In this document: positions 1 to 64,000 of the stretch, piece by piece | Position numbering within the stretch: the first letter of the stretch is position 1 | Layout of the letters: each line of letters opens with the position of its first letter | Made by a program: the position numbers and the translations under genes | Origin: Paludibacteraceae bacterium | Lineage (GTDB): Bacteria > Bacteroidota > Bacteroidia > Bacteroidales > Paludibacteraceae | Direction: 5' to 3' | Assembly: GCA_017559505.1 (NCBI GenBank) | Contig: JAFYSF010000056.1 | Location: 1-64,000 of the forward strand | DNA: 64,000 bases | Notes under the pieces: model-generated | What the model was told of the DNA's origin: nothing | What the model saw: only the letters and a program-made list of their open reading frames with translations | Database searches by the model: none

Positions 1-31
1 AAAAACAAAACAAAAAAACACACTACAACAC

Positions 32-62
32 TTGCTTCCAACCATTTTTTTTACTACCTTTG
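32..62 (+). promoter_or_regulatory. Promoter of the restriction-modification operon
   Basis: A TTG at 32-34 is followed after 20 bases by TACCTTTG at 55-62. This is the Bacteroidota sigma-factor consensus (TTG-N19/20-TAnnTTTG). Transcription would start near 69, giving a leader of about 45 nt before the endonuclease gene. Confidence 0.7.
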
Positions 63-113
63 CAAAAGAAAATAAATTAACTTTTTTATAAACATAATTA
101 TACACATATACTT

Positions 114-917
114 ATGCAAGAAGAATATAAAGAAAAATCAATACGAGCCATAGTTAGTGGTTGTATTGAATCGTATGCTTCAGGATTTTCAGATAGACAT
201 ATTTCGGAAGTTGACGATGAAGATGGAACTATTAATATGAAAATACATAATGTTTTCATAGCTGCATTAGGTCCAGAAATACAATATTATTCAGCATTAG
301 CTCGTTCGCTTGATAGTTCATTAGGCAATATGCTTGAAAAAATGGCAATCAAAATAGCTACTCTACACTACGAAGTAACTCAACATGTTGAAGGCGTTTT
401 ATATAAAGAACAAACAGATTATATTGCTGAAATCTTGGAAAAATACAAAAGACATGCCCTTAAACCAACATTAAATGACTATTTGAAAATCAACGAGAAA
501 AAGGGCGAAATTATAGAAAAACGCCACGAAAGTGATTATTATCTTTTTGATAAGGAAACAGGACAACGCTATTTAATAGAACTTAAAATTGGGGGCGATT
601 TAGATAATAAAAAAGCTCGTTCAGAAAAAGAAGCATTATTAGAACAATATTGTATTCTAACAAACGAACTAAACGACAATTCAAAAGTAAAAATTTTATT
701 CGCAACAGCCTACAATCGATATGGAGAGGGAAAACCTTGGACTCAGGGCAGAGTAAGACAATTTTTTGCAGAAGAAGAACTTTGCATTAGCCGTGATTTT
801 TGGAACTTAGTTTGCAAATCCGAACGAGGCTATGATATTGTCATTGACGAATATAGAAAAAATGCACATTACATAAATGAAGCATTAAATCAAATTAAAG
901 ACGCATATTTACCATAA
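114..917 (+). CDS. Type II restriction endonuclease, PD-(D/E)XK fold (TdeIII-like)
   Basis: 267 aa. The segment around D141, with E156-L-K158 on a hydrophobic strand, fits a PD-(D/E)XK nuclease core. The following stretch GDLDNKKARSEKE and the overall layout recall the TdeIII family of type II enzymes; that assignment is from memory and was not searched. The gene ends 3 bases before the methyltransferase gene, so the two are almost certainly co-transcribed and form a restriction-modification pair. It would cut unmodified foreign DNA in the cytoplasm. The coding sequence is very AT-rich compared with the rRNA-protein and tRNA region further along, which suggests acquisition by transfer. Recognition sequence cannot be read from the protein. 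Confidence 0.72.
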   Translation: MQEEYKEKSIRAIVSGCIESYASGFSDRHISEVDDEDGTINMKIHNVFIAALGPEIQYYSALARSLDSSLGNMLEKMAIKIATLHYEVTQHVEGVLYKEQTDYIAEILEKYKRHALKPTLNDYLKINEKKGEIIEKRHESDYYLFDKETGQRYLIELKIGGDLDNKKARSEKEALLEQYCILTNELNDNSKVKILFATAYNRYGEGKPWTQGRVRQFFAEEELCISRDFWNLVCKSERGYDIVIDEYRKNAHYINEALNQIKDAYLP

Positions 918-920
918 AAA

Positions 921-2876
921 ATGAAAGATCCAAATTGGAAAAAATGTTTATTATGTGGTAATAGTAAAGACATAATAAAACGAATTCCTAACAACTCAAT
1001 AGATTTTATACTTACAGATCCACCATATAACATCGGGAAACATTCAACAGGCAACATTCCATTGCCAGGACGAACAGCTATGAATAATGATGTAGCCGAT
1101 TGGGATTGGGTTGATTTTAATCCCGAAGAATGGGTTGATGATTTTATAAGAATATTAAAACCAACTGGAAACCTTTTCATTTTTACTTCTTACAATCAAA
1201 TAGGTAGATGGTATAATTGTTTAGACCATAAATTCGATACCACAAATTTTATGGTGTGGCACAAAACAAATCCAGCTCCTAAAATATTTAAAGCTGGTTT
1301 TTTGAATAGTTGTGAAATGATTTTTACTTGTTGGAATAAAAAACATACATGGAATTTTATCTCACAAGCTGAAATGCACAACTTTTTAGAAAGTCCTATC
1401 TGTATGCGTCCAGAACGTCTATCTGACCCTAAACACCCTGCCCAAAAACCTGTTTCAATATTAAAAAAAATGATTGAAATTGCCTCTAATAAAGGAGATA
1501 TTATTTTTGACCCATTTATGGGGGTTGGCTCAACGGGTGTAGCAGCTCTTAATTTGGAGCGTCGATTTATTGGGGTTGAGATTGATAATAATTATTTTCA
1601 AGCCGCAAAAAAAAGAATTGAAAATTTAATATGTAATATTGATATGAACAATAATATAGCAGAAGAACCAAGCGCAGTATATCAATCTGTAACGGGAGAA
1701 ATAAATAATTTTTTCAACATTACAGAAACACCTGAAATCTCACAAAAAGAACTTTCTTTTACATCTTTACAACCAATTATAAAATGGGCAGGAGGAAAAG
1801 AAAAAGAATTAAAATATATTATCCCAAATCTACCAACATTTGATCGTTTTTTCGAACCATTTGTTGGTGGAGGTTCTGTTTTCACAGCAATAAAAGCTAA
1901 TGAATATTATATAAATGATTTATCTGATGAACTAATTTCTCTATATAAAAATATTGCAACTAAAAACCAACAATTCTTTTCCTTTGCAGAAGCAATTGAT
2001 AAATCATGGTTAAATGCAAAAAGATTTTTTGATGAAAACAACTATTTAGTTGAGTTATATTTAAAATATCGAAAAAGTCAAATAACAAAAGCGGAATTAA
2101 AAAGAGAAATAAAATCTTTTTGCGCAAACAACAACAAACAAATAACAAATATTTTAGATGAAAGTTTTCTTTCTTTACCTTCTATCCTTGAAGAAGAAAT
2201 GGATAAAAATCTATTTCGCAAAATGTCAAGAATGAGGGACTTAGAACTAAAAAAAGGAGATTTACCAGATAAAGATATTAAAGATAATATAGAAACTGCC
2301 ATAAAAAGTGCTCTTTATATGAATTATCGTTTCTTGTATAATGATAAAAATATAAAATTAAATAACGATAAACTATATTGTGCCTTATTCTTGTTTATTC
2401 GCAATTATTCATATAGTGGTATGTTCCGATATAATGACAATGGGGAATTTAATGTACCTTATGGTGGTATTGCGTATAATAGTAAATTGATGGAGAAAAA
2501 AATAAATTATTATAAATCTCAATCACTAAAAAAACATTTTGATAATACACATATACACAATTTAGATTTTGAAGATTTTTTAAGACAAACTACCCCATCT
2601 GAAAATGATTTTATCTTTTTAGACCCACCATACGATAGCGAATTTAGCACTTATGCTCAAAATGAATTTACACGAACCGACCAAGAAAGATTGGCTAATT
2701 TTATGATTAATGAATGTCGTGCTAAATGGATGTTAATTATAAAAAATACAGATTTCATTTACAATTTATATAATAAACCAGGTATAAATATTCGAACATT
2801 CGATAAAGAGTATTTAGTTAGTTTTATGAATAGGAATGATAAAAAAGTTACCCATTTATTAATTACTAATTATTAA
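921..2876 (+). CDS. Fused double DNA methyltransferase (beta-class N4/N6 + D12 adenine)
   Basis: 651 aa with two complete methyltransferase domains. The N-terminal domain has DPPY at 33-36 and, later, a FDPFMGVGSTG AdoMet-binding motif near 195-205, the motif order of beta-class (N4-cytosine or N6-adenine) enzymes. The C-terminal domain begins near residue 286 with KWAGGKEKEL, has FEPFVGGGSVF near 310 and FLDPPYDSEF near 567, the order of Dam/D12 alpha-class N6-adenine enzymes. It protects host DNA from the adjacent endonuclease. Two domains may modify the two strands of an asymmetric site or act on single- and double-stranded DNA, as the separate DpnM and DpnA enzymes do; which applies is not visible. 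No internal stop or frameshift separates the halves, so the fusion is real in this sequence. Confidence 0.88.
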   Translation: MKDPNWKKCLLCGNSKDIIKRIPNNSIDFILTDPPYNIGKHSTGNIPLPGRTAMNNDVADWDWVDFNPEEWVDDFIRILKPTGNLFIFTSYNQIGRWYNCLDHKFDTTNFMVWHKTNPAPKIFKAGFLNSCEMIFTCWNKKHTWNFISQAEMHNFLESPICMRPERLSDPKHPAQKPVSILKKMIEIASNKGDIIFDPFMGVGSTGVAALNLERRFIGVEIDNNYFQAAKKRIENLICNIDMNNNIAEEPSAVYQSVTGEINNFFNITETPEISQKELSFTSLQPIIKWAGGKEKELKYIIPNLPTFDRFFEPFVGGGSVFTAIKANEYYINDLSDELISLYKNIATKNQQFFSFAEAIDKSWLNAKRFFDENNYLVELYLKYRKSQITKAELKREIKSFCANNNKQITNILDESFLSLPSILEEEMDKNLFRKMSRMRDLELKKGDLPDKDIKDNIETAIKSALYMNYRFLYNDKNIKLNNDKLYCALFLFIRNYSYSGMFRYNDNGEFNVPYGGIAYNSKLMEKKINYYKSQSLKKHFDNTHIHNLDFEDFLRQTTPSENDFIFLDPPYDSEFSTYAQNEFTRTDQERLANFMINECRAKWMLIIKNTDFIYNLYNKPGINIRTFDKEYLVSFMNRNDKKVTHLLITNY

Positions 2877-2883
2877 CATCTAT

Positions 2884-3636
2884 ATGACACGTATCTCAGA
2901 ATCTGAATTAGTACTACCAAGTCTATACCTCATTTATTTAAACGGAGGTAAAATTACAATGGCGGAATTAATACCTTTGTTAACAAATATAATGAAGCCA
3001 ACAGGTCGCGATTTAGAAATAATAGCGAATAGAAACGATACTTATTTTTCTCAAAAAGTCCGAAATCTTAAAAGTCACAAGACTTTAGAAAAATCTAAGT
3101 ATGTAATTTATGATGGACTATATTTTCATTTAACTTCATTAGGAAAATCTTTCATAAATGAAAATATTTCTACTATTCAGTATTTATTTAATTCTTCGTT
3201 TGAATATGAAGATATTACTACTGCATGTAAATATATATCAAAAGGATCTAAAAGAAAAATTATTTGTTATGATGAATTTATAACAGAAGGAACTACAACC
3301 ATAAAAGAACAAAAAATACACATTAGATCTCAGAAGTTGAGAGATATTGCTATTGAGCATTTTTCTCATAACAACATTATATCATGTGATTGTTGTGGTT
3401 TTGAATTTAAATCTGCTTATGGTCCTAAATATGGTGTGGATTGTATTGAAATACATCATTTAAAACCTATATTTACTTATGATGATGACGATATAACAAA
3501 AACAATAGATGAGGCTTTAAGTAACTTATTGCCTGTTTGTCCTAATTGTCATCGTGTTATTCACAAACATCGTATAACTCCAGAATTACTACCTGATTTC
3601 AAAAATGAAATAAATTTAAATAGAATAATATTATAA
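2884..3636 (+). CDS. HNH endonuclease of the restriction-modification locus
   Basis: 250 aa. The C-terminal third carries an HNH nuclease with zinc-binding cysteines: a CDCCG knuckle near 168-172, IEIHHLKPI near 190-198 with the catalytic His, and a second CPNCH knuckle near 219-223. The N-terminal 100 residues look alpha-helical and may form a winged-helix DNA reader; that is inference. It starts 7 bases after the methyltransferase stop, in the same direction. It could be a second restriction enzyme of the operon or a modification-dependent nuclease. The gene shares the low GC of its neighbours. Confidence 0.82.
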   Translation: MTRISESELVLPSLYLIYLNGGKITMAELIPLLTNIMKPTGRDLEIIANRNDTYFSQKVRNLKSHKTLEKSKYVIYDGLYFHLTSLGKSFINENISTIQYLFNSSFEYEDITTACKYISKGSKRKIICYDEFITEGTTTIKEQKIHIRSQKLRDIAIEHFSHNNIISCDCCGFEFKSAYGPKYGVDCIEIHHLKPIFTYDDDDITKTIDEALSNLLPVCPNCHRVIHKHRITPELLPDFKNEINLNRIIL

Positions 3637-3708
3637 AGATGTATAGCGCCAGTGACGCTTTGGACTTAGATATAACTTTAAATTTAAATATTAACAATAT
3701 ATAAATAT

Positions 3709-4416
3709 ATGAATATGAAAGATAATATTGACAAAAAACATATTGGAAATCGAAAAATTATTATTGAACTTAGATATGATGCAATACCATCAATAATAGA
3801 TAAAAAAGGAACAATTGTAGAAGTTATTGAAAAAGCTAATATATTTAATATATTACAATGGGAGATAGGAAATGAGATTATTATTAGAGATAATGAAATA
3901 AAAGATGAGGCTACAAATGTTATTACAGTGGCATTTAATCGTTTTAGTTTTATATCATATAACATTGATTCAATAGAATCTTTTTATGCTAAATTTAAAA
4001 AAATATATGAGGCAATAATATCTGTTATTGGAAACCCTAACATAAGGCGTATAGGTTGTCGTATAATAGGAACTTATATTGTAAAATCTAATAATTACAG
4101 TGATATTATTACACATCTTCAAGAAGCATTTCCTGCGAAGTTTTTTTTAGCACAGTATCCTGTACGTGATTTTATGTTTAGATTAGAGCATGATAATGGT
4201 ATGTATCAATTAGGACCCTTAAATTTAGAGGACGATTTTTACGAAAGAGAATTTAGAGGAAGTAAAACAATAAAACATGTCGGATTTGTTATTGATACTG
4301 ATAATTATCTAACAAATGAAGTAAAATCTATTAATGATAAAGAATTAATTAAGGATATTTATATTTTGTCATTATCAGTAGAAAAAGACCTCTATACAAA
4401 CTTGGCTAATTTATAA
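3709..4416 (+). CDS. TIGR04255-like protein of unknown function
   Basis: 235 aa, soluble, no obvious catalytic motif. The N-terminal part alternates beta strands (ELRYDAIPSI, RFSFISYN), then a helical middle and a pattern around RRIGCRIIGTYIV that recalls the sporadically distributed TIGR04255 family, often found in defence islands. The family assignment is from memory. It follows the HNH gene after 72 bases and precedes a membrane coiled-coil gene by only 4 bases, so these two are likely a pair. Function unknown. Confidence 0.5.
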   Translation: MNMKDNIDKKHIGNRKIIIELRYDAIPSIIDKKGTIVEVIEKANIFNILQWEIGNEIIIRDNEIKDEATNVITVAFNRFSFISYNIDSIESFYAKFKKIYEAIISVIGNPNIRRIGCRIIGTYIVKSNNYSDIITHLQEAFPAKFFLAQYPVRDFMFRLEHDNGMYQLGPLNLEDDFYEREFRGSKTIKHVGFVIDTDNYLTNEVKSINDKELIKDIYILSLSVEKDLYTNLANL

Positions 4417-4420
4417 TTAG

Positions 4421-4987
4421 ATGAAAAAGAATAAGCAGAAACAACCAATAAATCCACAGCGTAAGAATGATATTGATAACTATGAAGTAGCGAGTAATAT
4501 GCGTAGAATTTCGTCATATAGAAATCATAGAAATTCTTCGCGTATTGATACAGCAACTATAGACACACCAGTATATAAACAAAAAACTATAAGTAGTAAT
4601 GATGGGTATAGTAAAGAAACTACGGGGATAGCTTTATTAGAATATATGAGGCTTGAAGATCAAATGTCTGATTATAATACAAAAAATGAATCTGCACATG
4701 AAAATTTACGTAACGATTTTGAACGTAAAATAGATAACCTTTCTTCTGAAATAAACAATAAATTATCAATATCTTGGTTTAAATGGATAATAGTAGGTAT
4801 AGCTTCTTTTGTTTCTATTATTGTGACAATTTGGGTAACATTTTCTTACAATCCATTAATTGAAGATGTTGAAAAAATAGTAGAAGATATGAAGCCTATA
4901 GAAAAACGTATAGATCAAATTAATATTCAAATAGAACACATACAAAACAATTTAAAAGAATTAAAGATATTTAATAAGAAAGAATAA
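4421..4987 (+). CDS. Single-pass membrane protein with coiled coils, hypothetical
   Basis: 188 aa. A polar, Ser/Asn-rich N-terminal region of about 85 residues is followed by a coiled-coil stretch (about 95-118), one membrane segment (WIIVGIASFVSIIVTIWVTF, roughly 123-142) and a second C-terminal coiled coil. This makes a short membrane-anchored helical sensor or scaffold. It starts 4 bases after the TIGR04255-like gene, so it is probably that protein's membrane partner. No family recognised. Confidence 0.6.
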   Translation: MKKNKQKQPINPQRKNDIDNYEVASNMRRISSYRNHRNSSRIDTATIDTPVYKQKTISSNDGYSKETTGIALLEYMRLEDQMSDYNTKNESAHENLRNDFERKIDNLSSEINNKLSISWFKWIIVGIASFVSIIVTIWVTFSYNPLIEDVEKIVEDMKPIEKRIDQINIQIEHIQNNLKELKIFNKKE

Positions 4988-5009
4988 TATTTTAGTTATT
5001 TATCTATTT

Positions 5010-5095
5010 GATGTGTAATTTAAAATAGAGCAATTTCTTTAATTCGTCCGTTACAACGGATGCTTTTAGTTACATTGCTATTTCTCTTACATCAT
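5010..5095. other. Nested intergenic stem-loop
   Basis: Three nested inverted segments: GATG at 5010-5013 with CATC near 5090-5093; AAATAGAGCAAT at 5023-5034 with ATTGCTATTT at 5074-5083; and an apical CGTCCGTT / AACGGATG hairpin at 5045-5062. Together they give a rod-like fold of about 85 nt. It lies just after the membrane-protein gene and has no T-run of terminator type, so it may be an RNA or a DNA site. Confidence 0.5.
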
Positions 5096-5165
5096 AGTGA
5101 GGTAATTTTTTTATAGAAATTTGATTTTTATGATAGGCTAAATACCTAAAATTGTTTGAGTTATA

Positions 5166-5197
5166 TTTTGCTCGTGAAATATATTTCGTGAGCAAAA
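5166..5197. repeat. 32-bp perfect palindrome
   Basis: TTTTGCTC at 5166-5173 pairs with GAGCAAAA at 5190-5197, and GAAAT pairs with ATTTC inside. As RNA it would end in U residues on either strand, so a bidirectional terminator is the simplest reading. Confidence 0.55.
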
Positions 5198-5272
5198 TTA
5201 TTTTGTAAGTTAATAAGATTAGATATTCTATAAAATCTTTTTTTTGTTGAATTGTCCAATTGCTTTGCTCCG

Positions 5273-5494
5273 ATGATTAATCAGTCAGAACATCCATATC
5301 TAAAAGTTTGGGAAAATACTCGTGGAAATAAAACAAATATTCTTATCTTTCATGAAGATGAAGAATATTTGGTAGTATTACGAAAAGCGAAAGATTACAT
5401 TTTACCCTGGACTGCGTATTTAGTAACCTATAAAGCAAGAAAAGAGAAATTATTGAAGGAATATCAAGCATATATAAAAAGCAAGGAGCGATAA
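5273..5494 (+). CDS. Small hypothetical protein, possible nuclease-domain remnant
   Basis: 73 aa from the ATG at 5273 (a TTG at 5252 would add 7 residues). The sequence has an YLKVWENTRGNKTN strand-turn segment, a two-strand region ending YLVVLRKAKDYILPWTAYLV, and a basic helix KARKEKLLKEYQAY. The 'LPWTAY ... KEKLLKEY' ending recalls C-terminal RNase-like domains attached to phage head proteins (PBECR/BECR type), but this is recognition from memory at low certainty. It may be the surviving tail of a larger phage gene. No strong + strand promoter is evident directly upstream. Confidence 0.35.
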   Translation: MINQSEHPYLKVWENTRGNKTNILIFHEDEEYLVVLRKAKDYILPWTAYLVTYKARKEKLLKEYQAYIKSKER

Positions 5495-5542
5495 AAAATA
5501 TCGCCCCCGTTCCTCCTTCAACACATGGTTGCTGAGATGTTG

Positions 5543-5573
5543 CAAAGTTAATGCTTTTTTTTAGATTACACAA
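5543..5573 (-). promoter_or_regulatory. Leftward promoter facing the small ORF
   Basis: On the minus strand, TTG (5573-5571) is followed after 20 bases by TAACTTTG (5550-5543). Transcription would start near 5536 and run antisense through the 5273-5494 ORF towards the palindrome at 5166-5197. Confidence 0.5.
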
Positions 5574-5795
5574 GAATTTAACGTTTTTTATTACAATCCT
5601 CGCAAATCTCGTGCAAAACATACATACTTAATAGTTATTTTACAGATTATAATTGTGTATTACATTTATGATTCTACCTATTTTATGTTTAAATAAGATA
5701 AATTAAAACCTAATAAAATTAATCTGCAACTAAAATTTTTCTAATATAGTGTTATAATACAAAAAATATCCCTCTCTACCAAATGAATATCCATT

Positions 5796-5827
5796 GCCAT
5801 CTCACTACCCTGTGAGGTGGCTTTTTT
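5796..5827 (+). terminator. Rho-independent terminator
   Basis: GCCATCTCAC (5796-5805) and GTGAGGTGGC (5812-5821) form a 10-bp stem with one G-T pair, followed by TTTTT. No coding gene ends directly upstream. The rest of 5495-5979 shows no convincing gene. Confidence 0.65.
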
Positions 5828-5912
5828 GTATCTAAACACAGAATAAACCTACTTAAACCTACATTTCCAACTCAAACCTCCACAAACCTCCAGCACCCCC
5901 TCCCGAATGTCG

Positions 5913-5920
5913 TAACTTTG
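5913..5920 (+). promoter_or_regulatory. Probable -7 element for the lysis cassette
   Basis: TAACTTTG at 5913-5920 matches the -7 consensus, 60 bases before the amidase start. No good TTG is seen 19-20 bases upstream, so the promoter is only partly supported. Confidence 0.4.
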
Positions 5921-5944
5921 CACTCGATTTCAAACAACACCATT

Positions 5945-5979
5945 ACTAATTACTATTTACTATTTACTATTTACTCTTT
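5945..5979. repeat. 7-bp tandem repeat (TTACTAT type)
   Basis: About four copies of TTACTAT with small changes run directly into the amidase start codon. This is one of several 7-bp repeat tracts in the intergenic DNA of this window. Confidence 0.7.
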
Positions 5980-6525
5980 ATGATAATACTTACCGCAGGA
6001 CACACAGGCGCAACCTCTGGAGCACAATGCACCGCCACCCACTTCGATGAAGGAGCCGAAAACATCTGGCTTCGCAACCGCATAGCCGAAATCCTAACAA
6101 ACAAATACAACCTCGTAGTCCTCATCGACAACGACCACGCCTCGCTATCACTTGTAACAAAACAAATCAATGAAAATGCAACTACTGAGGATATTGTGAT
6201 TGACTTGCATTTTAACGCCCACACCAACCCTAACGCACGAGGCACAGAAGCAATAGTATCAGATGATGCTACGACGCTGGAATTGAGGTTTGCCTCACGA
6301 CTCGCCCACACCTCAGCCGATGCCCTAAACATCCCACTCAGAAGCATTAAATCCGAAACCCAAACCCCAAACCACCGCCTCGCCATGCTTCACCTAACCC
6401 CTCAATCCATCATCCTCGAAATCTGCTTCTGCACCTCACCCCAAGACGTAGAAGCCTACCGCCAACACCGAGAAAACCTCGCTGAAACCCTCGCCAAAAA
6501 CATAGCCGAACTAATAACACCATGA
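5980..6525 (+). CDS. N-acetylmuramoyl-L-alanine amidase (Amidase_3), phage-lysin type
   Basis: 181 aa, a bare catalytic domain with no signal peptide. It has the zinc-ligand motifs of the Amidase_3 family: TAGH near the N terminus (His9), a Glu near residue 26, DLHFNAH near 76-82, and the catalytic Glu in SIILEICFC near 145. It cleaves the bond between muramic acid and the stem peptide. Lack of an export signal and the next gene (spanin-like) point to a phage-type endolysin rather than a cell-division amidase. Its stop overlaps the next start by 4 bases. Confidence 0.85.
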   Translation: MIILTAGHTGATSGAQCTATHFDEGAENIWLRNRIAEILTNKYNLVVLIDNDHASLSLVTKQINENATTEDIVIDLHFNAHTNPNARGTEAIVSDDATTLELRFASRLAHTSADALNIPLRSIKSETQTPNHRLAMLHLTPQSIILEICFCTSPQDVEAYRQHRENLAETLAKNIAELITP

Positions 6526-6992
6526 AACTAAAAACCATACTCCTTGCTCCCTACTCCCTGCTCCTTATTTTTTGCTCATGCAAAACACATAAACCAGTAG
6601 CAACCGCCTCGCACGAACGAATCGAAACTCAGATGCAACCGATTGAAACTCCAAATGATAGTGTTGTTATCACATTGGCTACGCCAACTCCTCAACCTAT
6701 CAAAATCGTATCTTTTGAGACCTCACGCCCTGCTCAGATATCACACGTTTATTTTGATACTCTGCAACAACTGAAAATTAATCTAAAACCTGATACTATC
6801 TATATCCCCTACACCACCCACATCCGCTCTGATACAATCGTGGCACCTGACCCCACGACCAAAGCGAAAATGCAGAAAACGCAAACCGCAAATCTACTAT
6901 TAATACTGATTATTATCGCGATTATAATTATATTCTTAATTTTGAGACAGAATGACAGACTGAATAAATGTAACTCAAATATGTCTTTATAG
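6522..6992 (+). CDS. Lipoprotein with C-terminal membrane anchor, u-spanin topology
   Basis: 156 aa. The N terminus is a lipoprotein signal (hydrophobic stretch ending IFCSC, lipidated Cys near 18-20). A proline- and threonine-rich periplasmic stretch follows, and near residues 123-141 a strong membrane segment (LLLILIIIAIIIIFLIL). An outer-membrane lipid anchor plus an inner-membrane C-terminal helix in one chain is the layout of unimolecular spanins such as phage T1 gp11, which fuse the two membranes in lysis. The overlap with the amidase gene supports a lysis cassette. Assignment is from topology; no sequence family is recognised. The signal peptide region is encoded by a CTCCCT-rich tract like the 7-bp repeats elsewhere. 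Confidence 0.55.
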   Translation: MKLKTILLAPYSLLLIFCSCKTHKPVATASHERIETQMQPIETPNDSVVITLATPTPQPIKIVSFETSRPAQISHVYFDTLQQLKINLKPDTIYIPYTTHIRSDTIVAPDPTTKAKMQKTQTANLLLILIIIAIIIIFLILRQNDRLNKCNSNMSL

Positions 6993-7132
6993 TCGAAGTT
7001 TTTACAGAGTAAAAACAAGACCATTATGAAAGAAAAATATGTTCTTATGTCATTCTGTCTAAAAAAATAAGTACAATCACAAAAAAAAACACTAATAACT
7101 ACTAACTATTAACTAAAAACTAAATTGAAATT

Positions 7133-7450
7133 ATGGCAAAATTTAACCTCGCCGCTCCTTTTGAAGGCGTAAGCGGCAAACTCGACAAAGATGACAAACT
7201 CGTATTTTCACAACGCTATGGCGAAACTTACGCTTGGGAAGTAGAGCCATCGAAAAAAGCTCCTACCGCAGCTCAATTGGCGGTGCAAGAACGCTTCGCT
7301 ACTGCTACCGCTCAAGCTGCTGCCGACATGGCTGACCCGGAAAAGAAAGCCGAATGGAAAGAGGTAGCCGCTAACTCAAACGGCAAGTATAAAACTCCTC
7401 GTGGTGCTGCTTTCGCATCGTATTACAACAAAGCCTCTGGCATAGAGTAA
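7133..7450 (+). CDS. Small hypothetical protein after the lysis cassette
   Basis: 105 aa, soluble. N-terminal beta-rich segment (FNLAAPFEGVSGKLDKDDKL), then an Ala/Gln-rich helix (about 45-75) and a basic end (KYKTPRGAAFASYY). I recall similar small proteins in Bacteroides genomes near phage-like amidases, but no function is known to me. GC is higher than in the intergenic DNA and codon use looks like a well-expressed gene. It ends at a clear terminator. Confidence 0.7.
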   Translation: MAKFNLAAPFEGVSGKLDKDDKLVFSQRYGETYAWEVEPSKKAPTAAQLAVQERFATATAQAAADMADPEKKAEWKEVAANSNGKYKTPRGAAFASYYNKASGIE

Positions 7451-7502
7451 TCGAACGAAATTTGTATGATATTTTAGGTTTTCATATTAGATTTTAGAAC
7501 AA

Positions 7503-7532
7503 GGTTGTGTCGAATCCGACACAGCCTCTTTT
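7503..7532 (+). terminator. Terminator of the amidase-spanin-hypothetical unit
   Basis: GGTTGTGTCG (7503-7512) pairs with CGACACAGCC (7517-7526), followed by a TCTTTTG tail. Confidence 0.75.
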
Positions 7533-7792
7533 GTTGCTTTTGCACACAAAAATCCCAATTTTACGCCAAATCTCCCCTAAAAATGCTCTAAAACATCTTT
7601 TTTTACCCCAAAAATCGCATATTTTACCCCTCTCTCACCCATAAAAACATGCTGTACAACATATTTTAAGAAACACCCTACAAACCCACATAAACAATAG
7701 TATATCAATCACTTAACCAACAAAACAACATTAAACAAATACAGTTAAAATGTTAAATAAACTTAAATATTGCAACTTTTTTCCGAAAAAGC

Positions 7793-7822
7793 TTGCTAAT
7801 TCAAAAAAAAGTCGTAACTTTG
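7793..7822 (+). promoter_or_regulatory. Strong promoter before a short RNA
   Basis: TTG at 7793-7795, 19 bases, then TAACTTTG at 7815-7822: an exact match to the phylum consensus. Start near 7829. Confidence 0.75.
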
Positions 7823-7828
7823 CAATGT

Positions 7829-7902
7829 GTTTTTCATGGTATTAGATTTAAGGTTAAGAAAAGATTGTGGTAGCCGCGAGGGCTGCCCTTTCTTGTTTTT
7901 AG
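7829..7902 (+). ncRNA. Candidate small RNA of about 70 nt
   Basis: The segment begins at a consensus promoter and ends in a hairpin GGTAGCC (7869-7875) / GGCTGCC (7881-7887), extended by AAGAAAG-like bases pairing with CTTTCTT, then a T-rich tail. It lies 250 bases before rlmN. It could be a discrete sRNA or an attenuated leader of rlmN. A 34-codon reading frame runs through the hairpin but has no supporting features. The remaining DNA from 7533 to 7790 and 7905 to 8151 shows only AT-rich sequence and short repeats. Confidence 0.45.
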
Positions 7903-8151
7903 GGGTAACCTTTTTTCAATTCACAATGCATAATGCATAATCACCCCCATCGAGCGTTATCTTCGGCTCATAATTTATAATTATACTTGCATATCACAAA
8001 AAACTTTCAACTCTTAACTCTCAATTTTTGCGATAAGCGAGTGCAATCAAACTTGTTTGAACTAACAGTCTTTGAACTGAATGTGAAAAAATTGCCGAGC
8101 GAAGCAAGAATCAACAACGCAGTTGTTAACTTTCAACTTTCAACTCATAAT

Positions 8152-9162
8152 ATGACTCCACTTTTAGGCCGCACACTCACCGAACTCAAGGAGATTGCCC
8201 AACAAGCTGGGCTACCTGCTTTCACTGGCAAACAAATTGCCGACTGGCTCTACAAAAAGCACGTAACCTCTATCGACCAAATGACCAACATCTCGGTCAA
8301 AGGTCGCGATGCCCTCAAAGCAAACTACTGCGTAGGCATCTCCGAGCCTATATGGTCGGCTGCTTCGGTCGATGGCACAAAAAAATACCTATTCCAAACC
8401 GCTCATGGTCAAATCGAGACTGTATTTATCCCCGAAGACGACCGTGGCACCCTCTGCGTATCGTGCCAAGTAGGTTGTAAAATGAATTGCCAATTCTGCA
8501 TGACAGGCAAACAAGGCTGGAGCGGCAGCCTCACCTCTGCCGAAATCATGAACCAAATATGCGGCATCCCTGAGGTCGACAAACTCACCAATATCGTATT
8601 CATGGGCATGGGCGAACCATTCGACAACACGCTCGAAATCCTCCGCACATGCGAAATACTCACTGCCGATTGGGGCTTTGCGTGGAGCCCACGCCGCATC
8701 ACAGTGTCGAGCGTAGGACTTATACCTGGCATGAAGGAGTTCCTCTCGAAAACAGAGTGCCACCTCGCCATTTCGCTCCACAACCCATTCCCTGACGAAC
8801 GCGCCAAAATCATGCCTGCCGAAAAGGCATACAGCATCACTCGCGTAATCGAGGAAATCAAAAAATACGATTGGGAACACCAACGCCGCATCTCGTTCGA
8901 GTATATCGTGTTCGAAGGCATCAACGACATGCAACGCCACGCATCAGAACTCGTACGCATGCTCAAAGACTTCACCTGCCGCGTCAATCTCATTCGCTGG
9001 CACGCCATACCGGGCATGGATATGCACAGCCCTGACGACGAGCGCATGATTTGGCTACGCGACTACCTCACCTCAAACGGCGTAATCTGCACCATCCGCC
9101 GCTCACGTGGCGAAGATATCATGGCTGCCTGCGGTCTCCTCTCAAGCAATCACAAACACTAA
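8152..9162 (+). CDS. rlmN: 23S rRNA A2503 / tRNA A37 C2-methyltransferase RlmN
   Basis: 336 aa from the ATG at 8152 (MTPLLGRTLTEL). An upstream in-frame start at 7987 would add 55 residues of low-complexity, unconserved sequence and is rejected. RlmN is a radical-SAM enzyme that methylates C2 of A2503 in 23S rRNA and of A37 in some tRNAs. The [4Fe-4S] motif CKMNCQFC is present near residue 110 and the expected GMGEPF motif follows. A methyl-carrying Cys lies near the C terminus (IMAACGLL). It is followed by a shared terminator with the convergent ffh gene. Confidence 0.95.
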   Translation: MTPLLGRTLTELKEIAQQAGLPAFTGKQIADWLYKKHVTSIDQMTNISVKGRDALKANYCVGISEPIWSAASVDGTKKYLFQTAHGQIETVFIPEDDRGTLCVSCQVGCKMNCQFCMTGKQGWSGSLTSAEIMNQICGIPEVDKLTNIVFMGMGEPFDNTLEILRTCEILTADWGFAWSPRRITVSSVGLIPGMKEFLSKTECHLAISLHNPFPDERAKIMPAEKAYSITRVIEEIKKYDWEHQRRISFEYIVFEGINDMQRHASELVRMLKDFTCRVNLIRWHAIPGMDMHSPDDERMIWLRDYLTSNGVICTIRRSRGEDIMAACGLLSSNHKH

Positions 9163-9177
9163 TATAACACAAAAAAA

Positions 9178-9215
9178 AGAGAAATGATAGACAACTACCA
9201 TTTCTCTTTTTTTTA
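9178..9215. terminator. Bidirectional terminator between rlmN and ffh
   Basis: AGAGAAATG (9178-9186) pairs with CATTTCTCT (9199-9207), with an A-run before and a T-run after, so it works on both strands. Confidence 0.85.
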
Positions 9216-9231
9216 TATCATCACTTAATAA

Positions 9232-10560
9232 TTAACGACGACGCATCAATTTAGGATTTTTGCTCAATTGTTGTACGCCTTTAAGCATTTTTTGCATATC
9301 AGAGAATTGCTTAAGCAAGCGGTTTACCTCTACAATCGAACGACCAGAACCTTTAGAAATACGATTTTTGCGTGAACCATTGATAATTGCAGGATTAACA
9401 CGTTCTTCGTTAGTCATTGATTGGATAATTGCCTCGATACCCTTGAACGAATTATCATCAATATCAACGTCTTTCAACGCCTTACCCACACCCGGAATCA
9501 TAGAAGCCAACTCCTTGATGTTACCCATCTTCTTGATTTGTTGGATTTGATTATAGAAGTCGTTGAGGTCGAATTGGTTTTTAGCAATTTTCTTAGAGAG
9601 TTTACGAGCCTCTTCTTCGTCAAATTGTTCTTGAGCACGTTCTACGAGCGAAACGATGTCACCCATACCGAGAATACGGTCAGCCATACGCGCAGGGTGG
9701 AAGAGGTCAATAGCCTCCATCTTCTCGCCTGTACCGACAAATTTGATAGGTTTTTCTACAACCGAACGGATTGACAATGCCGCACCACCACGAGTATCAC
9801 CATCCAATTTAGTCAATACAACACCTGTGAAATCAAGACGGTCGTTGAATTCTTTTGCTGTATTCACCGCATCTTGACCTGTCATTGAGTCAACAACAAA
9901 CAAGATTTCTTGTGGATTGATAGCAGCCTTAATAGCAGCGATTTCGGTCATCATTTGCTCATCAACAGCAAGACGACCAGCGGTATCGATAATCACCACA
10001 TCACGACCCTCACGCTTAGCTTGAGCGATAGCATTTTGAGCGATTTCGATAGGGTTTTTATTCTCAATTTCAGAATATACAGGCACTTTGATTTGTTCGC
10101 CAAGCACGCGCAATTGCTCAATCGCAGCAGGACGATAAACGTCGCACGCCACCAACAAAGGATTTTTACCTTGTTTAGATTTGAGCATATTAGCCAATTT
10201 ACCAGAGAAAGTAGTCTTACCCGAACCTTGAAGACCACTCATCAAGATAATAGCAGGCTGACCAGCTTGCGACTTCACATTCAACGCCACATTTTCGCCA
10301 CCCATCAAACGAGCAAGTTCATCATGGACAATTTTCACCATCATCTCTTGAGGTTTCACCGCAAGAAGCACATTTTGTCCAAGAGCTTTAGTCTTCACAT
10401 CGTCAGTGAAAGTCTTTGCAACTTTATAGTTTACGTCGGCATCAAGAAGAGCTTTGCGCACATCTTTCAAAGTTTCAGCCACGTTGATTTCAGTAATTTT
10501 ACCTTGACCTTTAAGGATTTTAAATGAACGCTCAAGGCGTTCGCTCAATGATTCAAACAT
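9232..10560 (-). CDS. ffh: Signal recognition particle protein Ffh (SRP54)
   Basis: 442 aa, usual length. N-terminal helical N domain, then the G domain with GLQGSGKTTFSGKLA P-loop near 107-121, DTAGR near 190 and TKLDGD near 245-250, then a Met-rich M domain after about residue 300 ending QKMLKGVQQLSKNPKLMRRR. It binds signal peptides on ribosomes with 4.5S RNA and docks with FtsY at the membrane. Single gene with its own promoter (TAACTTTG on the minus strand at 10690-10683). Confidence 0.97.
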   Translation of the reverse strand: MFESLSERLERSFKILKGQGKITEINVAETLKDVRKALLDADVNYKVAKTFTDDVKTKALGQNVLLAVKPQEMMVKIVHDELARLMGGENVALNVKSQAGQPAIILMSGLQGSGKTTFSGKLANMLKSKQGKNPLLVACDVYRPAAIEQLRVLGEQIKVPVYSEIENKNPIEIAQNAIAQAKREGRDVVIIDTAGRLAVDEQMMTEIAAIKAAINPQEILFVVDSMTGQDAVNTAKEFNDRLDFTGVVLTKLDGDTRGGAALSIRSVVEKPIKFVGTGEKMEAIDLFHPARMADRILGMGDIVSLVERAQEQFDEEEARKLSKKIAKNQFDLNDFYNQIQQIKKMGNIKELASMIPGVGKALKDVDIDDNSFKGIEAIIQSMTNEERVNPAIINGSRKNRISKGSGRSIVEVNRLLKQFSDMQKMLKGVQQLSKNPKLMRRR

Positions 10561-10682
10561 ACTCAGATTTTTTAGACACGAGCCACAAAAATATCAGAAC
10601 AACTCGCTTTTATTTTTTTTATTATTATACCTTGTTATACATCACGTTAAGCAACACAAGCTACTCAACTAAAAATGAATTG

Positions 10683-10690
10683 CAAAGTTA
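10683..10690 (-). promoter_or_regulatory. -7 element of the ffh promoter
   Basis: TAACTTTG reads on the minus strand about 120 bases before the ffh start. Confidence 0.55.
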
Positions 10691-10750
10691 CAAAAAAATA
10701 GCGACATATACAATAGTATTTTTATATGCCACTATATAAAAAAAAAAGAA

Positions 10751-10770
10751 AGACGCAACATATTGCGTCT
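10751..10770 (-). terminator. Terminator after the Tyr-Gly tRNA pair
   Basis: AGACGCAA (10751-10758) pairs with TTGCGTCT (10763-10770). On the minus strand a T-run follows (the A-run at 10740-10747), directly downstream of tRNA-Gly. Confidence 0.75.
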
Positions 10771-10779
10771 CTACTTTAG

Positions 10780-10852
10780 AGCGGAAGACGGGGCTCAAAC
10801 CCGCGACCCTCAGCTTGGAAGGCTAATGCTCTATCAACTGAGCTACTTCCGC
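10780..10852 (-). tRNA. tRNA-Gly (anticodon TCC)
   Basis: 73 nt cloverleaf on the minus strand: acceptor GCGGAAG/CTTCCGC, D-arm GCTC..GAGC, anticodon loop CTTCCAA, and a TTTGAGC T-loop between CGCGG and CCGTC (one mismatch). CCA is not encoded. It follows tRNA-Tyr in the same transcript. Confidence 0.93.
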
Positions 10853-10925
10853 AAAATTCTTTCAGAATCTTGCGAGATTTTTGCTTGGCAAAAATTCCGC
10901 TATCTGAATATTGAACTTTCGTTCG

Positions 10926-11008
10926 TGGGCAGTGATGGATTCGAACCACCGAAGTCGAAAGACAGCTGAGTTACAGTCAGCCCCATTTGGCCACTCTGGT
11001 AACTGCCC
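10926..11008 (-). tRNA. tRNA-Tyr (anticodon GTA), copy 1
   Basis: 83 nt class II tRNA with acceptor GGGCAGT/ACTGCCC, anticodon stem-loop around CTGTAAC, and a long variable arm. Base for base it appears identical to the second tRNA-Tyr at 31907-31989. Its promoter lies just inside the gap after ribH. Confidence 0.95.
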
Positions 11009-11044
11009 ATTACCACAACTGGGGTCATCCCCGAATTGCGAGTG

Positions 11045-11075
11045 CAAAGTTACAACAATTATTTGATATTACCAA
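11045..11075 (-). promoter_or_regulatory. Promoter of the Tyr-Gly tRNA pair
   Basis: Minus strand TTG (11075-11073), 20 bases, TAACTTTG (11052-11045). The -33 element lies inside the last codons of ribH. Confidence 0.7.
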
Positions 11076-11559
11076 ATATTTTTACCATTTTTAACGCAGT
11101 AACTGCACCTTCTACTCCTTTATTGCCAAGACAGCCACCTGCACGGTCGGTTGCCTGCTGCATAGTAAGCGTAGTCAACACACTGAAAATCACTGGACAT
11201 ACTGCTTCTGCATTGAGTTGAGTGATGCCTTGAGTTACGCCTTGACAAACATAGTCGAAATGTGGTGTATCGCCTTGAATTACGCATCCAATTACGATAA
11301 TTGAGGCATATTTTCCTGTTTTTTGGAGCTTAGAAGCAGCAAAAGTGAGCTCAAAAGTTCCGGGAACGTGATAAATTTCGACATTTTCTTCGGAAATTCC
11401 GTTAGAAATGAATGTTTCTACTGCGCCATCGCAGAGGGCGTGAGTTACGTTGTCGTTCCAGTCGGCAACGATGATTGCGAATTTTTTGCCTGCCAATTCT
11501 TCGGCTGTTGGCAAAGTATTAGCATCGTATTCTGATAGGTTGTGATATTTTGTAGCCAT
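11059..11559 (-). CDS. ribH: 6,7-dimethyl-8-ribityllumazine synthase
   Basis: 166 aa, normal length. It condenses 5-amino-6-ribitylaminouracil with 3,4-dihydroxy-2-butanone 4-phosphate in the penultimate step of riboflavin synthesis and assembles into icosahedral or pentameric shells. Typical motifs are present: VADWNDNVT near 31-39, VPGTFEL near 65-71, GCVIQGDTPHFDYV near 91-104 with the catalytic His. Downstream of a TPR gene and separated from it by 120 bases holding a 7-bp repeat tract (GGAATGA type). Confidence 0.96.
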   Translation of the reverse strand: MATKYHNLSEYDANTLPTAEELAGKKFAIIVADWNDNVTHALCDGAVETFISNGISEENVEIYHVPGTFELTFAASKLQKTGKYASIIVIGCVIQGDTPHFDYVCQGVTQGITQLNAEAVCPVIFSVLTTLTMQQATDRAGGCLGNKGVEGAVTALKMVKIFGNIK

Positions 11560-11680
11560 AATTTTTTAATGTGGAATGTGGAATGAGGAGTGAGGAATGA
11601 GAAATTTCGATTCGCTCTATTATTTATTAAAAAGGGACGACTTGATTGTCATCCCTTCGTTTATCATTGTTAAAATGAAA

Positions 11681-12364
11681 TTATTTGTTTGCTTGGCAAC
11701 GTTCGATGCGTTTGTCCATCTCCATTGCGAGTTGAGAATCGAAATATACGTCTTTGATTGTTTGGTAGCATTTTTCAGCTTTAGCCCATTCGCCCAAAGA
11801 TTCGTAAGCGATACCAGCTTTGTTGAGAGCGCGAGGTGCAGTGAGTTTGTTTTCGATAGCACCAGCTTTTTCGAAATATTTAACTGCTGATTTTGCATCT
11901 TCTTTAGCTACGTAGCAGTCGCCAACCAAAGTAAGAGCAGCAGGCTCCATATTAACTGAAGCAGCATCGAATTTGTTCAAATAGTTGATAGCTTCGTCGT
12001 AGTTGCCGAGTTTGTATTCACAAACACCTGCATAGAAAGCTGCGAGATTTGATGTTTCAGTGATGCCATAGTTGTCGATGATTTCGATGAAACCTTCGTT
12101 CATACCGTCGCCATTGAGAGCGAGAGCGAATGAATCGAGTTCGAAATAGCGAACTGCAGCAGCCATTTTGTCGGCAGCTTCTTCGTTTTTAGGAGCTACA
12201 TAACCATTGAAAAACCATACAATAGCAATAGCAACAACTAATACTATGCCCAAACCTGATAATAATTGTTTGCGGTTATTTTCAATAAATTGTTCTGTTT
12301 TAGAGAGTGCTTGTTCTACATTTTGCAACTCATCTGGTTCTTGTTGTTGTTTTTTGTTTGACAT
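11681..12364 (-). CDS. TPR-repeat membrane-anchored protein (YfgM-like)
   Basis: 227 aa. A charged N-terminal 35 residues, one membrane segment (LGIVLVVAIAIVWFFNGYV, about 40-58), then tetratricopeptide helices (YAGVCEYKLGNYDEAINYLNK; VGDCYVAKEDAKSAVKYFEK; LNKAGIAYESLGEWAKAEKC). The topology matches YfgM/TPR_21 proteins, which sit at the Sec translocon as periplasmic chaperone partners; the specific role here is inferred. A TAACTTTG promoter element lies on the minus strand at 12433-12426. Confidence 0.8.
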   Translation of the reverse strand: MSNKKQQQEPDELQNVEQALSKTEQFIENNRKQLLSGLGIVLVVAIAIVWFFNGYVAPKNEEAADKMAAAVRYFELDSFALALNGDGMNEGFIEIIDNYGITETSNLAAFYAGVCEYKLGNYDEAINYLNKFDAASVNMEPAALTLVGDCYVAKEDAKSAVKYFEKAGAIENKLTAPRALNKAGIAYESLGEWAKAEKCYQTIKDVYFDSQLAMEMDKRIERCQANK

Positions 12365-12425
12365 AATTGTTTGTATTTTTTATTATTATTTTACTTATAA
12401 AATAGTGCTTCCACAATTTAGCGTG

Positions 12426-12433
12426 CAAAGTTA
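12426..12433 (-). promoter_or_regulatory. -7 element for the TPR gene
   Basis: TAACTTTG on the minus strand, 62 bases before the TPR start codon. Confidence 0.55.
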
Positions 12434-12538
12434 CAAAAAAAAGTTGAATTTTGAGCATCTATTTATTTATTTTTTTATAAGAATAGTTGTTTTCTGTGTT
12501 CTTCGGGTCGAAATGGGCTTTTGAAGTACCAGCGAGGA

Positions 12539-12619
12539 TTGCTTTATAGTATATTTATAGTATATTTATCCTATATTTATAGTATATTTATGGTATATTT
12601 ATCCTATGTTGAAGGTAAG
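12539..12619 (+). repeat. 81-bp dispersed repeat, copy 1 (11-bp units)
   Basis: Built as TTGCTTTATAG, five units of TATATTTATnn (nn = AG, CC, AG, GG, CC), then TATGTTGAAGGTAAG. A second copy of exactly 81 bp with the same borders lies in the opposite orientation at 37326-37406. Unit length is one DNA turn. Confidence 0.9.
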
Positions 12620-12674
12620 GTGAGAGTTGGATTCTTCGTTAAGTTAGTTGAAAGAAATACATTTGTTGCTTTAC

Positions 12675-12723
12675 ATAACCCCCTCCCCCTTCGGGTACTC
12701 CCCCTAAAACAGGGGGAGAATAT
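12675..12723 (+). repeat. 49-bp dispersed element, copy A
   Basis: Starts ATAACCCCCTCCCC and ends AGGGGGAGAATAT, with CCCCCT..AGGGGG able to pair. It matches copy B (15186-15234, inside queG) at 48 of 49 positions and a diverged copy C at 52648-52696. Confidence 0.9.
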
Positions 12724-12867
12724 CGGGTTATCATAGTTTTGAGTGTTTATTTTTAATTTAGAGGGGATACTCTTATAATACTTTCAACTAAGTTGAAGAA
12801 GAACCGAGGGTGGCTCAATATGGTTTTTGCTTGTCGCAAAATATGAAATAGTTTTTGGGTAAATATT

Positions 12868-12897
12868 TTGCAGTTTGGAAATTTATGTGTATTTTTG
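12868..12897 (+). promoter_or_regulatory. Promoter of the CYTH gene
   Basis: TTG at 12868-12870, 19 bases, TATTTTTG at 12890-12897. Confidence 0.5.
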
Positions 12898-12919
12898 CAG
12901 ATTAAGATTTTTTGGAAAT

Positions 12920-13378
12920 ATGATTGAAATTGAACGTAAATATTTAGTTGTAAATGAGAGCTATAAGGCTGGCAAGCCGATTCGTATATCACAGGGTTAT
13001 ATTTGCAGCGAGGAGGACCGCGTGGTGCGTGTTAGAATTAAATGTGATAAAGGCTATATCACTATAAAAAATGCGACTATCGGATTTGCTCGTAACGAAT
13101 ATGAATATGAAATTCCGGTGGCAGATGCTGAGGCGATGCTACAAAATACTTGCCAACAGCCGATTATAGACAAAACACGTTATGTGTTAGATTACAAGGG
13201 CTTCACATGGGAAGTTGATGAATTTCATGGCGACAACGAGGGATTGATTGTGGCAGAAATTGAGCTTGAAAACAAAGATGCGGAGTTTGAACGCCCCGAC
13301 TTTGTAGGTGAAGAGGTTACGGGTGAGGCTCGATATTATAATGCTTGTTTGTTCAAGAAACCTTATAAAACGTGGTGA
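12920..13378 (+). CDS. CYTH-domain protein (triphosphate tunnel metalloenzyme)
   Basis: 152 aa from the ATG at 12920, giving the family's typical start MIEIERKYLV (the ExExK signature at residues 3-7). Further Arg/Lys/Glu pairs on alternating strands (RVVRVRIK, YEYEIPV, VDEFHG, AEIELEN) form the tunnel. Family members hydrolyse inorganic triphosphate or nucleoside triphosphates, or act as class IV adenylate cyclases; bacterial short forms are usually triphosphatases. No linked CHAD domain. An upstream start would add residues overlapping the promoter and is rejected. Confidence 0.9.
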   Translation: MIEIERKYLVVNESYKAGKPIRISQGYICSEEDRVVRVRIKCDKGYITIKNATIGFARNEYEYEIPVADAEAMLQNTCQQPIIDKTRYVLDYKGFTWEVDEFHGDNEGLIVAEIELENKDAEFERPDFVGEEVTGEARYYNACLFKKPYKTW

Positions 13379-13455
13379 TAGGGAGCAGGGAACAGGGAGC
13401 AAGGAGTAGGGAGCAAGGAGCAGGGAGTAGGGAGTAGGGAGCAGGGAGCAGGGAA
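13378..13455. repeat. 7-bp tandem repeat (GGGAGCA/GGGAGTA)
   Basis: About eleven heptamers GGGAGCA, GGGAACA, AGGAGTA, GGGAGTA and variants between the CYTH gene and the next lipoprotein gene. The complementary version occurs at 37219-37325. Confidence 0.9.
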
Positions 13456-13495
13456 TTAGAAATAAAAATCAAAAATTAGAAATAGGAAACAGAAT

Positions 13496-14593
13496 ATGAA
13501 AAAAGGTTTATTTTTTATTGTTGCAATTGCATTGTTGGTGGCTTGTGCGCCTAAAAGCAATATTAGCGGTTCGATGTCTGATGCTGAGGGTAAAACTATC
13601 TATTTAGAACACACGGGATTGACCGCTACTACTCTATTGGATTCGGCAAAATTGGATGCAAAAGGTGGATTTAAGTTTGAAATAGAAACACCTCAATACC
13701 CTGATTTTTATCGCATCCGTCTTAATAATCAATTTGTTGTCGTGGCATTGGATTCGGCTACGAAGAGTGTCGGCATTGTGGCATCGGCAAAGGATTTGAA
13801 CAATGCAACTATCGAAGGTTCAGAAGCTTCGTTGGAAATTCAACGCTTGCGCAACTCGAATTTTGAATTGCAACGCGCGGCTATGGAAGGCGATACAGCC
13901 AAAGTGGCTCAGATGTTGACCGCACATAAGAGATTAGGGCAAGAGATTGTGTTGGCAAATCCTCGTTCTGCAGCGGCATATTATGCTATAAATCAGACTA
14001 TCAATGGTGCGTATTATATGACACCTTATAGCAAGGAAGATTTGCCATTTTGGAATGCAGTGGCTACGGCTTGGGACTTGCACTACGCAGAATATGACCG
14101 AGCAAAAGAATTGAAGCAAAGCGTATTATTGGCAATTGGTCAACAAAAAGCGTCTCAAATATCGGCAGAAAATATTATTGAAAACGTTACGGAAGAGGGA
14201 TTTATTGACATCGTTTTGCCTAACCGCATTGGCGAAACTACGAAACTCTCGTCGCTCGTTGGCAGTATTATTCTTGTCGACTTCTCGGCATACGCAATGG
14301 AACAGGCATCGGCTCACACGCTGTTTTTGAGAGAATTGTATGCTACATACCACGAACTTGGATTGGAAATCTATCAAATATCATTTGATGCAGACAAATT
14401 GCTTTGGCTTGAACAAACACGCAATATTCCGTGGGTTTGCGTGAGAGATGAGGCTTCGATTCAATCGAAATATTTGATTACTTACAACATCAGCGAATTG
14501 CCTACATTCTTTTTGATGGACAAAGAGGGAAATATTCTCGGTCGATATAACCACGAGAATGTGGAAAAAGAGATAAATAGACTTACAAAATAG
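13496..14593 (+). CDS. DUF4369/TlpA-like lipoprotein without the CxxC motif
   Basis: 365 aa. Lipoprotein signal with lipobox LLVACAP (Cys17). The N-terminal half follows the DUF4369 pattern (SGSMSDAEGKTIYLEH...). The C-terminal half, from about residue 240, has a thioredoxin-like fold (LPNRIGETTKLSSLVGS, IILVDFSAYAMEQ, LPTFFLMDKEGNILGRY). Where TlpA/ResA proteins have the redox CxxC, this protein has S-A-Y-A, so it cannot be a standard disulfide oxidoreductase. It sits in the periplasm or outer-membrane inner face. Seven bases separate it from queG. Confidence 0.85.
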   Translation: MKKGLFFIVAIALLVACAPKSNISGSMSDAEGKTIYLEHTGLTATTLLDSAKLDAKGGFKFEIETPQYPDFYRIRLNNQFVVVALDSATKSVGIVASAKDLNNATIEGSEASLEIQRLRNSNFELQRAAMEGDTAKVAQMLTAHKRLGQEIVLANPRSAAAYYAINQTINGAYYMTPYSKEDLPFWNAVATAWDLHYAEYDRAKELKQSVLLAIGQQKASQISAENIIENVTEEGFIDIVLPNRIGETTKLSSLVGSIILVDFSAYAMEQASAHTLFLRELYATYHELGLEIYQISFDADKLLWLEQTRNIPWVCVRDEASIQSKYLITYNISELPTFFLMDKEGNILGRYNHENVEKEINRLTK

Positions 14594-14599
14594 TTTTTT

Positions 14600-15577
14600 A
14601 TGCTCAACTGCTCAACTCTTGACTCTATATTCTCAACTCACTTTGATGCGTGGGGAGTGGCTCGTATAGAGCCTATTGACGAAGAAATTGCGCATCTACG
14701 TAAGTGGTTGGAAAATGGCTATGCGGGAGAGATGGGATATATGCATAGGAATTTGCATCTGAGAGCCAATCCCAAAGAACTATTGCCAGAGGCAAAGTCG
14801 ATGATTATGGTGCTGATGAACTACTACCCGAGAGAGTGGCAACCAAAAGATAAGCCACAAATTGCAGCATACGCATACGGGAATGATTATCACCACATTG
14901 TAAAATCGAAACTAACAGAATTGGCAGAAGAGATAAACAAGGTTGCACCACATAAATATGCAGTGTTTTGCGACTCGGCACCTGTATTAGAGCGATATTG
15001 GGCAGCACGTGCGGGGCTTGGATGGATTGGGAAAAACGGAATGCTCGTAAATCCTAAGCTTGGTACGTTTACGTTTATCGGCACGCTGATAACTTCGCTT
15101 GAGTTAGAGCCGAGTGAGGTGATGGAGAATAGGTGCGGAACGTGCAGAAAATGTATAGATGCGTGTCCGACAGGGGCAATACTTAATAACCCCCTCCCCC
15201 TTCGGGGACTCCCCCTAAAACAGGGGGAGAATATAAATGCCCAACAGCACACACTCAAAAACAATCTAAATTATACAATAGATGCTCGCAAATGCCTTTC
15301 GTATCAAACAATAGAGAAGCGTGGAGAGGTTGATAATGAACTAATTGAGGTGGCAGGGAATACTCTGTATGGTTGCGACCGTTGCCAATTGGCATGCCCA
15401 TGGAATAGGTTTGCACATCCACATAAACACCCCGAACTTGAACCGATTGAAGGGATTTTCGAAATAGATTGGGCATCGATGTCACGCTCGGAATTCAATC
15501 GAAAACTGAAATTCAGCCCAATGCAACGTGCTGGATTGAAGAAAATTAAAGCGAGATATATGCAAATTGAGAATTGA
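14600..15577 (+). CDS. queG: Epoxyqueuosine reductase QueG with an in-frame repeat insertion
   Basis: 325 aa. QueG uses cobalamin and two [4Fe-4S] clusters to reduce epoxyqueuosine to queuosine in the wobble base of tRNA. Cluster motifs are CGTCRKCIDACPTGAI near 178-193 and CDRCQLACPW near 258-267; the N-terminal part (HLRANPKELLPEAKS, ARAGLGWIGKNG) matches the family. Between CPTGAI and DARKCLSYQTIE, where the family normally has only a few residues, there is an extra stretch that includes NPLPLRGLPLKQGENI, encoded by a 49-bp dispersed element. The reading frame stays open, so the enzyme may still be active with a surface loop. Its stop overlaps the next gene. Confidence 0.93.
   Translation: MLNCSTLDSIFSTHFDAWGVARIEPIDEEIAHLRKWLENGYAGEMGYMHRNLHLRANPKELLPEAKSMIMVLMNYYPREWQPKDKPQIAAYAYGNDYHHIVKSKLTELAEEINKVAPHKYAVFCDSAPVLERYWAARAGLGWIGKNGMLVNPKLGTFTFIGTLITSLELEPSEVMENRCGTCRKCIDACPTGAILNNPLPLRGLPLKQGENINAQQHTLKNNLNYTIDARKCLSYQTIEKRGEVDNELIEVAGNTLYGCDRCQLACPWNRFAHPHKHPELEPIEGIFEIDWASMSRSEFNRKLKFSPMQRAGLKKIKARYMQIEN
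15186..15234 (+). repeat. 49-bp dispersed element, copy B, inside queG
   Basis: Differs from copy A by a single base. Translated in the queG frame as part of the protein. It sits just after the first ferredoxin-like cluster. Confidence 0.93.
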
Positions 15578-16983
15578 AAGTTACAATCATCGTGTACTTA
15601 ATTATACTGATAATATATATTGCTGTTTTACTCGGAGTTGGTTATTTGACTTCGAGAAAAAGCACATCAAACGAGGCTTTTTTCAGCGGTAATCATCGCT
15701 CGCCATGGTATTTGGTAGCCTTTGGGATGATTGGAGCTTCGATTAGCGGTATAAGCGTAGTATCGGTGCCAGGCATGGTATTGACGTCGGAATGGAGCTA
15801 TCTGCAAACTTGTCTTGGATTTTTCTTCGGCTATATTATTGTAGCATACGTGCTATTACCTCTATATTACAAACAGAAACTGACCTCAATATATGAGTAT
15901 TTGAATGGGCGTTTTGGCTCGTCGGCATACCACACAGGGTCGATATTTTTTGTAATAGCCAAAATGATTAGTTCGGCAACAAAGCTCTACATTGCTGTGC
16001 TTGTGCTACAACATTTTATATTCGATGAATGGAATGTTCCTTTTTGGCTGACGGTGATAGTCTGCGTTGCTGTAATTTGGCTATACACACACCGCGCAGG
16101 CATTCGCACTATAGTGTGGACCGATACGCTGCAAACTCTGCTTTTTATTGTAGCAATCAGCATAATGTGCTACGAAGCATGGCAATTGTGCAATACAGAA
16201 TTTGCAACTATTAACTCTCAGTTTTCAACCTTTAATTTCGGCGATTGGCACTCGACTCGATACTTTTGGAAACAATTCATTAGCGGGATATTTATCGTAA
16301 TAGTTATGACCGGATTGGACCAAGATATGATGCAAAAAAACCTATCATGCAACACACTGCACGAAAGTCAGAAAAACATGCTAAGTTATGGAATTGCATT
16401 CTTGCCAATCAATTTTATATTGTTGTTGTTAGGGGCGTTATGCGTAATTTATGCTCAACAATCAGGCATCATGTTACCCGAAGCACCAGACAAAATAATG
16501 CCTTATATGGCATCTGAAATCATGTCGCCAATAGTAGGTATTTGCTTTGTATTGGGCATTATTTCGGCATCATTCTCGAGCGCAGATTCAGCATTAACAT
16601 CAATAACTACAACACTTGCCATAGATATTTTCAAATGGAAACAGAATGAAAATCAACGCCGAATGTTGCATATCTCTATATGCGCACTATTTGCAATTAT
16701 TGTAATATTGTTCGGATATACCCAAAACCGCTCAATCATTGACACTATTTATACTATCGTGGGATATGCCTATGGTCCACTACTCGGAATGTTTGCTTTT
16801 GGGCTATTCACACGCTATCAAGTACGCGATAAATTGGTGCCAATTATAGCAATAGTATCACCTCTATTGTGCTATACAATCAATTCAATAACATCTCATT
16901 ATTGGGGGTATTATTGGGGATATGAGCTTTTATTGCTTAATGGGCTACTTGTTTTTGTTAGTTTATTCTTGATAAAAAAATAA
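15574..16983 (+). CDS. Sodium:solute symporter (SSS family)
   Basis: 469 aa, about 13 membrane helices. SSS-family features include GFMIGASISGISVVSVPGMV-type helix 1-2 region near 50-68, the TDTLQTLLF segment near 188, GLDQDMMQ near 248, and FSSADSALTSITTTL near 333-347, which forms part of the sodium site. It imports a small solute driven by sodium across the inner membrane; the substrate cannot be told. The start TTG at 15574 overlaps the queG stop by 4 bases; a GTG at 15592 is an alternative. Translational coupling with queG is likely. Confidence 0.9.
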   Translation: MKVTIIVYLIILIIYIAVLLGVGYLTSRKSTSNEAFFSGNHRSPWYLVAFGMIGASISGISVVSVPGMVLTSEWSYLQTCLGFFFGYIIVAYVLLPLYYKQKLTSIYEYLNGRFGSSAYHTGSIFFVIAKMISSATKLYIAVLVLQHFIFDEWNVPFWLTVIVCVAVIWLYTHRAGIRTIVWTDTLQTLLFIVAISIMCYEAWQLCNTEFATINSQFSTFNFGDWHSTRYFWKQFISGIFIVIVMTGLDQDMMQKNLSCNTLHESQKNMLSYGIAFLPINFILLLLGALCVIYAQQSGIMLPEAPDKIMPYMASEIMSPIVGICFVLGIISASFSSADSALTSITTTLAIDIFKWKQNENQRRMLHISICALFAIIVILFGYTQNRSIIDTIYTIVGYAYGPLLGMFAFGLFTRYQVRDKLVPIIAIVSPLLCYTINSITSHYWGYYWGYELLLLNGLLVFVSLFLIKK

Positions 16984-17000
16984 TCATTACATACTAAATT

Positions 17001-17612
17001 ATGCACATCAGTTCATCAGAGTTCGTTATATCGAACACCGACTACAAACGTTGTCCAGAAGGACGTCTACATGAATTTGCATTTATCGGACGAAGCAACG
17101 TGGGCAAATCATCGCTTATCAATATGTTGTTGCAACATCCCGATTTGGCTAAAACATCGTCTAAACCAGGTAAAACTCTATTGATAAACCACTTCATTGT
17201 CAACAAACAATGGTATATTGTCGATTTGCCAGGCTATGGCTATGCTCGTGCATCGAAAGAACAACGTAGAAAATTACGTGGTATCATTGAAGGCTACATT
17301 CTTTTCCGCCCTCAACTAACCAATCTATTTGTACTAATTGACTGCAGACACGAACCTCAACAAATCGATGTGGAATTCATGCGCTGGTTAGGAGAATCAG
17401 GTATACCTTTTTCTATAGTCTTCACTAAAGCAGACAAACTAAGTCAGTCTCGCTTAGCATCCAACATCGAAAACTACAAAAACGAACTACTCAAAGAGTG
17501 GGAAGCTCTGCCACCTATGTTCATAACATCATCAGAAAAAGCTCAAGGACGCGATGAACTTCTCAACTACATCGAAGATATTATGCGCCAAGTTGATGAG
17601 GAAGAGAAATAA
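17001..17612 (+). CDS. engB: Ribosome biogenesis GTPase EngB (YihA/YsxC)
   Basis: 203 aa. GTPase motifs: G1 [14 protein letters not shown] near 31-44, G2/Sw1 with SSKPGKT, G3 DLPGYGYA near 75-82, G4 TKADKLS near 144-150. EngB binds GTP and aids late assembly of the 50S ribosomal subunit. Directly after the symporter gene (17 bases) and closed by a strong terminator. Confidence 0.96.
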
Positions 17613-17627
17613 AAATACTCTCAAAAA

Positions 17628-17668
17628 AAAATGAGGTTGACCAAAAATTTATGGTCAACCTCATTTTT
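17628..17668. terminator. Terminator after engB
   Basis: AATGAGGTTGACC pairs with GGTCAACCTCATT around a short loop, with A-run before and T-run after, so it serves engB and possibly the convergent mscS gene. Confidence 0.88.
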
Positions 17669-17718
17669 TATACAAATACTTACTGTCTATTTTTAATTTT
17701 ATCAGACAGCAATAATAA

Positions 17719-18909
17719 TTAATTTACATTCAAAGAAACTCCAACTAAATCACTTCCCATTGGGGATTGGAAGATGCGGAGGCCGAAGGTTGGAAGTATT
17801 GCAAAGAGATGCTCAAATATTTCGGACTGAAGTTGTTCGTACTGAATCCATGCTGTGCCAGCAGAGAAAAAATAGAGCTCGAGCGGAAGCCCCTCGACTG
17901 TTGGCTGCAACTGACGCACCATAATGGTCATATCCTGATTGACACGGGGATGATTACGGAGATATTTTTCTAAATAATTGCGGAAGACATGCAAATTGAC
18001 AGGGCGGTCATCAGCTCGCTCAATGCCTTCGAGCCAACCTTTTGATTCAAATTCTTTTATCTGCTCTTCGGTGCAGAATTGGATTGAACGCATATCAATA
18101 TAAACTGATCGTTTCACTCGACGACCTCCACTCTCTTGCATTCCGCGCCAATTCTGGAAAGAGTCGCTGACAAGGGCATACGGGGGGATTGTTGTGATTG
18201 TTTTATCCCAATTCTGAACTTTCACAGTAGTAAGACTCACCTCAATGACATCGCCATCAGCCCCATATTTAGGCATAGCAATCCAATCGCCAGGACGGAG
18301 CATATCGTTGACAGACAACTGCACTCCTGCAACTAATCCAACAATCATATCTTTGAATACCAACATCAATACTGCGGCAGAGGCACCAAGTGCAGTAAGG
18401 ATATAACCTGGATTTTTGTTGATTAGAATACTAACTACAATAATCAGTGCCACACATACGACCAAGACTTTAAGCATCTGATAAACACTTTGTAGAGAGT
18501 GATTTTTCAAACGCTCGTGATGCAATGACAAATTGTAGAGCGAGGCGAGAAATGTGCAAAATAACTTAGCAACTACTACGACAAGATAGATATTGTTGAT
18601 TCGCATCACAAAATCTAATACATCGCTGCCCTCTACAAAGACTATTGGCAACAAAACTGCCAATAATATCGGTGGTATCAAACGTGATATGTCTTTAAGC
18701 ATTGAATCGCTTAATACAATTTCATCCCACTCGAAAGTGGTTTTATTTGTTACTTTGCGTATTGCTGGTGATAGCACTCGACGAAAAATCAAATTGACCA
18801 TATAAATCACTAATACTACACATGAGAGTGTAATAGTCCAATAAAGATATTCGTGCGCAAAGACAGGCACACCCCAGTCGGAAAGCCAATGTAAAATAGT
18901 TGTATTCAT
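17719..18909 (-). CDS. MscS-family mechanosensitive channel (YbdG-like)
   Basis: 396 aa. Several N-terminal membrane helices (VLVIYMVNLIF, LIPPILLAVLLPIVFV, VLVVCVALIIVVSILI), the pore helix region ALGASAAVLMLVFKDMIVGLVAGVQLS, and the beta domain MLRPGDWIAMPKYGADGDVIEVSLTTVKVQNWD typical of the MscS fold. The long C terminus after residue 230 resembles YbdG/YnaI-type channels. It releases solutes on osmotic downshock. The 5' untranslated region is unusually structured (next entry). Confidence 0.9.
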   Translation of the reverse strand: MNTTILHWLSDWGVPVFAHEYLYWTITLSCVVLVIYMVNLIFRRVLSPAIRKVTNKTTFEWDEIVLSDSMLKDISRLIPPILLAVLLPIVFVEGSDVLDFVMRINNIYLVVVVAKLFCTFLASLYNLSLHHERLKNHSLQSVYQMLKVLVVCVALIIVVSILINKNPGYILTALGASAAVLMLVFKDMIVGLVAGVQLSVNDMLRPGDWIAMPKYGADGDVIEVSLTTVKVQNWDKTITTIPPYALVSDSFQNWRGMQESGGRRVKRSVYIDMRSIQFCTEEQIKEFESKGWLEGIERADDRPVNLHVFRNYLEKYLRNHPRVNQDMTIMVRQLQPTVEGLPLELYFFSAGTAWIQYEQLQSEIFEHLFAILPTFGLRIFQSPMGSDLVGVSLNVN

Positions 18910-18938
18910 AATATATAGTTTTTGATATTTTTGACAAA

Positions 18939-19035
18939 GAAATACACAATGTGTGTGTCAGTCTTCTTGCTTGAAGGTTGCTTGCACCTTGCTTGAGAGT
19001 TAGGAAAAATGACACACAATGAAAGTGTGTATTTC
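18939..19035 (-). promoter_or_regulatory. Structured 5' leader of the mscS gene
   Basis: GAAATACACA (18939-18948) pairs perfectly with TGTGTATTTC (19026-19035), and inside this TGTGTGTCA (18952-18960) pairs with TGACACACA (19010-19018). An apical AAGGT/ACCTT hairpin sits at the top. The promoter element TAACTTTG is on the minus strand at 19062-19055, so the entire fold is in the leader RNA, ending about 30 bases before the start codon. A 20-base segment of the loop (18978-18997) recurs at 43282-43301. Confidence 0.6.
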
Positions 19036-19054
19036 CTTAGAAAAATTTATCGTA

Positions 19055-19062
19055 CAAAGTTA
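19055..19062 (-). promoter_or_regulatory. -7 element of the mscS promoter
   Basis: TAACTTTG on the minus strand, between the rpoC terminator and the structured leader. Confidence 0.6.
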
Positions 19063-19067
19063 CAAAA

Positions 19068-19106
19068 AAATCCTCTTATCCGACATACGAATAAGAGGAT
19101 TTTATA
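19068..19106 (-). terminator. Terminator of the rpoBC operon
   Basis: ATCCTCTTAT pairs with ATAAGAGGAT around an 11-base loop, followed on the minus strand by a T-run. It lies 15 bases after rpoC. Confidence 0.88.
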
Positions 19107-19120
19107 ATAAATATTACTGA

Positions 19121-22100
19121 TTAGTTGTTTTCTTCAGTAACATCTTCCATATCTGTCACTACGCGGTTTGCTTCTGACATACGTTCGTATTCTTTACGAG
19201 AAGCAACAAACAAGTGATCGTATTCGCGAAGACCTGTACCTGCAGGGATCTTATGACCAACAATAACGTTTTCTTTCATACCTTCGAGACGGTCAACTTT
19301 GCCGTTGATAGCAGCTTCGTTCAATACTTTTGGAGTTTCTTGGAACGATGCAGCAGACATAAACGATTGAGTTTGAAGAGCTGCACGTGTGATACCTTGA
19401 AGCATTTGAAGTGAAGTTGCAGGCATTGCATCACGAGTTTCTACTGGACGCATATCACGACGTTTGAGAGCCGAGTTTTCGTCACGGAGTTTACGTGCTG
19501 TTACGATTTGACCTGCCATAAAGTTAGTAGAATCACCAGCATCGGTAACAACTTTTTTGCCCCAGATACGGTCGTTTTCTTCCATGAACTCGATTTTGTC
19601 AACCACTTGACCTTCGAGGAAACGAGTGTCACCAGCATCAGCGATTTGTACTTTACGCATCATTTGGCGTACGATAACTTCGAAGTGTTTGTCGTTGATT
19701 TTCACACCTTGGAGGCGATAAACGTCTTGTACTTCGTTCACGATATACTCTTGAACAGCAGTAGGACCTTTAATTGCCAAGATATCAGAAGGTGTGATAG
19801 CACCATCAGAAAGAGGAGTACCTGCGCGTACGTAGTCGCCATCTTGTACAAGAATTTGTTTTGACAATTGTACGAGGTATTTTTTCTCTTCGCCTGTACG
19901 TGAAGTAAGGATGATTTCGCGGTTACCACGTTTGATTTTACCGAATGAGATTTCGCCATCGATTTCGGCTACAACAGCTGGGTTAGATGGGTTACGAGCT
20001 TCGAACAACTCGGTAACACGTGGAAGACCACCGGTGATGTCACCTGTTTTACCTACAGCACGTGGAATCTTAACGATCAAATCACCTGGTTTTACTTTTT
20101 GTTTTGCATCAACCACCAAGTGAGCACCTACTGGAAGGTTATATGTTTTGAGTACATTACCTGCCTTATCAACAATTTGAGCTGCTGGAGCTTTAGTTTT
20201 GTCTTTAGACTCGATAATGATTTTTTCCAAAAGACCTGTAGTTTCGTCCGATTCTACTTTGTAAGTAGAGTTTTCTACCATAGATTCGAATTGAACTGTA
20301 CCGGCAACCTCAGAAACGATTACGGCGTTGAATGGGTCCCATTCACAAATCTTATCGCCTTTCTTAACATCTGAACCTGTTGGGATAAAGAGTTTAGAAC
20401 CGTAAGGGATATTTTGAGTTGTGAGAGCGATGCCTGTATTATGGTCGATAATACGAGCTTCAGCCAAACGACCTACAACAACTTGATATTTGTTACCTGT
20501 TGCATCTTCTGCATCTACCGTACGAAGTTCGTCGATTTCGAGACGGCCATCGTATTTAGATGTGATACCGTTGTCAACAGCAATATTCGAAGCCACACCA
20601 CCAACGTGGAATGTACGAAGTGTCAACTGAGTACCTGGTTCACCAATAGATTGTGCAGCGATAACACCAACAGCTTCACCTTTGTTAACCATACGGCCAG
20701 TAGCGAGGTTACGGCCGTAACATTTAGCACAAACACCATGACGAGCTTCGCAAGTGAGCACTGAACGGATTTCTACGCGTTCGATTGGTGATTTTTCGAT
20801 ACGTTTAGCAGCCGATTCGATAATTTCTTCGCCTGCAGCGACAATAAGATCGCCTGTAAGTGGATCGATAACATCATGAACTGATACACGACCAAGGATA
20901 CGTTCGTAAAGTGAAGCAACAACCTCTTCGTTGTTTTTGATTTCAGTTGCCACAAGACCACGCAATGTACCACAGTCTTCTTCAGTAATGATAACGTCGT
21001 GAGAAACGTCAACAAGACGACGAGTGAGGTAACCAGCATCGGCTGTTTTCAACGCCGTATCGGCAAGACCTTTACGCGCACCGTGAGTAGAGATAAAGTA
21101 CTCCAACACGCTAAGACCTTCTTTAAAGTTAGCCAAGATAGGGTTTTCGATAATTTGACCGCCTTCAGCACCTGCTTTTTGAGGTTTAGCCATCAAACCA
21201 CGCATACCAGACAACTGACGAATCTGCTCACGAGAACCACGGGCACCAGAATCCAACATCATATAAACAGAGTTGAAACCTTGGTTGTCTCCCGAAAGTT
21301 GTTTCATTACGACATTAGTCAACTCGCTATTAACACGAGTCCAAGTATCAATAATTTGATTATAACGTTCGTTATTAGTGATATAACCCATGTTATAATC
21401 ATTCATAATATTTTCTACCTCTTCGTAACCAGAGTTGACAAGAGCAGCTTTTTCTTCAGGGATGATAACATCGGCAAGGTTGAAAGACAAACCACCACGG
21501 AATGCCATTTGATAACCAAGGTTTTTGATATCATCGAGGAATTTAGCTGTACGAGCCACACCACAAGTTTCAATCACGCGACCGATAACGTTACGAAGTG
21601 ATTTTTTAGACAACAATTCGTTGAGATAACCACATTCTTTTGGCACAAATTTGTTGACGATAACACGACCAACTGTAGTTTCTTCGATCAAACGAGTTAC
21701 GAGATTACCTTCTTTGTCAACATCTTGAGTACGTACAGAGATAATAGCGTGGATATCTACTGCACCTTCGTTGTAAGCGATTTCAACCTCTTCTGGAGAG
21801 TAGAATTTCAAGCCTTCACCTTTCACACCCTTACGAGCTTTAGTGATATAGTAAAGACCAAGCACCATATCTTGAGAAGGGACAGTAATTGGCGAACCAT
21901 TAGCAGGGTTGAGGATGTTGTGAGAAGCAAGCATAAGCATTTGCGCTTCGAGAACAGCCTCGTTACCAAGTGGAAGGTGAACCGCCATCTGGTCACCGTC
22001 GAAGTCGGCGTTGAACGCAGTACATGAAAGTGGGTGAAGTTGGATAGCTTTACCTTCAATCATCTTAGGTTGGAATGCTTGAATACCAAGACGGTGAAGA

Positions 22101-23431
22101 GTAGGAGCACGGTTAAGCAACACTGGGTGACCTTTCATCACGTGTTCGAGGATATCCCAAACAACTGGATCTTTGCGGTCGATGAATTTTTTAGCCGATT
22201 TAACTGTTTTTACAATACCACGTTCGATGAGTTTACGTATGATGAATGGTTTGTAAAGCTCAGCTGCCATGTCTTTTGGAAGACCGCACTCATGCATTTG
22301 CAATTCAGGACCAACGACGATAACCGAACGAGCTGAATAGTCAACACGCTTACCGAGAAGGTTTTGACGGAAACGACCTTGTTTACCTTTCAAACTATCA
22401 GTCAAAGACTTCAAAGGACGATTTGAGTCAGTCTTCATTGCGTTTGATTTACGAGAATTATCGATCAATGAATCGACAGCCTCTTGCAACATACGTTTTT
22501 CGTTACGAAGAATAACCTCAGGAGCTTTGATTTCGATGAGACGTTTGAGACGATTGTTACGGATGATAACGCGACGATACAAGTCGTTCAAGTCAGAAGT
22601 TGCAAAACGACCACCATCGAGTGGCACCAATGGACGCAATTCTGGTGGAATAACTGGCAACGTTTTAAGAATCATCCATTCAGGACGATTGCGGTGACGA
22701 GCAGAACGGAACGATTCAATCACATTCAAACGTTTCAAGGCTTCAGCTTTACGTTGTTGCGATGTATCTGTATTTGCTTTATCACGCAATTCATATGAAA
22801 GTTTATCCAAATCAAGGTTACGAAGCATATCATAGATAGCCTCAGCACCCATTTTACAGATAAATTTATTAGGGTCTGTATCTTCGAGGAATTGGTTGTT
22901 ACGATCCTTTTCGTACACCATATCCATCAACTCCATATAACGATCTTCTTCGATAAGTTCGCCTACCTCAACACCTTCAACACCTTCGAGAACACCAGCT
23001 TGGAGGATGATATATTTTTCGTAATAGATAATGGCATCTAATTTCTTAGACGGCATACCAAGGAGGTAACCAATTTTGTTAGGAGTAGAACGGAAGTACC
23101 AAATATGAGCCACTGGCACAACAAGTTGGATGTGACCAGAACGTTCACGACGTACTTTCTTTTCAGTTACTTCTACACCACAACGGTCGCAGACAATACC
23201 TTTATAACGGATACGTTTGTATTTACCGCAATGGCATTCGTAGTCACGACAAGGACCAAAAATGCGCTCGCAGAACAAACCATCACGTTCAGGTTTGTAT
23301 GTACGATAGTTGATAGTTTCAGGTTTCAAAACCTCACCGTAAGATGCTTCAAGAATTTCTTCAGGAGAAGCTAAACCGATTGTGATTTTGCTGAAATTAG
23401 TTTTTACTTTATTATCTCTTCTAAAAGCCAT
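19121..23431 (-). CDS. rpoC: RNA polymerase beta' subunit
   Basis: 1436 aa. N-terminal zinc knuckle with [20 protein letters not shown], the catalytic magnesium motif NADFDGDQ at 474-481 (D476, D478, D480), and the second zinc site with [15 protein letters not shown] in the C-terminal half. The long trigger-loop and jaw regions are intact. Length is usual for Bacteroidota. It is the last gene of the block beginning at the tRNA-tuf promoter, 96 bases after rpoB. Confidence 0.99.
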
Positions 23432-23449
23432 AGTCTTTTATATAATAGT

Positions 23450-23500
23450 GGAAATATCTATAAATCTTTATCCCTTACGGGACTAAGATTTATAGTTTCC
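23450..23500 (-). other. Hairpin in the rpoB-rpoC gap
   Basis: CTATAAATCTT (23458-23468) pairs perfectly with AAGATTTATAG (23485-23495), with a CCC/GGG pair nearer the loop. No T-run follows on the minus strand, so it is more likely an RNA processing or stability element than a terminator. Confidence 0.6.
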
Positions 23501-23527
23501 CGTTTTATTAAAAATCTCTTATTGGTA

Positions 23528-26500
23528 TTACTCTAATCTAACACTGAGGCCAAGACCTTCAAGTTCGTGCAACAATACGTTGAGCGATTCAGGGATACCT
23601 GCTTGTGGCATAGGTTCGCCCTTAACAATAGCTTCATAAGCACGAGCACGACCCATAACGTCGTCAGACTTAACAGTCAAGATTTCTTGAAGAATGCTTG
23701 ATGCTCCGAATGCTTCAAGAGCCCAAACCTCCATCTCTCCGAAACGTTGACCACCAAATTGTGCTTTACCACCCAATGGTTGTTGAGTAATGAGAGAGTA
23801 AGGACCAATAGAACGAGCGTGCATTTTATCATCAACCATGTGACCAAGTTTCAAGAAGTAAGTCACACCTACAGTTGCAGGTTGGTCGAAACGTTCACCA
23901 GTACCACCATCGTAAAGATAAGTTTTACCATAACGTGGAACACCAGCTTTATCACACCATTCGTTGAGATCATCAATATCAGCACCATCGAAGATTGGTG
24001 TAGCAAACTTAACTCCAAGTTCTTTACCAGCCCAACCAAGAACAGCTTCGAAAATCTGACCAAGGTTCATACGAGAAGGCACACCAAGTGGGTTCAAACA
24101 GATATCTACTGGAGTACCATCAGCGAGGAATGGCATATCTTCTTGACGAACAACTTTTGATACAATACCTTTGTTACCGTGACGACCCGCCATTTTGTCA
24201 CCCACGCGGATTTTACGTTTCTTAGCAACGTAAACTTTTGCAAGTTGAAGAATACCTGATGGAAGTTCATCACCAATTGTAAGGTTGAATTTAGCACGTT
24301 TGAGCTGTGCATCTAGTTCTTTAACTTTGCGTAGATAGTTTGTGATAATATCACGAATCAAATCATTGCGATATGAATCTGTTGTCCATTTAGTCAATTG
24401 TACGGTATTGAAATCGATTTCATTCAATACTTTTTGAGTGAATTTATTACCACGTGGGATAATATCAACACCCATAAAGTCTTTCACACCTTGAGAAGTT
24501 TTACCATTGATAGTTGAAACCAATTTTTCGATTAACAATGCTTTCAATGATGCAACTTCTTGGTTGAAGTTTTCATCCATACGATCGATAATCTCTTTAT
24601 CAGCAATACGATCTTTACGTGTTTTTTGAGCTTTGCAATAGAGCTCTTTGCCGATAATCACACCACGAAGCGATGGAGATGCTTTGAGTGATGCATCTTT
24701 AACGTCACCAGCTTTATCACCGAAGATAGCACGGAGGAGTTTTTCTTCTGGAGTTGGGTCAGTTTCGCCTTTTGGAGTGATCTTACCAATCATGATATCA
24801 CCAGGAACAATATGCGCACCAATACGAACAATACCATTTTCGTCAAGATTGCGAGTTGCCTCTTCACTTACGTTAGGAATATCTGATGTAAGCTCTTCTG
24901 CACCACGTTTTGTTTCACGAACTTCAAGAGAATATTCGCTCACGTGAACTGAAGTAAAGATATCTTCACGTACAATACGTTCGTTAAGTACGATAGCATC
25001 CTCATAGTTGTAACCTTTCCAAGGAATATAGGCAACTTTAAGGTTACGTCCAAGAGCCAATTCTCCATTTTGAGTTGAATAACCCTCAGTAAGAATTTGA
25101 CCTTTTGTTACTTTATCTCCTTTACGTACGATTGGACGAAGGTCGATCGTTGTATCTTGGTTAGTACGCATAAATTTAGGCAATTTATACTCTTTAACCG
25201 AATCAACGAAGCTTACGAATTCTTCATCATCTGTACGATCATAATTAATACGAATTACAGAAGCATCAACAAATTCAACAACACCATCGCCTTCAGCCAT
25301 AATTTGAGTACGAGAGTCGCGGATCATTTGACCTTCGATACCTGTACCTACGATAGGAGCTTCAGAACGAAGCAATGGAACTGCTTGACGCATCATGTTA
25401 GATCCCATCAATGCACGGTTAGCGTCATCATGCTCCAAGAATGGAATCAATGCAGCAGCAATAGAAGCAATTTGTTGTGGAGCAACGTCCATCATTTTCA
25501 CTTCTGTTGGAGCCACAAGTGGGAAGTCAGCTTCAAGACGAGCTTTTACTTTGTTACGGATGAATGTACCATCTGCATTCAAAGGTGCATTACCTTGAGC
25601 TACTACAAGGTCTTCTTCCTCTTCTGCTGTCAAATAAACAACATCATCGTTATTAAGGTTTACTTTACCATCTTCTACCTTACGATAAGGTGTTGAAATA
25701 AAACCGAGGTCATTGATTTTTGCGTAAATACACAAAGAAGAGATAAGACCGATGTTTGGACCCTCAGGAGTTTCGATAGGACAGAGACGACCATAGTGTG
25801 TGTAGTGAACGTCACGAACCTCGAAACCAGCGCGGTCACGAGAAAGACCACCAGGACCAAGAGCCGACAAACGGCGTTTGTGTGTAATTTCTGCCAATGG
25901 GTTAGTTTGGTCCATGAATTGAGACAACGCATTAGTACCAAAATAAGTATTGATGACAGAAGATATTGTTTTAGCATTGATAAGGTCAACTGGAGTAAAC
26001 ACCTCGTTATCGCGAACATTCATACGCTCACGGATAGTACGAGACATACGAGCCAAACCAACACCAAATTGATTATATAATTGTTCTCCAACAGTACGCA
26101 CGCGACGATTACTCAAGTGGTCGATATCGTCAACAGTTACTTTAGAGTTGATAAGTTGAATAAGATGTTTGATAATCTCAATGATGTCTTCGCGAGTAAG
26201 TACGCGAACATCCATACTTGTAGAGAGATTAAGTTTTTTATTGATACGGTAACGACCTACTTCGCCTAAATCATAACGTTTTTCAGAGAAGAACAAGCCA
26301 TTGATTACTTCACGAGCAGTTTGATCATCGGCTGGTTCGGCGTTACGCAATTGACGATAGATATGCAATACAGCTTCACGCTCAGTATTAGAAGGGTCTT
26401 TTTGAAGAGTATTATAGATGATTTGATACTCTGTCATATTTTGATCTTCTTTGTGAAGAAGGATTGTTTGGCTACCTGAATCAATAATAGGTTGAATATG

Positions 26501-27340
26501 AGCTTTAGTCAATTCAGTTTCACGTTCAATAATCACCTCTGTACGCTCAACAGTAACTACCTCACCTGTTGCTTCGTCAACAAAGTCTTCAACACGTGGT
26601 TTTACAACACGTGCAGCAAGTTGGCGACCAATAACACGATTGAGGTTAGTTTTGTTTACTTTTACCTCTTCTGCTAAACCGAATGTTTCAAGGATATCTT
26701 TATCCGACTCAAAACCAATTGCACGCAACAATGTTGTTACAGGTAATTTTTTCTTACGGTCGATATAAGCATACATGACATTGTTGATGTCAGTAGCAAA
26801 TTCAATCCAAGAACCACGGAAAGGAATGATACGTGCAGAATAAAGTTTAGTACCATTAGTGTGTACGCTTTGACCAAAGAATACACCAGGAGAACGGTGC
26901 AATTGAGAAACGATAACACGTTCAGCACCGTTTATGACGAAAGTACCCTTATCTGTCATATATGGGATAGGTCCCAAATATACGTCTTGGATAACGGTAT
27001 CAAAATCTTCGTGATCAGGGTCTGTACAGTAAAGCTTAAGTTTAGCTTTCAATGGAACACTATAAGTAAGACCTCTGCGAAGACATTCTTCAATAGTATA
27101 ACGAGGAGGCTCGATATAATAATCGAGAAATTCGAGAACGAAATTATTGCGGGTATCTGCAATTGGGAAGTTTTCAGCAAAAACTTTATACATACCCTCA
27201 TTCTTCCTATGCTCAGTAGCAGTATCTAATTGGAAGAAATCCCTAAACGATTTGAGTTGCACTTCAAGAAAGTCAGGATAAGGAAAGTGACTTTTCACAG
27301 AAGCAAAACTAACTCTCTGATTGTTAGTATTTAAAGACAT
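23528..27340 (-). CDS. rpoB: RNA polymerase beta subunit
   Basis: 1270 aa, usual for the phylum. Recognisable blocks include the rifampicin region ([20 protein letters not shown] near 480-500), [24 protein letters not shown] and the C-terminal [14 protein letters not shown] segment. Forms the catalytic core with beta'. Read from the upstream ribosomal-protein genes through an attenuator-like hairpin. Confidence 0.99.
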
Positions 27341-27379
27341 GAGTATAAGAATATTTGTTGAACTTAGTGAATTATACGT

Positions 27380-27418
27380 AAAAAGGTTTAGAGTCCCTTT
27401 TAATCGGGATTCTAAACC
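27380..27418 (-). terminator. Attenuator-like hairpin between rplL and rpoB
   Basis: On the minus strand GGTTTAGA-ATCCC pairs with GGGAC-TCTAAACC (27418-27385), followed by TTTTT (27384-27380). Position matches the known partial terminator between rplL and rpoB in E. coli, which sets the ratio of ribosomal protein L7/L12 to polymerase. The equivalence is inferred from position and structure. Confidence 0.75.
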
Positions 27419-27447
27419 ATATTTCCTGAATTAACAGGAGAAGTTTA

Positions 27448-27825
27448 TTACTTAAGTTCAACTTCAGCGCCTGCTTCAGTAAGTTGTTTTTTAAGAGCTT
27501 CAGCTTCGTCTTTAGCAACACCTTCTTTAACTGTTGAAGGAGCACCGTCAACCATATCTTTAGCTTCTTTCAAGCCAAGACCTGTAAGTTCTTTAACCAA
27601 TTTAACTACTGCAAGTTTGTTTGCACCAGCTGATTTCAAGATTACATCGAATGAAGTTTTTTCTTCAGCTGCTGCTTCAGCACCAGCAACAGGACCAGCA
27701 GCAACAGCTACAGCTGCAGCAGCAGGTTCGATACCATATTCGTTTTTCAAGATTTCGGCCAACTCGTTAACCTCTTTAACGGTCAAGTTTACCAATTGTT
27801 CTGCAAAAGCTTTCAAATCTGCCAT
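27448..27825 (-). CDS. rplL: Ribosomal protein bL12 (L7/L12)
   Basis: 125 aa. Acidic, Ala-rich hinge ([20 protein letters not shown]) between the N-terminal dimerisation helix pair and the C-terminal factor-binding domain ([34 protein letters not shown]). It forms the stalk that recruits translation GTPases. Preceded by rplJ in the same transcript. Confidence 0.98.
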
Positions 27826-27876
27826 TGTAATAAATATTTAAATGTTTTGATTATTTGAATTAATTGAATAAAAATA

Positions 27877-28392
27877 TTATCTTTCAGCGAGTGTTTTAAG
27901 AACCCCGTGAATTGTATTTCCTCCTGATTGGAGTGCAGAAATAACGTTCTTAGCAGGCGATTGGAGCAAGCCAATAACTTCGCCAATAAGTTCGTTTTTG
28001 CTCTTAATTGTAGCAAGAGCTTCGATTTGGTTTTCACCAATATAGAATGATTCTTCAACGTAAGCAGCTTTAAGAACTGGTTTCATGTTCTTTTTGTTGA
28101 AGTCCTTGATAAGTTTAGCAGGAGCATTACCAACATTAGAGAACAAAACAGCTGTGTTAGCTTTCAAAGAACCGTAGAGAGGTGAAAAATCGCCTTCGAG
28201 TGATTCGAGAGCTTTGATCATCAACTTGTTTTTAACAACAAGCATTTTGATGTCGTTTTTGTAGCATTCTCTACGAAGTTCACTTACTTGCTCAGCATTC
28301 ATACCTTGTGTTTCTGTAAGGTAGAAGTGAGAATATGAAGAAATAACTTCTTTAATTTGATCAATTACTATGCTTTTATCTTCCTTTTTCAT
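27877..28392 (-). CDS. rplJ: Ribosomal protein uL10
   Basis: 171 aa. Anchors L12 dimers to the 50S subunit. N-terminal rRNA-binding domain (KNKLMIKALES) and C-terminal helix that carries L12. Gap of 51 bases to rplL, 12 bases from rplA. Confidence 0.96.
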   Translation of the reverse strand: MKKEDKSIVIDQIKEVISSYSHFYLTETQGMNAEQVSELRRECYKNDIKMLVVKNKLMIKALESLEGDFSPLYGSLKANTAVLFSNVGNAPAKLIKDFNKKNMKPVLKAAYVEESFYIGENQIEALATIKSKNELIGEVIGLLQSPAKNVISALQSGGNTIHGVLKTLAER

Positions 28393-28404
28393 ACTTTCAG
28401 ATTA

Positions 28405-29103
28405 TTAGTTTTCATCAATAGATTTGGTGTCAACTTTAACACCTTTACTCATAGTTGTAGAAAGATAAATGCTCTTAACGTAAGTACCTTTAGCTGTAGA
28501 AGGTTTCAATTTCATGATAGTTGCCATGAATTCACGCGCATTTTCTACGATTTTTTGTTCGTCAAACGAAACTTTACCGATAGAAGTGTGAACAATACCA
28601 TATTTGTCAACTTTGAAATCGATTTTACCTTGTTTCACTTCGCGTACTGCGCTAGCAACATCCATAGTCACTGTACCACTTTTTGGGTTTGGCATAAGAC
28701 CACGAGGACCCAAAACGCGACCGAGAGCACCGATTTTACCCATGATAGCAGGCATTGTGATGATAACATCAATATCTGTCCAGCCACCTTTGATCTTTTC
28801 GATATATTCATCGAGACCAACATAATCAGCGCCAGCAGCTTTAGCTTCAGCTTCTTTGTCAGGAGTACATAATGCAAGAACTCTTACTTCTTTACCTGTA
28901 CCGTTAGGCAATGATACCACGCCACGAACCATTTGGTTTGCTTTACGTGGGTCAACACCCAAGCGTACATCGATATCGACAGAGGCATCGAATTTGGTAG
29001 TAGTAATTTCTTTTACCAATTTTGCAGCTTCTTTGAGTGTATAAGCCTTTCCTGCTTCAATTTTTTCTAAAGCCAACTTTTGATTTTTTGTTAGTTTTCC
29101 CAT
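28405..29103 (-). CDS. rplA: Ribosomal protein uL1
   Basis: 232 aa from the ATG at 29103 ([15 protein letters not shown]); an upstream start adding 9 residues is rejected because it invades the rplK-rplA gap and is not family-like. L1 stalk protein, with the signature [19 protein letters not shown] near 125-143. In other bacteria it also represses its own operon by binding mRNA. Confidence 0.97.
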
Positions 29104-29123
29104 TTCAATTGAAGTTTTAATGA

Positions 29124-29564
29124 TTAACAATTAGGAAATTCGCCTTTAACAGCGATACCCATACTTCTCGCAGTTCCTGCTACCATTTTCATAGCAGCCC
29201 CAATTTCAAAGCAGTTCAAGTCAGGCATTTTATCTTCTGCGATAGCACGAACTTGTTCCCAAGTGATTTCAGCCACTTTTTTACGGTTTGGTTCTGCACT
29301 ACCAGATTTTTGTTTTGAAACTTCCAAAAGTTGAATTGCAACAGGTGGAGTTTTTACAACAAAAGTAAAAGATTTGTCTGCATAGTAAGTAATTACAACA
29401 GGCAATACCTTACCAGCTTTGTCTTGAGTTCTGGCATTAAACTGCTTACAGAATTCCATTATATTGATACCTTTAGAACCAAGTGCAGGTCCTACAGGAG
29501 GTGATGGATTTGCTGCACCACCTTTGATTTGCAATTTAATAAATCCAGCAATTTCTTTTGCCAT
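29124..29564 (-). CDS. rplK: Ribosomal protein uL11
   Basis: 146 aa from the ATG at 29564 ([16 protein letters not shown]). N-terminal domain with [21 protein letters not shown]-type proline-rich region and C-terminal rRNA-binding domain ([11 protein letters not shown]). Needed for GTPase-centre function and stringent response sensing. The longer upstream start is rejected. Confidence 0.97.
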
Positions 29565-29663
29565 AATTTTTGATTTTTTTGTGTGTGTTAACAAAAGGGA
29601 ACTACTCTGAGGTCCCGTTTCCTTTAATAGTTTAAGAGCGAATCAAATTCGTAACAAGAAGAT

Positions 29664-30215
29664 TTACTCTTTTTCTACTTGTGTAAAACCAAGCTCAACT
29701 GGAGTTTGACGTCCAAAGATTTTGACCATTACTTTCAGTTTCTTCTGCTCGCTGTTAACTTCTTCGATTACGCCAGAAAAACCATTGAAAGGATCTGTGA
29801 TCACTTTAACATTGTCACCAACATAGAAAGGAGTCAAGATCTCTTCTTCTGCCTCTGCAATTTCATCGAATAGGCCTAATATACGTTTCACTTCAGAGTC
29901 TCTAAGTGGTTCCGGTTGTTTTCCTACAGAAGCACCTAAAAAGCCAATGACGTTTGGAACGTTATCACGCAGATGACCAGTCACCTCTCCATTCAATGCC
30001 GCTTCAACGAGGACATATCCTGGAAGATAACTGCGTTCTTTAACAACTTTTTTGCCGTTACGTACAGAATACACCTTTTCAGTTGGAATCAAAACCTGAG
30101 ATACATATTGTCCAAGGTTAGAGTTCTTGATTTCTGCATCAATATACTCCTTTACCTTTGCCTCCTTGCCACTAACAGCACGAAGGACATACCATTTCTT
30201 TGTTGTCTCAGACAT
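29664..30215 (-). CDS. nusG: Transcription antitermination factor NusG
   Basis: 183 aa. NGN domain (WYVLRAVSGKEAKVKEYID; SYLPGYVLVEAAL) and C-terminal KOW domain (GDNVKVITDPFNGFSGVIEEVN). Binds polymerase and couples it to the ribosome and Rho. 19 bases after secE. Confidence 0.97.
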   Translation of the reverse strand: MSETTKKWYVLRAVSGKEAKVKEYIDAEIKNSNLGQYVSQVLIPTEKVYSVRNGKKVVKERSYLPGYVLVEAALNGEVTGHLRDNVPNVIGFLGASVGKQPEPLRDSEVKRILGLFDEIAEAEEEILTPFYVGDNVKVITDPFNGFSGVIEEVNSEQKKLKVMVKIFGRQTPVELGFTQVEKE

Positions 30216-30233
30216 TTTTAATTCCTCCTAAAA

Positions 30234-30422
30234 TTAAATGTATTTGTAAATTAACGACATGATGTTTTCGAAACCTAAATCCATAACCCAAACCACCAAT
30301 GCGATAAGGAGGGAAGCTATCAAAACAACTACCGCACTATTGGTAAGCTCTTTACGAGTAGGCCATGAGGTCTTCTCAACAAGCTCAGTATAGGATTCTT
30401 TAAAATAGTTGATTAGTTTCAT
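30234..30422 (-). CDS. secE: Preprotein translocase subunit SecE
   Basis: 62 aa. Amphipathic helix with KTSWPTRKELTNS followed by a single membrane helix (AVVVLIASLLIALVVWVMDL), the minimal SecE form. Part of SecYEG. Sits between tRNA-Trp and nusG as in many Bacteroidota. Confidence 0.95.
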   Translation of the reverse strand: MKLINYFKESYTELVEKTSWPTRKELTNSAVVVLIASLLIALVVWVMDLGFENIMSLIYKYI

Positions 30423-30442
30423 AATTTACAAATAGTTTTTAG

Positions 30443-30515
30443 CACGGGTCGAGAGGCTCGAACTCCCGACACCTGGTTTTGGAGACCAGTGCTCTACCAA
30501 CTGAGCTAGACCCGT
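30443..30515 (-). tRNA. tRNA-Trp (anticodon CCA)
   Basis: 73 nt; acceptor ACGGGTC/GACCCGT, anticodon loop CTCCAAA closed by CTGGT/ACCAG, T-loop TTCGAGC. Lies between tuf and secE. Confidence 0.95.
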
Positions 30516-30523
30516 ATTTCAAA

Positions 30524-30560
30524 AAGGAGCGGGATTGCGAAACGCTATCCCGTTTCCTTT
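30524..30560 (-). terminator. Hairpin after tuf
   Basis: On the minus strand AAGGAAACGGGAT pairs with ATCCCGCTCCTT across an 11-base loop, then TTT. It may partly stop transcription after tuf before tRNA-Trp and secE. Confidence 0.65.
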
Positions 30561-30579
30561 TTATATATTAATTCTTGTA

Positions 30580-31767
30580 TTAGTCAAGAATAGCTGTGAT
30601 TTGACCAGAACCTACTGTACGACCACCTTCGCGGATAGCGAAACGAAGACCTTCGCTACATGCTACTGGGTAGATAAGTTGAACTGTGATTTCCAAGTTG
30701 TCACCTGGCATAACCATTTCAGTTCCTTCTGGAAGAGTGATTTCACCTGTTACGTCCAAAGTACGGATGTAGAATTGTGGACGATATTTGTTGTGGAATG
30801 GAGTGTGACGACCACCTTCTTCTTTTTTCAAGATATAAACAGAAGCTTTGAAGTTAGTGTGAGGAGTCACTTTACCCGGGTGAGTGATAACCATACCACG
30901 TTTGATTTCGTTTTTGTCGATACCACGGAGGAGAAGACCTACGTTATCACCAGCTTCACCTTCATCGAGAAGTTTACGGAACATCTCAACACCAGTAACT
31001 GTAGAAGTAAGTTTTTCTGCACCAAGACCAATGATTTCAACTGCATCACCTACGTGGATGATACCAGTTTCGATACGACCTGTAGCAACTGTACCACGAC
31101 CAGTGATAGAGAATACGTCTTCAACAGGCATCAAGAATGGTTTATCAACAGCACGTGGAGGAAGTTGGATCCAGTTGTCAACGTTATCCATAAGTTCCAT
31201 AACTTTGTCTTCCCATTGTGCTTCACCGTTCAATGCACCAAGTGCAGAACCGCGGATGATAGGAGTGTTGTCGCCGTCGAATTCATAGAATGAAAGAAGC
31301 TCACGCATTTCCATTTCAACGAGTTCAAGCATTTCTTCGTCGTCAACCATGTCACATTTGTTCATGAATACAACAAGACGAGGAACGTTTACCTGACGAG
31401 CAAGAAGGATGTGCTCACGTGTTTGAGGCATAGGACCATCAGTTGCAGCTACTACGATGATAGCACCGTCCATTTGAGCAGCACCAGTAACCATGTTTTT
31501 AACGTAGTCGGCGTGACCTGGGCAGTCAACGTGTGCATAGTGACGGTTAGCTGTTTGATACTCTACGTGAGAAGTATTAATAGTGATACCACGTTCTTTT
31601 TCTTCTGGAGCGTTGTCGATAGAGTCGAATGAACGCAATTCAGAAAGACCTTTTTTTGCAAGCACTGTAGTGATAGCTGCAGTCAAAGTAGTTTTACCGT
31701 GGTCAACGTGACCGATAGTACCAACGTTTACGTGTGGTTTCGATCTGTCAAATTTTTCTTTTGCCAT
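30580..31767 (-). CDS. tuf: Elongation factor Tu
   Basis: 395 aa. P-loop GHVDHGKTT near 19-27, switch [14 protein letters not shown] near 81-92, [10 protein letters not shown] near 136, plus the beta-barrel domains 2 and 3. Delivers aminoacyl-tRNA to the ribosome. Embedded in a tRNA cluster (two Thr, one Tyr before; Trp after), an arrangement conserved as far as E. coli tufB. Confidence 0.99.
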
Positions 31768-31817
31768 AGTGAAATAATAGTTTAAAAGTTATTATTTTAT
31801 TGTTATATTTTTTCAAG

Positions 31818-31889
<72 letters not shown>

Positions 31890-31906
31890 AAAGTCCAGTG
31901 GAGGAG

Positions 31907-31989
31907 TGGGCAGTGATGGATTCGAACCACCGAAGTCGAAAGACAGCTGAGTTACAGTCAGCCCCATTTGGCCACTCTGGTAACTGCCC
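31907..31989 (-). tRNA. tRNA-Tyr (anticodon GTA), copy 2
   Basis: 83 nt with long variable arm; appears identical to copy 1 at 10926-11008, including the flanking AC-CCATTAC-like bases immediately upstream of the gene. Confidence 0.95.
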
Positions 31990-32023
31990 ATTACCTTAAA
32001 AATATATTCAAGGAACTTTTTTG

Positions 32024-32097
32024 AGCCTCTTGTCGGATTCGAACCAACGACCCCGAGATTACAAATCACGTGCTCTGGCCAACTGAGCTAAAGAGGC
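32024..32097 (-). tRNA. tRNA-Thr (anticodon TGT)
   Basis: 74 nt; acceptor GCCTCTT/AAGAGGC, anticodon loop TTTGTAA. The anticodon stem CGTGA/TCTCG contains a U-U mismatch at the middle pair. First gene of the tRNA-tuf transcript. Confidence 0.93.
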
Positions 32098-32147
32098 ATT
32101 CAAAAATCTTTACAAACCGTTGAGAAATGTTCTTTTCTAACGGCTTG

Positions 32148-32177
32148 CAAAGATAGACATTTTATTTGAAACTGCAA
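32148..32177 (-). promoter_or_regulatory. Main promoter of the tRNA-tuf-ribosomal-polymerase block
   Basis: On the minus strand TTG (32177-32175), 19 bases, TATCTTTG (32155-32148). Start near 32141, about 45 bases before tRNA-Thr(TGT). Confidence 0.75.
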
Positions 32178-32277
32178 AATATTTCGAGGATTTTCTTTGA
32201 AAAATTTACTATTTCGAAATAAACTTCTTTTTTATTCTCTGAATATCAAAAAGTTGCAATCCCATTAATTTAACACT

Positions 32278-32568
32278 TTATTTTTTCTCTTTTGCCTTTT
32301 TAATCTGTTTTTCGAGTGCTTCAACGCATAAATCAACCGCTTCTTCGAATGTATCACACACTTTTGAGGCGAAAAATTCCGTATTTGGTGCCAAAACCGT
32401 GATTTTTGCCTCTTTATTTTCCGCTGTTTCTGGTTTAACAACTTTCAAAATCACTTCGGCCGTAGAGAGGTCATCTGATATACGTTCAAGTTTACTCACT
32501 TTTTTTTCGATGAATTGTTGCAATTTTTCGGCTGCATCGAAATGGATTGATTGAATTCTTACTTCCAT
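32278..32568 (-). CDS. hpf: Ribosome hibernation promoting factor (short HPF/YfiA)
   Basis: 96 aa, short form. MEVRIQSIHFDAAEKLQQFIEKKVSKLE opening, then beta strands (STAEVILKVVK, KEAKITVLAP) and C-terminal basic helix; matches S30AE/HPF proteins that bind the decoding centre and inactivate ribosomes in starvation. A GGAGG ribosome binding site lies 4 bases before the start. Follows the recombinase by 9 bases. Confidence 0.93.
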   Translation of the reverse strand: MEVRIQSIHFDAAEKLQQFIEKKVSKLERISDDLSTAEVILKVVKPETAENKEAKITVLAPNTEFFASKVCDTFEEAVDLCVEALEKQIKKAKEKK

Positions 32569-32577
32569 AATTCCTCC

Positions 32578-33462
32578 TTACTTTTTTCCCCGTGGATGGG
32601 TACGTTCATAAATAGTTTTTATTTGCTCAAAGGATGCATGTGTATAAACCTGAGTGGCAGCCAACGTTTCATGACCCAGCAACTCTTTTATTGCTTTCAC
32701 ATCTGCCCCATCATTCAAAAGCGACGTCGCAAATGTATGCCTTAAAACATGCGGACTGCGTTTCTCTTGTGTAGTCACAGCTCCCATAAGTTTTCTCACC
32801 ACATTATATATATGCATCGGATTCAACGATGTCCCTTTTCTGTGTACAAAAAATTTTGTCGTAACCACATCAACTTCCGCATCTCGTTGCACACGATAGG
32901 CTTCTATCATCTCTGCCAAATTCATGCCAAACGGCACCACCCTCTCCTTATTCCCTTTTCCCAACACTTTCAATTGCCGTTTAACAGTATCAACATTCAC
33001 ATCTTCGAGATTAGCAACCTCCGAACGTCGCAATCCTGTTTGATATATAAGCTCAATTATCAAAGAGTTTCTTACGCCCTCAAAGTTACAATTTTTTTCT
33101 GAAACTTCCAAACAATTATCCAAATCTTTTTCATAAAAAAATTTCGGCAATGATTTAGGTACTTTAGGTGTAACTATTTTCAACGTTGGATTATTGGCTG
33201 TCAGGTTTTTAAGATTGAGAAATTTATAAAAACTCCGTACTGCCGAAATTTTACGTTTCACCGAAGAGGGCTTTTCTCCTACATCCATAAGGGCAATTAT
33301 CCACTCCCGAAGCTCATCTGAAGTAAGTTTTTTCGGATCAAAATCACCTTTTTGCGTAACAACAAAATCACGCAATTGCTCAATATCGGTCTGATAAGAC
33401 AAAACGGTATGGGAAGAATAATTCTTCTCATACCGTATATATTGCAGAAATGATTGAATCAT
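32578..33462 (-). CDS. xerC: Tyrosine recombinase XerC/XerD-like
   Basis: 294 aa. N-terminal SAM-like DNA-binding domain (FLQYIRYEKNYSSHTVLSYQTD), C-terminal catalytic domain with TGLRRSE Arg near 156, HVLRHTFATSLL His-Leu-Arg-His near 239-246, GH near 265, and the nucleophile in AATQVYTHAS near 275. It resolves chromosome dimers at dif with a partner. Between rpsU and hpf, a common Bacteroidota order, so it is a housekeeping gene and not an integrase of a mobile element. Whether it is XerC or XerD is not decided. Confidence 0.9.
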   Translation of the reverse strand: MIQSFLQYIRYEKNYSSHTVLSYQTDIEQLRDFVVTQKGDFDPKKLTSDELREWIIALMDVGEKPSSVKRKISAVRSFYKFLNLKNLTANNPTLKIVTPKVPKSLPKFFYEKDLDNCLEVSEKNCNFEGVRNSLIIELIYQTGLRRSEVANLEDVNVDTVKRQLKVLGKGNKERVVPFGMNLAEMIEAYRVQRDAEVDVVTTKFFVHRKGTSLNPMHIYNVVRKLMGAVTTQEKRSPHVLRHTFATSLLNDGADVKAIKELLGHETLAATQVYTHASFEQIKTIYERTHPRGKK

Positions 33463-33503
33463 AATCCTGCTTATTTTTTGCGTATAACAACTAGACTTAA
33501 AAA

Positions 33504-33695
33504 TTAGTCTTCGTTTTGGTGCAATTGTTGTACGTAAATAGCGTGTTGCATTTTTTCGCGTTTGATTACTGAAGGTTTGTCAAATTGTTGACGACGACGA
33601 AGTTCTTTAACAACACCTGTTTTTTCGAATTTACGTTTGAATTTTTTGAGAGCTTTTTCAATGTTTTCGCCCTCTTTTACTGGTACTACAATCAT
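33504..33695 (-). CDS. rpsU: Ribosomal protein bS21
   Basis: 63 aa, basic: MIVVPVKEGENIEKALKKFKRKFEKTG, then ELRRRQQFDKPSVIKR. Last small-subunit protein to assemble; contacts the 3' end of 16S rRNA. In Bacteroidota S21 together with S18 and S6 hides the anti-Shine-Dalgarno. First gene of the rpsU-xer-hpf unit. Confidence 0.96.
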   Translation of the reverse strand: MIVVPVKEGENIEKALKKFKRKFEKTGVVKELRRRQQFDKPSVIKREKMQHAIYVQQLHQNED

Positions 33696-33777
33696 TTTAA
33701 TTTGTAATTTTATAGGTTGATTAATAATTATTTATCGCACTAAACGCACGAAGCGTCCCGAATGAATTTTCGGGTTG

Positions 33778-33785
33778 CAAAGTTA
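33778..33785 (-). promoter_or_regulatory. -7 element of the rpsU promoter
   Basis: TAACTTTG on the minus strand, about 80 bases before rpsU. The rest of 33786-33973 is AT-rich with a short 7-bp-like repeat (TCATAAT type) and no gene. Confidence 0.6.
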
Positions 33786-33973
33786 GCAGTTTTTTTTGAT
33801 ACTACAAAGTGTTTTTATGTTTTTTTATCTATTTTTCACTTAAATAATTAAAAATCACCCCCTTTATCAATTCATAATTCATAATGCACAATTCTTAATT
33901 ATATGCTATACTGCACTGAATCTGTACATTTAATTATGTCTAAAATGTTTTATATAAATACCTTTATTGACTA

Positions 33974-34429
33974 TTATTCTGCAGAAATTGCTATTTTTTC
34001 TACGCGACGCTCGTGACGACCACCTTCAAAATCGTTAGCAAAGAATGTTTTAAGAATTTCAAGTGCTTTTTCTTCTGAAATAAAACGAGCTGGCAACGAA
34101 AGCACGTTTGCGTTATTATGTTGACGCGCAAGTGCAGCCAATTCTGGCTCCCAACAAATCGCAGCACGACATCCTTGATGTTTGTTTACTGTCATTGTAA
34201 TTCCATTTGCACTACCACAAATAGCAATACCAAATTCACATGCTCCTTGTTCAACTGCATTAGCAAGTGGATGAGCAAAATCTGGATAATCACAGCTATC
34301 TGTGCTATTTGTACCAAAATCAGTAACAGAAACACCTTGTTCTGCAAGATATTTTTTAATAGTTTCCTTCAAATCATAACCTGCATGATCCGAAGCTATA
34401 CCGATTGAAAGTGAATTAATTGGTTTCAT
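33974..34429 (-). CDS. rpiB: Ribose-5-phosphate isomerase B
   Basis: 151 aa. IGIASDHAGYDLKE near 8-21, FGTNSTDSCDYPDFAHPLA, CGSANGITMTVNKHQGCRAA (the family Cys and Asn), and HNNANVLSLPARF. Interconverts ribose- and ribulose-5-phosphate in the pentose phosphate pathway. Own promoter: TAACTTTG on the minus strand at 34486-34479. Confidence 0.95.
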   Translation of the reverse strand: MKPINSLSIGIASDHAGYDLKETIKKYLAEQGVSVTDFGTNSTDSCDYPDFAHPLANAVEQGACEFGIAICGSANGITMTVNKHQGCRAAICWEPELAALARQHNNANVLSLPARFISEEKALEILKTFFANDFEGGRHERRVEKIAISAE

Positions 34430-34478
34430 ATTATATATATGTATTTTTATAGGGATACCCCCGTAATTTTTGCGACTG

Positions 34479-34486
34479 CAAAGTTA
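34479..34486 (-). promoter_or_regulatory. -7 element of the rpiB promoter
   Basis: TAACTTTG on the minus strand 50 bases before rpiB. Confidence 0.6.
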
Positions 34487-34516
34487 CAAAAAAGTAACGA
34501 TATAAACAAATAAAGA

Positions 34517-35557
34517 TTATTTTTCTTCTTCCCTCTTAAACGCATTCCACCCTTGTGCCGTAATTTTCATCTCTTGACCATCACGTGTAACAAGTGCTGC
34601 GCCTGCATTAGCCTCTGTTATATGACCAATAATATGCACTCCTTCAAGTCCTTGAAGTTTTTCATGTTCCGATAGTGGCACTGTAAACAACAACTCATAG
34701 TCCTCACCGCCATTCAACGCTACTGTCGTAAGGTTCATATTAAATTCGTCGCACATCGATGCTGTGGCATAGTCGATTGGCAATTTGTCTTCATACACAC
34801 GACATCCCACCCCACTCGCTTTGCAGATATGCAACAATTCCGATGACAATCCATCGCTAACATCCATCATCGCTGTTGGCACAATATTTTTCTCACGAAG
34901 ATATTTAATTGTATCAACACACGCCTCTGGTTTCAACTGACGTTCAAGTATATACTCTTTGCCTGCAAAGTCTGGTTGGAATCCTTCATCTTGTCCGCTT
35001 TGGAATATACGTTTCTCACGTTCAAGCAATTGCAATCCCATATATGCTGCACCAAGGTCGCCTGTCACACAAATCAAGTCTGTCTCTTTTGCTCCGCTAC
35101 GCAACACTGCACGGTCTTTTTCCACCTCGCCCAAACAAGTAATACTGATAGTCAATCCTGTCAATGATGCCGATGTATCGCCACCTACCACATCCACGCC
35201 TGCCTTCTCGCAAGCTAAATATATACCTGCATAAATTTCCTCAATCTGCTCTACATGAAAGCGTTGCGATATACCAATACTAACCAACATCTGTGTTGGA
35301 CGTGCATTCATCGCACAAACATCCGAAATATTCACCATCGCCGCTTTATAACCAAGATGTTTAAGCGGTGTATATGTCAAATCAAAATGGATACCTTCCA
35401 ACAACAAATCTGTCGTTGCCACCACATCTTTATCGCCGTAGTTCATCACTGCGCAGTCATCACCTACACCCACTTTCGATGATTCATTCTGCAATTCAAT
35501 GCATTCTGTCAATGCATCAATGAGGCGAAATTCGCCCAATTCTTGAATTTGAGTCAT
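34517..35557 (-). CDS. thiL: Thiamine-monophosphate kinase
   Basis: 346 aa. Typical ThiL motifs: VGDDCAVM near 32-39, TTDLLLEGIHFD near 49-60, GDTSAS near 125, GDLGAA near 164-169, MMDVSDGLSSEL near 227-238, LNGGEDYELLFTVP near 292-305. Phosphorylates thiamine monophosphate to the active diphosphate cofactor. Closely follows the S41 protease in the same direction, 21 bases apart. Confidence 0.95.
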   Translation of the reverse strand: MTQIQELGEFRLIDALTECIELQNESSKVGVGDDCAVMNYGDKDVVATTDLLLEGIHFDLTYTPLKHLGYKAAMVNISDVCAMNARPTQMLVSIGISQRFHVEQIEEIYAGIYLACEKAGVDVVGGDTSASLTGLTISITCLGEVEKDRAVLRSGAKETDLICVTGDLGAAYMGLQLLEREKRIFQSGQDEGFQPDFAGKEYILERQLKPEACVDTIKYLREKNIVPTAMMDVSDGLSSELLHICKASGVGCRVYEDKLPIDYATASMCDEFNMNLTTVALNGGEDYELLFTVPLSEHEKLQGLEGVHIIGHITEANAGAALVTRDGQEMKITAQGWNAFKREEEK

Positions 35558-35578
35558 ATTTTTATCTTTTTACATTAA

Positions 35579-37144
35579 TTATTTTATCATCTCTAATGTT
35601 TTGTTCAAAGCCGCATTCTCAACATGCATCACTCTGTAAAATGCCTCTGTCCCAAACAACCCTTGCGCCACCACTGCTTTCATCTGCAACATCAACAACG
35701 ACTTGCTTCTCTCTACATCCTCCTCCTCAAACTCTACCTTCTCTTTACGCGCATTTTCTATCAATTTCTCATAAATTTTCTCGTTTACCACAAATTCCGC
35801 CTCAAAATTCTCAAACGAGCTATATCTACGAGTCCACGTTTTTCTATTTTGGTCTATATATTCCGACACTGTCTTATTAAACACACCTTTTGCCACCACA
35901 TTCCTATGCAATTTTGTCACTCTCGTTGTGTCTAATGGCACAAACACATCAGGGAATATACCTCCACCGCCATACACCGTACGTCCTTCTACCAAGGTTT
36001 TATATTTCAACGAGTCTGGGAATACTATACTGTCCGAATTCACAAATTCTCCATGCTCATATCTGCGCTCAAGGTCTTTGTAATACTCCTCTTTGCCTGC
36101 ATTATATGGCTTTTGTATATTTCTTCCCGATGGTGTATAATATCTCGATGTAGTCAATCTAATTTCCGACCCATCTTTCATCCTCAATGGTCTTTGCACC
36201 AATCCTTTACCGAATGATCTACGTCCCACTATCGTCGCTCTATCCCAATCTTGCAATGCCCCCGACACAATCTCACTCGCCGATGCCGAGTGTTCGTCTA
36301 TCAACACATACAACGGCATATCTATCAATTTCTTACCACCAAATGACATTGCCGAATATCTATCTTGATGCACTCCTTCGGTATAAACAATCAATCTATC
36401 TTTTGGCAAAAACAAGTTCACCAACTCTATCGCTGCCGACATCACTCCTCCCCCATTCGATTGCAAATCCAACACTAAACTCTTCAATTCTCCCTCTCTG
36501 CTCAACTCATCCAATGCCTTAGCTATCTCATCTGTCGTAGTTACCGAAAAACTATTCAATTTCACATATCCCACTCCTTCAGCCACATAAAACGCCGCAT
36601 CTACCGAATGAATCGGAATTTTATCGCGCACAATCGTAAATACTATTGGCTTTTTCTCTCCTCTACGTACAACCGTAACATTCACTTTCGAACCCTTTGC
36701 TCCTCGTATCAATTTCGGTATTTCCGACTGTTTTTTCCCCACACCAGCAATACACGTCGTATCCACATACGTCAATCTATCGCCTGGCAACATACCCACC
36801 TTCTCTGCCGGACATCCTGCAATCGTCTGACTCACAACCACCGTGTCTTTTATAAACTGATACGAAATACCAATCCCCTCAAAGTTTCCCTGAATTCCCT
36901 GATTCATCTCCGCCACATCCTCTGCCGCAATATACGACGAATGTGGGTCCAACTCCTCCAACACTTTCACTATTGCCTTTTCCGCCAATTCACTCACATC
37001 CACTGTATCAACATACAAATTATCAAGATAAAACAAAAATTGCGACAACTTCATACCCGCTTGCTCCAATTCTGCTCTATCTGCATATCCTCCAACACTC
37101 ACTAACAAAGTGAAAACTAACAATATATATTTCAATCTATCCAT
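35579..37144 (-). CDS. S41-family C-terminal processing protease
   Basis: 521 aa from the ATG at 37144 (MDRLKYILLVF); a TTG three codons upstream is less likely. Signal peptide, then a PDZ domain (GIGISYQFIKDTVVVSQ; PAEKVGMLPGDRLTYVD), then the protease domain with LDLQSNGGGVMSAAIEL, the serine in EHSASASEI and the catalytic lysine in RRSFGKGLVQ. Degrades or trims periplasmic proteins by C-terminal recognition. The C-terminal 130 residues are helical and lineage-specific. A TATCTTTG element (37179-37172 on the minus strand) gives a very short leader. Confidence 0.92.
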   Translation of the reverse strand: MDRLKYILLVFTLLVSVGGYADRAELEQAGMKLSQFLFYLDNLYVDTVDVSELAEKAIVKVLEELDPHSSYIAAEDVAEMNQGIQGNFEGIGISYQFIKDTVVVSQTIAGCPAEKVGMLPGDRLTYVDTTCIAGVGKKQSEIPKLIRGAKGSKVNVTVVRRGEKKPIVFTIVRDKIPIHSVDAAFYVAEGVGYVKLNSFSVTTTDEIAKALDELSREGELKSLVLDLQSNGGGVMSAAIELVNLFLPKDRLIVYTEGVHQDRYSAMSFGGKKLIDMPLYVLIDEHSASASEIVSGALQDWDRATIVGRRSFGKGLVQRPLRMKDGSEIRLTTSRYYTPSGRNIQKPYNAGKEEYYKDLERRYEHGEFVNSDSIVFPDSLKYKTLVEGRTVYGGGGIFPDVFVPLDTTRVTKLHRNVVAKGVFNKTVSEYIDQNRKTWTRRYSSFENFEAEFVVNEKIYEKLIENARKEKVEFEEEDVERSKSLLMLQMKAVVAQGLFGTEAFYRVMHVENAALNKTLEMIK

Positions 37145-37171
37145 ATCTAACAAATTATATCATTCAATCCC

Positions 37172-37179
37172 CAAAGATA
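37172..37179 (-). promoter_or_regulatory. -7 element for the S41 protease-thiL unit
   Basis: TATCTTTG on the minus strand, 28 bases before the chosen start codon. Confidence 0.5.
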
Positions 37180-37218
37180 CAAAAAAAATAAATATCTTGC
37201 AATACCCCCAAAAAAATC

Positions 37219-37325
37219 TCCTCCCTCCCCCCCACTCCCTACCCCTTACTCCCTATCCCCTACTCCTTGCTCCCTGCACCCTGCTCCCTACTCCCTACTC
37301 CTCGCTCCCTATTCCCTATCCTCTA
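37219..37325. repeat. 7-bp tandem repeat (CTCCCTA/CTCCCTG)
   Basis: About fourteen heptamers of ACTCCCT, CCTACTC, TGCTCCC type: the complement of the tract at 13378-13455. Adjoins the 81-bp repeat. Confidence 0.88.
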
Positions 37326-37406
37326 CTTACCTTCAACATAGGATACATATACTATAAATATACCATAAATATACTATAAATATATGATAAATATACTATA
37401 AAGCAA
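37326..37406 (-). repeat. 81-bp dispersed repeat, copy 2 (inverted)
   Basis: On the minus strand it reads TTGCTTTATAG, five TATATTTATnn-type units (nn = CA, AG, GG, AG, CC), TATGTTGAAGGTAAG: same length and borders as copy 1, with different order of the variable dinucleotides and one T-to-G change. Confidence 0.9.
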
Positions 37407-37462
37407 CCTGCACCCTTACCAACAAAATATTTTCAATTATTATAAAAACCTTCTCCAAACAC

Positions 37463-37492
37463 TTGCATTTTCACAAAAAATCACTATATTTG
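37463..37492 (+). promoter_or_regulatory. Promoter of the NadR-like kinase gene
   Basis: TTG at 37463-37465, 19 bases, TATATTTG at 37485-37492; start codon follows 35 bases later. Confidence 0.7.
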
Positions 37493-37526
37493 CAAGTTGT
37501 TTTAGCACAAACTCATCTATCCCAAA

Positions 37527-38060
37527 ATGAACCTAAAAATTATAGTCGTAACAGGCCCCGAAAGCACAGGCAAATCCACTCTCTGCCAACAACTTGCCGA
37601 GCATTTCCATAGCGAATACATCGCTGAATATGCCCGCAACTATGTGGCTGAGCACGGCTATAAATACACCTACGAAGACGTGGAGCATATTGCTCGCCAC
37701 CAACACAAACACCTACAAGAAACTATCGAGCGGATAAAAGCTACCCCTTCCGAGTCCGACGAACCATATCTACTATTCGTTGACACTCACCTAATTATCA
37801 CTAAAGTCTGGTTCGAAAAGGTCTATGGTCACGAACCTGAATGGATCAACGAGGCTATTGCCAAATCTCCCGTCGATTTATATCTACTCTGCCAACCCGA
37901 CACGCCTTGGGAATACGACCCTGTCCGCGAAAATCCAAACATCCGCCCCGAACTATACAACCGCTACAAAGAGCTAATCGAACAACACGGATTTCCATAC
38001 GCCGAGGTATCAGGACTTGGCGAAGAACGCCTCCAATGCGCAATAAATAAATTACAATAA
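37527..38060 (+). CDS. NadR-like ATP-binding kinase (nicotinamide riboside kinase family)
   Basis: 177 aa. P-loop GPESTGKSTLC near 10-20, the family motif EYAREYV-like (EYARNYVAEHG near 34-44), and DTHLIITKVWFEKVYG near 88-103. These match the kinase domain of NadR, which phosphorylates nicotinamide riboside, but here without the adenylyltransferase or repressor domains. Own promoter; ends before a repeat-rich gap. Confidence 0.85.
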   Translation: MNLKIIVVTGPESTGKSTLCQQLAEHFHSEYIAEYARNYVAEHGYKYTYEDVEHIARHQHKHLQETIERIKATPSESDEPYLLFVDTHLIITKVWFEKVYGHEPEWINEAIAKSPVDLYLLCQPDTPWEYDPVRENPNIRPELYNRYKELIEQHGFPYAEVSGLGEERLQCAINKLQ

Positions 38061-38075
38061 AGAAAATGTAGGGAC

Positions 38076-38096
38076 GCACGGCTCGTGCGTCCGCTC
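38076..38096. repeat. GC-rich palindrome
   Basis: GGACGCACG and CGTGCGTCC form a perfect 9-bp stem around GCT, 15 bases after the kinase stop. No T-run follows, so it is a repeat element more than a terminator. Confidence 0.6.
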
Positions 38097-38117
38097 GGCC
38101 GCAAGACCGAACATCTG

Positions 38118-38205
38118 TCGACCATTGCCGTTGACCGTTGACTGTTGACCATTGACTGTTGACCGTTGACTGTTGACTATTGACCGTTGACTGTTGACTG
38201 CCGCC
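38118..38205. repeat. 7-bp tandem repeat (TTGACTG/TTGACCG)
   Basis: About twelve heptamers TTGACCG, TTGACTG, TTGACCA, TTGACTA in a row directly before the RNA methyltransferase gene. Confidence 0.9.
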
Positions 38206-38230
38206 CATTGACTACTAAATATCTAAAAAT

Positions 38231-39397
38231 ATGAAAGATTTTGAATTAGTTGCCAAAACCTACTACGGTTTAGAAGAAATTTTGGCAAAAGAACTCACCG
38301 AATTAGGTGCCAACAACGTAACTATCGGCCGCCGCGCCGTATCATTCACAGGCGATAAAGCTCTGATGTACAAAACCAACCTACATCTCCGCACAGCAAT
38401 CCGCATATTAAAACCTATCCTAAAATTCAAAGCTACGGATGCCGACATGGTTTACGACAAGGTAAAAGCTTTCGATTGGAGCAAATTCATGACCGTAAAG
38501 ACTACTTTTGCCATCGATGCAACTGTCAATTCCGAAAGCTTCCGCCACTCTAAGTTCGTAGCATATAGAGTAAAAGACGCTATTGTTGACCAATTCATGG
38601 AACGCGAAAACCACCGCCCAAGTGTCCGCATCAACAATCCCGACCTATTCATAAACGTACATATCTCGCACGACGAATGCACCCTCTCGCTCGACTCTTC
38701 TGGCGAAAGCCTCCACAAACGTGGCTACCGCAATTCTCAAAACGAAGCCCCTATCTCTGAGGCTCTTGCAGCTGGTATGCTCCTCATGGCTGGCTGGAAT
38801 GGCGAGACTGATTTCGTCGACCCTATGTGCGGTTCAGGCACATTCCTCATCGAAGCTGCCCTCATCGCGCTCAACATCCCACCTTGCATCTATCGCAAAT
38901 CTTTTGCTTTCGAAAAATGGAACGACTTCGACGCCGACCTCTTCGACAACATCTATAACGACGATAGTTGCGAACGTGAATTTACTCACAAAATCTATGG
39001 CTACGATATCAACAAACGCACCGTTGAGATTGCAAATGAGAATATTAAGTCAGCTGGTCTCTCTAAATATATCGAAATAAAACAACGCCCTATCGCAGAG
39101 TTTGAACCAATGCCACAAAAGGCACTTATGGTCACCAACCCTCCTTATGGCGAACGTATCTTGTCTGACGACCTATTCAACCTCTATCGCCAAATCGGCT
39201 CTGCCTTGAAGCATGGTTTCGTTGGCAACGAAGCGTGGGTCATCTCTTCTCACACCGACTGCCTTGCTGCCATCGGCATGAAACCATCTAAAAAAGTAGA
39301 ACTCCGCAACGGTGCCCTCGACTGCGAATATTGGAAATACGAAATCTTCGCCGGCAAACGCAACGACTTCGTCCGCAAGAAAAAAGAGAAAAAATAA
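38231..39397 (+). CDS. THUMP-domain class I RNA methyltransferase (RlmL-like)
   Basis: 388 aa. N-terminal ferredoxin-like and THUMP region (YYGLEEILAKELTELGA; KTTFAIDATVNSE), then a Rossmann methyltransferase with FVDPMCGSGTFLIEAAL near 196-212 and the N6/N2 motif NPPYGERI near 297-304. Related to the N-terminal half of RlmL, which makes m2G2445 in 23S rRNA; the RlmK half is absent, as usual in this phylum. Basic C terminus. Confidence 0.9.
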   Translation: MKDFELVAKTYYGLEEILAKELTELGANNVTIGRRAVSFTGDKALMYKTNLHLRTAIRILKPILKFKATDADMVYDKVKAFDWSKFMTVKTTFAIDATVNSESFRHSKFVAYRVKDAIVDQFMERENHRPSVRINNPDLFINVHISHDECTLSLDSSGESLHKRGYRNSQNEAPISEALAAGMLLMAGWNGETDFVDPMCGSGTFLIEAALIALNIPPCIYRKSFAFEKWNDFDADLFDNIYNDDSCEREFTHKIYGYDINKRTVEIANENIKSAGLSKYIEIKQRPIAEFEPMPQKALMVTNPPYGERILSDDLFNLYRQIGSALKHGFVGNEAWVISSHTDCLAAIGMKPSKKVELRNGALDCEYWKYEIFAGKRNDFVRKKKEKK

Positions 39398-39409
39398 TAA
39401 ATCATATTT

Positions 39410-40129
39410 ATGAAAACAAACAAATTGATTTTAAGGGTTATAATTTGTTTGATTCTAATCCCTTGCTCACTAATTGCCCAAGAAAATTGGCTCAATGGCT
39501 ACAAAAAAGTTCTCGTTATCGGTGCTCACCCCGACGACCCTGAAACTATGTGCGGAGGTACAATGCTCAAACTCAAAACCATGGGTGCAGAGGTAGTGTC
39601 GGTATATCTCACTTCTGGCGAAGCTGGCATCAAAGGCAAAAATCACGAAGAGGCTCGCTCCATCCGTCAAACCGAAGCGCGCCATGCCTGCGAAGTTATG
39701 GGCGTGAAAGCCGAATTTCTTACTCAAATCGATGGCAATGCCGAAGTCAACAAAGAGCGCTATGCCGAGATGAAAGCACTCATTGAACGCGAAAAGCCCG
39801 ATATGGTCATCACCCATTGGCCTATTGACTCTCACCGCGACCACCGTGTCTGTGCCGTACTCGTCTATGACGCATGGCGTCAATCGGGCTATAGTTTCGA
39901 CCTCTATTATGGCGAAGTAATGACAGGCATCCAAACTCAAAACTTCACCCCAACTCTACTGGTCGACATCACCGACTACAAAGCACAAAAAGAGAAAGCC
40001 TACATGTGCCACGAAAGTCAAGGCATGGCCGATATCAAGCCCTACCACGATGCCATGAAGCGCATGCGTGGCATGGAACACCAAACCCATCACGCCGAAG
40101 CCTTCATCAAACAAAATTGGGGCAAATAA
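39410..40129 (+). CDS. PIG-L/LmbE-family deacetylase, secreted
   Basis: 239 aa. N-terminal signal peptide (LILRVIICLILIPCSLIAQ). Zinc-binding motif AHPDDPE near 44-50, TSGEAGIKG near 76, and HRDHR near 144-148. Family members remove acetyl groups from N-acetylglucosamine-type sugars. Exported, so the likely target is a cell-surface or environmental sugar. 12 bases after the RNA methyltransferase gene. Confidence 0.88.
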   Translation: MKTNKLILRVIICLILIPCSLIAQENWLNGYKKVLVIGAHPDDPETMCGGTMLKLKTMGAEVVSVYLTSGEAGIKGKNHEEARSIRQTEARHACEVMGVKAEFLTQIDGNAEVNKERYAEMKALIEREKPDMVITHWPIDSHRDHRVCAVLVYDAWRQSGYSFDLYYGEVMTGIQTQNFTPTLLVDITDYKAQKEKAYMCHESQGMADIKPYHDAMKRMRGMEHQTHHAEAFIKQNWGK

Positions 40130-40164
40130 CAACAAACACAAATTCCCCCCTCCCAATAAACCTA

Positions 40165-40205
40165 AAAAACCGACGATTAACCCAGTGTTAATCGTCGGTT
40201 TTTTT
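40165..40205. terminator. Hairpin H1 (GACGATTAAC type) before the first ATPase
   Basis: AACCGACGATTAAC (40168-40181) and GTTAATCGTCGGTT (40187-40200) form a 14-bp perfect stem with loop CCAGT and a T-run. Terminates the PIG-L gene. The same hairpin, reverse-complemented through the loop (ACTGG), follows the ATPase at 41598-41636. Confidence 0.88.
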
Positions 40206-40238
40206 AGTATAAAATCACCTATTTTATTCACTTCTATT

Positions 40239-40309
40239 AAGTATAATGGGTAAAAAACGTATTTTTTATCCATTATACTTGCATATATTGAATAAAAATC
40301 GTAATTTCG
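40239..40309 (+). promoter_or_regulatory. Palindromic operator and promoter of the first ATPase
   Basis: A 19-base arm starting AAGTATAATGGG (40239-40257) pairs with its complement at 40262-40280 with one mismatch and a four-base loop. Its right end overlaps the -33 TTG at 40279-40281, which is followed after 20 bases by TAATTTCG at 40302-40309. A bound repressor would block the promoter. Confidence 0.65.
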
Positions 40310-40335
40310 CAGTCGAAATATAATGATACAAAAAT

Positions 40336-41580
40336 ATGAAAAGTATATTGTTAAATCAACTTGAAGAACGTAACAGACTATTAAGTCAGCAATACGTTGA
40401 ACGAATAAACAACTACGACATACAATCCTTATTACAAAACCCAATGATAAAACTTATCACAGGGCCTCGCCGTGTCGGTAAATCTGTATTTGCACTCATA
40501 ATGCTCAAGCAAACTAATTTTGCATATCTCAATTTCGACGACAACCAACTATTAAACAATTGGGACGAAAATTTAGTAATGCACACCCTACAAGAAATAT
40601 ATCCAGATTATAAATATCTATTATTAGACGAAGTCCAAAACCTCAAAGATTGGGACTTATGGGTTAGCACTCTCTATCGCAGAGGCTACAATCTTATCAT
40701 TACAGGTAGCAATGCCCGCATGTTAAGCCAAGAAATGGCAACCGTCTTAACTGGGAGATACATCCCTATCATGATGCTACCCTTCAGTTTACAAGAAACA
40801 TTACAATTACATAACATAAAGCTATTCAACATACCAGAAGAAAAAAAAGCAGAAAGCGACCTTCTTCAAGAAGAATATCTATATCAAGGAGGATATCCCG
40901 AAGTAGCAAAAGTTCGCAGCATCTCCCGAACATATTTAAGTACATTATATGACTCAATACTCCTAAAAGACATCGCTCAACGCCATAAGATTCGCAAAAC
41001 TGAAGAGTTATACACAATAGCAGGATACCTATTAGCTAATTTCTGCAATCTATTTACAACAAACGACTTAACTGCAGAATTTGGCATGAAAAGCGTTACA
41101 ACCACACAAAAATACCTCAATTATCTCAACGAACCGTATCTATTCTTCTATCTACAACGCTTCAACAATAAATTCAAAGTAATGAAAAAAGCGGCTCGTA
41201 AAGTATATGTTGTTGACAATGGTTTTATCGACAATGTAGGTTTCCAATTATCCGAAAACAAAGGTCGTCTTCTTGAAAATCAAACATTCATAGAACTAAT
41301 ACGACAAGGTTACAACACCGAAACCTCGATATTCTACTATCATTCGCGCAACAATAAAGAGGTCGATTTCGTCACTCGCAAAGGCACAAAAGTAGAACGA
41401 CTAATACAAGTATGTTACGACCTTTCATCCGAAAAAACACGCAAACGCGAAATTGACTCCCTCCTTGAGTGCGCCGAGGAACTACGTTGCAACAACCTAT
41501 ACATAGTCACCTACAATCAAGAAGAAACAATACAAATAGGCACACAACAAATTCAAGTCATCCCGTTTCATAAACTTTAA
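40336..41580 (+). CDS. AAA ATPase with DUF4143 (archaeal-type ATPase 1)
   Basis: 414 aa. Walker A GPRRVGKSVFAL near 44-55, Walker B YLLLDEVQNL near 94-103, sensor region LIITGSNARML near 119-129, then a helical middle (LKDIAQRHKIR) and a C-terminal DUF4143/PD-(D/E)XK-like region (LENQTFIELIRQ; KEVDFVTRKG). These proteins are common, often variable, chromosomal cargo in Bacteroidota with no settled role; DNA or nuclease association is suspected. Flanked by near-identical hairpins on both sides. Confidence 0.88.
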   Translation: MKSILLNQLEERNRLLSQQYVERINNYDIQSLLQNPMIKLITGPRRVGKSVFALIMLKQTNFAYLNFDDNQLLNNWDENLVMHTLQEIYPDYKYLLLDEVQNLKDWDLWVSTLYRRGYNLIITGSNARMLSQEMATVLTGRYIPIMMLPFSLQETLQLHNIKLFNIPEEKKAESDLLQEEYLYQGGYPEVAKVRSISRTYLSTLYDSILLKDIAQRHKIRKTEELYTIAGYLLANFCNLFTTNDLTAEFGMKSVTTTQKYLNYLNEPYLFFYLQRFNNKFKVMKKAARKVYVVDNGFIDNVGFQLSENKGRLLENQTFIELIRQGYNTETSIFYYHSRNNKEVDFVTRKGTKVERLIQVCYDLSSEKTRKREIDSLLECAEELRCNNLYIVTYNQEETIQIGTQQIQVIPFHKL

Positions 41581-41597
41581 AACTCAATAAACCTAAA

Positions 41598-41636
41598 AAA
41601 ACCGACGATTAACACTGGGTTAATCGTCGGTTTTAT
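41598..41636. terminator. Hairpin H2 (GACGATTAAC type) after the first ATPase
   Basis: AACCGACGATTAAC (41600-41613), loop ACTGG, GTTAATCGTCGGTT, then TTTATTTTTT. Shares the preceding bases CAATAAACCTAAAAAA with H1. Confidence 0.88.
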
Positions 41637-41652
41637 TTTTTGAAATACTAAA

Positions 41653-42051
41653 TCAAAGTCCAATATACGCAATAATCTTTTTAATTAAATTATGTGTCGG
41701 CTCAATCATAGGCAACACCTCGTCCTCTGAAGTTTGATACACACAGCAACAATCGCCTTTTTCTCTTATAGTTTGCAACCGAGAATACAATCGTCCATCA
41801 GCAACATCAAAAATCCTCGTTCCCACATAATATTGACCAAACATAAGAATTGTACCTTTATGCGTATTCACACTATGCCCATCATTTATCAACAAAGCCA
41901 ATACTGCATGAAATATAGCACAATACAAGCAATTAGCCACACTATCCCAATAGCCCAAATTCTTCAATGCCTCTATTTGAGACATCATTGATTGTGCCTT
42001 TTTCATTTCAAATCGCACAATAATTCTGCGTTCCTCAATCGTTAATCCCAT
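41653..42051 (-). CDS. HEPN-domain protein (UPF0332-like)
   Basis: 132 aa, all helical. ANCLYCAIFHAVLALLINDGHSVNTHKG near 38-65 matches the HEPN/UPF0332 core. The RNase signature R-x(4-6)-H is not present where expected (REKGDCCC instead), so catalysis by the canonical route is doubtful. Many such proteins pair with a small MNT nucleotidyltransferase as toxin-antitoxin; no MNT gene is adjacent here. It lies convergent to the ATPase. Confidence 0.75.
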   Translation of the reverse strand: MGLTIEERRIIVRFEMKKAQSMMSQIEALKNLGYWDSVANCLYCAIFHAVLALLINDGHSVNTHKGTILMFGQYYVGTRIFDVADGRLYSRLQTIREKGDCCCVYQTSEDEVLPMIEPTHNLIKKIIAYIGL

Positions 42052-42159
42052 TGCAATACTATTTTATTAAATTCAACATTCCCTCCAAAAACATCTTTAC
42101 CCTCCCATTTTTTATTTATACAAATAGTATTCCAAACAAATAATAGAACCACAAAAAAA

Positions 42160-42192
42160 ACGACGATTAACTCTCGAAAAGTTAATCGTCAT
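42160..42192. repeat. Hairpin H3 (GACGATTAAC type)
   Basis: GACGATTAAC (42162-42171) and GTTAATCGTC (42181-42190) with a nine-base loop: the same stem core as H1 and H2, placed between the HEPN gene and the peptidase gene, after the peptidase stop. Confidence 0.8.
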
Positions 42193-42206
42193 TATTTATA
42201 TTTATA

Positions 42207-42932
42207 CTAAAAACTACTCCTTAAAAATGACTTTACAAAGTCTAAACAATTCTTCAATTCTGAGAATCGGGTATATTCACTATTTTTATGAGCATTGTAA
42301 TATCCACAACTAACATTACAAACTGGGATGTTTAAGCCTCGCATTTTCAGTTCAACAACATCAGTTTTTCCACCTTCAACCATTTCATATCCATATTTTT
42401 GAAGAATCGGCTGTGAAATAAAATCAGAATTACATAATTCTATGCCTCCTTTACCTATACAAACAACATCAGACGCACCTTTTCGGTCGCATTCAATTAT
42501 GTATTTAACATTATCGAAAAAAGAGAGGTCGCAAGCACGCGCTCCACGACATCCAGCCAAATCGCCATCTCGTTCTTCTTGTACAAATAAGGCAACTTTC
42601 AAAACAGGCTCAGTCTGCAAGAGATTTAAGACAATCCAAAGTCCATTTTTATCATCAGCACCACAGCCTACTCTATTCCATAGTTCATTCACCGCATATA
42701 TAATGTCACCCTCGACAACCACTTCACGCTGACATGGTGCGTGAATTTCATCGAGATGAGCCGCCACACAAGGATATAGGTCGGCAACTCCTTTTGTAAT
42801 AAATAAGTTCCCTATAGCATCAGTTTCGACAGAAATAGGAAGTTGCTGCAATGAATCGAGTAAGAAAGATTTAATTTTATCCTCTTTACCCGATTTTGAA
42901 TTTATTTTGTATAATTGAGTTAGTAAATGCAT
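42207..42932 (-). CDS. Zinc aminopeptidase of the M20/M28/M42 clan
   Basis: 241 aa, shorter than most clan members. Metal-ligand motifs: AAHLDEIHAP near 57-66 (His, Asp), GCGADDKNG near 93-101 (Asp), QEERDGDLAG near 117-126 (catalytic Glu pair), IIECDRKG near 144-151 (Asp), and a C-terminal NAHKNSEYT (His) near 217. All five ligands appear present. Cleaves peptides in the cytoplasm; exact family uncertain. Confidence 0.8.
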   Translation of the reverse strand: MHLLTQLYKINSKSGKEDKIKSFLLDSLQQLPISVETDAIGNLFITKGVADLYPCVAAHLDEIHAPCQREVVVEGDIIYAVNELWNRVGCGADDKNGLWIVLNLLQTEPVLKVALFVQEERDGDLAGCRGARACDLSFFDNVKYIIECDRKGASDVVCIGKGGIELCNSDFISQPILQKYGYEMVEGGKTDVVELKMRGLNIPVCNVSCGYYNAHKNSEYTRFSELKNCLDFVKSFLRSSF

Positions 42933-43179
42933 GGTTTTTCAGGAAATTTTGCCATTTTTCAGGGGGATTTTTGGTATTTTTTGTGCTATTTTTTAGATGC
43001 CCAAAAAGTTAATATGCTGATTTTCTGAGAAATAAACAAATAAGAACACCGAACTTTGCAACTTACAAAGTTTACAAAGTAACTCAACGCATTGATTATC
43101 TTTATATTATCAAAAATTTTATTCGTTATATTTTTATCCATAAAAACATATATTAATCTAATAATAAAAGACTTAGCTT

Positions 43180-43217
43180 GAACTTTGCAACTTTGCAATT
43201 GCAAAGTTCGATTTTTT
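43180..43217 (+). repeat. Inverted repeat with T-run in the 42933-43343 gap
   Basis: GAACTTTGC (43180-43188) pairs with GCAAAGTTC (43201-43209), then TTTTTT. Related ACTTTGCA fragments lie at 43050-43085. The rest of the gap is AT-rich with no gene; it also has the 20-base repeat at 43282-43301. Confidence 0.5.
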
Positions 43218-43343
43218 AGATCATAACTTTGTAAAGATTGCAAGTATATGATGTAAATGTGGCTGTTTGCTACGGAGCAGTTTGCTTGCACCTTGCTTGA
43301 GTTTAAGATAAAATAATAAATTGTACGATTTATAATAAAAAAG

Positions 43344-45053
43344 TTAATCGATATAATCTCTCATACCAAAATCATGACCTTTTCTACGAGTTACCATTTC
43401 AGAAGGTAATGTTTTTTGGACATCAGGTTCGAATGCATAATTAAATACGTCTGCTATAGTTTTTATAACATTCAAAAATGTATTATTAAAAATATAAACA
43501 AAGCACTCTATTCTTAAAGTAAAAACATTTTCGGCTTTAATAAAATGAGCTATATTTGCAGAACTAACAGCATACCATTCATTTTTATCAGCGTGCAAAT
43601 CAAACTTTTCTGAAATTTCAGCCTCCATTTTATTATACATTTTATCAAAAGCTTCGTAATTAACAATACGAGCTTTCGGATCATCGTATGAAGCATCGTG
43701 CTTTTTAGAGTTATAACAAAAATGGAATTGCGTTGGTCTATTTCTCAAGCCAGTTGCGCCCAAAATTGGTATAACCCAACTATCTGGTTTTGAAGACAAA
43801 CGATTTATATCCTCAATAAATAATTTCAAATTAGGACAATCATCGACATTTGTAATATTATAATAAGTAGTTGGATCGTCAGGATTGGTTTCAATATCCT
43901 TTGCAACATAATTAAAACCACCCAATTTAGCAATATGATAAGCTAACCAACTTGACATTGGTTCAGAATATCCAGATGTACTAACTATAGTCACTTTAGA
44001 ACCTCTATCTATACATGCCCCATACGGAGTATTAGAGAAATAATTGATAACAACCAAATTGTCTTTTGGATTATCTTGAGGGTTAGATGCCTCTGCCAAA
44101 TTATACAGATGGAGACAGTCTGAAGCTTCTACTGCTTTAATTATATCATCTTCAGCAATAAATTTACGAGTTGTGATAGTTTTAATCTGCTTATAACGAG
44201 GTACACAAAACAAATTTGTATGCTGTTGATCTTTTTCAAATTTAAATAAGCGCACAATGCGTTCTATATTATCAGAAATCTCTTTTTCTTTAGCGTCTTC
44301 TTCCATTACTTCAGTAAATGCTGAACCGATGAGACCGGCAGGTACGGCGAAGATAGCGATACCGAGGATACCGATGATAGTGGCGATTAAACGCCCAACG
44401 AGAGTAATAGGAGGAGTGTCGGCAAAATTACCTGGATCGCCAATATACTGAGCAAAAGCCCAAACAACTGACGTCCAACCATTAGCATAAACCTCTGGTT
44501 GCGCTTCGTGTTCGACAAAAAACAATATGAACGATAGAATAAGAGTCACGATAGAGAGGAACTGAAGGGAAACAATCATCTCGCGTTTTTTGGAAGATAT
44601 GGCACGCGACAAAATGCTAAATGCCTTCATATAACGGAAAACACGCAAAAGGCGAGCAATACGCAATGCCTTGAGAGCTACGTAAGGCACAGGCATAAAG
44701 AAGTGGAGATAGAATGGATAGGTAGAGAGAATGTCTATCAATCCATAGAATGTACAACAATATTTGATTCTACCCCAAAAACCTTTGTATTTATCATCGA
44801 TTTGATCAGCACACCAAATACGCAAAGTGACCTCGATAGTAAAAAATAAGGTTGTAAGTATATCAACAAAATGCAGTATTTTGCCATATTGTTCTACAAC
44901 ACTATCATACGTTGAGAGAAATACCTCAATAGTTGATAATACAATAAATCCAAGAATGACATAGTCTAAATAGTTATGCCACTGTTTTGTGCGTAGATTA
45001 TCATCAAATACACGAGCGAGTTCTTGTTTAAGATTTTTAATTTTTGAGTTCAT
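43344..45053 (-). CDS. Voltage-gated-type ion channel with a large C-terminal domain
   Basis: 569 aa. Six-helix Ion_trans unit with an arginine-rich S4 (ALRIARLLRVFRYMK near 130-144). The pore loop reads VVWAFAQYIGDPGNF near 200 instead of a TVGYGD potassium filter, and the S6 helix is IATIIGILGIAIFAVPAGLIGSAF. The C-terminal 320 residues are soluble and include VTIVSTSGYSEPMSSWLAYHIAKLGG, not a family I recognise; a ligand-binding or enzyme domain is possible. Inner membrane. Confidence 0.78.
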   Translation of the reverse strand: MNSKIKNLKQELARVFDDNLRTKQWHNYLDYVILGFIVLSTIEVFLSTYDSVVEQYGKILHFVDILTTLFFTIEVTLRIWCADQIDDKYKGFWGRIKYCCTFYGLIDILSTYPFYLHFFMPVPYVALKALRIARLLRVFRYMKAFSILSRAISSKKREMIVSLQFLSIVTLILSFILFFVEHEAQPEVYANGWTSVVWAFAQYIGDPGNFADTPPITLVGRLIATIIGILGIAIFAVPAGLIGSAFTEVMEEDAKEKEISDNIERIVRLFKFEKDQQHTNLFCVPRYKQIKTITTRKFIAEDDIIKAVEASDCLHLYNLAEASNPQDNPKDNLVVINYFSNTPYGACIDRGSKVTIVSTSGYSEPMSSWLAYHIAKLGGFNYVAKDIETNPDDPTTYYNITNVDDCPNLKLFIEDINRLSSKPDSWVIPILGATGLRNRPTQFHFCYNSKKHDASYDDPKARIVNYEAFDKMYNKMEAEISEKFDLHADKNEWYAVSSANIAHFIKAENVFTLRIECFVYIFNNTFLNVIKTIADVFNYAFEPDVQKTLPSEMVTRRKGHDFGMRDYID

Positions 45054-45065
45054 ATTTTTTTATTT

Positions 45066-45833
45066 TTAATTTATCAACCATGCAATGCCGAGACCGATAT
45101 TGGAGTAAGATTTAGGGGCTTGGCAATTGAAAGAAGCATAGAGGTCGAGTTGAATACGTGGGTGAACAATGTAGTTGAAGCCAAAATCGAGATTAGTTTC
45201 GACTGCGGTTTTGCCAGTTGAGAGGTCATAGCGAGTGAAATAGTTGTAGCTTTCGAGGAATGCGCCGAGATTGTCAGTTATACCAAATCCGAGACAAACG
45301 GCAAGAAAAGTGGCAGGAGTAGCATCTATGCCATTCCACTCAACACCAACATTATAGCCAACATTAAACCAATCTGTTATATCATTTTGAAACAAGAGAT
45401 AGAGACTTGGAGCAACATGCATCGATTGAGCTAATTCGGTAGTAGAAGGGATAGCGAGATTTGCCATAAAACTAACGGCTGGGAGATAACGACCACCTTC
45501 GAGCATACGAATTTTAGTTCCAATGGTAAGAGGCTCGACAGCATAACTCCATGGAGCACTTGAATTTTCGGCAAGAATGCCATCATATTGCAAACGTAAT
45601 TCAGCAAAATCAGATAAACCCACACGCAACATAGCTGTTGGCAAAATAATTGCAGAAGTGGCATCGGAATAGTCCCATTGGAAACCAGTTTCGAACTGAA
45701 CTTTTTTGAATGGCATAATATCCACACCAGTAGCCATACCCGGACGGTCGGCAGAGATTACAGATTCAGACTCTTGTGCCACTAAAACTGAGAGCGACAA
45801 GAGAAATAAGAGAGAAAAAATAATACGTTTCAT
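45066..45833 (-). CDS. Outer-membrane beta-barrel protein (MetA/phenol-type porin family)
   Basis: 255 aa. Signal peptide ending VLVAQ, then ISADRPGMATGVDIMPFKKVQFETGFQW, the start typical of the PF13557 'phenol_MetA_deg' barrel group, with alternating strands to an aromatic-rich end. A porin-like role is inferred. Its start codon overlaps the stop of the pyroglutamyl peptidase gene (ATGA). Confidence 0.72.
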   Translation of the reverse strand: MKRIIFSLLFLLSLSVLVAQESESVISADRPGMATGVDIMPFKKVQFETGFQWDYSDATSAIILPTAMLRVGLSDFAELRLQYDGILAENSSAPWSYAVEPLTIGTKIRMLEGGRYLPAVSFMANLAIPSTTELAQSMHVAPSLYLLFQNDITDWFNVGYNVGVEWNGIDATPATFLAVCLGFGITDNLGAFLESYNYFTRYDLSTGKTAVETNLDFGFNYIVHPRIQLDLYASFNCQAPKSYSNIGLGIAWLIN

Positions 45834-46423
45834 AAAATCTTAATTATTTCGTGTAAAACAATTTGCATTTGTTGTAGGGGCATAGATGGCTGTTGTGTGT
45901 CTGTGACTTGCTCTGGTAGGCGTGGAAGATGTAGAAAACCAATTTTAGTTGGCAACGACAATTTATCACACCAGTAGAGCAGTTCATAAAAAAGATGATT
46001 GCATACGTATGTGCCTGCTGAATTTGATATTATGGCAGGTATATTTTTTGCTACCACAGCATGTTGTATAGCTTTGATTGGTAAAGATGAAAAATAGGCA
46101 TTTTTGCCATCTACGTGGATTAGTTCATCAATAGGAGTATAACCACTATTGTCGGCAGTGCGGGCATCATCAAGGTTCAATGCCACTCGTTCGATGCGGA
46201 TAGAGTCGCCGGTGCATTGTCCGAAAGCTAATACAATATCAGGGTTGTATTGCTTAAGTATCTCTGGCACAAGATTTGACACAGCCTTAAATTCGACAGG
46301 CAATAGTAACTTAATAGACTCAAAATCACTTGTAGTATTCTTGAAAGAATCTACAAGTGACCAAGATGAGTTTATTTTATACTCATGAAAAGGTTCAAAG
46401 CCAGTAAGTAATATGCGTTTCAA
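45830..46423 (-). CDS. pcp: Pyroglutamyl-peptidase I-like (peptidase C15)
   Basis: 197 aa. LLTGFEPFHEYKINSSW near 5-21, the catalytic Glu in RIERVALN near 76-83, Cys in SNSAGTYVCNHLFY near 133-146, and His in IGFLHLPRLPEQ near 162-173: the C15 triad Glu-Cys-His. Removes N-terminal pyroglutamate from peptides. Coupled to the barrel gene. Confidence 0.9.
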   Translation of the reverse strand: MKRILLTGFEPFHEYKINSSWSLVDSFKNTTSDFESIKLLLPVEFKAVSNLVPEILKQYNPDIVLAFGQCTGDSIRIERVALNLDDARTADNSGYTPIDELIHVDGKNAYFSSLPIKAIQHAVVAKNIPAIISNSAGTYVCNHLFYELLYWCDKLSLPTKIGFLHLPRLPEQVTDTQQPSMPLQQMQIVLHEIIKIL

Positions 46424-46580
46424 AATAGTTATATATAAACAAAATAAATTAGAAAAAACTTGTATAATTCAAAAAAACTCAGTAACTCTGTACGCTATTC
46501 TGTTATGATTATAACAATTCAAATATTCTTTAGTATATTTCTGAATTTAAATTTATCGTAATTATTGTTACTATAATATT

Positions 46581-46665
46581 TTGCTTAACCTATTAAGCAG
46601 ATTTGCTATGAAATTGCTTAATCTATTAAGCAAATTTATTGAAAATTATTTGTTTTATTAAGCAA
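46581..46665 (+). promoter_or_regulatory. Array of three 20-bp palindromes upstream of the second ATPase
   Basis: Units start at 46581, 46614 and 46646 (spacing 33 and 32 bp, about three DNA turns). The consensus is TTGCTTA-N6-TAAGCAA; the middle copy TTGCTTAATCTATTAAGCAA is perfect and the third has a degenerate left arm. The third unit covers the spacer of the promoter. The same spacing is found upstream of the third ATPase. Confidence 0.85.
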
Positions 46666-46680
46666 AAATTTGTAACTTTG
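46649..46680 (+). promoter_or_regulatory. Promoter of the second ATPase gene
   Basis: TTTG at 46649-46652, 20 bases, TAACTTTG at 46673-46680, 73 bases before the start codon. Confidence 0.7.
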
Positions 46681-46753
46681 CGACAAATTTATGGCAAACT
46701 TGCCACAAAAAAGAAATATAATAGCAAATAAAAACGAGTAAATGCTTGAATAA

Positions 46754-48007
46754 ATGGAAATTAAACGAGATTTATACCTAACAAAATTAATTCAATCTAA
46801 AGAAAATGGATTAATCAAAGTCGTAACAGGATTACGCCGTTCTGGTAAATCGTATTTACTAAAAACTCTTTTCAAAACTCATTTATTAGAAACTGGAGTT
46901 GAGGCAGACCATATATTAATTATTGATTTAGAGAACATACGTAACAAAGCTTTTTTAGATATTAATTATTTCATAAAATGGTTAGATGAACATATACAAG
47001 ACAACAAAACACATTATTTGATAATTGATGAAATACAAAATATACCTAACTTTACAGAACTACTTGGAGGATTAGTAACGACAGAACACCTAGACGTATA
47101 TGTCACAGGGAGTAACTCTCATTTACTAAGTTCAGATGTTGCTACAGAATTTCGCGGTCGAGGAGAAGAAATTCATCTATATCCTTTATCTTTTGCAGAA
47201 TTTTGTTCTGTATATTCTGGAAACGAAGTTGATGCCTTACAAGAATATATTACTTATGGTGGTCTTCCATACGTACACACACTGCCAAATGATGAAAAAA
47301 AATCCAACTATTTAGAACAAATTTATCGTTCTGTATATTTAAGAGATATTTTTGAAAGATATACTATTGAAAATCCTAAAGAATTTCAAGAATTATTACG
47401 AATTTTATCATCATGTATAGGTACGCCTCAAAATGCCAATAAAATTGCTAATACATTCAAAACAATAAAAAAGCTACAAGCAATTACACCAAAAACGATT
47501 GACAATTATATAAATCACATAGAAAATGCATTTCTTTTAGAGGAGGCACAACGCTATGACATCAAAGGTCGTCAATATATTGGTAATTTATCTAAATACT
47601 ATTTCCAAGATTTAGGTTTAAGAAATGTGATTCTACATTTTCGACAAATAGAAGAAACACACTTAATGGAGAATCTACTTTATAATCAATTACGTATGCT
47701 TGGATATCAAGTAGATGTTGGTAATATTCCTATTCGTACAACTATCAATGGAGAACAAAAACGTTCTAATTTAGAAATTGATTTTATAGTTAATCGAGGT
47801 TCACAGCGCTATTATATACAATCGGCATGGCGTCTGCCCGACGCAGAAAAACGAGAGCAAGAAATTCGTCCTTTCATCAATGTAGCAGATTCATTTCCAA
47901 AGATTGTAATTGTTGGGGAACAAATGAAATTGCGTCGTGACGAAAATGGTATAATCTACATTAGCATCTATCAATTTTTGAAAGAACCACAAATAGTATT
48001 AAACTAA
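46754..48007 (+). CDS. AAA ATPase with DUF4143 (ATPase 2)
   Basis: 417 aa. Walker A GLRRSGKSYLLK near 25-36, Walker B YLIIDEIQN near 90-98, VTGSNSHLLS near 120-129, then the family segments YPLSFAEF, YGGLPYV and RDIFERYTIENPKEFQ, and C-terminal nuclease-like LEIDFIVNRGSQRYYIQ (Asp-x-Asn..Gln instead of a full D-ExK). Low GC. Function not established. Both flanks (palindrome array before, hairpin after) are homologous to those of ATPase 3, though the proteins are of different subfamilies. Confidence 0.88.
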   Translation: MEIKRDLYLTKLIQSKENGLIKVVTGLRRSGKSYLLKTLFKTHLLETGVEADHILIIDLENIRNKAFLDINYFIKWLDEHIQDNKTHYLIIDEIQNIPNFTELLGGLVTTEHLDVYVTGSNSHLLSSDVATEFRGRGEEIHLYPLSFAEFCSVYSGNEVDALQEYITYGGLPYVHTLPNDEKKSNYLEQIYRSVYLRDIFERYTIENPKEFQELLRILSSCIGTPQNANKIANTFKTIKKLQAITPKTIDNYINHIENAFLLEEAQRYDIKGRQYIGNLSKYYFQDLGLRNVILHFRQIEETHLMENLLYNQLRMLGYQVDVGNIPIRTTINGEQKRSNLEIDFIVNRGSQRYYIQSAWRLPDAEKREQEIRPFINVADSFPKIVIVGEQMKLRRDENGIIYISIYQFLKEPQIVLN

Positions 48008-48043
48008 ACATTATATTATTTCAAAGAACGATTTTATATTTGT

Positions 48044-48080
48044 AGGCATTCAAGGGTTCAATCTTGAATGCCTTATTTTT
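48044..48080. terminator. Hairpin T1 (AGGCATTC type) after ATPase 2
   Basis: AGGCATTCAAG (48044-48054) pairs with CTTGAATGCCT (48063-48073), then TATTTTTT. The 30 bases before it (TTTCAAAGAAC..TTTATATTTGT) recur before hairpin T2. Confidence 0.85.
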
Positions 48081-48104
48081 TCGTTTTGCCTATTTTATTA
48101 TAAA

Positions 48105-48347
48105 TTATTTACATCGCTTCAATGCTTCTTTGGCATCTTCGATATAACGTTTGATGCGTTCGATGTCGCGGTCGTGCGAAGCTGCACGGTCGATTTTATT
48201 TTTACGATAAGTTGCTTTAGACGAAGGAGTAGAAGCACGTTTAATTAAATCGGCATAACGAGCATTGTCACGTTTCTTTTCTTCTTTTTCTTTAGCCAAA
48301 TCGGCACGCAAATCAATAATTTTTTTGCGGTAATACTCTTTACTCAT
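48105..48347 (-). CDS. Small coiled-coil protein, hypothetical
   Basis: 80 aa, highly charged, nearly all helix: MSKEYYRKKIIDLRADLAKE, then ASTPSSKATYRKNKIDRA as a break, and a second helix to KRCK. Two-helix hairpin predicted. No known domain. I recall similar proteins near the other small genes of this cluster in Bacteroides; not verified. Confidence 0.7.
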   Translation of the reverse strand: MSKEYYRKKIIDLRADLAKEKEEKKRDNARYADLIKRASTPSSKATYRKNKIDRAASHDRDIERIKRYIEDAKEALKRCK

Positions 48348-48444
48348 AATTTTTTAAGATTTAAAGGTTAATAATGTCACTCTACTTTGGCACAGGTTGC
48401 TTACACCTATGGAAAGATATCTTTTTCAGTCTATATTTGTAATT

Positions 48445-48529
48445 TTGCTTATTACATTAAGCAAAATTCACATAAAATTACTTATTGCATTAAGCAAATA
48501 TTTATAAAATTGCTTGTTTTATCAAGCAA
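48445..48529 (+). promoter_or_regulatory. Array of three 20-bp palindromes upstream of the third ATPase
   Basis: Units at 48445, 48478 and 48510, spaced 33 and 32 bp exactly as upstream of ATPase 2. Sequences follow TTGCTTA-N6-TAAGCAA (third: TTGCTTG..CAAGCAA). The array ends 58 bases before the promoter. Confidence 0.85.
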
Positions 48530-48586
48530 AAAGTTATACAATTTGAATATTTTTCTTTATCACAATAAAAATATCACAACAAATAA

Positions 48587-48617
48587 TTGTGTATATCAAA
48601 TAATTGCACTATCTTTG
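48587..48617 (+). promoter_or_regulatory. Promoter of the third ATPase gene
   Basis: TTG at 48587-48589, 20 bases, TATCTTTG at 48610-48617. Confidence 0.65.
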
Positions 48618-48689
48618 CACTGAAATTATAGTAACCACCATTACGGTAATTACCATTACTATAACTAAACACGTATAACTTTTTACATT

Positions 48690-50012
48690 ATGAAATTCTA
48701 TAATAGAGAAAATGAATTAGAGCTACTACAAGAGATTGTACAACTATCGCAAAGCGCGTCACAAATGACAGTGCTAACAGGTCGTCGCCGCATTGGAAAA
48801 ACAAAGTTGCTACTACGAGCAACTGAAAAGATGCCATGTGTATATTTTTTTGTATCACGCAAAAGCGAAAGCATATTGTGCAACCAATTTGCTACCGAAG
48901 CATCGCAAGCACTGAATGTACCGATTGGCAATTACAATCGTTTTGCAGACTTATTAGAGCACTTAATGCGCATCTCGACATTGCAACCATTCACGCTTAT
49001 CATCGACGAATTTCAAGAGTTTGTGAATATTGAAAAGTCTATTATCGGTGATATACAACGAGTATGGGACTTAAACAAAGATAAAAGTCGCATAAATTTA
49101 TTGGCAAGTGGTAGTATATACTCGATGATGCACCACATTTTTGAAAACGAAAAAGAGCCACTATTTTCACGAGCAAGCAATATCATACATCTTCAATCAT
49201 TCAGAACTGACACTCTCAAAGAGATTCTTGCCGACCATAATCCTAATTATACTGCCGAAGATTTATTAGCACTATACACATTCACGGGTGGCGTTGCATG
49301 GTATGTTGAACTGCTGATGAATGCACGAGCTGTAACCTTCAAAAAAATGGTTGACCATATTTTCCGTGAAAATTCATTATTCCTCAACGAAGGCAAAAAC
49401 CTACTAATTGAGGAGTTTGGCAAAGATTATAGCATCTATTTTTCGATTTTAGAATGTATTGCACGAGGTATAAATACACGAGGTGATATATCTAATGCGA
49501 TAGGAATTCAAGAAATAGGAGGTCATTTAGCACGATTGGAACGAGATTTCAATATTATTCGTCAAATTCGACCTATATTCAGTAAACCATCCACTAAGAC
49601 GGTAAAATATTATATTGCCGATAACTTTCTAACATGTTGGTTTAGATTTATCTATAAGTATATCAATTATATAGAATCAGGCAATATAGAGTTGCTAAAA
49701 CAGGTATTTATGCGCGATTACCCTACTTTTTCAGGTCAGATGTTAGAGCGTTATTTCCGTCAGCAAGCAATCGAAAGTCATCAATATACCACAATAGGCA
49801 ACTATTGGAATCGCAAAGGCGAAAACGAAATAGATATTATCTTGGTGAATGAAATAGACAAAATATTACAGATTGGAGAAATCAAACGCCAAGCAAAAAA
49901 TATTGATATGGAATTGTTGCGCTCGAAAGCTGACTATTTCTTGTCAGTTCACCCTGAATTGCAATCGTATCAATTAGAATTATGCGCATTATCATTGGAT
50001 GATATTCTCTAA
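48690..50012 (+). CDS. Archaeal-type ATPase with DUF234 (ATPase 3)
   Basis: 440 aa. Opens FYNRENELELLQEI, Walker A GRRRIGKTKLLL near 30-41, Walker B TLIIDEFQEF near 96-105, sensor NLLASGSIYSMM, winged-helix region (GDISNAIGIQEIGGHLARLERDFNIIRQ), then the DUF234 nuclease-like end with NEIDIILV and GEIKR (D-x(n)-ExK-like). This subfamily differs from ATPases 1 and 2. Function unknown; proposed DNA-linked cargo. Confidence 0.88.
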   Translation: MKFYNRENELELLQEIVQLSQSASQMTVLTGRRRIGKTKLLLRATEKMPCVYFFVSRKSESILCNQFATEASQALNVPIGNYNRFADLLEHLMRISTLQPFTLIIDEFQEFVNIEKSIIGDIQRVWDLNKDKSRINLLASGSIYSMMHHIFENEKEPLFSRASNIIHLQSFRTDTLKEILADHNPNYTAEDLLALYTFTGGVAWYVELLMNARAVTFKKMVDHIFRENSLFLNEGKNLLIEEFGKDYSIYFSILECIARGINTRGDISNAIGIQEIGGHLARLERDFNIIRQIRPIFSKPSTKTVKYYIADNFLTCWFRFIYKYINYIESGNIELLKQVFMRDYPTFSGQMLERYFRQQAIESHQYTTIGNYWNRKGENEIDIILVNEIDKILQIGEIKRQAKNIDMELLRSKADYFLSVHPELQSYQLELCALSLDDIL

Positions 50013-50051
50013 TTCTACTCTACAATATTTCAAAGAACACATTTATATTGT

Positions 50052-50092
50052 AGGCATTCGGGCGGTCAAGCCCGAGTGCCTTAATTTTTTTT
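50052..50092. terminator. Hairpin T2 (AGGCATTC type) after ATPase 3
   Basis: AGGCATTCGGGC (50052-50063) pairs with GCCCGAGTGCCT (50070-50081), then TAATTTTTTTT. Shared by the convergent 104-aa gene. Confidence 0.88.
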
Positions 50093-50097
50093 GCTAA

Positions 50098-50412
50098 TTA
50101 TTTACCTGCAGCAACGAGAGTAGCAGAGTTATCAGCCAAAGCAGAGTCATCTGCGTTAGCAACTTGAACACCGATACCATACATTTCAGCAACTTTTTTC
50201 TCGAAGTTACCCACTTGCATGTTACCACCTACTGCGAGTTCGCCACCTTTAGCGTCTTTAGCACGGATAGAAGCCAAAGTAGCTTCATCGTCAGCAAATG
50301 CACCTTTACAAGTTATGCTTTTGTAAACGCGAAGAGTTGAACCAAATGCTTTTTTGAATTCGTTTTTCAAGGTTTTCACTTTCATGTTACCTTTCAATGC
50401 AATTTCTGCCAT
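50098..50412 (-). CDS. Small two-repeat protein (104 aa), beta-grasp-like family
   Basis: 104 aa made of two similar units. Unit A (about 8-50): GNMKVKTLKNEFKKAFGSTL, then AFADDEATL. Unit B (about 63-103): GNMQVGNFEKKVAEMYGIGV, then ALADNSATL. In both units the Met-to-Gly distance is 14 residues and an AD(D/N)-x-x-TL block follows. No known domain is assigned by me; the strand-helix-strand pattern may be a split beta-grasp. Same family as the 121-aa protein at 51866-52231. No signal peptide. Confidence 0.8.
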   Translation of the reverse strand: MAEIALKGNMKVKTLKNEFKKAFGSTLRVYKSITCKGAFADDEATLASIRAKDAKGGELAVGGNMQVGNFEKKVAEMYGIGVQVANADDSALADNSATLVAAGK

Positions 50413-50436
50413 AGTAATAAATTTTTAGTTAGTTAA

Positions 50437-50480
50437 TGCCTACTCTTTTAGGATTTTCGGCTACGTCCTTTTATCCTTTG
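50437..50480 (-). repeat. 44-bp leader element, copy 1
   Basis: On the minus strand ..CCGAAAATCCTAAAAGAGTAGGCA, overlapping the last codons of the nuclease gene and ending 25 bases before the 104-aa gene. A near copy (51786-51829) precedes the 31-aa gene at similar distance. Confidence 0.75.
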
Positions 50481-51638
50481 TAAAAATAAATGTTTCATAT
50501 CTTCATATAAATCGTCACTAATATCTTTTGTATGTGGATATAACGCATTAACGAAATCACGAAAATAGATATCTTCTTTATATTCTTTTTGTTTTACACA
50601 AAAATCATAAACTTGCTTATAATAAATTTTCTTATAAAAACATCCCGATTTGTATACACTCAAATCAATGTCATTATAATTTGGAGTTAACAAATAAAAT
50701 GCAGTATCCCAACCCTTTTCTTTTGCCTCTTTTTTAGCAAATTCATAATACTTTTCGAGTTGTGTACGATCTAATTGGTTCGATTTACGATTAAAAATTA
50801 AACCATTTATATGAGATTTCACCTTATTCTCAACAACAACGATTTTATTTCCTCCTCGAATCAATAAGTCAATATTTCCCTCCTCGCGCGCAACATCAAA
50901 ATCGGTTGAGAAGCTACACCCAAGCTCTTCTTTGGCAAAACGAACTAACAAATCGGGATATCGTTCCATAAAAAAAGCAAACGCATTAGAAAAAGCCAAT
51001 TCATTAGAAGATACACCACAAATATCAAAATATGTAATATCCCTTTTATCGACATCTTTCATTTCGACTTTATCCACCCCATTATTCCATAGACTAATAT
51101 CATTAATCTTCTCTTGCAGTGCAATATAGTCATTAGGTGTGAGTTCGTAATCAATATATTGTTTAAGAGATGCTTTTGCCTGCTTATTTTCGGTCAACAC
51201 CACAGTATCAATCCCATCCTTATCAAACGACACATATAAAGGTTTAATAGGGCGACTAACACGCTCGGCCTTATATGTCAAATAGACATATTGATACTCA
51301 TTTTCTATAAAAAGTTCATTAAGCAAAACACCTGCATATCGTACATCGTTTTCAACAATATACTTAATCTGATCTTCAGCAGTTTGTTTTGGGTGATAAA
51401 TTTCTGTAATTCCCTCTGCCTTCCCAAGCACTTCAAGCATTTTTCGACCAGGCAAAGAGCGAACAAGAAGCACACAACCAACCTTATCTTGTTGCGAAAC
51501 ATGGAACGTTCCTGAATGTTGCAAATAGATATAATGAGAACCATTATCTGATTGATAAAGATTTATTATCTCATGACCCAAATTATCGTTAAGATAATCG
51601 CCATTATACATTCTATTTAAAACGATTTTTTTATTCAT
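50448..51638 (-). CDS. PD-(D/E)XK nuclease-domain protein
   Basis: 396 aa. The C-terminal half is a PDDEXK_4-like nuclease: helix with E213 (SNELAFSNAFAFFMER), D257 in GNIDLLIRG, then E270-N-K272 in VVVENKVKS and QLEKYYEFA near 293-301. The N-terminal 200 residues, beginning IVLNRMYNGDYLNDNLGHEI, form a separate domain I cannot name; it might read nucleic acid or protein. It lies between small-protein genes on the same strand (35 bases before the 104-aa gene, 26 bases after the 31-aa gene), so it is probably part of the same transcript. Confidence 0.8.
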   Translation of the reverse strand: MNKKIVLNRMYNGDYLNDNLGHEIINLYQSDNGSHYIYLQHSGTFHVSQQDKVGCVLLVRSLPGRKMLEVLGKAEGITEIYHPKQTAEDQIKYIVENDVRYAGVLLNELFIENEYQYVYLTYKAERVSRPIKPLYVSFDKDGIDTVVLTENKQAKASLKQYIDYELTPNDYIALQEKINDISLWNNGVDKVEMKDVDKRDITYFDICGVSSNELAFSNAFAFFMERYPDLLVRFAKEELGCSFSTDFDVAREEGNIDLLIRGGNKIVVVENKVKSHINGLIFNRKSNQLDRTQLEKYYEFAKKEAKEKGWDTAFYLLTPNYNDIDLSVYKSGCFYKKIYYKQVYDFCVKQKEYKEDIYFRDFVNALYPHTKDISDDLYEDMKHLFLQRIKGRSRKS

Positions 51639-51664
51639 AATTTAAATTTTAAACAACTATCCTA

Positions 51665-51760
51665 TTAATCGAATAATACGCCATTTTTCAATACAGACAC
51701 TCTATTAACTTCAGCGATATTGATAGTATATTCGCCATAAGATGCGGTTTTCTTTGCCAT
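51665..51760 (-). CDS. Very small protein (31 aa)
   Basis: MAKKTASYGEYTINIAEVNR then VSVLKNGVLFD. Preceded by a leader element shared with the 104-aa gene and located in the same strand and order as the other small genes. Beta-strand-like alternation (YTINIAEV, VSVLKNGVL) suggests a hairpin. Too short for database-style recognition; may be real because of the conserved leader. Confidence 0.55.
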   Translation of the reverse strand: MAKKTASYGEYTINIAEVNRVSVLKNGVLFD

Positions 51761-51785
51761 GATAAATTAGATTTTAAGTATTTTC

Positions 51786-51829
51786 TGCCTACTCTTTTAG
51801 ATTTTCGGTATCTTCCTTTTATTTGTAGG
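51786..51829 (-). repeat. 44-bp leader element, copy 2
   Basis: On the minus strand ..CCGAAAATCTAAAAGAGTAGGCA, 25 bases before the 31-aa start. It follows directly after hairpin T3. Confidence 0.75.
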
Positions 51830-51862
51830 CAAACGGGCGGTCAAACCCGAATGCCTTATTTT
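51827..51862. terminator. Hairpin T3 (AGGCA..TGCCT type)
   Basis: AGGCAAACGGG pairs with CCCGAATGCCT (51827-51856), with a T-run on the + side. Third member of the T1/T2 family; it lies just after the stop of the 121-aa gene. Confidence 0.75.
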
Positions 51863-51865
51863 TTA

Positions 51866-52231
51866 TCAATACTCACCACGCGCGGCTTTGCCGAGTGTAA
51901 TTTCGTTTGGCACAAGGATTTTGCCTGTTTTGTCCTTGATTTGAACTGTTACGCCAAAAGTTTCGTCGAAGAGTTTTTCGGCATCGCCTACTTTTGTGCT
52001 ACCTTTGATTTTGAGGGCATCGGCAGATGCTTTTTTCACTTCTTTAGTCGTTTTTTCGTTCAATTGATTGAGTGTCAAATCGCCATCGGCTATTTGTTTG
52101 CCTTTGTAAAAAACAAGTGACAAATCGAACGCAGCCATGAAATCGGCTGAAATTGTTTTCAATTTTTTGTTTGGAGCAACTGTAAATTCCGCTGAATTAA
52201 AACGGTCTTTAATACTATCAAAAAGTCCCAT
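51866..52231 (-). CDS. Small two-repeat protein (121 aa), beta-grasp-like family
   Basis: 121 aa: an N-terminal amphipathic helix (GLFDSIKDRFNSAEF), then unit A (22-57: KKLKTISADFMAAFDLSLVF, ..IADGDLTL) and unit B (78-114: STKVGDAEKLFDETFGVTV, ..VPNEITL). Spacing of key residues matches both units of the 104-aa protein (14 residues from the first strand to the Gly/Asp turn). Residues 39-54 (LVFYKGKQIADGDLTL) resemble ubiquitin strand beta3-beta4 (LIF-x-GKQL-x-DG-x-TL). The resemblance may be convergent. No di-glycine end. Confidence 0.8.
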   Translation of the reverse strand: MGLFDSIKDRFNSAEFTVAPNKKLKTISADFMAAFDLSLVFYKGKQIADGDLTLNQLNEKTTKEVKKASADALKIKGSTKVGDAEKLFDETFGVTVQIKDKTGKILVPNEITLGKAARGEY

Positions 52232-52258
52232 AATTGTAAATGTTTTTTTAAGTTAATA

Positions 52259-52420
52259 TTATTTTCTTTTTTTAGTTACTGCTTTGAGAATTGCACCTCC
52301 GATTTTACGTTCGAGACCTTGACGTGTGGTTGGGATGCCTACGGCGTGTGCTACTTTGTTTTTTAGACCAGAGATGCCTACGGCACGTTTTAATGAAAAG
52401 CTTAATCCTGGAATTTTCAT
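52259..52420 (-). CDS. Very small basic protein (53 aa)
   Basis: MKIPGLSFSLKRAVGISGLK, then KNKVAHAVGIPTTRQGLERK and a basic tail GGAILKAVTKKRK. Contains an internal echo RAVGISGLK / HAVGIPTTR (A-V-G-I). Strongly positive (about a quarter Lys/Arg). First gene of the leftward small-gene cluster; 27 bases before the 121-aa gene. Too short to assign. Confidence 0.65.
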   Translation of the reverse strand: MKIPGLSFSLKRAVGISGLKNKVAHAVGIPTTRQGLERKIGGAILKAVTKKRK

Positions 52421-52515
52421 GATATTTTAGGTTAAAGTTTATTTATAATATTTTTCCCACAAATTACACAAATAATTACTCTGTCGCACTTACTGTGCTT
52501 ATTCTACTATGACAA

Positions 52516-52637
52516 TATCATCAGGGGTTTACACCCCTGCCTGGGCTATATCGCCTCTACGAGGCTTTTTTTAACAATGTTAATATCATCATTACACCCA
52601 CCGTCTGGATTATATCATCTCTGCGAGTTTTTTAAAT
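52516..52637 (+). repeat. Two tandem copies of a 54-59 bp repeat
   Basis: Copy 1 (52516-52574) TATCATCAGGGGTTTACACC.. to GAGGCTTTTTTTAA; copy 2 (52584-52637) is a degenerate version, TATCATCA..TTACACCCACC to GCGAGTTTTTTAAAT. Copy 1 contains GCCTC/GAGGC plus T-run and AGGGGT/ACCCCT hairpins. No gene lies in 52421-52698. Confidence 0.75.
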
Positions 52638-52647
52638 TATAGCACTC

Positions 52648-52696
52648 TTAACCCCTCCCCTCTTCGAGGACCTCCCCTAAAACAGGGAAGGAATAT
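52648..52696 (+). repeat. 49-bp dispersed element, copy C (diverged)
   Basis: Aligns over its length with copies A and B (ACCCCTCCCC..TCCCCTAAAACAGGG..GAATAT) with several changes. Ends two bases before the stop codon of the lipoprotein gene. Confidence 0.8.
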
Positions 52697-52698
52697 AA

Positions 52699-53985
52699 TC
52701 ACTTCACAATGGTATATTTAGCATTGAAGTATTCGGTCTTTGGGGAAATGGCTATGACTTCGAGCCAAACATAGTTGTGGAATCGCATACGCTCGTTTTC
52801 GAAACCAAGATAGATGGTTTGCTTGCCATTCATTGGAATGCGACCATTGCATGACTGTGTGCCCATTGTGGAATAGTTGATGTTGTATTGCAATGTTGAT
52901 GTTGCTTTGCCATCTTGGAAACTTTTGGCTTGAGACGAACTAGTGAATACGAACATATTGATATAAGCATCTTCTTCGCGCGGTGGTTTGTTATCACCCA
53001 AAAGAGTTTGGATAAGTCCAATGCTATGTTGAGACTCGTAGAGTGGCATACCTAAAACTTTGATTTTACTATATGAATGATTCATATCTTCACTAAACTT
53101 ACCATCGGTGTACATATCTTCTTCGTCGGTAGAGATACGCAAACGATAGAGAATGTCGGTTGTGCCTGCTGGCACCTGAACAGCTACAATACCACGATAT
53201 GAACCTGAGAATGCGGCTTTGATTTGACCACGAAGTGTAAACTTACGTGGTTCTTCGAATATATTAGACATTTTGAGACCTTTTGTTGATATTGCACGAA
53301 AAGCTCCTTTCTCACATTCAACAATCTCGGTGTTGACTGTTGCCAAATTATTCAAACGACTGATGTCTGGGACTTTATATCCAACACTGATATTGGCATA
53401 TTGTGTTGCTCCTGGATTGACTTCTACAAGATAGATAGCAGAATTGCGAATAGCAAGCGAATCGTGCACCTTGGTCTTACTACTATAGGTTTTGAGCAAT
53501 TTACGAGAATCGGCATTATAGATTTTGACTGTAGCTGGCGATTCGGTTTCGATAAGATAGAACATTTTATCTCCTTTCTCAAGATAAACTGGGAATGCCT
53601 CTGTTCCGCCATCCATCAAATAGTCTTCTTTCTTATGACTGACAATACCTAATGTAGCAACCTCAGTCTGCAATCTCTCTTTGAGTTTATTGCGAACAAA
53701 GTCAGTGCGTTTCTTTAGATTGTGACATTTTGCCAAAGCAGTAGAATCAAGCCCAGACATATCGTATTCGTAATGCAACTGTGGCACAAATTCAGACAAC
53801 GAAACAATTTGATCGACCGACATCTCGCCAACATCGTCCAACAAAATTTCGACACGTTGCAACGACGCAAGCATTTTTTCATATTCAGAAGATTGCTCTT
53901 CAGACATATTGCCATATTCGCCACTTTTACCTCCGCCACACGAAACGAACAACAAAACAGTTAAAAACAAAACCAATTTTTTCAT
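52699..53985 (-). CDS. Bacteroidota lipoprotein, hypothetical
   Basis: 428 aa from the ATG at 53985, giving lipoprotein signal MKKLVLFLTVLLFVSCGGG (Cys16). A start 95 codons upstream would run through a terminator hairpin and an RNA gene and is rejected. The mature protein has an N-terminal helical region (SSEYEKMLASLQRVEIL) and beta-rich middle and end (FYLIETESPATVKIYNADSR; TIYLGFENERMRFHNYVWLEVIA). No family recognised. Surface or periplasmic. Confidence 0.75.
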   Translation of the reverse strand: MKKLVLFLTVLLFVSCGGGKSGEYGNMSEEQSSEYEKMLASLQRVEILLDDVGEMSVDQIVSLSEFVPQLHYEYDMSGLDSTALAKCHNLKKRTDFVRNKLKERLQTEVATLGIVSHKKEDYLMDGGTEAFPVYLEKGDKMFYLIETESPATVKIYNADSRKLLKTYSSKTKVHDSLAIRNSAIYLVEVNPGATQYANISVGYKVPDISRLNNLATVNTEIVECEKGAFRAISTKGLKMSNIFEEPRKFTLRGQIKAAFSGSYRGIVAVQVPAGTTDILYRLRISTDEEDMYTDGKFSEDMNHSYSKIKVLGMPLYESQHSIGLIQTLLGDNKPPREEDAYINMFVFTSSSQAKSFQDGKATSTLQYNINYSTMGTQSCNGRIPMNGKQTIYLGFENERMRFHNYVWLEVIAISPKTEYFNAKYTIVK

Positions 53986-54042
53986 ATAATCAAATTTATT
54001 AAGACCAAAATCTATCACACAAATTAGTTCACTATAGGACAT

Positions 54043-54358
54043 AAAAAAACGTGGAATTCGACTGTTGCCGTTCCACGTAATGAGGCCTTCGCATTGCCCT
54101 TGATGTCGGAACAACAACGCGAAGCCCACGCTGATATAAGTTATAATGATTACATTATATGCACCAAACGTGCGCCATAATAGATATGGCACAACATGGA
54201 TACTTACATCCCATAGGACATCTATCGTTGTTAGGTTCATGACATCAATAAGAAAGTTGCGAAGTTTCATTACGTCAGAACAAAACGCTGTATAAACGTC
54301 TTTTCAATATGTCCGTAAACCCACCCTAAAAAAAGACATACGCCCCAGCGTGAGCTTA
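54043..54358 (-). ncRNA. Structured RNA, candidate 6S-like (Bacteroidales-1 type)
   Basis: About 310 nt on the minus strand from a consensus promoter to a terminator. Long-range stems are perfect: ACGTAATGA (54275-54267) with TCATTACGT (54083-54075); CTTCGCA (54264-54258) with TGCGAAG (54093-54087); TTGATGTC (54248-54241) with GACATCAA (54107-54100); AACAACG (54232-54226) with CGTTGTT (54119-54113). Smaller hairpins (ATAATG/CATTAT; GTGCCAT/ATGGC) fill the centre. The rod-like shape, own promoter and terminator fit what I recall of the Bacteroidales-1 RNA, proposed to stand in for 6S RNA. A spurious reading frame crosses it. Confidence 0.7.
54047..54078 (-). terminator. Terminator of the structured RNA
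   Basis: On the minus strand ACGTGGAA (54078-54071) pairs with TTCCACGT (54056-54049), then TTTTTT. Four bases are shared with the outermost long-range stem, so the two folds compete. Confidence 0.82.
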
Positions 54359-54364
54359 CAAATG

Positions 54365-54394
54365 CAAAGGTAATAAAAAAACTTCATTCCGCAA
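54365..54394 (-). promoter_or_regulatory. Promoter of the structured RNA
   Basis: On the minus strand TTG (54394-54392), 19 bases, TACCTTTG (54372-54365). The -33 element lies in the loop of the glgP terminator. Confidence 0.78.
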
Positions 54395-54414
54395 TAGCAG
54401 AATGAAGTTTTTTT
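54380..54414. terminator. Terminator after glycogen phosphorylase
   Basis: AACTTCATTC pairs with GAATGAAGTT around CGCAATAGCA, with T-run on + and A-run (T on minus) before it: bidirectional. Confidence 0.85.
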
Positions 54415-54439
54415 ATTATCAATTTGTCTATATCAAAAA

Positions 54440-57010
54440 TTAGATATGTGCCATTTGCAACCAACGAACATAGCAGAAGTTCATACGGTGTGGAAGGTCG
54501 GCATGTTTAGGGAACATACGGAAACCATAACGGAACTCTCCACTTTGTTTCAATTTATGCACAAGCTCGAATGTGAGTTTTGAACCTTCAGTTTTAACCA
54601 CATCAAATTCACAAACTTCTTGTATATAGTCTTTGCCTTTTTCGCCTTTGTATGTGATAACAAGTTCAACACCAATACCATTATCAACCAAGCCTTTAGT
54701 ATCTACATCTACAGAGAAACGAGTTTTATCACCAACAGAAAGACCTCCATCAAGATTTTCAATTGCAACTGGAGTTGTTTCAATTGCATCCCAAGCACGT
54801 GCCATAGTAGTTTTCCATGCTGCCAATTCACGTGCTTTTGCACAATTATCGGCTGTAACCATATCTGTACGAGCTGAAAGTGGGTTATAGAAACGTGTGA
54901 TATAGTCGTCAATCATACGTTTCATTGTGAAACGTGGAGTGATTTCGGCAATCGATTTCTTAATCCATTGAATCCATTCTGGCGAGTAACCTTTTGTGTT
55001 TTTAGCGAAATACAATGGAATAATTTCATGCTCAAGCATTGAATAGATTGTAGCAGCATCGAGTTGATCTTGGTATGCTTGGTTGTCGTAAGTACGTTTT
55101 TCTGTCAACGCCCAACCTGCACCTTTCACATAACCTTCGTACCACCATCCATCGAGAACTGAGAAGTTGAGAACACCATTCATTTGTGCTTTTTCGCCTG
55201 AAGTACCTGATGCTTCGAGTGGACGAGTTGGAGTATTCAACCAAATATCAACACCTGAAATCAAACGTTTAGCAAGACGCATATCGTAGTTTTCAAGGAA
55301 GATGATTTTGCCAAGGAATTGTGGCATACGCGAAATTTCAACAATGCGTTTAATCAAACCTTGACCACCACCATCTGCTGGGTGAGCCTTACCTGTGAAG
55401 AGGAATTGCACTGGATGAACTGGGTCATTTACAATTTTCTCAAGACGTTCGAGGTCAGTGAACAAAAGGTGAGCACGTTTATATGTAGCAAAACGACGAC
55501 CGAAACCGATAATCAAAGCGTTAGGATTGATACGTTCGAGGATAGATACGATTTTCGATGGGTCGTTTTGGTTTTTCAACCAAGTCATCGTAAATTGATC
55601 TTTGATATAAGTGATCAATTTGTTTTTCAACGCTGTGCGAGTAGCCCAAATTTCTTCGTCTGGCACATTGTTGATTGCGCTCCAAATCTTCATGTTAGAT
55701 TGGTCGCCATAGAATGTTTTATCGAAATATTTTTCGTAAAGAGCTTTCCATTCCGAAGTTGCCCAAGTTGGCATGTGAACACCGTTAGTTACATAACTAA
55801 CGTGAAGTTCTTCTGGAAGATAACCTTTCCAAATTGGGTTAAACATCTCTTGGCTCACTTTACCGTGCAACCAGCTCACACCATTAACTGCTTGGCATGT
55901 GTTACAAGCAAATACCGACATAGAGAATTTCTCGTTAGAACCTGGATTTTCACGACCCATATCCATAAGCTCGATCCAAGAGATACCAAGTTTAGCAGGA
56001 TATTCGCCCATATATTTACCAAAGAGACCTTCATCGAAGCTATCGTGACCAGCTGGCACTGGAGTATGCACTGTATAAAGGCTTGATGCACCAACTACTT
56101 CAAGAGCTTCTTGAATATTAAGACCTTTAGCTACATTATCAGCAAGACGTTGAAGGTTCAAGAATGCAGCGTGACCTTCGTTACAGTGATAAAGTTTTTG
56201 ATCAATACCAAGTTTTTGAAGTGTAAGAACACCACCGATACCAAGCATAATCTCTTGTTTAATACGGTTTTCCCAGTCGCCACCATAGAGTTGGTGAGTG
56301 ATTTGACGGTCAAATTCGCTATTGAGTTCCATATCTGTATCAAGAAGGAACAAAGGCACACGACCCACTTGTGCTTTCCATACGTTAGCATAAACTACGC
56401 GATTTGGATAAGGCACTTCAACTACCACTGGATGACCTTCTGCATCTTTCACTTGAGTAATTGGCAAGTGGCTGAATTGTTGTGCTTCGTAATTAGCAAT
56501 TTGTTGACCATCAACACTAAGTGTTTGTGTGAAATAACCAAAACGATACAAGAAACCGATAGCCACCATATTCACATTGCTATCTGATGCCTCTTTTATA
56601 TAGTCACCAGCAAGAACACCAAGACCGCCTGAATAAATTTTAAGGTGATCAGTCAAACCATATTCCATTGAGAAATAAGCAACTGAAGGCACATCTGTAC
56701 GGTGTTTTTCGCTCATATATGCAGTATATTTTGCATATACTTTATCAAGCTCTGCAAGATATTCTTTGTCTGCAGCCAATTCGTTCAAACGCTCCAAACG
56801 TGCATTTTCAAGCATGCTAATTGGATTATGACGACAATCAGACCACATTTTTTCGTCCATTTGACGGAACAATTTCTTTGCATCAACATTCCACACCCAC
56901 CAAAGGTTATGTGCAATTTCATCAAGATGTTGTAGTTCTTCTGGCAAGCGAGTTTTTACTGTGAAGTCCACAAAATTTGGCTCATTCACATGATTTACTT
57001 TTACTTCCAT
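54440..57010 (-). CDS. glgP: Alpha-glucan (glycogen) phosphorylase
   Basis: 856 aa. The DUF3417-type N terminus ([20 protein letters not shown]) is followed by the GT35 catalytic region: [34 protein letters not shown]-type block near 105-138, CNEGHAAF near 273, [11 protein letters not shown] near 505, and [17 protein letters not shown] near 609-625, which holds the PLP-binding lysine. Releases glucose-1-phosphate from glycogen or maltodextrin. 79 bases after the glycogen synthase gene; both work on the same polymer. Confidence 0.95.
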
Positions 57011-57089
57011 TGTGTTAATTAAATTTACCTTTTTATTTTATTTTTTATTAAAATTAAATTCTTAAAACACTTAGACAAATAATTGTGAT

Positions 57090-58691
57090 TTATGCATTGT
57101 GCATTTTGCTTTGTCTAAGGGCTATATCATAAGCCACTTTGTAATGTTTAAAGAAATGTTTCCATTGTGCTTTTTTAGCATAGGCTTGTGCCGCAGTTTT
57201 CACCGTCTTCATCTGTTTAGCATCATCTGCAATCTCCATAATGCGCTCAATTTGAGCAACAATTTCATCACTAACAGCATCAAAATTATGGTCACCACGT
57301 TTCACTACACCAACGCCTAATTCAATACTTTGTCCTTCAGCATTCACCCAACGACCAAAACCCGACAAGTTAGTTGTAATCGTAGGCACCGCAAATGCCA
57401 CACTCTCCATTGGCGTATAACCCCATGGCTCATAATATGATGGGAATACAGTAAAATCAAATCCTGCTAATAAATCATAATACGACATATTAAATATGCC
57501 ATCATCACCCATCAAATATGCAGGCACAAATATCACCTTCACACGACTATCTATCGAATTATTAAATCCATAGAAACGAAATGCATTCGATACTGGGTCG
57601 TTCCATGGCTCTACAAGTTGATGTGTTGTGTAACAATCTCCATGTTGCGACAAATCTTTTGCTCCTTGTTGCCATCCTGGCACTAAAATAAACGCCACAA
57701 GTTGCCCACTGCCATTATGATTCAACTTATTCAATGCGTTTATATACAAGTCGATACCTTTATTTTTATATTCATATCGACCTGAGATAGCACACAATTT
57801 TGCATCATTTGCCACTGGATAACCAAGCAATTCTGATGCTACTTCAAGCAATTTTGCACGCGAACACTTAGCCAACTCCGTCAATGCTTTGCCTTTTGGC
57901 ACAAAGTCAAGTTCAAAACCATTAGGTGTAACCTCCGCAGAACGTATTTCCAACAATTGACCACACTCATCATCTGTAATTTCACTCACTGTTGTAAAGC
58001 AATCAGCCAAATGCGCTGCACGTTTCTCAATAGAATGCTTACTTTCTACATTCAACTCTTGCGCCATTTGATCACCAAAATATCCTGGCATATAATCATA
58101 CAATGGTTTGCCATTGCCAGCTATCGAACGTCCTACTGTTGTTGCATGTGTTGTAAACAATGTTGCTATACGAGGCTCAAAATATTTCAAATAACAAAGC
58201 CCAAATCCTGTCATCCACTCATTAAAATGAGCTACAACCTTTTGGTTTTCTAACTTATAGTAGTCATAAAACGCATGCATCACCATACCCGATACATAAC
58301 CAAACATGCTCGCTTCATCATAATCGCCATAGGCATGCAACGAATCAACCTTAGCTGTTTCCCACATCAAGCCATATATCTCATCTTTTTGAGCATACAA
58401 CGGAGTAAAATCCACTAAAATTGCTAACGGACGACCAGGCACAGTCCAACGTCCCACACGCACTTTAAGACCAAATCGCTCCATCACATACTCTGCAAAA
58501 CCCTCCAACTCTTGCGTTGGCTCAAAATAGATTGACTCTTGCTTTTTCCAAACATCTGGTCCTACAAATACAACATTATTCTCCCCGACAAATTCAACCA
58601 TCGACTGCGCGCGAGTTGACAAAACGGCATAAATTCCACCTATTTTATTACAAACTTCCCAACTCGTTTCAAATATATAATTAGGTTTCAT
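57090..58691 (-). CDS. Glycogen synthase, GT3 (eukaryote-type) family
   Basis: 533 aa. FETSWEVCNKIGGIYAVLSTRA near 8-29, HFNEWMTGFGL near 154-164, TTHATTVGR near 178-186, and the C-terminal PSYYEPWGYTPMESVAFAVPTITT near 420-443. These are GT3 features (fungal/animal glycogen synthase, UDP-glucose), not the GT5 GlgA type. Such genes are normal in Bacteroidota. Promoter TAACTTTG on minus strand at 58775-58768. Confidence 0.92.
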   Translation of the reverse strand: MKPNYIFETSWEVCNKIGGIYAVLSTRAQSMVEFVGENNVVFVGPDVWKKQESIYFEPTQELEGFAEYVMERFGLKVRVGRWTVPGRPLAILVDFTPLYAQKDEIYGLMWETAKVDSLHAYGDYDEASMFGYVSGMVMHAFYDYYKLENQKVVAHFNEWMTGFGLCYLKYFEPRIATLFTTHATTVGRSIAGNGKPLYDYMPGYFGDQMAQELNVESKHSIEKRAAHLADCFTTVSEITDDECGQLLEIRSAEVTPNGFELDFVPKGKALTELAKCSRAKLLEVASELLGYPVANDAKLCAISGRYEYKNKGIDLYINALNKLNHNGSGQLVAFILVPGWQQGAKDLSQHGDCYTTHQLVEPWNDPVSNAFRFYGFNNSIDSRVKVIFVPAYLMGDDGIFNMSYYDLLAGFDFTVFPSYYEPWGYTPMESVAFAVPTITTNLSGFGRWVNAEGQSIELGVGVVKRGDHNFDAVSDEIVAQIERIMEIADDAKQMKTVKTAAQAYAKKAQWKHFFKHYKVAYDIALRQSKMHNA

Positions 58692-58767
58692 ACTCTTTCA
58701 AACATTAAAGACAATTGATAAAAAAACATCTTTATCTAGTAAAAATACTATGTGAAAATTAAAAATG

Positions 58768-58775
58768 CAAAGTTA
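58768..58775 (-). promoter_or_regulatory. -7 element of the glycogen operon promoter
   Basis: TAACTTTG on the minus strand, 77 bases before the glycogen synthase start. The rest of 58776-58945 is AT-rich with no gene. Confidence 0.6.
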
Positions 58776-58952
58776 CATAAAGATTTTTAGATATACAAAC
58801 ATTTTAGCAAATATTTTCAAATAAGGAATACACCCATTTTAGCGCCTAAAACAACTATTACTACTGTAAATCAGAAACTTTAATACTAAATGTAATTAAT
58901 ACATTAACAAACTAAAAACATGTTATAAAACATATTTTTCACATAAAAACAA

Positions 58953-58980
58953 AAGAGACGCAAAATATTGCATCTCTTTC
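58953..58980 (-). terminator. Terminator after lpxA
   Basis: AGAGACGCAA pairs with TTGCATCTCT (one mismatch) around AATA, with a T-run on the minus strand. Similar to the hairpin after tRNA-Gly at 10751-10770. Confidence 0.7.
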
Positions 58981-59012
58981 TAAATATATACCATTTACAT
59001 TTACCTTTTATC

Positions 59013-59780
59013 CTATTTTATAATTCCTCGAGCCGAATTACGCACAAAAAGCAATATCTCATCACGTTCTGCTGTTGCAAGAAACTCCGATTCTATTTTT
59101 GCTATTGCATCTGTTGTATTCAATCCTGAATTATATATCAATCTATAAATATCTTGTACATTATTTATCTGCTCATTTGTGTACCCACGACGACGCAACC
59201 CGATAGAATTGATACCTGCGTACGTAATAGGCTCTCTGCCTACAGTAACAAATGGAGGAATATCTTTCGTCACCTTCGAGCCGCCTTGTATCATCGTATG
59301 TTTACCAATATGCGTAAATTGATGCACTAATGTTCCACCTCCAATAACAGCAAAATCAGCCACTTCAACCTCTCCTGCCAACTGCGTCGAGTTACTCATG
59401 ATAATGTTGTTACCCAAAATGCAATCATGTGCCACATGGCAATACGCCATAATCAAACAATTATCTCCAATAATCGTTTTTCCACGAGAAGCAGTTCCTC
59501 TATGCACTGTCGCACACTCACGAATTGTTGTATTATTACCAATTATCACAAGCGAATCTTCCCCTTTGAATTTCAAGTCTTGAGGTTCTGCACCTATCAC
59601 TGCGCCAGGAAAAACCGTACAATTCTCCCCAATACGTGTACCTGAAAGTATCACTGCATTACTACGAATACGCGAACCTGCACCAATAACCACATTTTTA
59701 TCAATAGTAACAAATGGTTCAATCACCACATTGTCTGCAATTTTTGCTTCTGGGTGAATATATGCTAATGGTTGTTTCAT
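59013..59780 (-). CDS. lpxA: UDP-N-acetylglucosamine acyltransferase LpxA
   Basis: 255 aa. Left-handed beta-helix hexapeptide repeats from about residue 10 to 190 (VVIEPFVTIDKNVVIGAGSRI; GENCTVFPGAVIG), the catalytic His in AYCHVAHDCILGNN near 122-126, and the C-terminal LRRRGYTNEQI helix region. First step of lipid A synthesis: transfers a 3-OH acyl chain to UDP-GlcNAc. Confidence 0.97.
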   Translation of the reverse strand: MKQPLAYIHPEAKIADNVVIEPFVTIDKNVVIGAGSRIRSNAVILSGTRIGENCTVFPGAVIGAEPQDLKFKGEDSLVIIGNNTTIRECATVHRGTASRGKTIIGDNCLIMAYCHVAHDCILGNNIIMSNSTQLAGEVEVADFAVIGGGTLVHQFTHIGKHTMIQGGSKVTKDIPPFVTVGREPITYAGINSIGLRRRGYTNEQINNVQDIYRLIYNSGLNTTDAIAKIESEFLATAERDEILLFVRNSARGIIK

Positions 59781-59824
59781 ATTTAATCTTAAATATCAAG
59801 CAATGAGATTATCATCACTAATTA

Positions 59825-61207
59825 TTATTTATTCTTAACTATTTGTGCTGTCATTTCTGCTTCTGTGGTAATCTTACCATTCACAAAACAATAACCTTTG
59901 ATTGTAGCCAAACCACGACGTATTGGCGAAGTCAACATCACTTTCATCACAATTGTATCGCCTGGCACCACTTTGTTACGGAATTTCACGCCGTCAATTT
60001 TCAAGAAATATGTCGAATATGCTTTAGGGTCTTCTACTTGCGACAACACAAGAATACCCGCACATTGTGCCATTGCCTCTACATGCAACACACCTGGCAT
60101 AACTGGTTCGTCTGGGAAGTGACCAATAAAATGCATTTCGTTGAATGTTGCATTTTTAATTGCTACGATATGATTATCTCCCACTTCCATCACTTTGTCA
60201 ACCAAAAGGAATGGATAGCGGTGTGGCAACAATTCTTTGATTTGGTTAATATCAAGCACTGGTTTTGCATCAATTGCAATCACTGGCGCAAACACCTCTT
60301 GTTTGCGTATCTCTTTACGAATTTGTTTTGCAAAAGCGGTATTCACTCCATGACCTGGACAAACAGCTATAACACGACCTTTTATTGGGCGACCTATCAA
60401 TGCCAAGTCACCAATCACATCAAGCAATTTATGACGTGCTGGCTCATTATCAAATTGCAATGGTCCATTCAAATAACCTAATTCCGACACTTGTGGTGCT
60501 GTTTGACCCAAAAGTGCTGCTATTTTTTCCAATTGACCTTGCTCTGCTTCTTGATCATAAATCACCAATGCATTATTCAAATCGCCACCTTTAATCAATC
60601 CTGCTTCTACCAACTGTGCTATCTCGCGAACAAACACAAACGTACGACATCCAGCCACTTCTGCCTCAAAATCTTTCATCGAATCGAGTATTGCATATTG
60701 ATTTCCCAACACACAAGAATCATAGCTTACCATCGCTTGAGCCGAAAATTCTGTATCTGGCAATATCGTAATTGAAGATTTTCCATCTTCCGAAGTAAAC
60801 ACTTTTTTCGATGTCACTTCATAATACTCTTTCTCTGCCGATTGCTCTTCTACACCTACACTATTTATCGCTTCAATAAATGGTTTTGCACTACCATCGA
60901 GAATAGGAAATTCTGGCGCATTCACCTCTAACACACAGTTATCCACACCAACTGCATACAACGCTGCCATACAGTGTTCTATGGTACTAACCTTAACATC
61001 TCCTTTCGCTAAAACTGTTCCTCTTTCTGTAGCTATTACATTCTCTGCCAATGCAGGAATTTCGTTATCTATCTCTAAATCAACACGACGCACCACTCGA
61101 CCGGTATTCTCTGCCGCTGGTTTCACGGTCAACACTACGTTCAATCCCGTATGCAATCCTTTACCTTCTAAGGTAAATGGAGCCTTTAATGTCAATTGTT
61201 TTGCCAT
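59825..61207 (-). CDS. lpxC/fabZ: LpxC-FabZ fusion: deacetylase + 3-hydroxyacyl-ACP dehydratase
   Basis: 460 aa. N-terminal 300 residues are LpxC (GKGLHTGLNVVLTV; STIEHCMAALYAVGVDNC with the zinc His; HKLLDVIGDLALIGRPIKG with zinc His and Asp). C-terminal 150 residues are FabZ (LPHRYPFLLVDKV; GHFPDEPVMPGVLHVEAMAQ with catalytic His and Glu). The fusion is standard in Bacteroidota and couples lipid A commitment to acyl-ACP supply. 44 bases before lpxA. Confidence 0.97.
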   Translation of the reverse strand: MAKQLTLKAPFTLEGKGLHTGLNVVLTVKPAAENTGRVVRRVDLEIDNEIPALAENVIATERGTVLAKGDVKVSTIEHCMAALYAVGVDNCVLEVNAPEFPILDGSAKPFIEAINSVGVEEQSAEKEYYEVTSKKVFTSEDGKSSITILPDTEFSAQAMVSYDSCVLGNQYAILDSMKDFEAEVAGCRTFVFVREIAQLVEAGLIKGGDLNNALVIYDQEAEQGQLEKIAALLGQTAPQVSELGYLNGPLQFDNEPARHKLLDVIGDLALIGRPIKGRVIAVCPGHGVNTAFAKQIRKEIRKQEVFAPVIAIDAKPVLDINQIKELLPHRYPFLLVDKVMEVGDNHIVAIKNATFNEMHFIGHFPDEPVMPGVLHVEAMAQCAGILVLSQVEDPKAYSTYFLKIDGVKFRNKVVPGDTIVMKVMLTSPIRRGLATIKGYCFVNGKITTEAEMTAQIVKNK

Positions 61208-61214
61208 ATTATTT

Positions 61215-62237
61215 CTATTTCAATTTCTTTTCTAAATCATAAATTTTGCGCGCCAAGTCGGGCAATTGTTTTTGCAATACATTCAATTTTCTGAATCCCA
61301 TAATTGGCATCACCGGATAACCCTGCCACACCTGATTTGGCTCTTTTATATTACTTGTTACCCCTGATTTGCCACCAAAAATCGACCCATCGGCAACCGT
61401 AATATGTCCTGTAACTCCAACTTGTCCTCCAAACATACAACGCTTACCTATTTTTGTCGATCCTGCTATACCTGTTTGTGCGGCAATCACCGTATCTTCT
61501 CCTATCTCCACATTATGAGCCACTTGCACAAGATTGTCTATCTTCACTCCTCTACGAATTATCGTAGAACCCATCGTTGCTCTATCTATCGTTGCATTCG
61601 CACCCAACTCTACATCGTCCTCTATTACAACATTCCCTATTTGCGGAATTTTATGATAATGCCCTTCTGCATCTGGCGCATGCCCAAATCCATCACTACC
61701 CACAACTGCCCCTGCATGCAACACACAACGCTTACCTACTCTACACCCTTCATAAATCTTCACCCCTGCATAAATCACACTATCTTCACCTATCACTACA
61801 TCATCATCTATAACTGTATTTGCATAAATCTTCACATTATCTCCTATCTCCACATTTGCTCCAATCACCACAAAAGCCCCCACATAAACATTCTCTCCCA
61901 ATTTAGCTGTTTCATGAATATCCGATTTCGCACTGATTCCTTGCTTTTTAGGCTTTAAACTATCTACCAAAGTGAGCAGTTTCGCCAAACATTCATACGC
62001 ATTATCTACTCGTATCAATGTTGTCGTCAATGGTCGCTCCGCCACAAAATCCCTATTCACCAAGCAAGCCGATGCTTGAGTGGTATATATATATTGTGTA
62101 TATTTAGGATTCGACAAAAAAGTCAATGTCCCAGGACGCCCCTCCTCAATCTTCGACAATTCCGCCACTTTCAACGCGCCATCTCCTTCCACCGTTCCCT
62201 TCAAATAATCAGCAATCTGCTGCACTGTAAATTCCAT
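61215..62237 (-). CDS. lpxD: UDP-3-O-acylglucosamine N-acyltransferase LpxD
   Basis: 340 aa from the ATG at 62237 ([14 protein letters not shown]); a TTG three codons upstream is less likely. N-terminal uridine-binding domain, then hexapeptide repeats ([18 protein letters not shown]) with the catalytic His in [13 protein letters not shown] near 235-247, and a C-terminal helix ([23 protein letters not shown]). Third step of lipid A synthesis. Preceded by the HD gene and a 7-bp repeat tract. Confidence 0.96.
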
Positions 62238-62249
62238 ATATTTCAAAGT

Positions 62250-62340
62250 TGAGTGTTGAGTGTTGAGTGTTGAGTGTTAATTCCTCAACCAAACAACCTC
62301 CAACATTATTAATTATAATTCATTCCTCACTCCTAATTCC
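62250..62340. repeat. 7-bp tandem repeats (GTTGAGT; TCCTCAC/TCCTAAT)
   Basis: Four copies of GTTGAGT at 62250-62277, then a looser tract TCCTCAC, TCCTAAT, TCCTCAT up to the HD gene stop. Confidence 0.8.
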
Positions 62341-62344
62341 TCAT

Positions 62345-63577
62345 TCATTTATATATCGGCATATAAAACAAATATCTCTTCTCTATCACCTCTCTCATCA
62401 TATCCACATTCATCATATCCGACGCATGCGCCACATCATCCAAACGTCCATCGCCATACATAATCATAATATTTGCTCCATCTGGATTATATGTGTTACT
62501 TCTCACCGACTCTTCTACATAAAAATATTGAGCTAAATCTTCATCTATACCAAATTTATCGGCATACTGACGTTTCAAATTTTCGGCATTATACAACAAC
62601 ATATCGTCGCCCGACACTGCCTTAAAGAATCTACGTTCTATGAATCCTTTCGACAACTCGCTCAACACCACATCTTCCGACTTCATCCACACCTTCACTG
62701 CCGACATCACATCCACGTCATCCAACTCAACATATCTTTTCAACACATAATCCGTATCAAACAAACTCGCATCTACATCATTCTCCAAAAAATATTTCAA
62801 TGCTGGTGTTGCAAACAAATCAACTCCACTTTTAATCAATTCTTTAGCTCTACGCAATATATTCACCAACATCTTTTCTGCCGCCACCGAAGTCTTATGC
62901 AAATAAACTTGCCAATACATAAATCTTCGTGCTACCAAAAAATTCTCAATCGAATATATTCCTTTTGCCTCAACCACCAACTTATCATCCGACACATTCA
63001 ACATTTTTATAATTCGAGCTGCACCAATCGAACCCTCCATCACTCCCGTAAAGAAACAATCCCTACACAAATAATCCATCCTATCCATATCCAACTGCGA
63101 CGAAATCAACTGATGCAAAAATCTCTTTTCGTATTTATCCGTAAAAATACTTATTGCCAACGACAATCGTCCTCCCATCTCCTCATTTATCAACTCCATC
63201 ATTTTGAGCGACAACTCTTCATGCGAAACGCCTTTTATAATCGTATGCTCCAACACATGCGAAAATGGCCCATGCCCAATATCATGCAACAACATCGCTG
63301 CCAACACACCATTCTCCTCTGCTGGCGTAATCACCTGCCCTTTCAATCTCAACTGTTTAACCGCCTCTCCTACCAAATGCATCGCACCCAACGAATGTTG
63401 GAATCTCGTATGCTGAGCTCCGGGATACACCACATTTGCCAATCCCAACTGTTTAATGCGAGTCAACCTCTGAAACAACGGATGTTGCACCAACTCATAA
63501 ATCAACTCATTGGGGATTGTTATAAACCCCAACACAGGGTCATTTATAATCTTATTCTTATTTCTCGCCGAAAACAT
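62345..63577 (-). CDS. HD-domain phosphohydrolase (dNTPase/SAMHD1-like)
   Basis: 410 aa. Metal motifs of the HD superfamily: H-x-RFQHSLGAMHL near 57-68, LLHDIGHGPFSHVLEHT near 96-112 (HD pair), and SQLDMDRMDYLCRD near 159-172 (second Asp). Family members hydrolyse deoxynucleotides or other phosphoesters; the substrate is not determined here. Upstream of lpxD, a common order in Bacteroidales. Confidence 0.9.
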   Translation of the reverse strand: MFSARNKNKIINDPVLGFITIPNELIYELVQHPLFQRLTRIKQLGLANVVYPGAQHTRFQHSLGAMHLVGEAVKQLRLKGQVITPAEENGVLAAMLLHDIGHGPFSHVLEHTIIKGVSHEELSLKMMELINEEMGGRLSLAISIFTDKYEKRFLHQLISSQLDMDRMDYLCRDCFFTGVMEGSIGAARIIKMLNVSDDKLVVEAKGIYSIENFLVARRFMYWQVYLHKTSVAAEKMLVNILRRAKELIKSGVDLFATPALKYFLENDVDASLFDTDYVLKRYVELDDVDVMSAVKVWMKSEDVVLSELSKGFIERRFFKAVSGDDMLLYNAENLKRQYADKFGIDEDLAQYFYVEESVRSNTYNPDGANIMIMYGDGRLDDVAHASDMMNVDMMREVIEKRYLFYMPIYK

Positions 63578-63578
63578 C

Positions 63579-64000
63579 CTATTTCTCTTTCAAATAAGCT
63601 ACAATAATTCCTCTATATCTATGCACTAAAGCCACAAGCATACCCAAAATTCCACCTATCATCAAACCTATAGCATATTTATACACCGGTGGCAAGAAAT
63701 AAGGCACAAACGGAGTCTGGAAATTGATAATCTCAGGTGTCAACATATCTTGCATTTCCAAATGATTCTTATGCTCCAACACAACCATCATTGCGTCATA
63801 ATACAAGCTTTGCTTACTTCCAATAATAAAGTCCTTATGCTCCATCATCACCACACTACGAGGTCTCTCAAAATAGTCGTATGTCGAAAAACTATCCAAT
63901 CGAGCCATCTCTCTCGTGAAATAATCCAAACGGTCCTTTTGTATTGCTTTGCAACGCTCAAACGCCTTAACCAAATACTCTTGCGAATTAAAAAAGTTCT
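63579..64000 (-). CDS. Membrane-anchored hypothetical protein, partial at the window edge
   Basis: The reading frame continues past 64000 without a start, so only the C-terminal part is seen. It has a soluble helical part (RLDYFTREMARLDSF) and a C-terminal membrane helix (YAIGLMIGGILGMLVALVHRY) with a short basic tail. This layout is like the end of Wzz-type chain-length or other two-helix membrane proteins, but the family cannot be fixed from the fragment. It abuts the HD gene by 1 base. Confidence 0.6.
   Translation of the reverse strand, partial: NFFNSQEYLVKAFERCKAIQKDRLDYFTREMARLDSFSTYDYFERPRSVVMMEHKDFIIGSKQSLYYDAMMVVLEHKNHLEMQDMLTPEIINFQTPFVPYFLPPVYKYAIGLMIGGILGMLVALVHRYRGIIVAYLKEK

Follow-up and report, generated by a model that had tools for sequence, protein, structure and literature searches.

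The locus examined here raises the question of what two small, similar proteins might be doing on either side of a nuclease gene, and whether they are built from ubiquitin-like units, as an initial annotation of the sequence had proposed. Both are encoded on the minus strand of a 64,000-nucleotide stretch of Paludibacteraceae DNA (the window), which belongs to a Bacteroidota genome of 2.3 Mb; gut genomes of Paludibacteraceae are among the near relatives of this genome. The two open reading frames were found exactly where the annotation had placed them. P104, a 104-aa protein of the U104 type (50098..50412), is predicted to be made up of two beta-alpha-beta-beta units, the first at about 50266-50406 and the second at about 50104-50244, and ends in a conserved AGK. 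P121, a 121-aa protein of the U121 type (51866..52231), carries a conserved N-terminal amphipathic helix (52193-52231) followed by two units as in P104 (about 52052-52192 and 51878-52018). Both look like real proteins because synonymous changes predominate among the codon differences from the sister genome G003 (19 synonymous and 7 nonsynonymous for P104; 27 and 4 for P121).

Read along the minus strand, the order is a 53-aa gene, P121, a terminator-like hairpin, a DUF805b RNA, a 31-aa ORF, a PDDEXK nuclease gene, a further DUF805b RNA, P104, and a hairpin. The 53-aa basic protein of the S55 family (52259..52420) lies just 5' of P121, and the 396-aa PD-(D/E)XK protein that forms the cargo between P121 and P104 (50448..51638) matches PF14281 barely above the cut-off and the PADLOC candidate PDC-S26. 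The 31-aa ORF (51665..51760), with the sequence MAKKTASYGEYTINIAEVNRVSVLKNGVLFD, resembles by eye the start of the N66 small-protein domain of sister islands (Y-E-Y...NTRQFG, compared with L099) and is possibly a truncated copy of that domain. Also on the minus strand are an 80-aa helical protein of the CC80 family (48105..48347), a lipoprotein-type neighbor of the LIP family (52699..54270), and an ion channel of the Ion_trans family, labeled ION (43344..45053). The hairpin 3' of P121 (51826..51866, z -4.5) is a near-copy of the one 3' of P104 (50050..50094, z -6.1), and similar terminator-like stretches follow small genes at 48034-48081, 50042-50089, and 51818-51865 (79-88% identity); because these stretches resemble one another, the units of leader, ORF, and hairpin have a cassette-like look. 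On the plus strand, the island is adjoined by two ATPases of the AAA/DUF4143 and DUF234 types (46754-48007 and 48690-50012); they match the PADLOC candidates PDC-S01 and PDC-S27, and genes of this kind are frequent in the regions flanking sister islands as well. This copy of the island is reduced, as the window's own genome yielded no good match to the island kinase described below and matched the N-domain of the OmpA-anchored protein only weakly, on contig C15.

The proposed relationship between the two proteins was strongly supported. P104 retrieves P121 from its own genome (34% identity, E 3e-6), and the internal duplication claimed for both was borne out by a profile comparison of the units: unit 1 and unit 2 profiles align with an HHalign probability of 97.2 (E 3.4e-11, score 48.8), far above chance, as none of 200 column-shuffled profiles scored better than 16.8 and a reversed unit reached 13.1. 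The finer regularities held to a varying degree. In each of the four units, the G/D turn comes exactly 14 residues after the first strand (M10-G24, M65-G79, K22-D36, and T79-G93), so this part of the claimed constant spacing stands; the distance from the turn to the TL pair, by contrast, varies (21, 19, 17, and 19 residues). Likewise, the motif A/P-D/N-x-x-x-TL is exact in three units, and the fourth reads VP-NEI-TL.

By sequence, the proteins constitute an undescribed family in Bacteroidota. No convincing match to either was found in Pfam, NCBIfam, PHROGs, or PADLOC; sequence searches of the PDB gave nothing below E 0.09 and a PDB profile search only chance rows, and literature searches on DUF805 or on such an island turned up nothing relevant. 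A scan of genome contigs with alignment A2 (alignment A1 being too diverse) placed relatives in 155 genome stretches, of which 80 loci were kept, with hosts in Bacteroidales as well as Capnocytophaga, Flagellimonas, and a Cytophagales genome. An in-frame stop codon is present in the P104 relative from Capnocytophaga (L072:6001-6300). A sample of 392 genomes from the phylum contained relatives in only 10, so the distribution is patchy. No relatives of P104 were found in viral contigs, phages, or plasmids, nor any of a distant relative in plasmids. U121, marked by the conserved helix at its N-terminus (alignment A4), and U104, with its terminal AGK, recur together, and the domain is also fused to OmpA-type membrane proteins, LRR, WG repeats, a KAP-associated domain, and lysine-rich tails. 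At L141-L148, distant relatives of about 122-139 aa from other Bacteroidota families adjoin UspA, CBS, response-regulator, and HSP20-type genes, names such as UspA, CBS, and HSP20 being read here from the sequences rather than from a family search; these relatives may represent an unnamed stress-protein family with the duplicated unit.

Structure prediction, suggested at the outset together with a fold search, gave the same order of strands and helices in all four units. AlphaFold2 models built with family alignments reached a pLDDT of 86 for P104 and 81 for P121 (pTM 0.71 for both), and DSSP assigned to every unit a strand, a 12-residue helix, a strand, a very short strand, and a short helix, an order that corresponds to beta2-alpha1-beta3-(beta4)-3-10 helix of ubiquitin with a beta4 of only 1-2 residues. 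Foldseek ranked ISG15 and linear di-ubiquitin first among PDB structures for both models, at best E values of 0.13 and 0.015 for the two and with no match at 0.001; in Foldseek and VIA-align alike, nearly all top rows were ubiquitin-like for both, with Z in VIA-align at most 4.4. These VIA alignments span both units or jump between them and thus appear to take a strand of the neighboring unit. Each unit of about 50 residues lacks the beta1/beta5 pair of ubiquitin in the models. Profile similarity to ubiquitin was not found (HHalign probability 0.7 against a single ubiquitin sequence; stray hits only in Pfam), and a viral structure library returned no significant match. The resemblance to a ubiquitin segment noted earlier for residues 39-54 of P121, LVFYKGKQIADGDLTL, agrees with the structural equivalence and is not evidence by itself.

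The tandem beta-grasp proposal is plausible and partly supported: the duplication, the ubiquitin-type order, and the ubiquitin-like top matches speak for it, but with no fold match reaching significance, no beta1/beta5 pair within a unit, and no profile similarity found, it stops short of proof. A fair statement of the predicted models is that P104 and P121 are a duplicated ubiquitin-like half-fold, for which we infer a beta-grasp relationship. Set against this, and independently of any function, is the view that the likeness arose by convergence and that the proteins have a duplicated alpha/beta fold of their own, such as an interlocked four-strand sheet, sharing only a beta-alpha-beta-beta motif with ubiquitin. 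Convergence would account for the insignificant Foldseek values, the low Z of alignments that switch between units, and the missing profile match; it accounts less well for two separately predicted proteins whose top rows are almost all ubiquitin-like, although the PDB is rich in ubiquitin. We regard convergence as a serious contender that falls somewhat short of an even chance.

A ubiquitin-like fold invites the question of conjugation, and here none of the features looked for was found. A C-terminal GG was found in 0 of 151 relatives; the last residues of P104 form a predicted helix with no free tail, and both models have a short tail or none after the last helix. A Pfam scan of 85 island genes, in which 23 families were matched, included no E1, E2, or JAB family. 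The window's own genome has no match to Prok-JAB, and its single ThiF match lies on another contig (G000:C10:37676-38416). An internal TAA interrupts the matched frame of this ThiF gene. Conjugation is unlikely for these reasons. A link to phage defense gains some support, through the nuclease cargo described below and not through E1/E2/DUB genes, which the initial annotation had not seen in the window either. That the proteins are nonetheless covalently attached modifiers served by remote or novel enzymes would fit the ubiquitin-like top matches and a Gly that is conserved close to the C-terminus of P104-type proteins (AGK); given the GG count, the helical end of P104, and the missing enzyme families, we consider it very improbable.

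P104-type genes are often preceded by structured RNA leaders. Two DUF805b RNAs (RF02914) in the window score above the gathering threshold of 35.6 bits, one 5' of P104 (50437..50470, minus strand, 45.2 bits) and one 5' of the 31-aa ORF and the nuclease gene (51786..51818, minus strand, 37.8 bits); the window's genome contains five copies at E 2e-5 or better, four of them above the cut-off. Across loci, the RNA sits about 20-30 nt 5' of an ATG. Its second stem is paired in 98.9% of cells, in G-C, G-U, and C-G versions, compared with at most 39% in slid controls, and the P104 leader is probably an H-type pseudoknot. In front of orthologous U104 genes of related loci, DUF805b is replaced by another pseudoknot, AGGAC..GCTCGCA.GTCC..TGCGGGC, which pairs in 97.7% of cells over 18 sequences (slid controls 35-47%); eight cells are changed on both sides, and no shuffle attains its covariation score. 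This second element had no Rfam match in ten such loci searched. Examples occur at L042:6102-6137(-) and L070:5936-5970 and in L106, L118, and others. A covariance model found it 28 times in 82 locus sequences, 5' of U104 and of some other island genes, and in whole genomes it was strong in only 1 of 101, again 5' of U104. Searched by pattern, either leader precedes 31 of 75 U104 genes, 0 of 46 U121 genes, and 8 of 798 other unlabeled genes.

Comparison across 83 Bacteroidota loci, selected for their similarity to U104, trimmed at about 12 kb, and annotated with ORF-based gene calls and labels set by representative proteins, revealed a recurrent island. U104 was present in 70 of the 83 loci, CC80 in 50, U121 in 46, a Ser/Thr kinase in 42, an OmpA-anchored protein in 41, the putative regulator H192 in 39, the ion channel in 34, S55 in 21, a KAP ATPase and the LIP family in 20 each, and TerB in 17; these counts are not independent, because many of the genomes are metagenome assemblies and mutually related. 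CC80 also occurs in 6 of 101 related genomes, each of which has U104. The C-terminal part of one island gene, L046:8965-9936, matches a PARP-type ADP-ribosyltransferase domain in Pfam (E 5e-9).

The variable genes of the island include a putative nuclease cargo. Forty-one such genes of five families were identified in 37 of the 83 loci; all 41 lie on the strand of the family genes, compared with 213 of 342 unlabeled genes, and 37 are no more than three genes away from them. Representatives match PD-T4-3, PvuRts1I-like SRA enzyme/mREase_II, UzuA, and GIY-YIG families, with the exception of NUC224, which has no family match and is called a nuclease by inspection only. Pfam assigned GIY-YIG domains to 7 plus 3 of 85 island genes; in 85 flanking genes, these domains did not rank among the 25 commonest families. 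The slot between P121 and P104, which holds the PDDEXK protein in the window, is occupied in G003 by a PD-T4-3-like gene (GIY253) and another protein (L040/L115); many loci that contain both types carry no gene, or other family genes alone, between U121 and U104. PADLOC defense models matched neighbors and cargo and neither P104 nor P121. We dropped PADLOC counts as evidence for defense, as flanking control genes match at least as many models as island genes do; it is accordingly the nuclease pattern, and not PADLOC, that carries the defense reading.

Taken together, P104 and P121 are probably unconjugated adaptor parts of a new defense or stress system. The adaptor role and its links to nuclease, envelope, and kinase partners are suggested by gene neighborhood and fusions. 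In the mechanism that we favor, the two proteins would act as paired, non-covalent adaptor or scaffold subunits of an island-encoded complex. The N-terminal helix would keep P121 at the membrane, which is a guess from one helix, and P104 would be produced on demand at a dosage set by its pseudoknot leader. Jointly, they would organize a swappable nuclease cargo, represented in the window by the intervening PDDEXK protein, together with envelope and signaling partners such as the OmpA-anchored protein, the Ser/Thr kinase, the KAP ATPase, and the ion channel. Support comes from the duplication and homology, the repeated topology, the recurrent island, the strand and closeness of the nuclease genes, the fusions, and the U104-biased leaders; the lack of a significant fold match, the stress-type neighbors of distant relatives, and the frequently empty or family-only slot count against it. 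We hold this adaptor reading, with a defense or stress complex under RNA-leader control, as our tentative preference, while accepting that it may well prove wrong. A more specific version, in which a new Bacteroidota immune island uses duplicated ubiquitin-like adaptors to bring exchangeable, modification-dependent nucleases to a complex anchored to the envelope and controlled by a kinase, with interchangeable pseudoknot leaders controlling the adaptors, is unlikely to hold in full.

Two other functions were weighed against the adaptor reading. The family could comprise small proteins of a general stress island that sense or buffer envelope or cytoplasmic stress, with nucleases hitch-hiking in a favored insertion region. 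A role in general stress is indicated because distant relatives adjoin universal-stress, CBS, response-regulator, and HSP20-type genes, and it would suit an island in which no single nuclease family is as constant as the ion channel and the kinase; hitch-hiking is harder to reconcile with 41 of 41 nuclease genes on the family-gene strand, most of them adjacent, and we think this account rather doubtful. Alternatively, P104 and P121 might bind the neighboring nuclease and keep it inactive until infection, in the manner of an antitoxin, as could be imagined for small paired proteins that flank swappable nucleases, one of them with a dosage possibly under RNA control. Such an inhibitor would hardly be expected to be more conserved than its cargo or to occur, as the pair does, with no recognized nuclease in reach, and the OmpA, LRR, and WG fusions fit an adaptor better, which makes inhibition improbable.

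The locus joins an unannotated protein family, a candidate regulatory RNA of no assigned purpose, and a recurrent island with anti-phage-type nucleases. The DUF805b RNA gains a concrete, testable target gene in P104, and a second pseudoknot leader without an Rfam match is added to it. If the fold were confirmed, bacteria would be seen to employ ubiquitin-like modules in tandem, next to nucleases, as adaptors without conjugation, with a bearing on the origin of ubiquitin-like immune proteins; if the immune-island reading were also true, it would reveal that bacterial immunity makes non-covalent use of ubiquitin-like folds in tandem.

Comparison with known systems helps to place these proteins. 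Like ISG15 and linear di-ubiquitin, the best Foldseek rows for both models, P104 and P121 present two successive beta-alpha-beta-beta units; they differ in units of about 50 rather than 76 residues, in having neither a beta1/beta5 pair per unit nor a GG tail, and in that sequence similarity to these proteins was not found. Bacterial ubiquitin-like conjugation operons of the Bil/Bub type have an anti-phage connection, and, unlike them, the islands described here have no E1, E2, or DUB matches and no GG tail. The P104 leader exceeds the gathering threshold as in the known DUF805b family; here, however, the RNA is tied to a particular protein family and is substituted in related loci by the pseudoknot without an Rfam match. 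Sister-island cargo matches the PD-T4-3 and PvuRts1I-like families of modification-dependent nucleases, the former corresponding to CMoRE, a restriction enzyme for hydroxymethylated/glucosylated cytosine (5hmC/5ghmC) (PMC12923530); CMoRE is described as a single-component system, whereas the similar genes here belong to a larger recurrent island, whose cargo in the window is a PDDEXK protein. The nearest functional precedent is YukD, a small ubiquitin-like protein reported not to be conjugated, whose gene lies next to those for a Ser/Thr kinase, an ATPase, and a membrane protein (PMC1779556). No ESX gene stood out among the tabulated island genes, and YukD differs from P104 and P121 in having a single unit and in residing in ESAT-6 (ESX) export loci.
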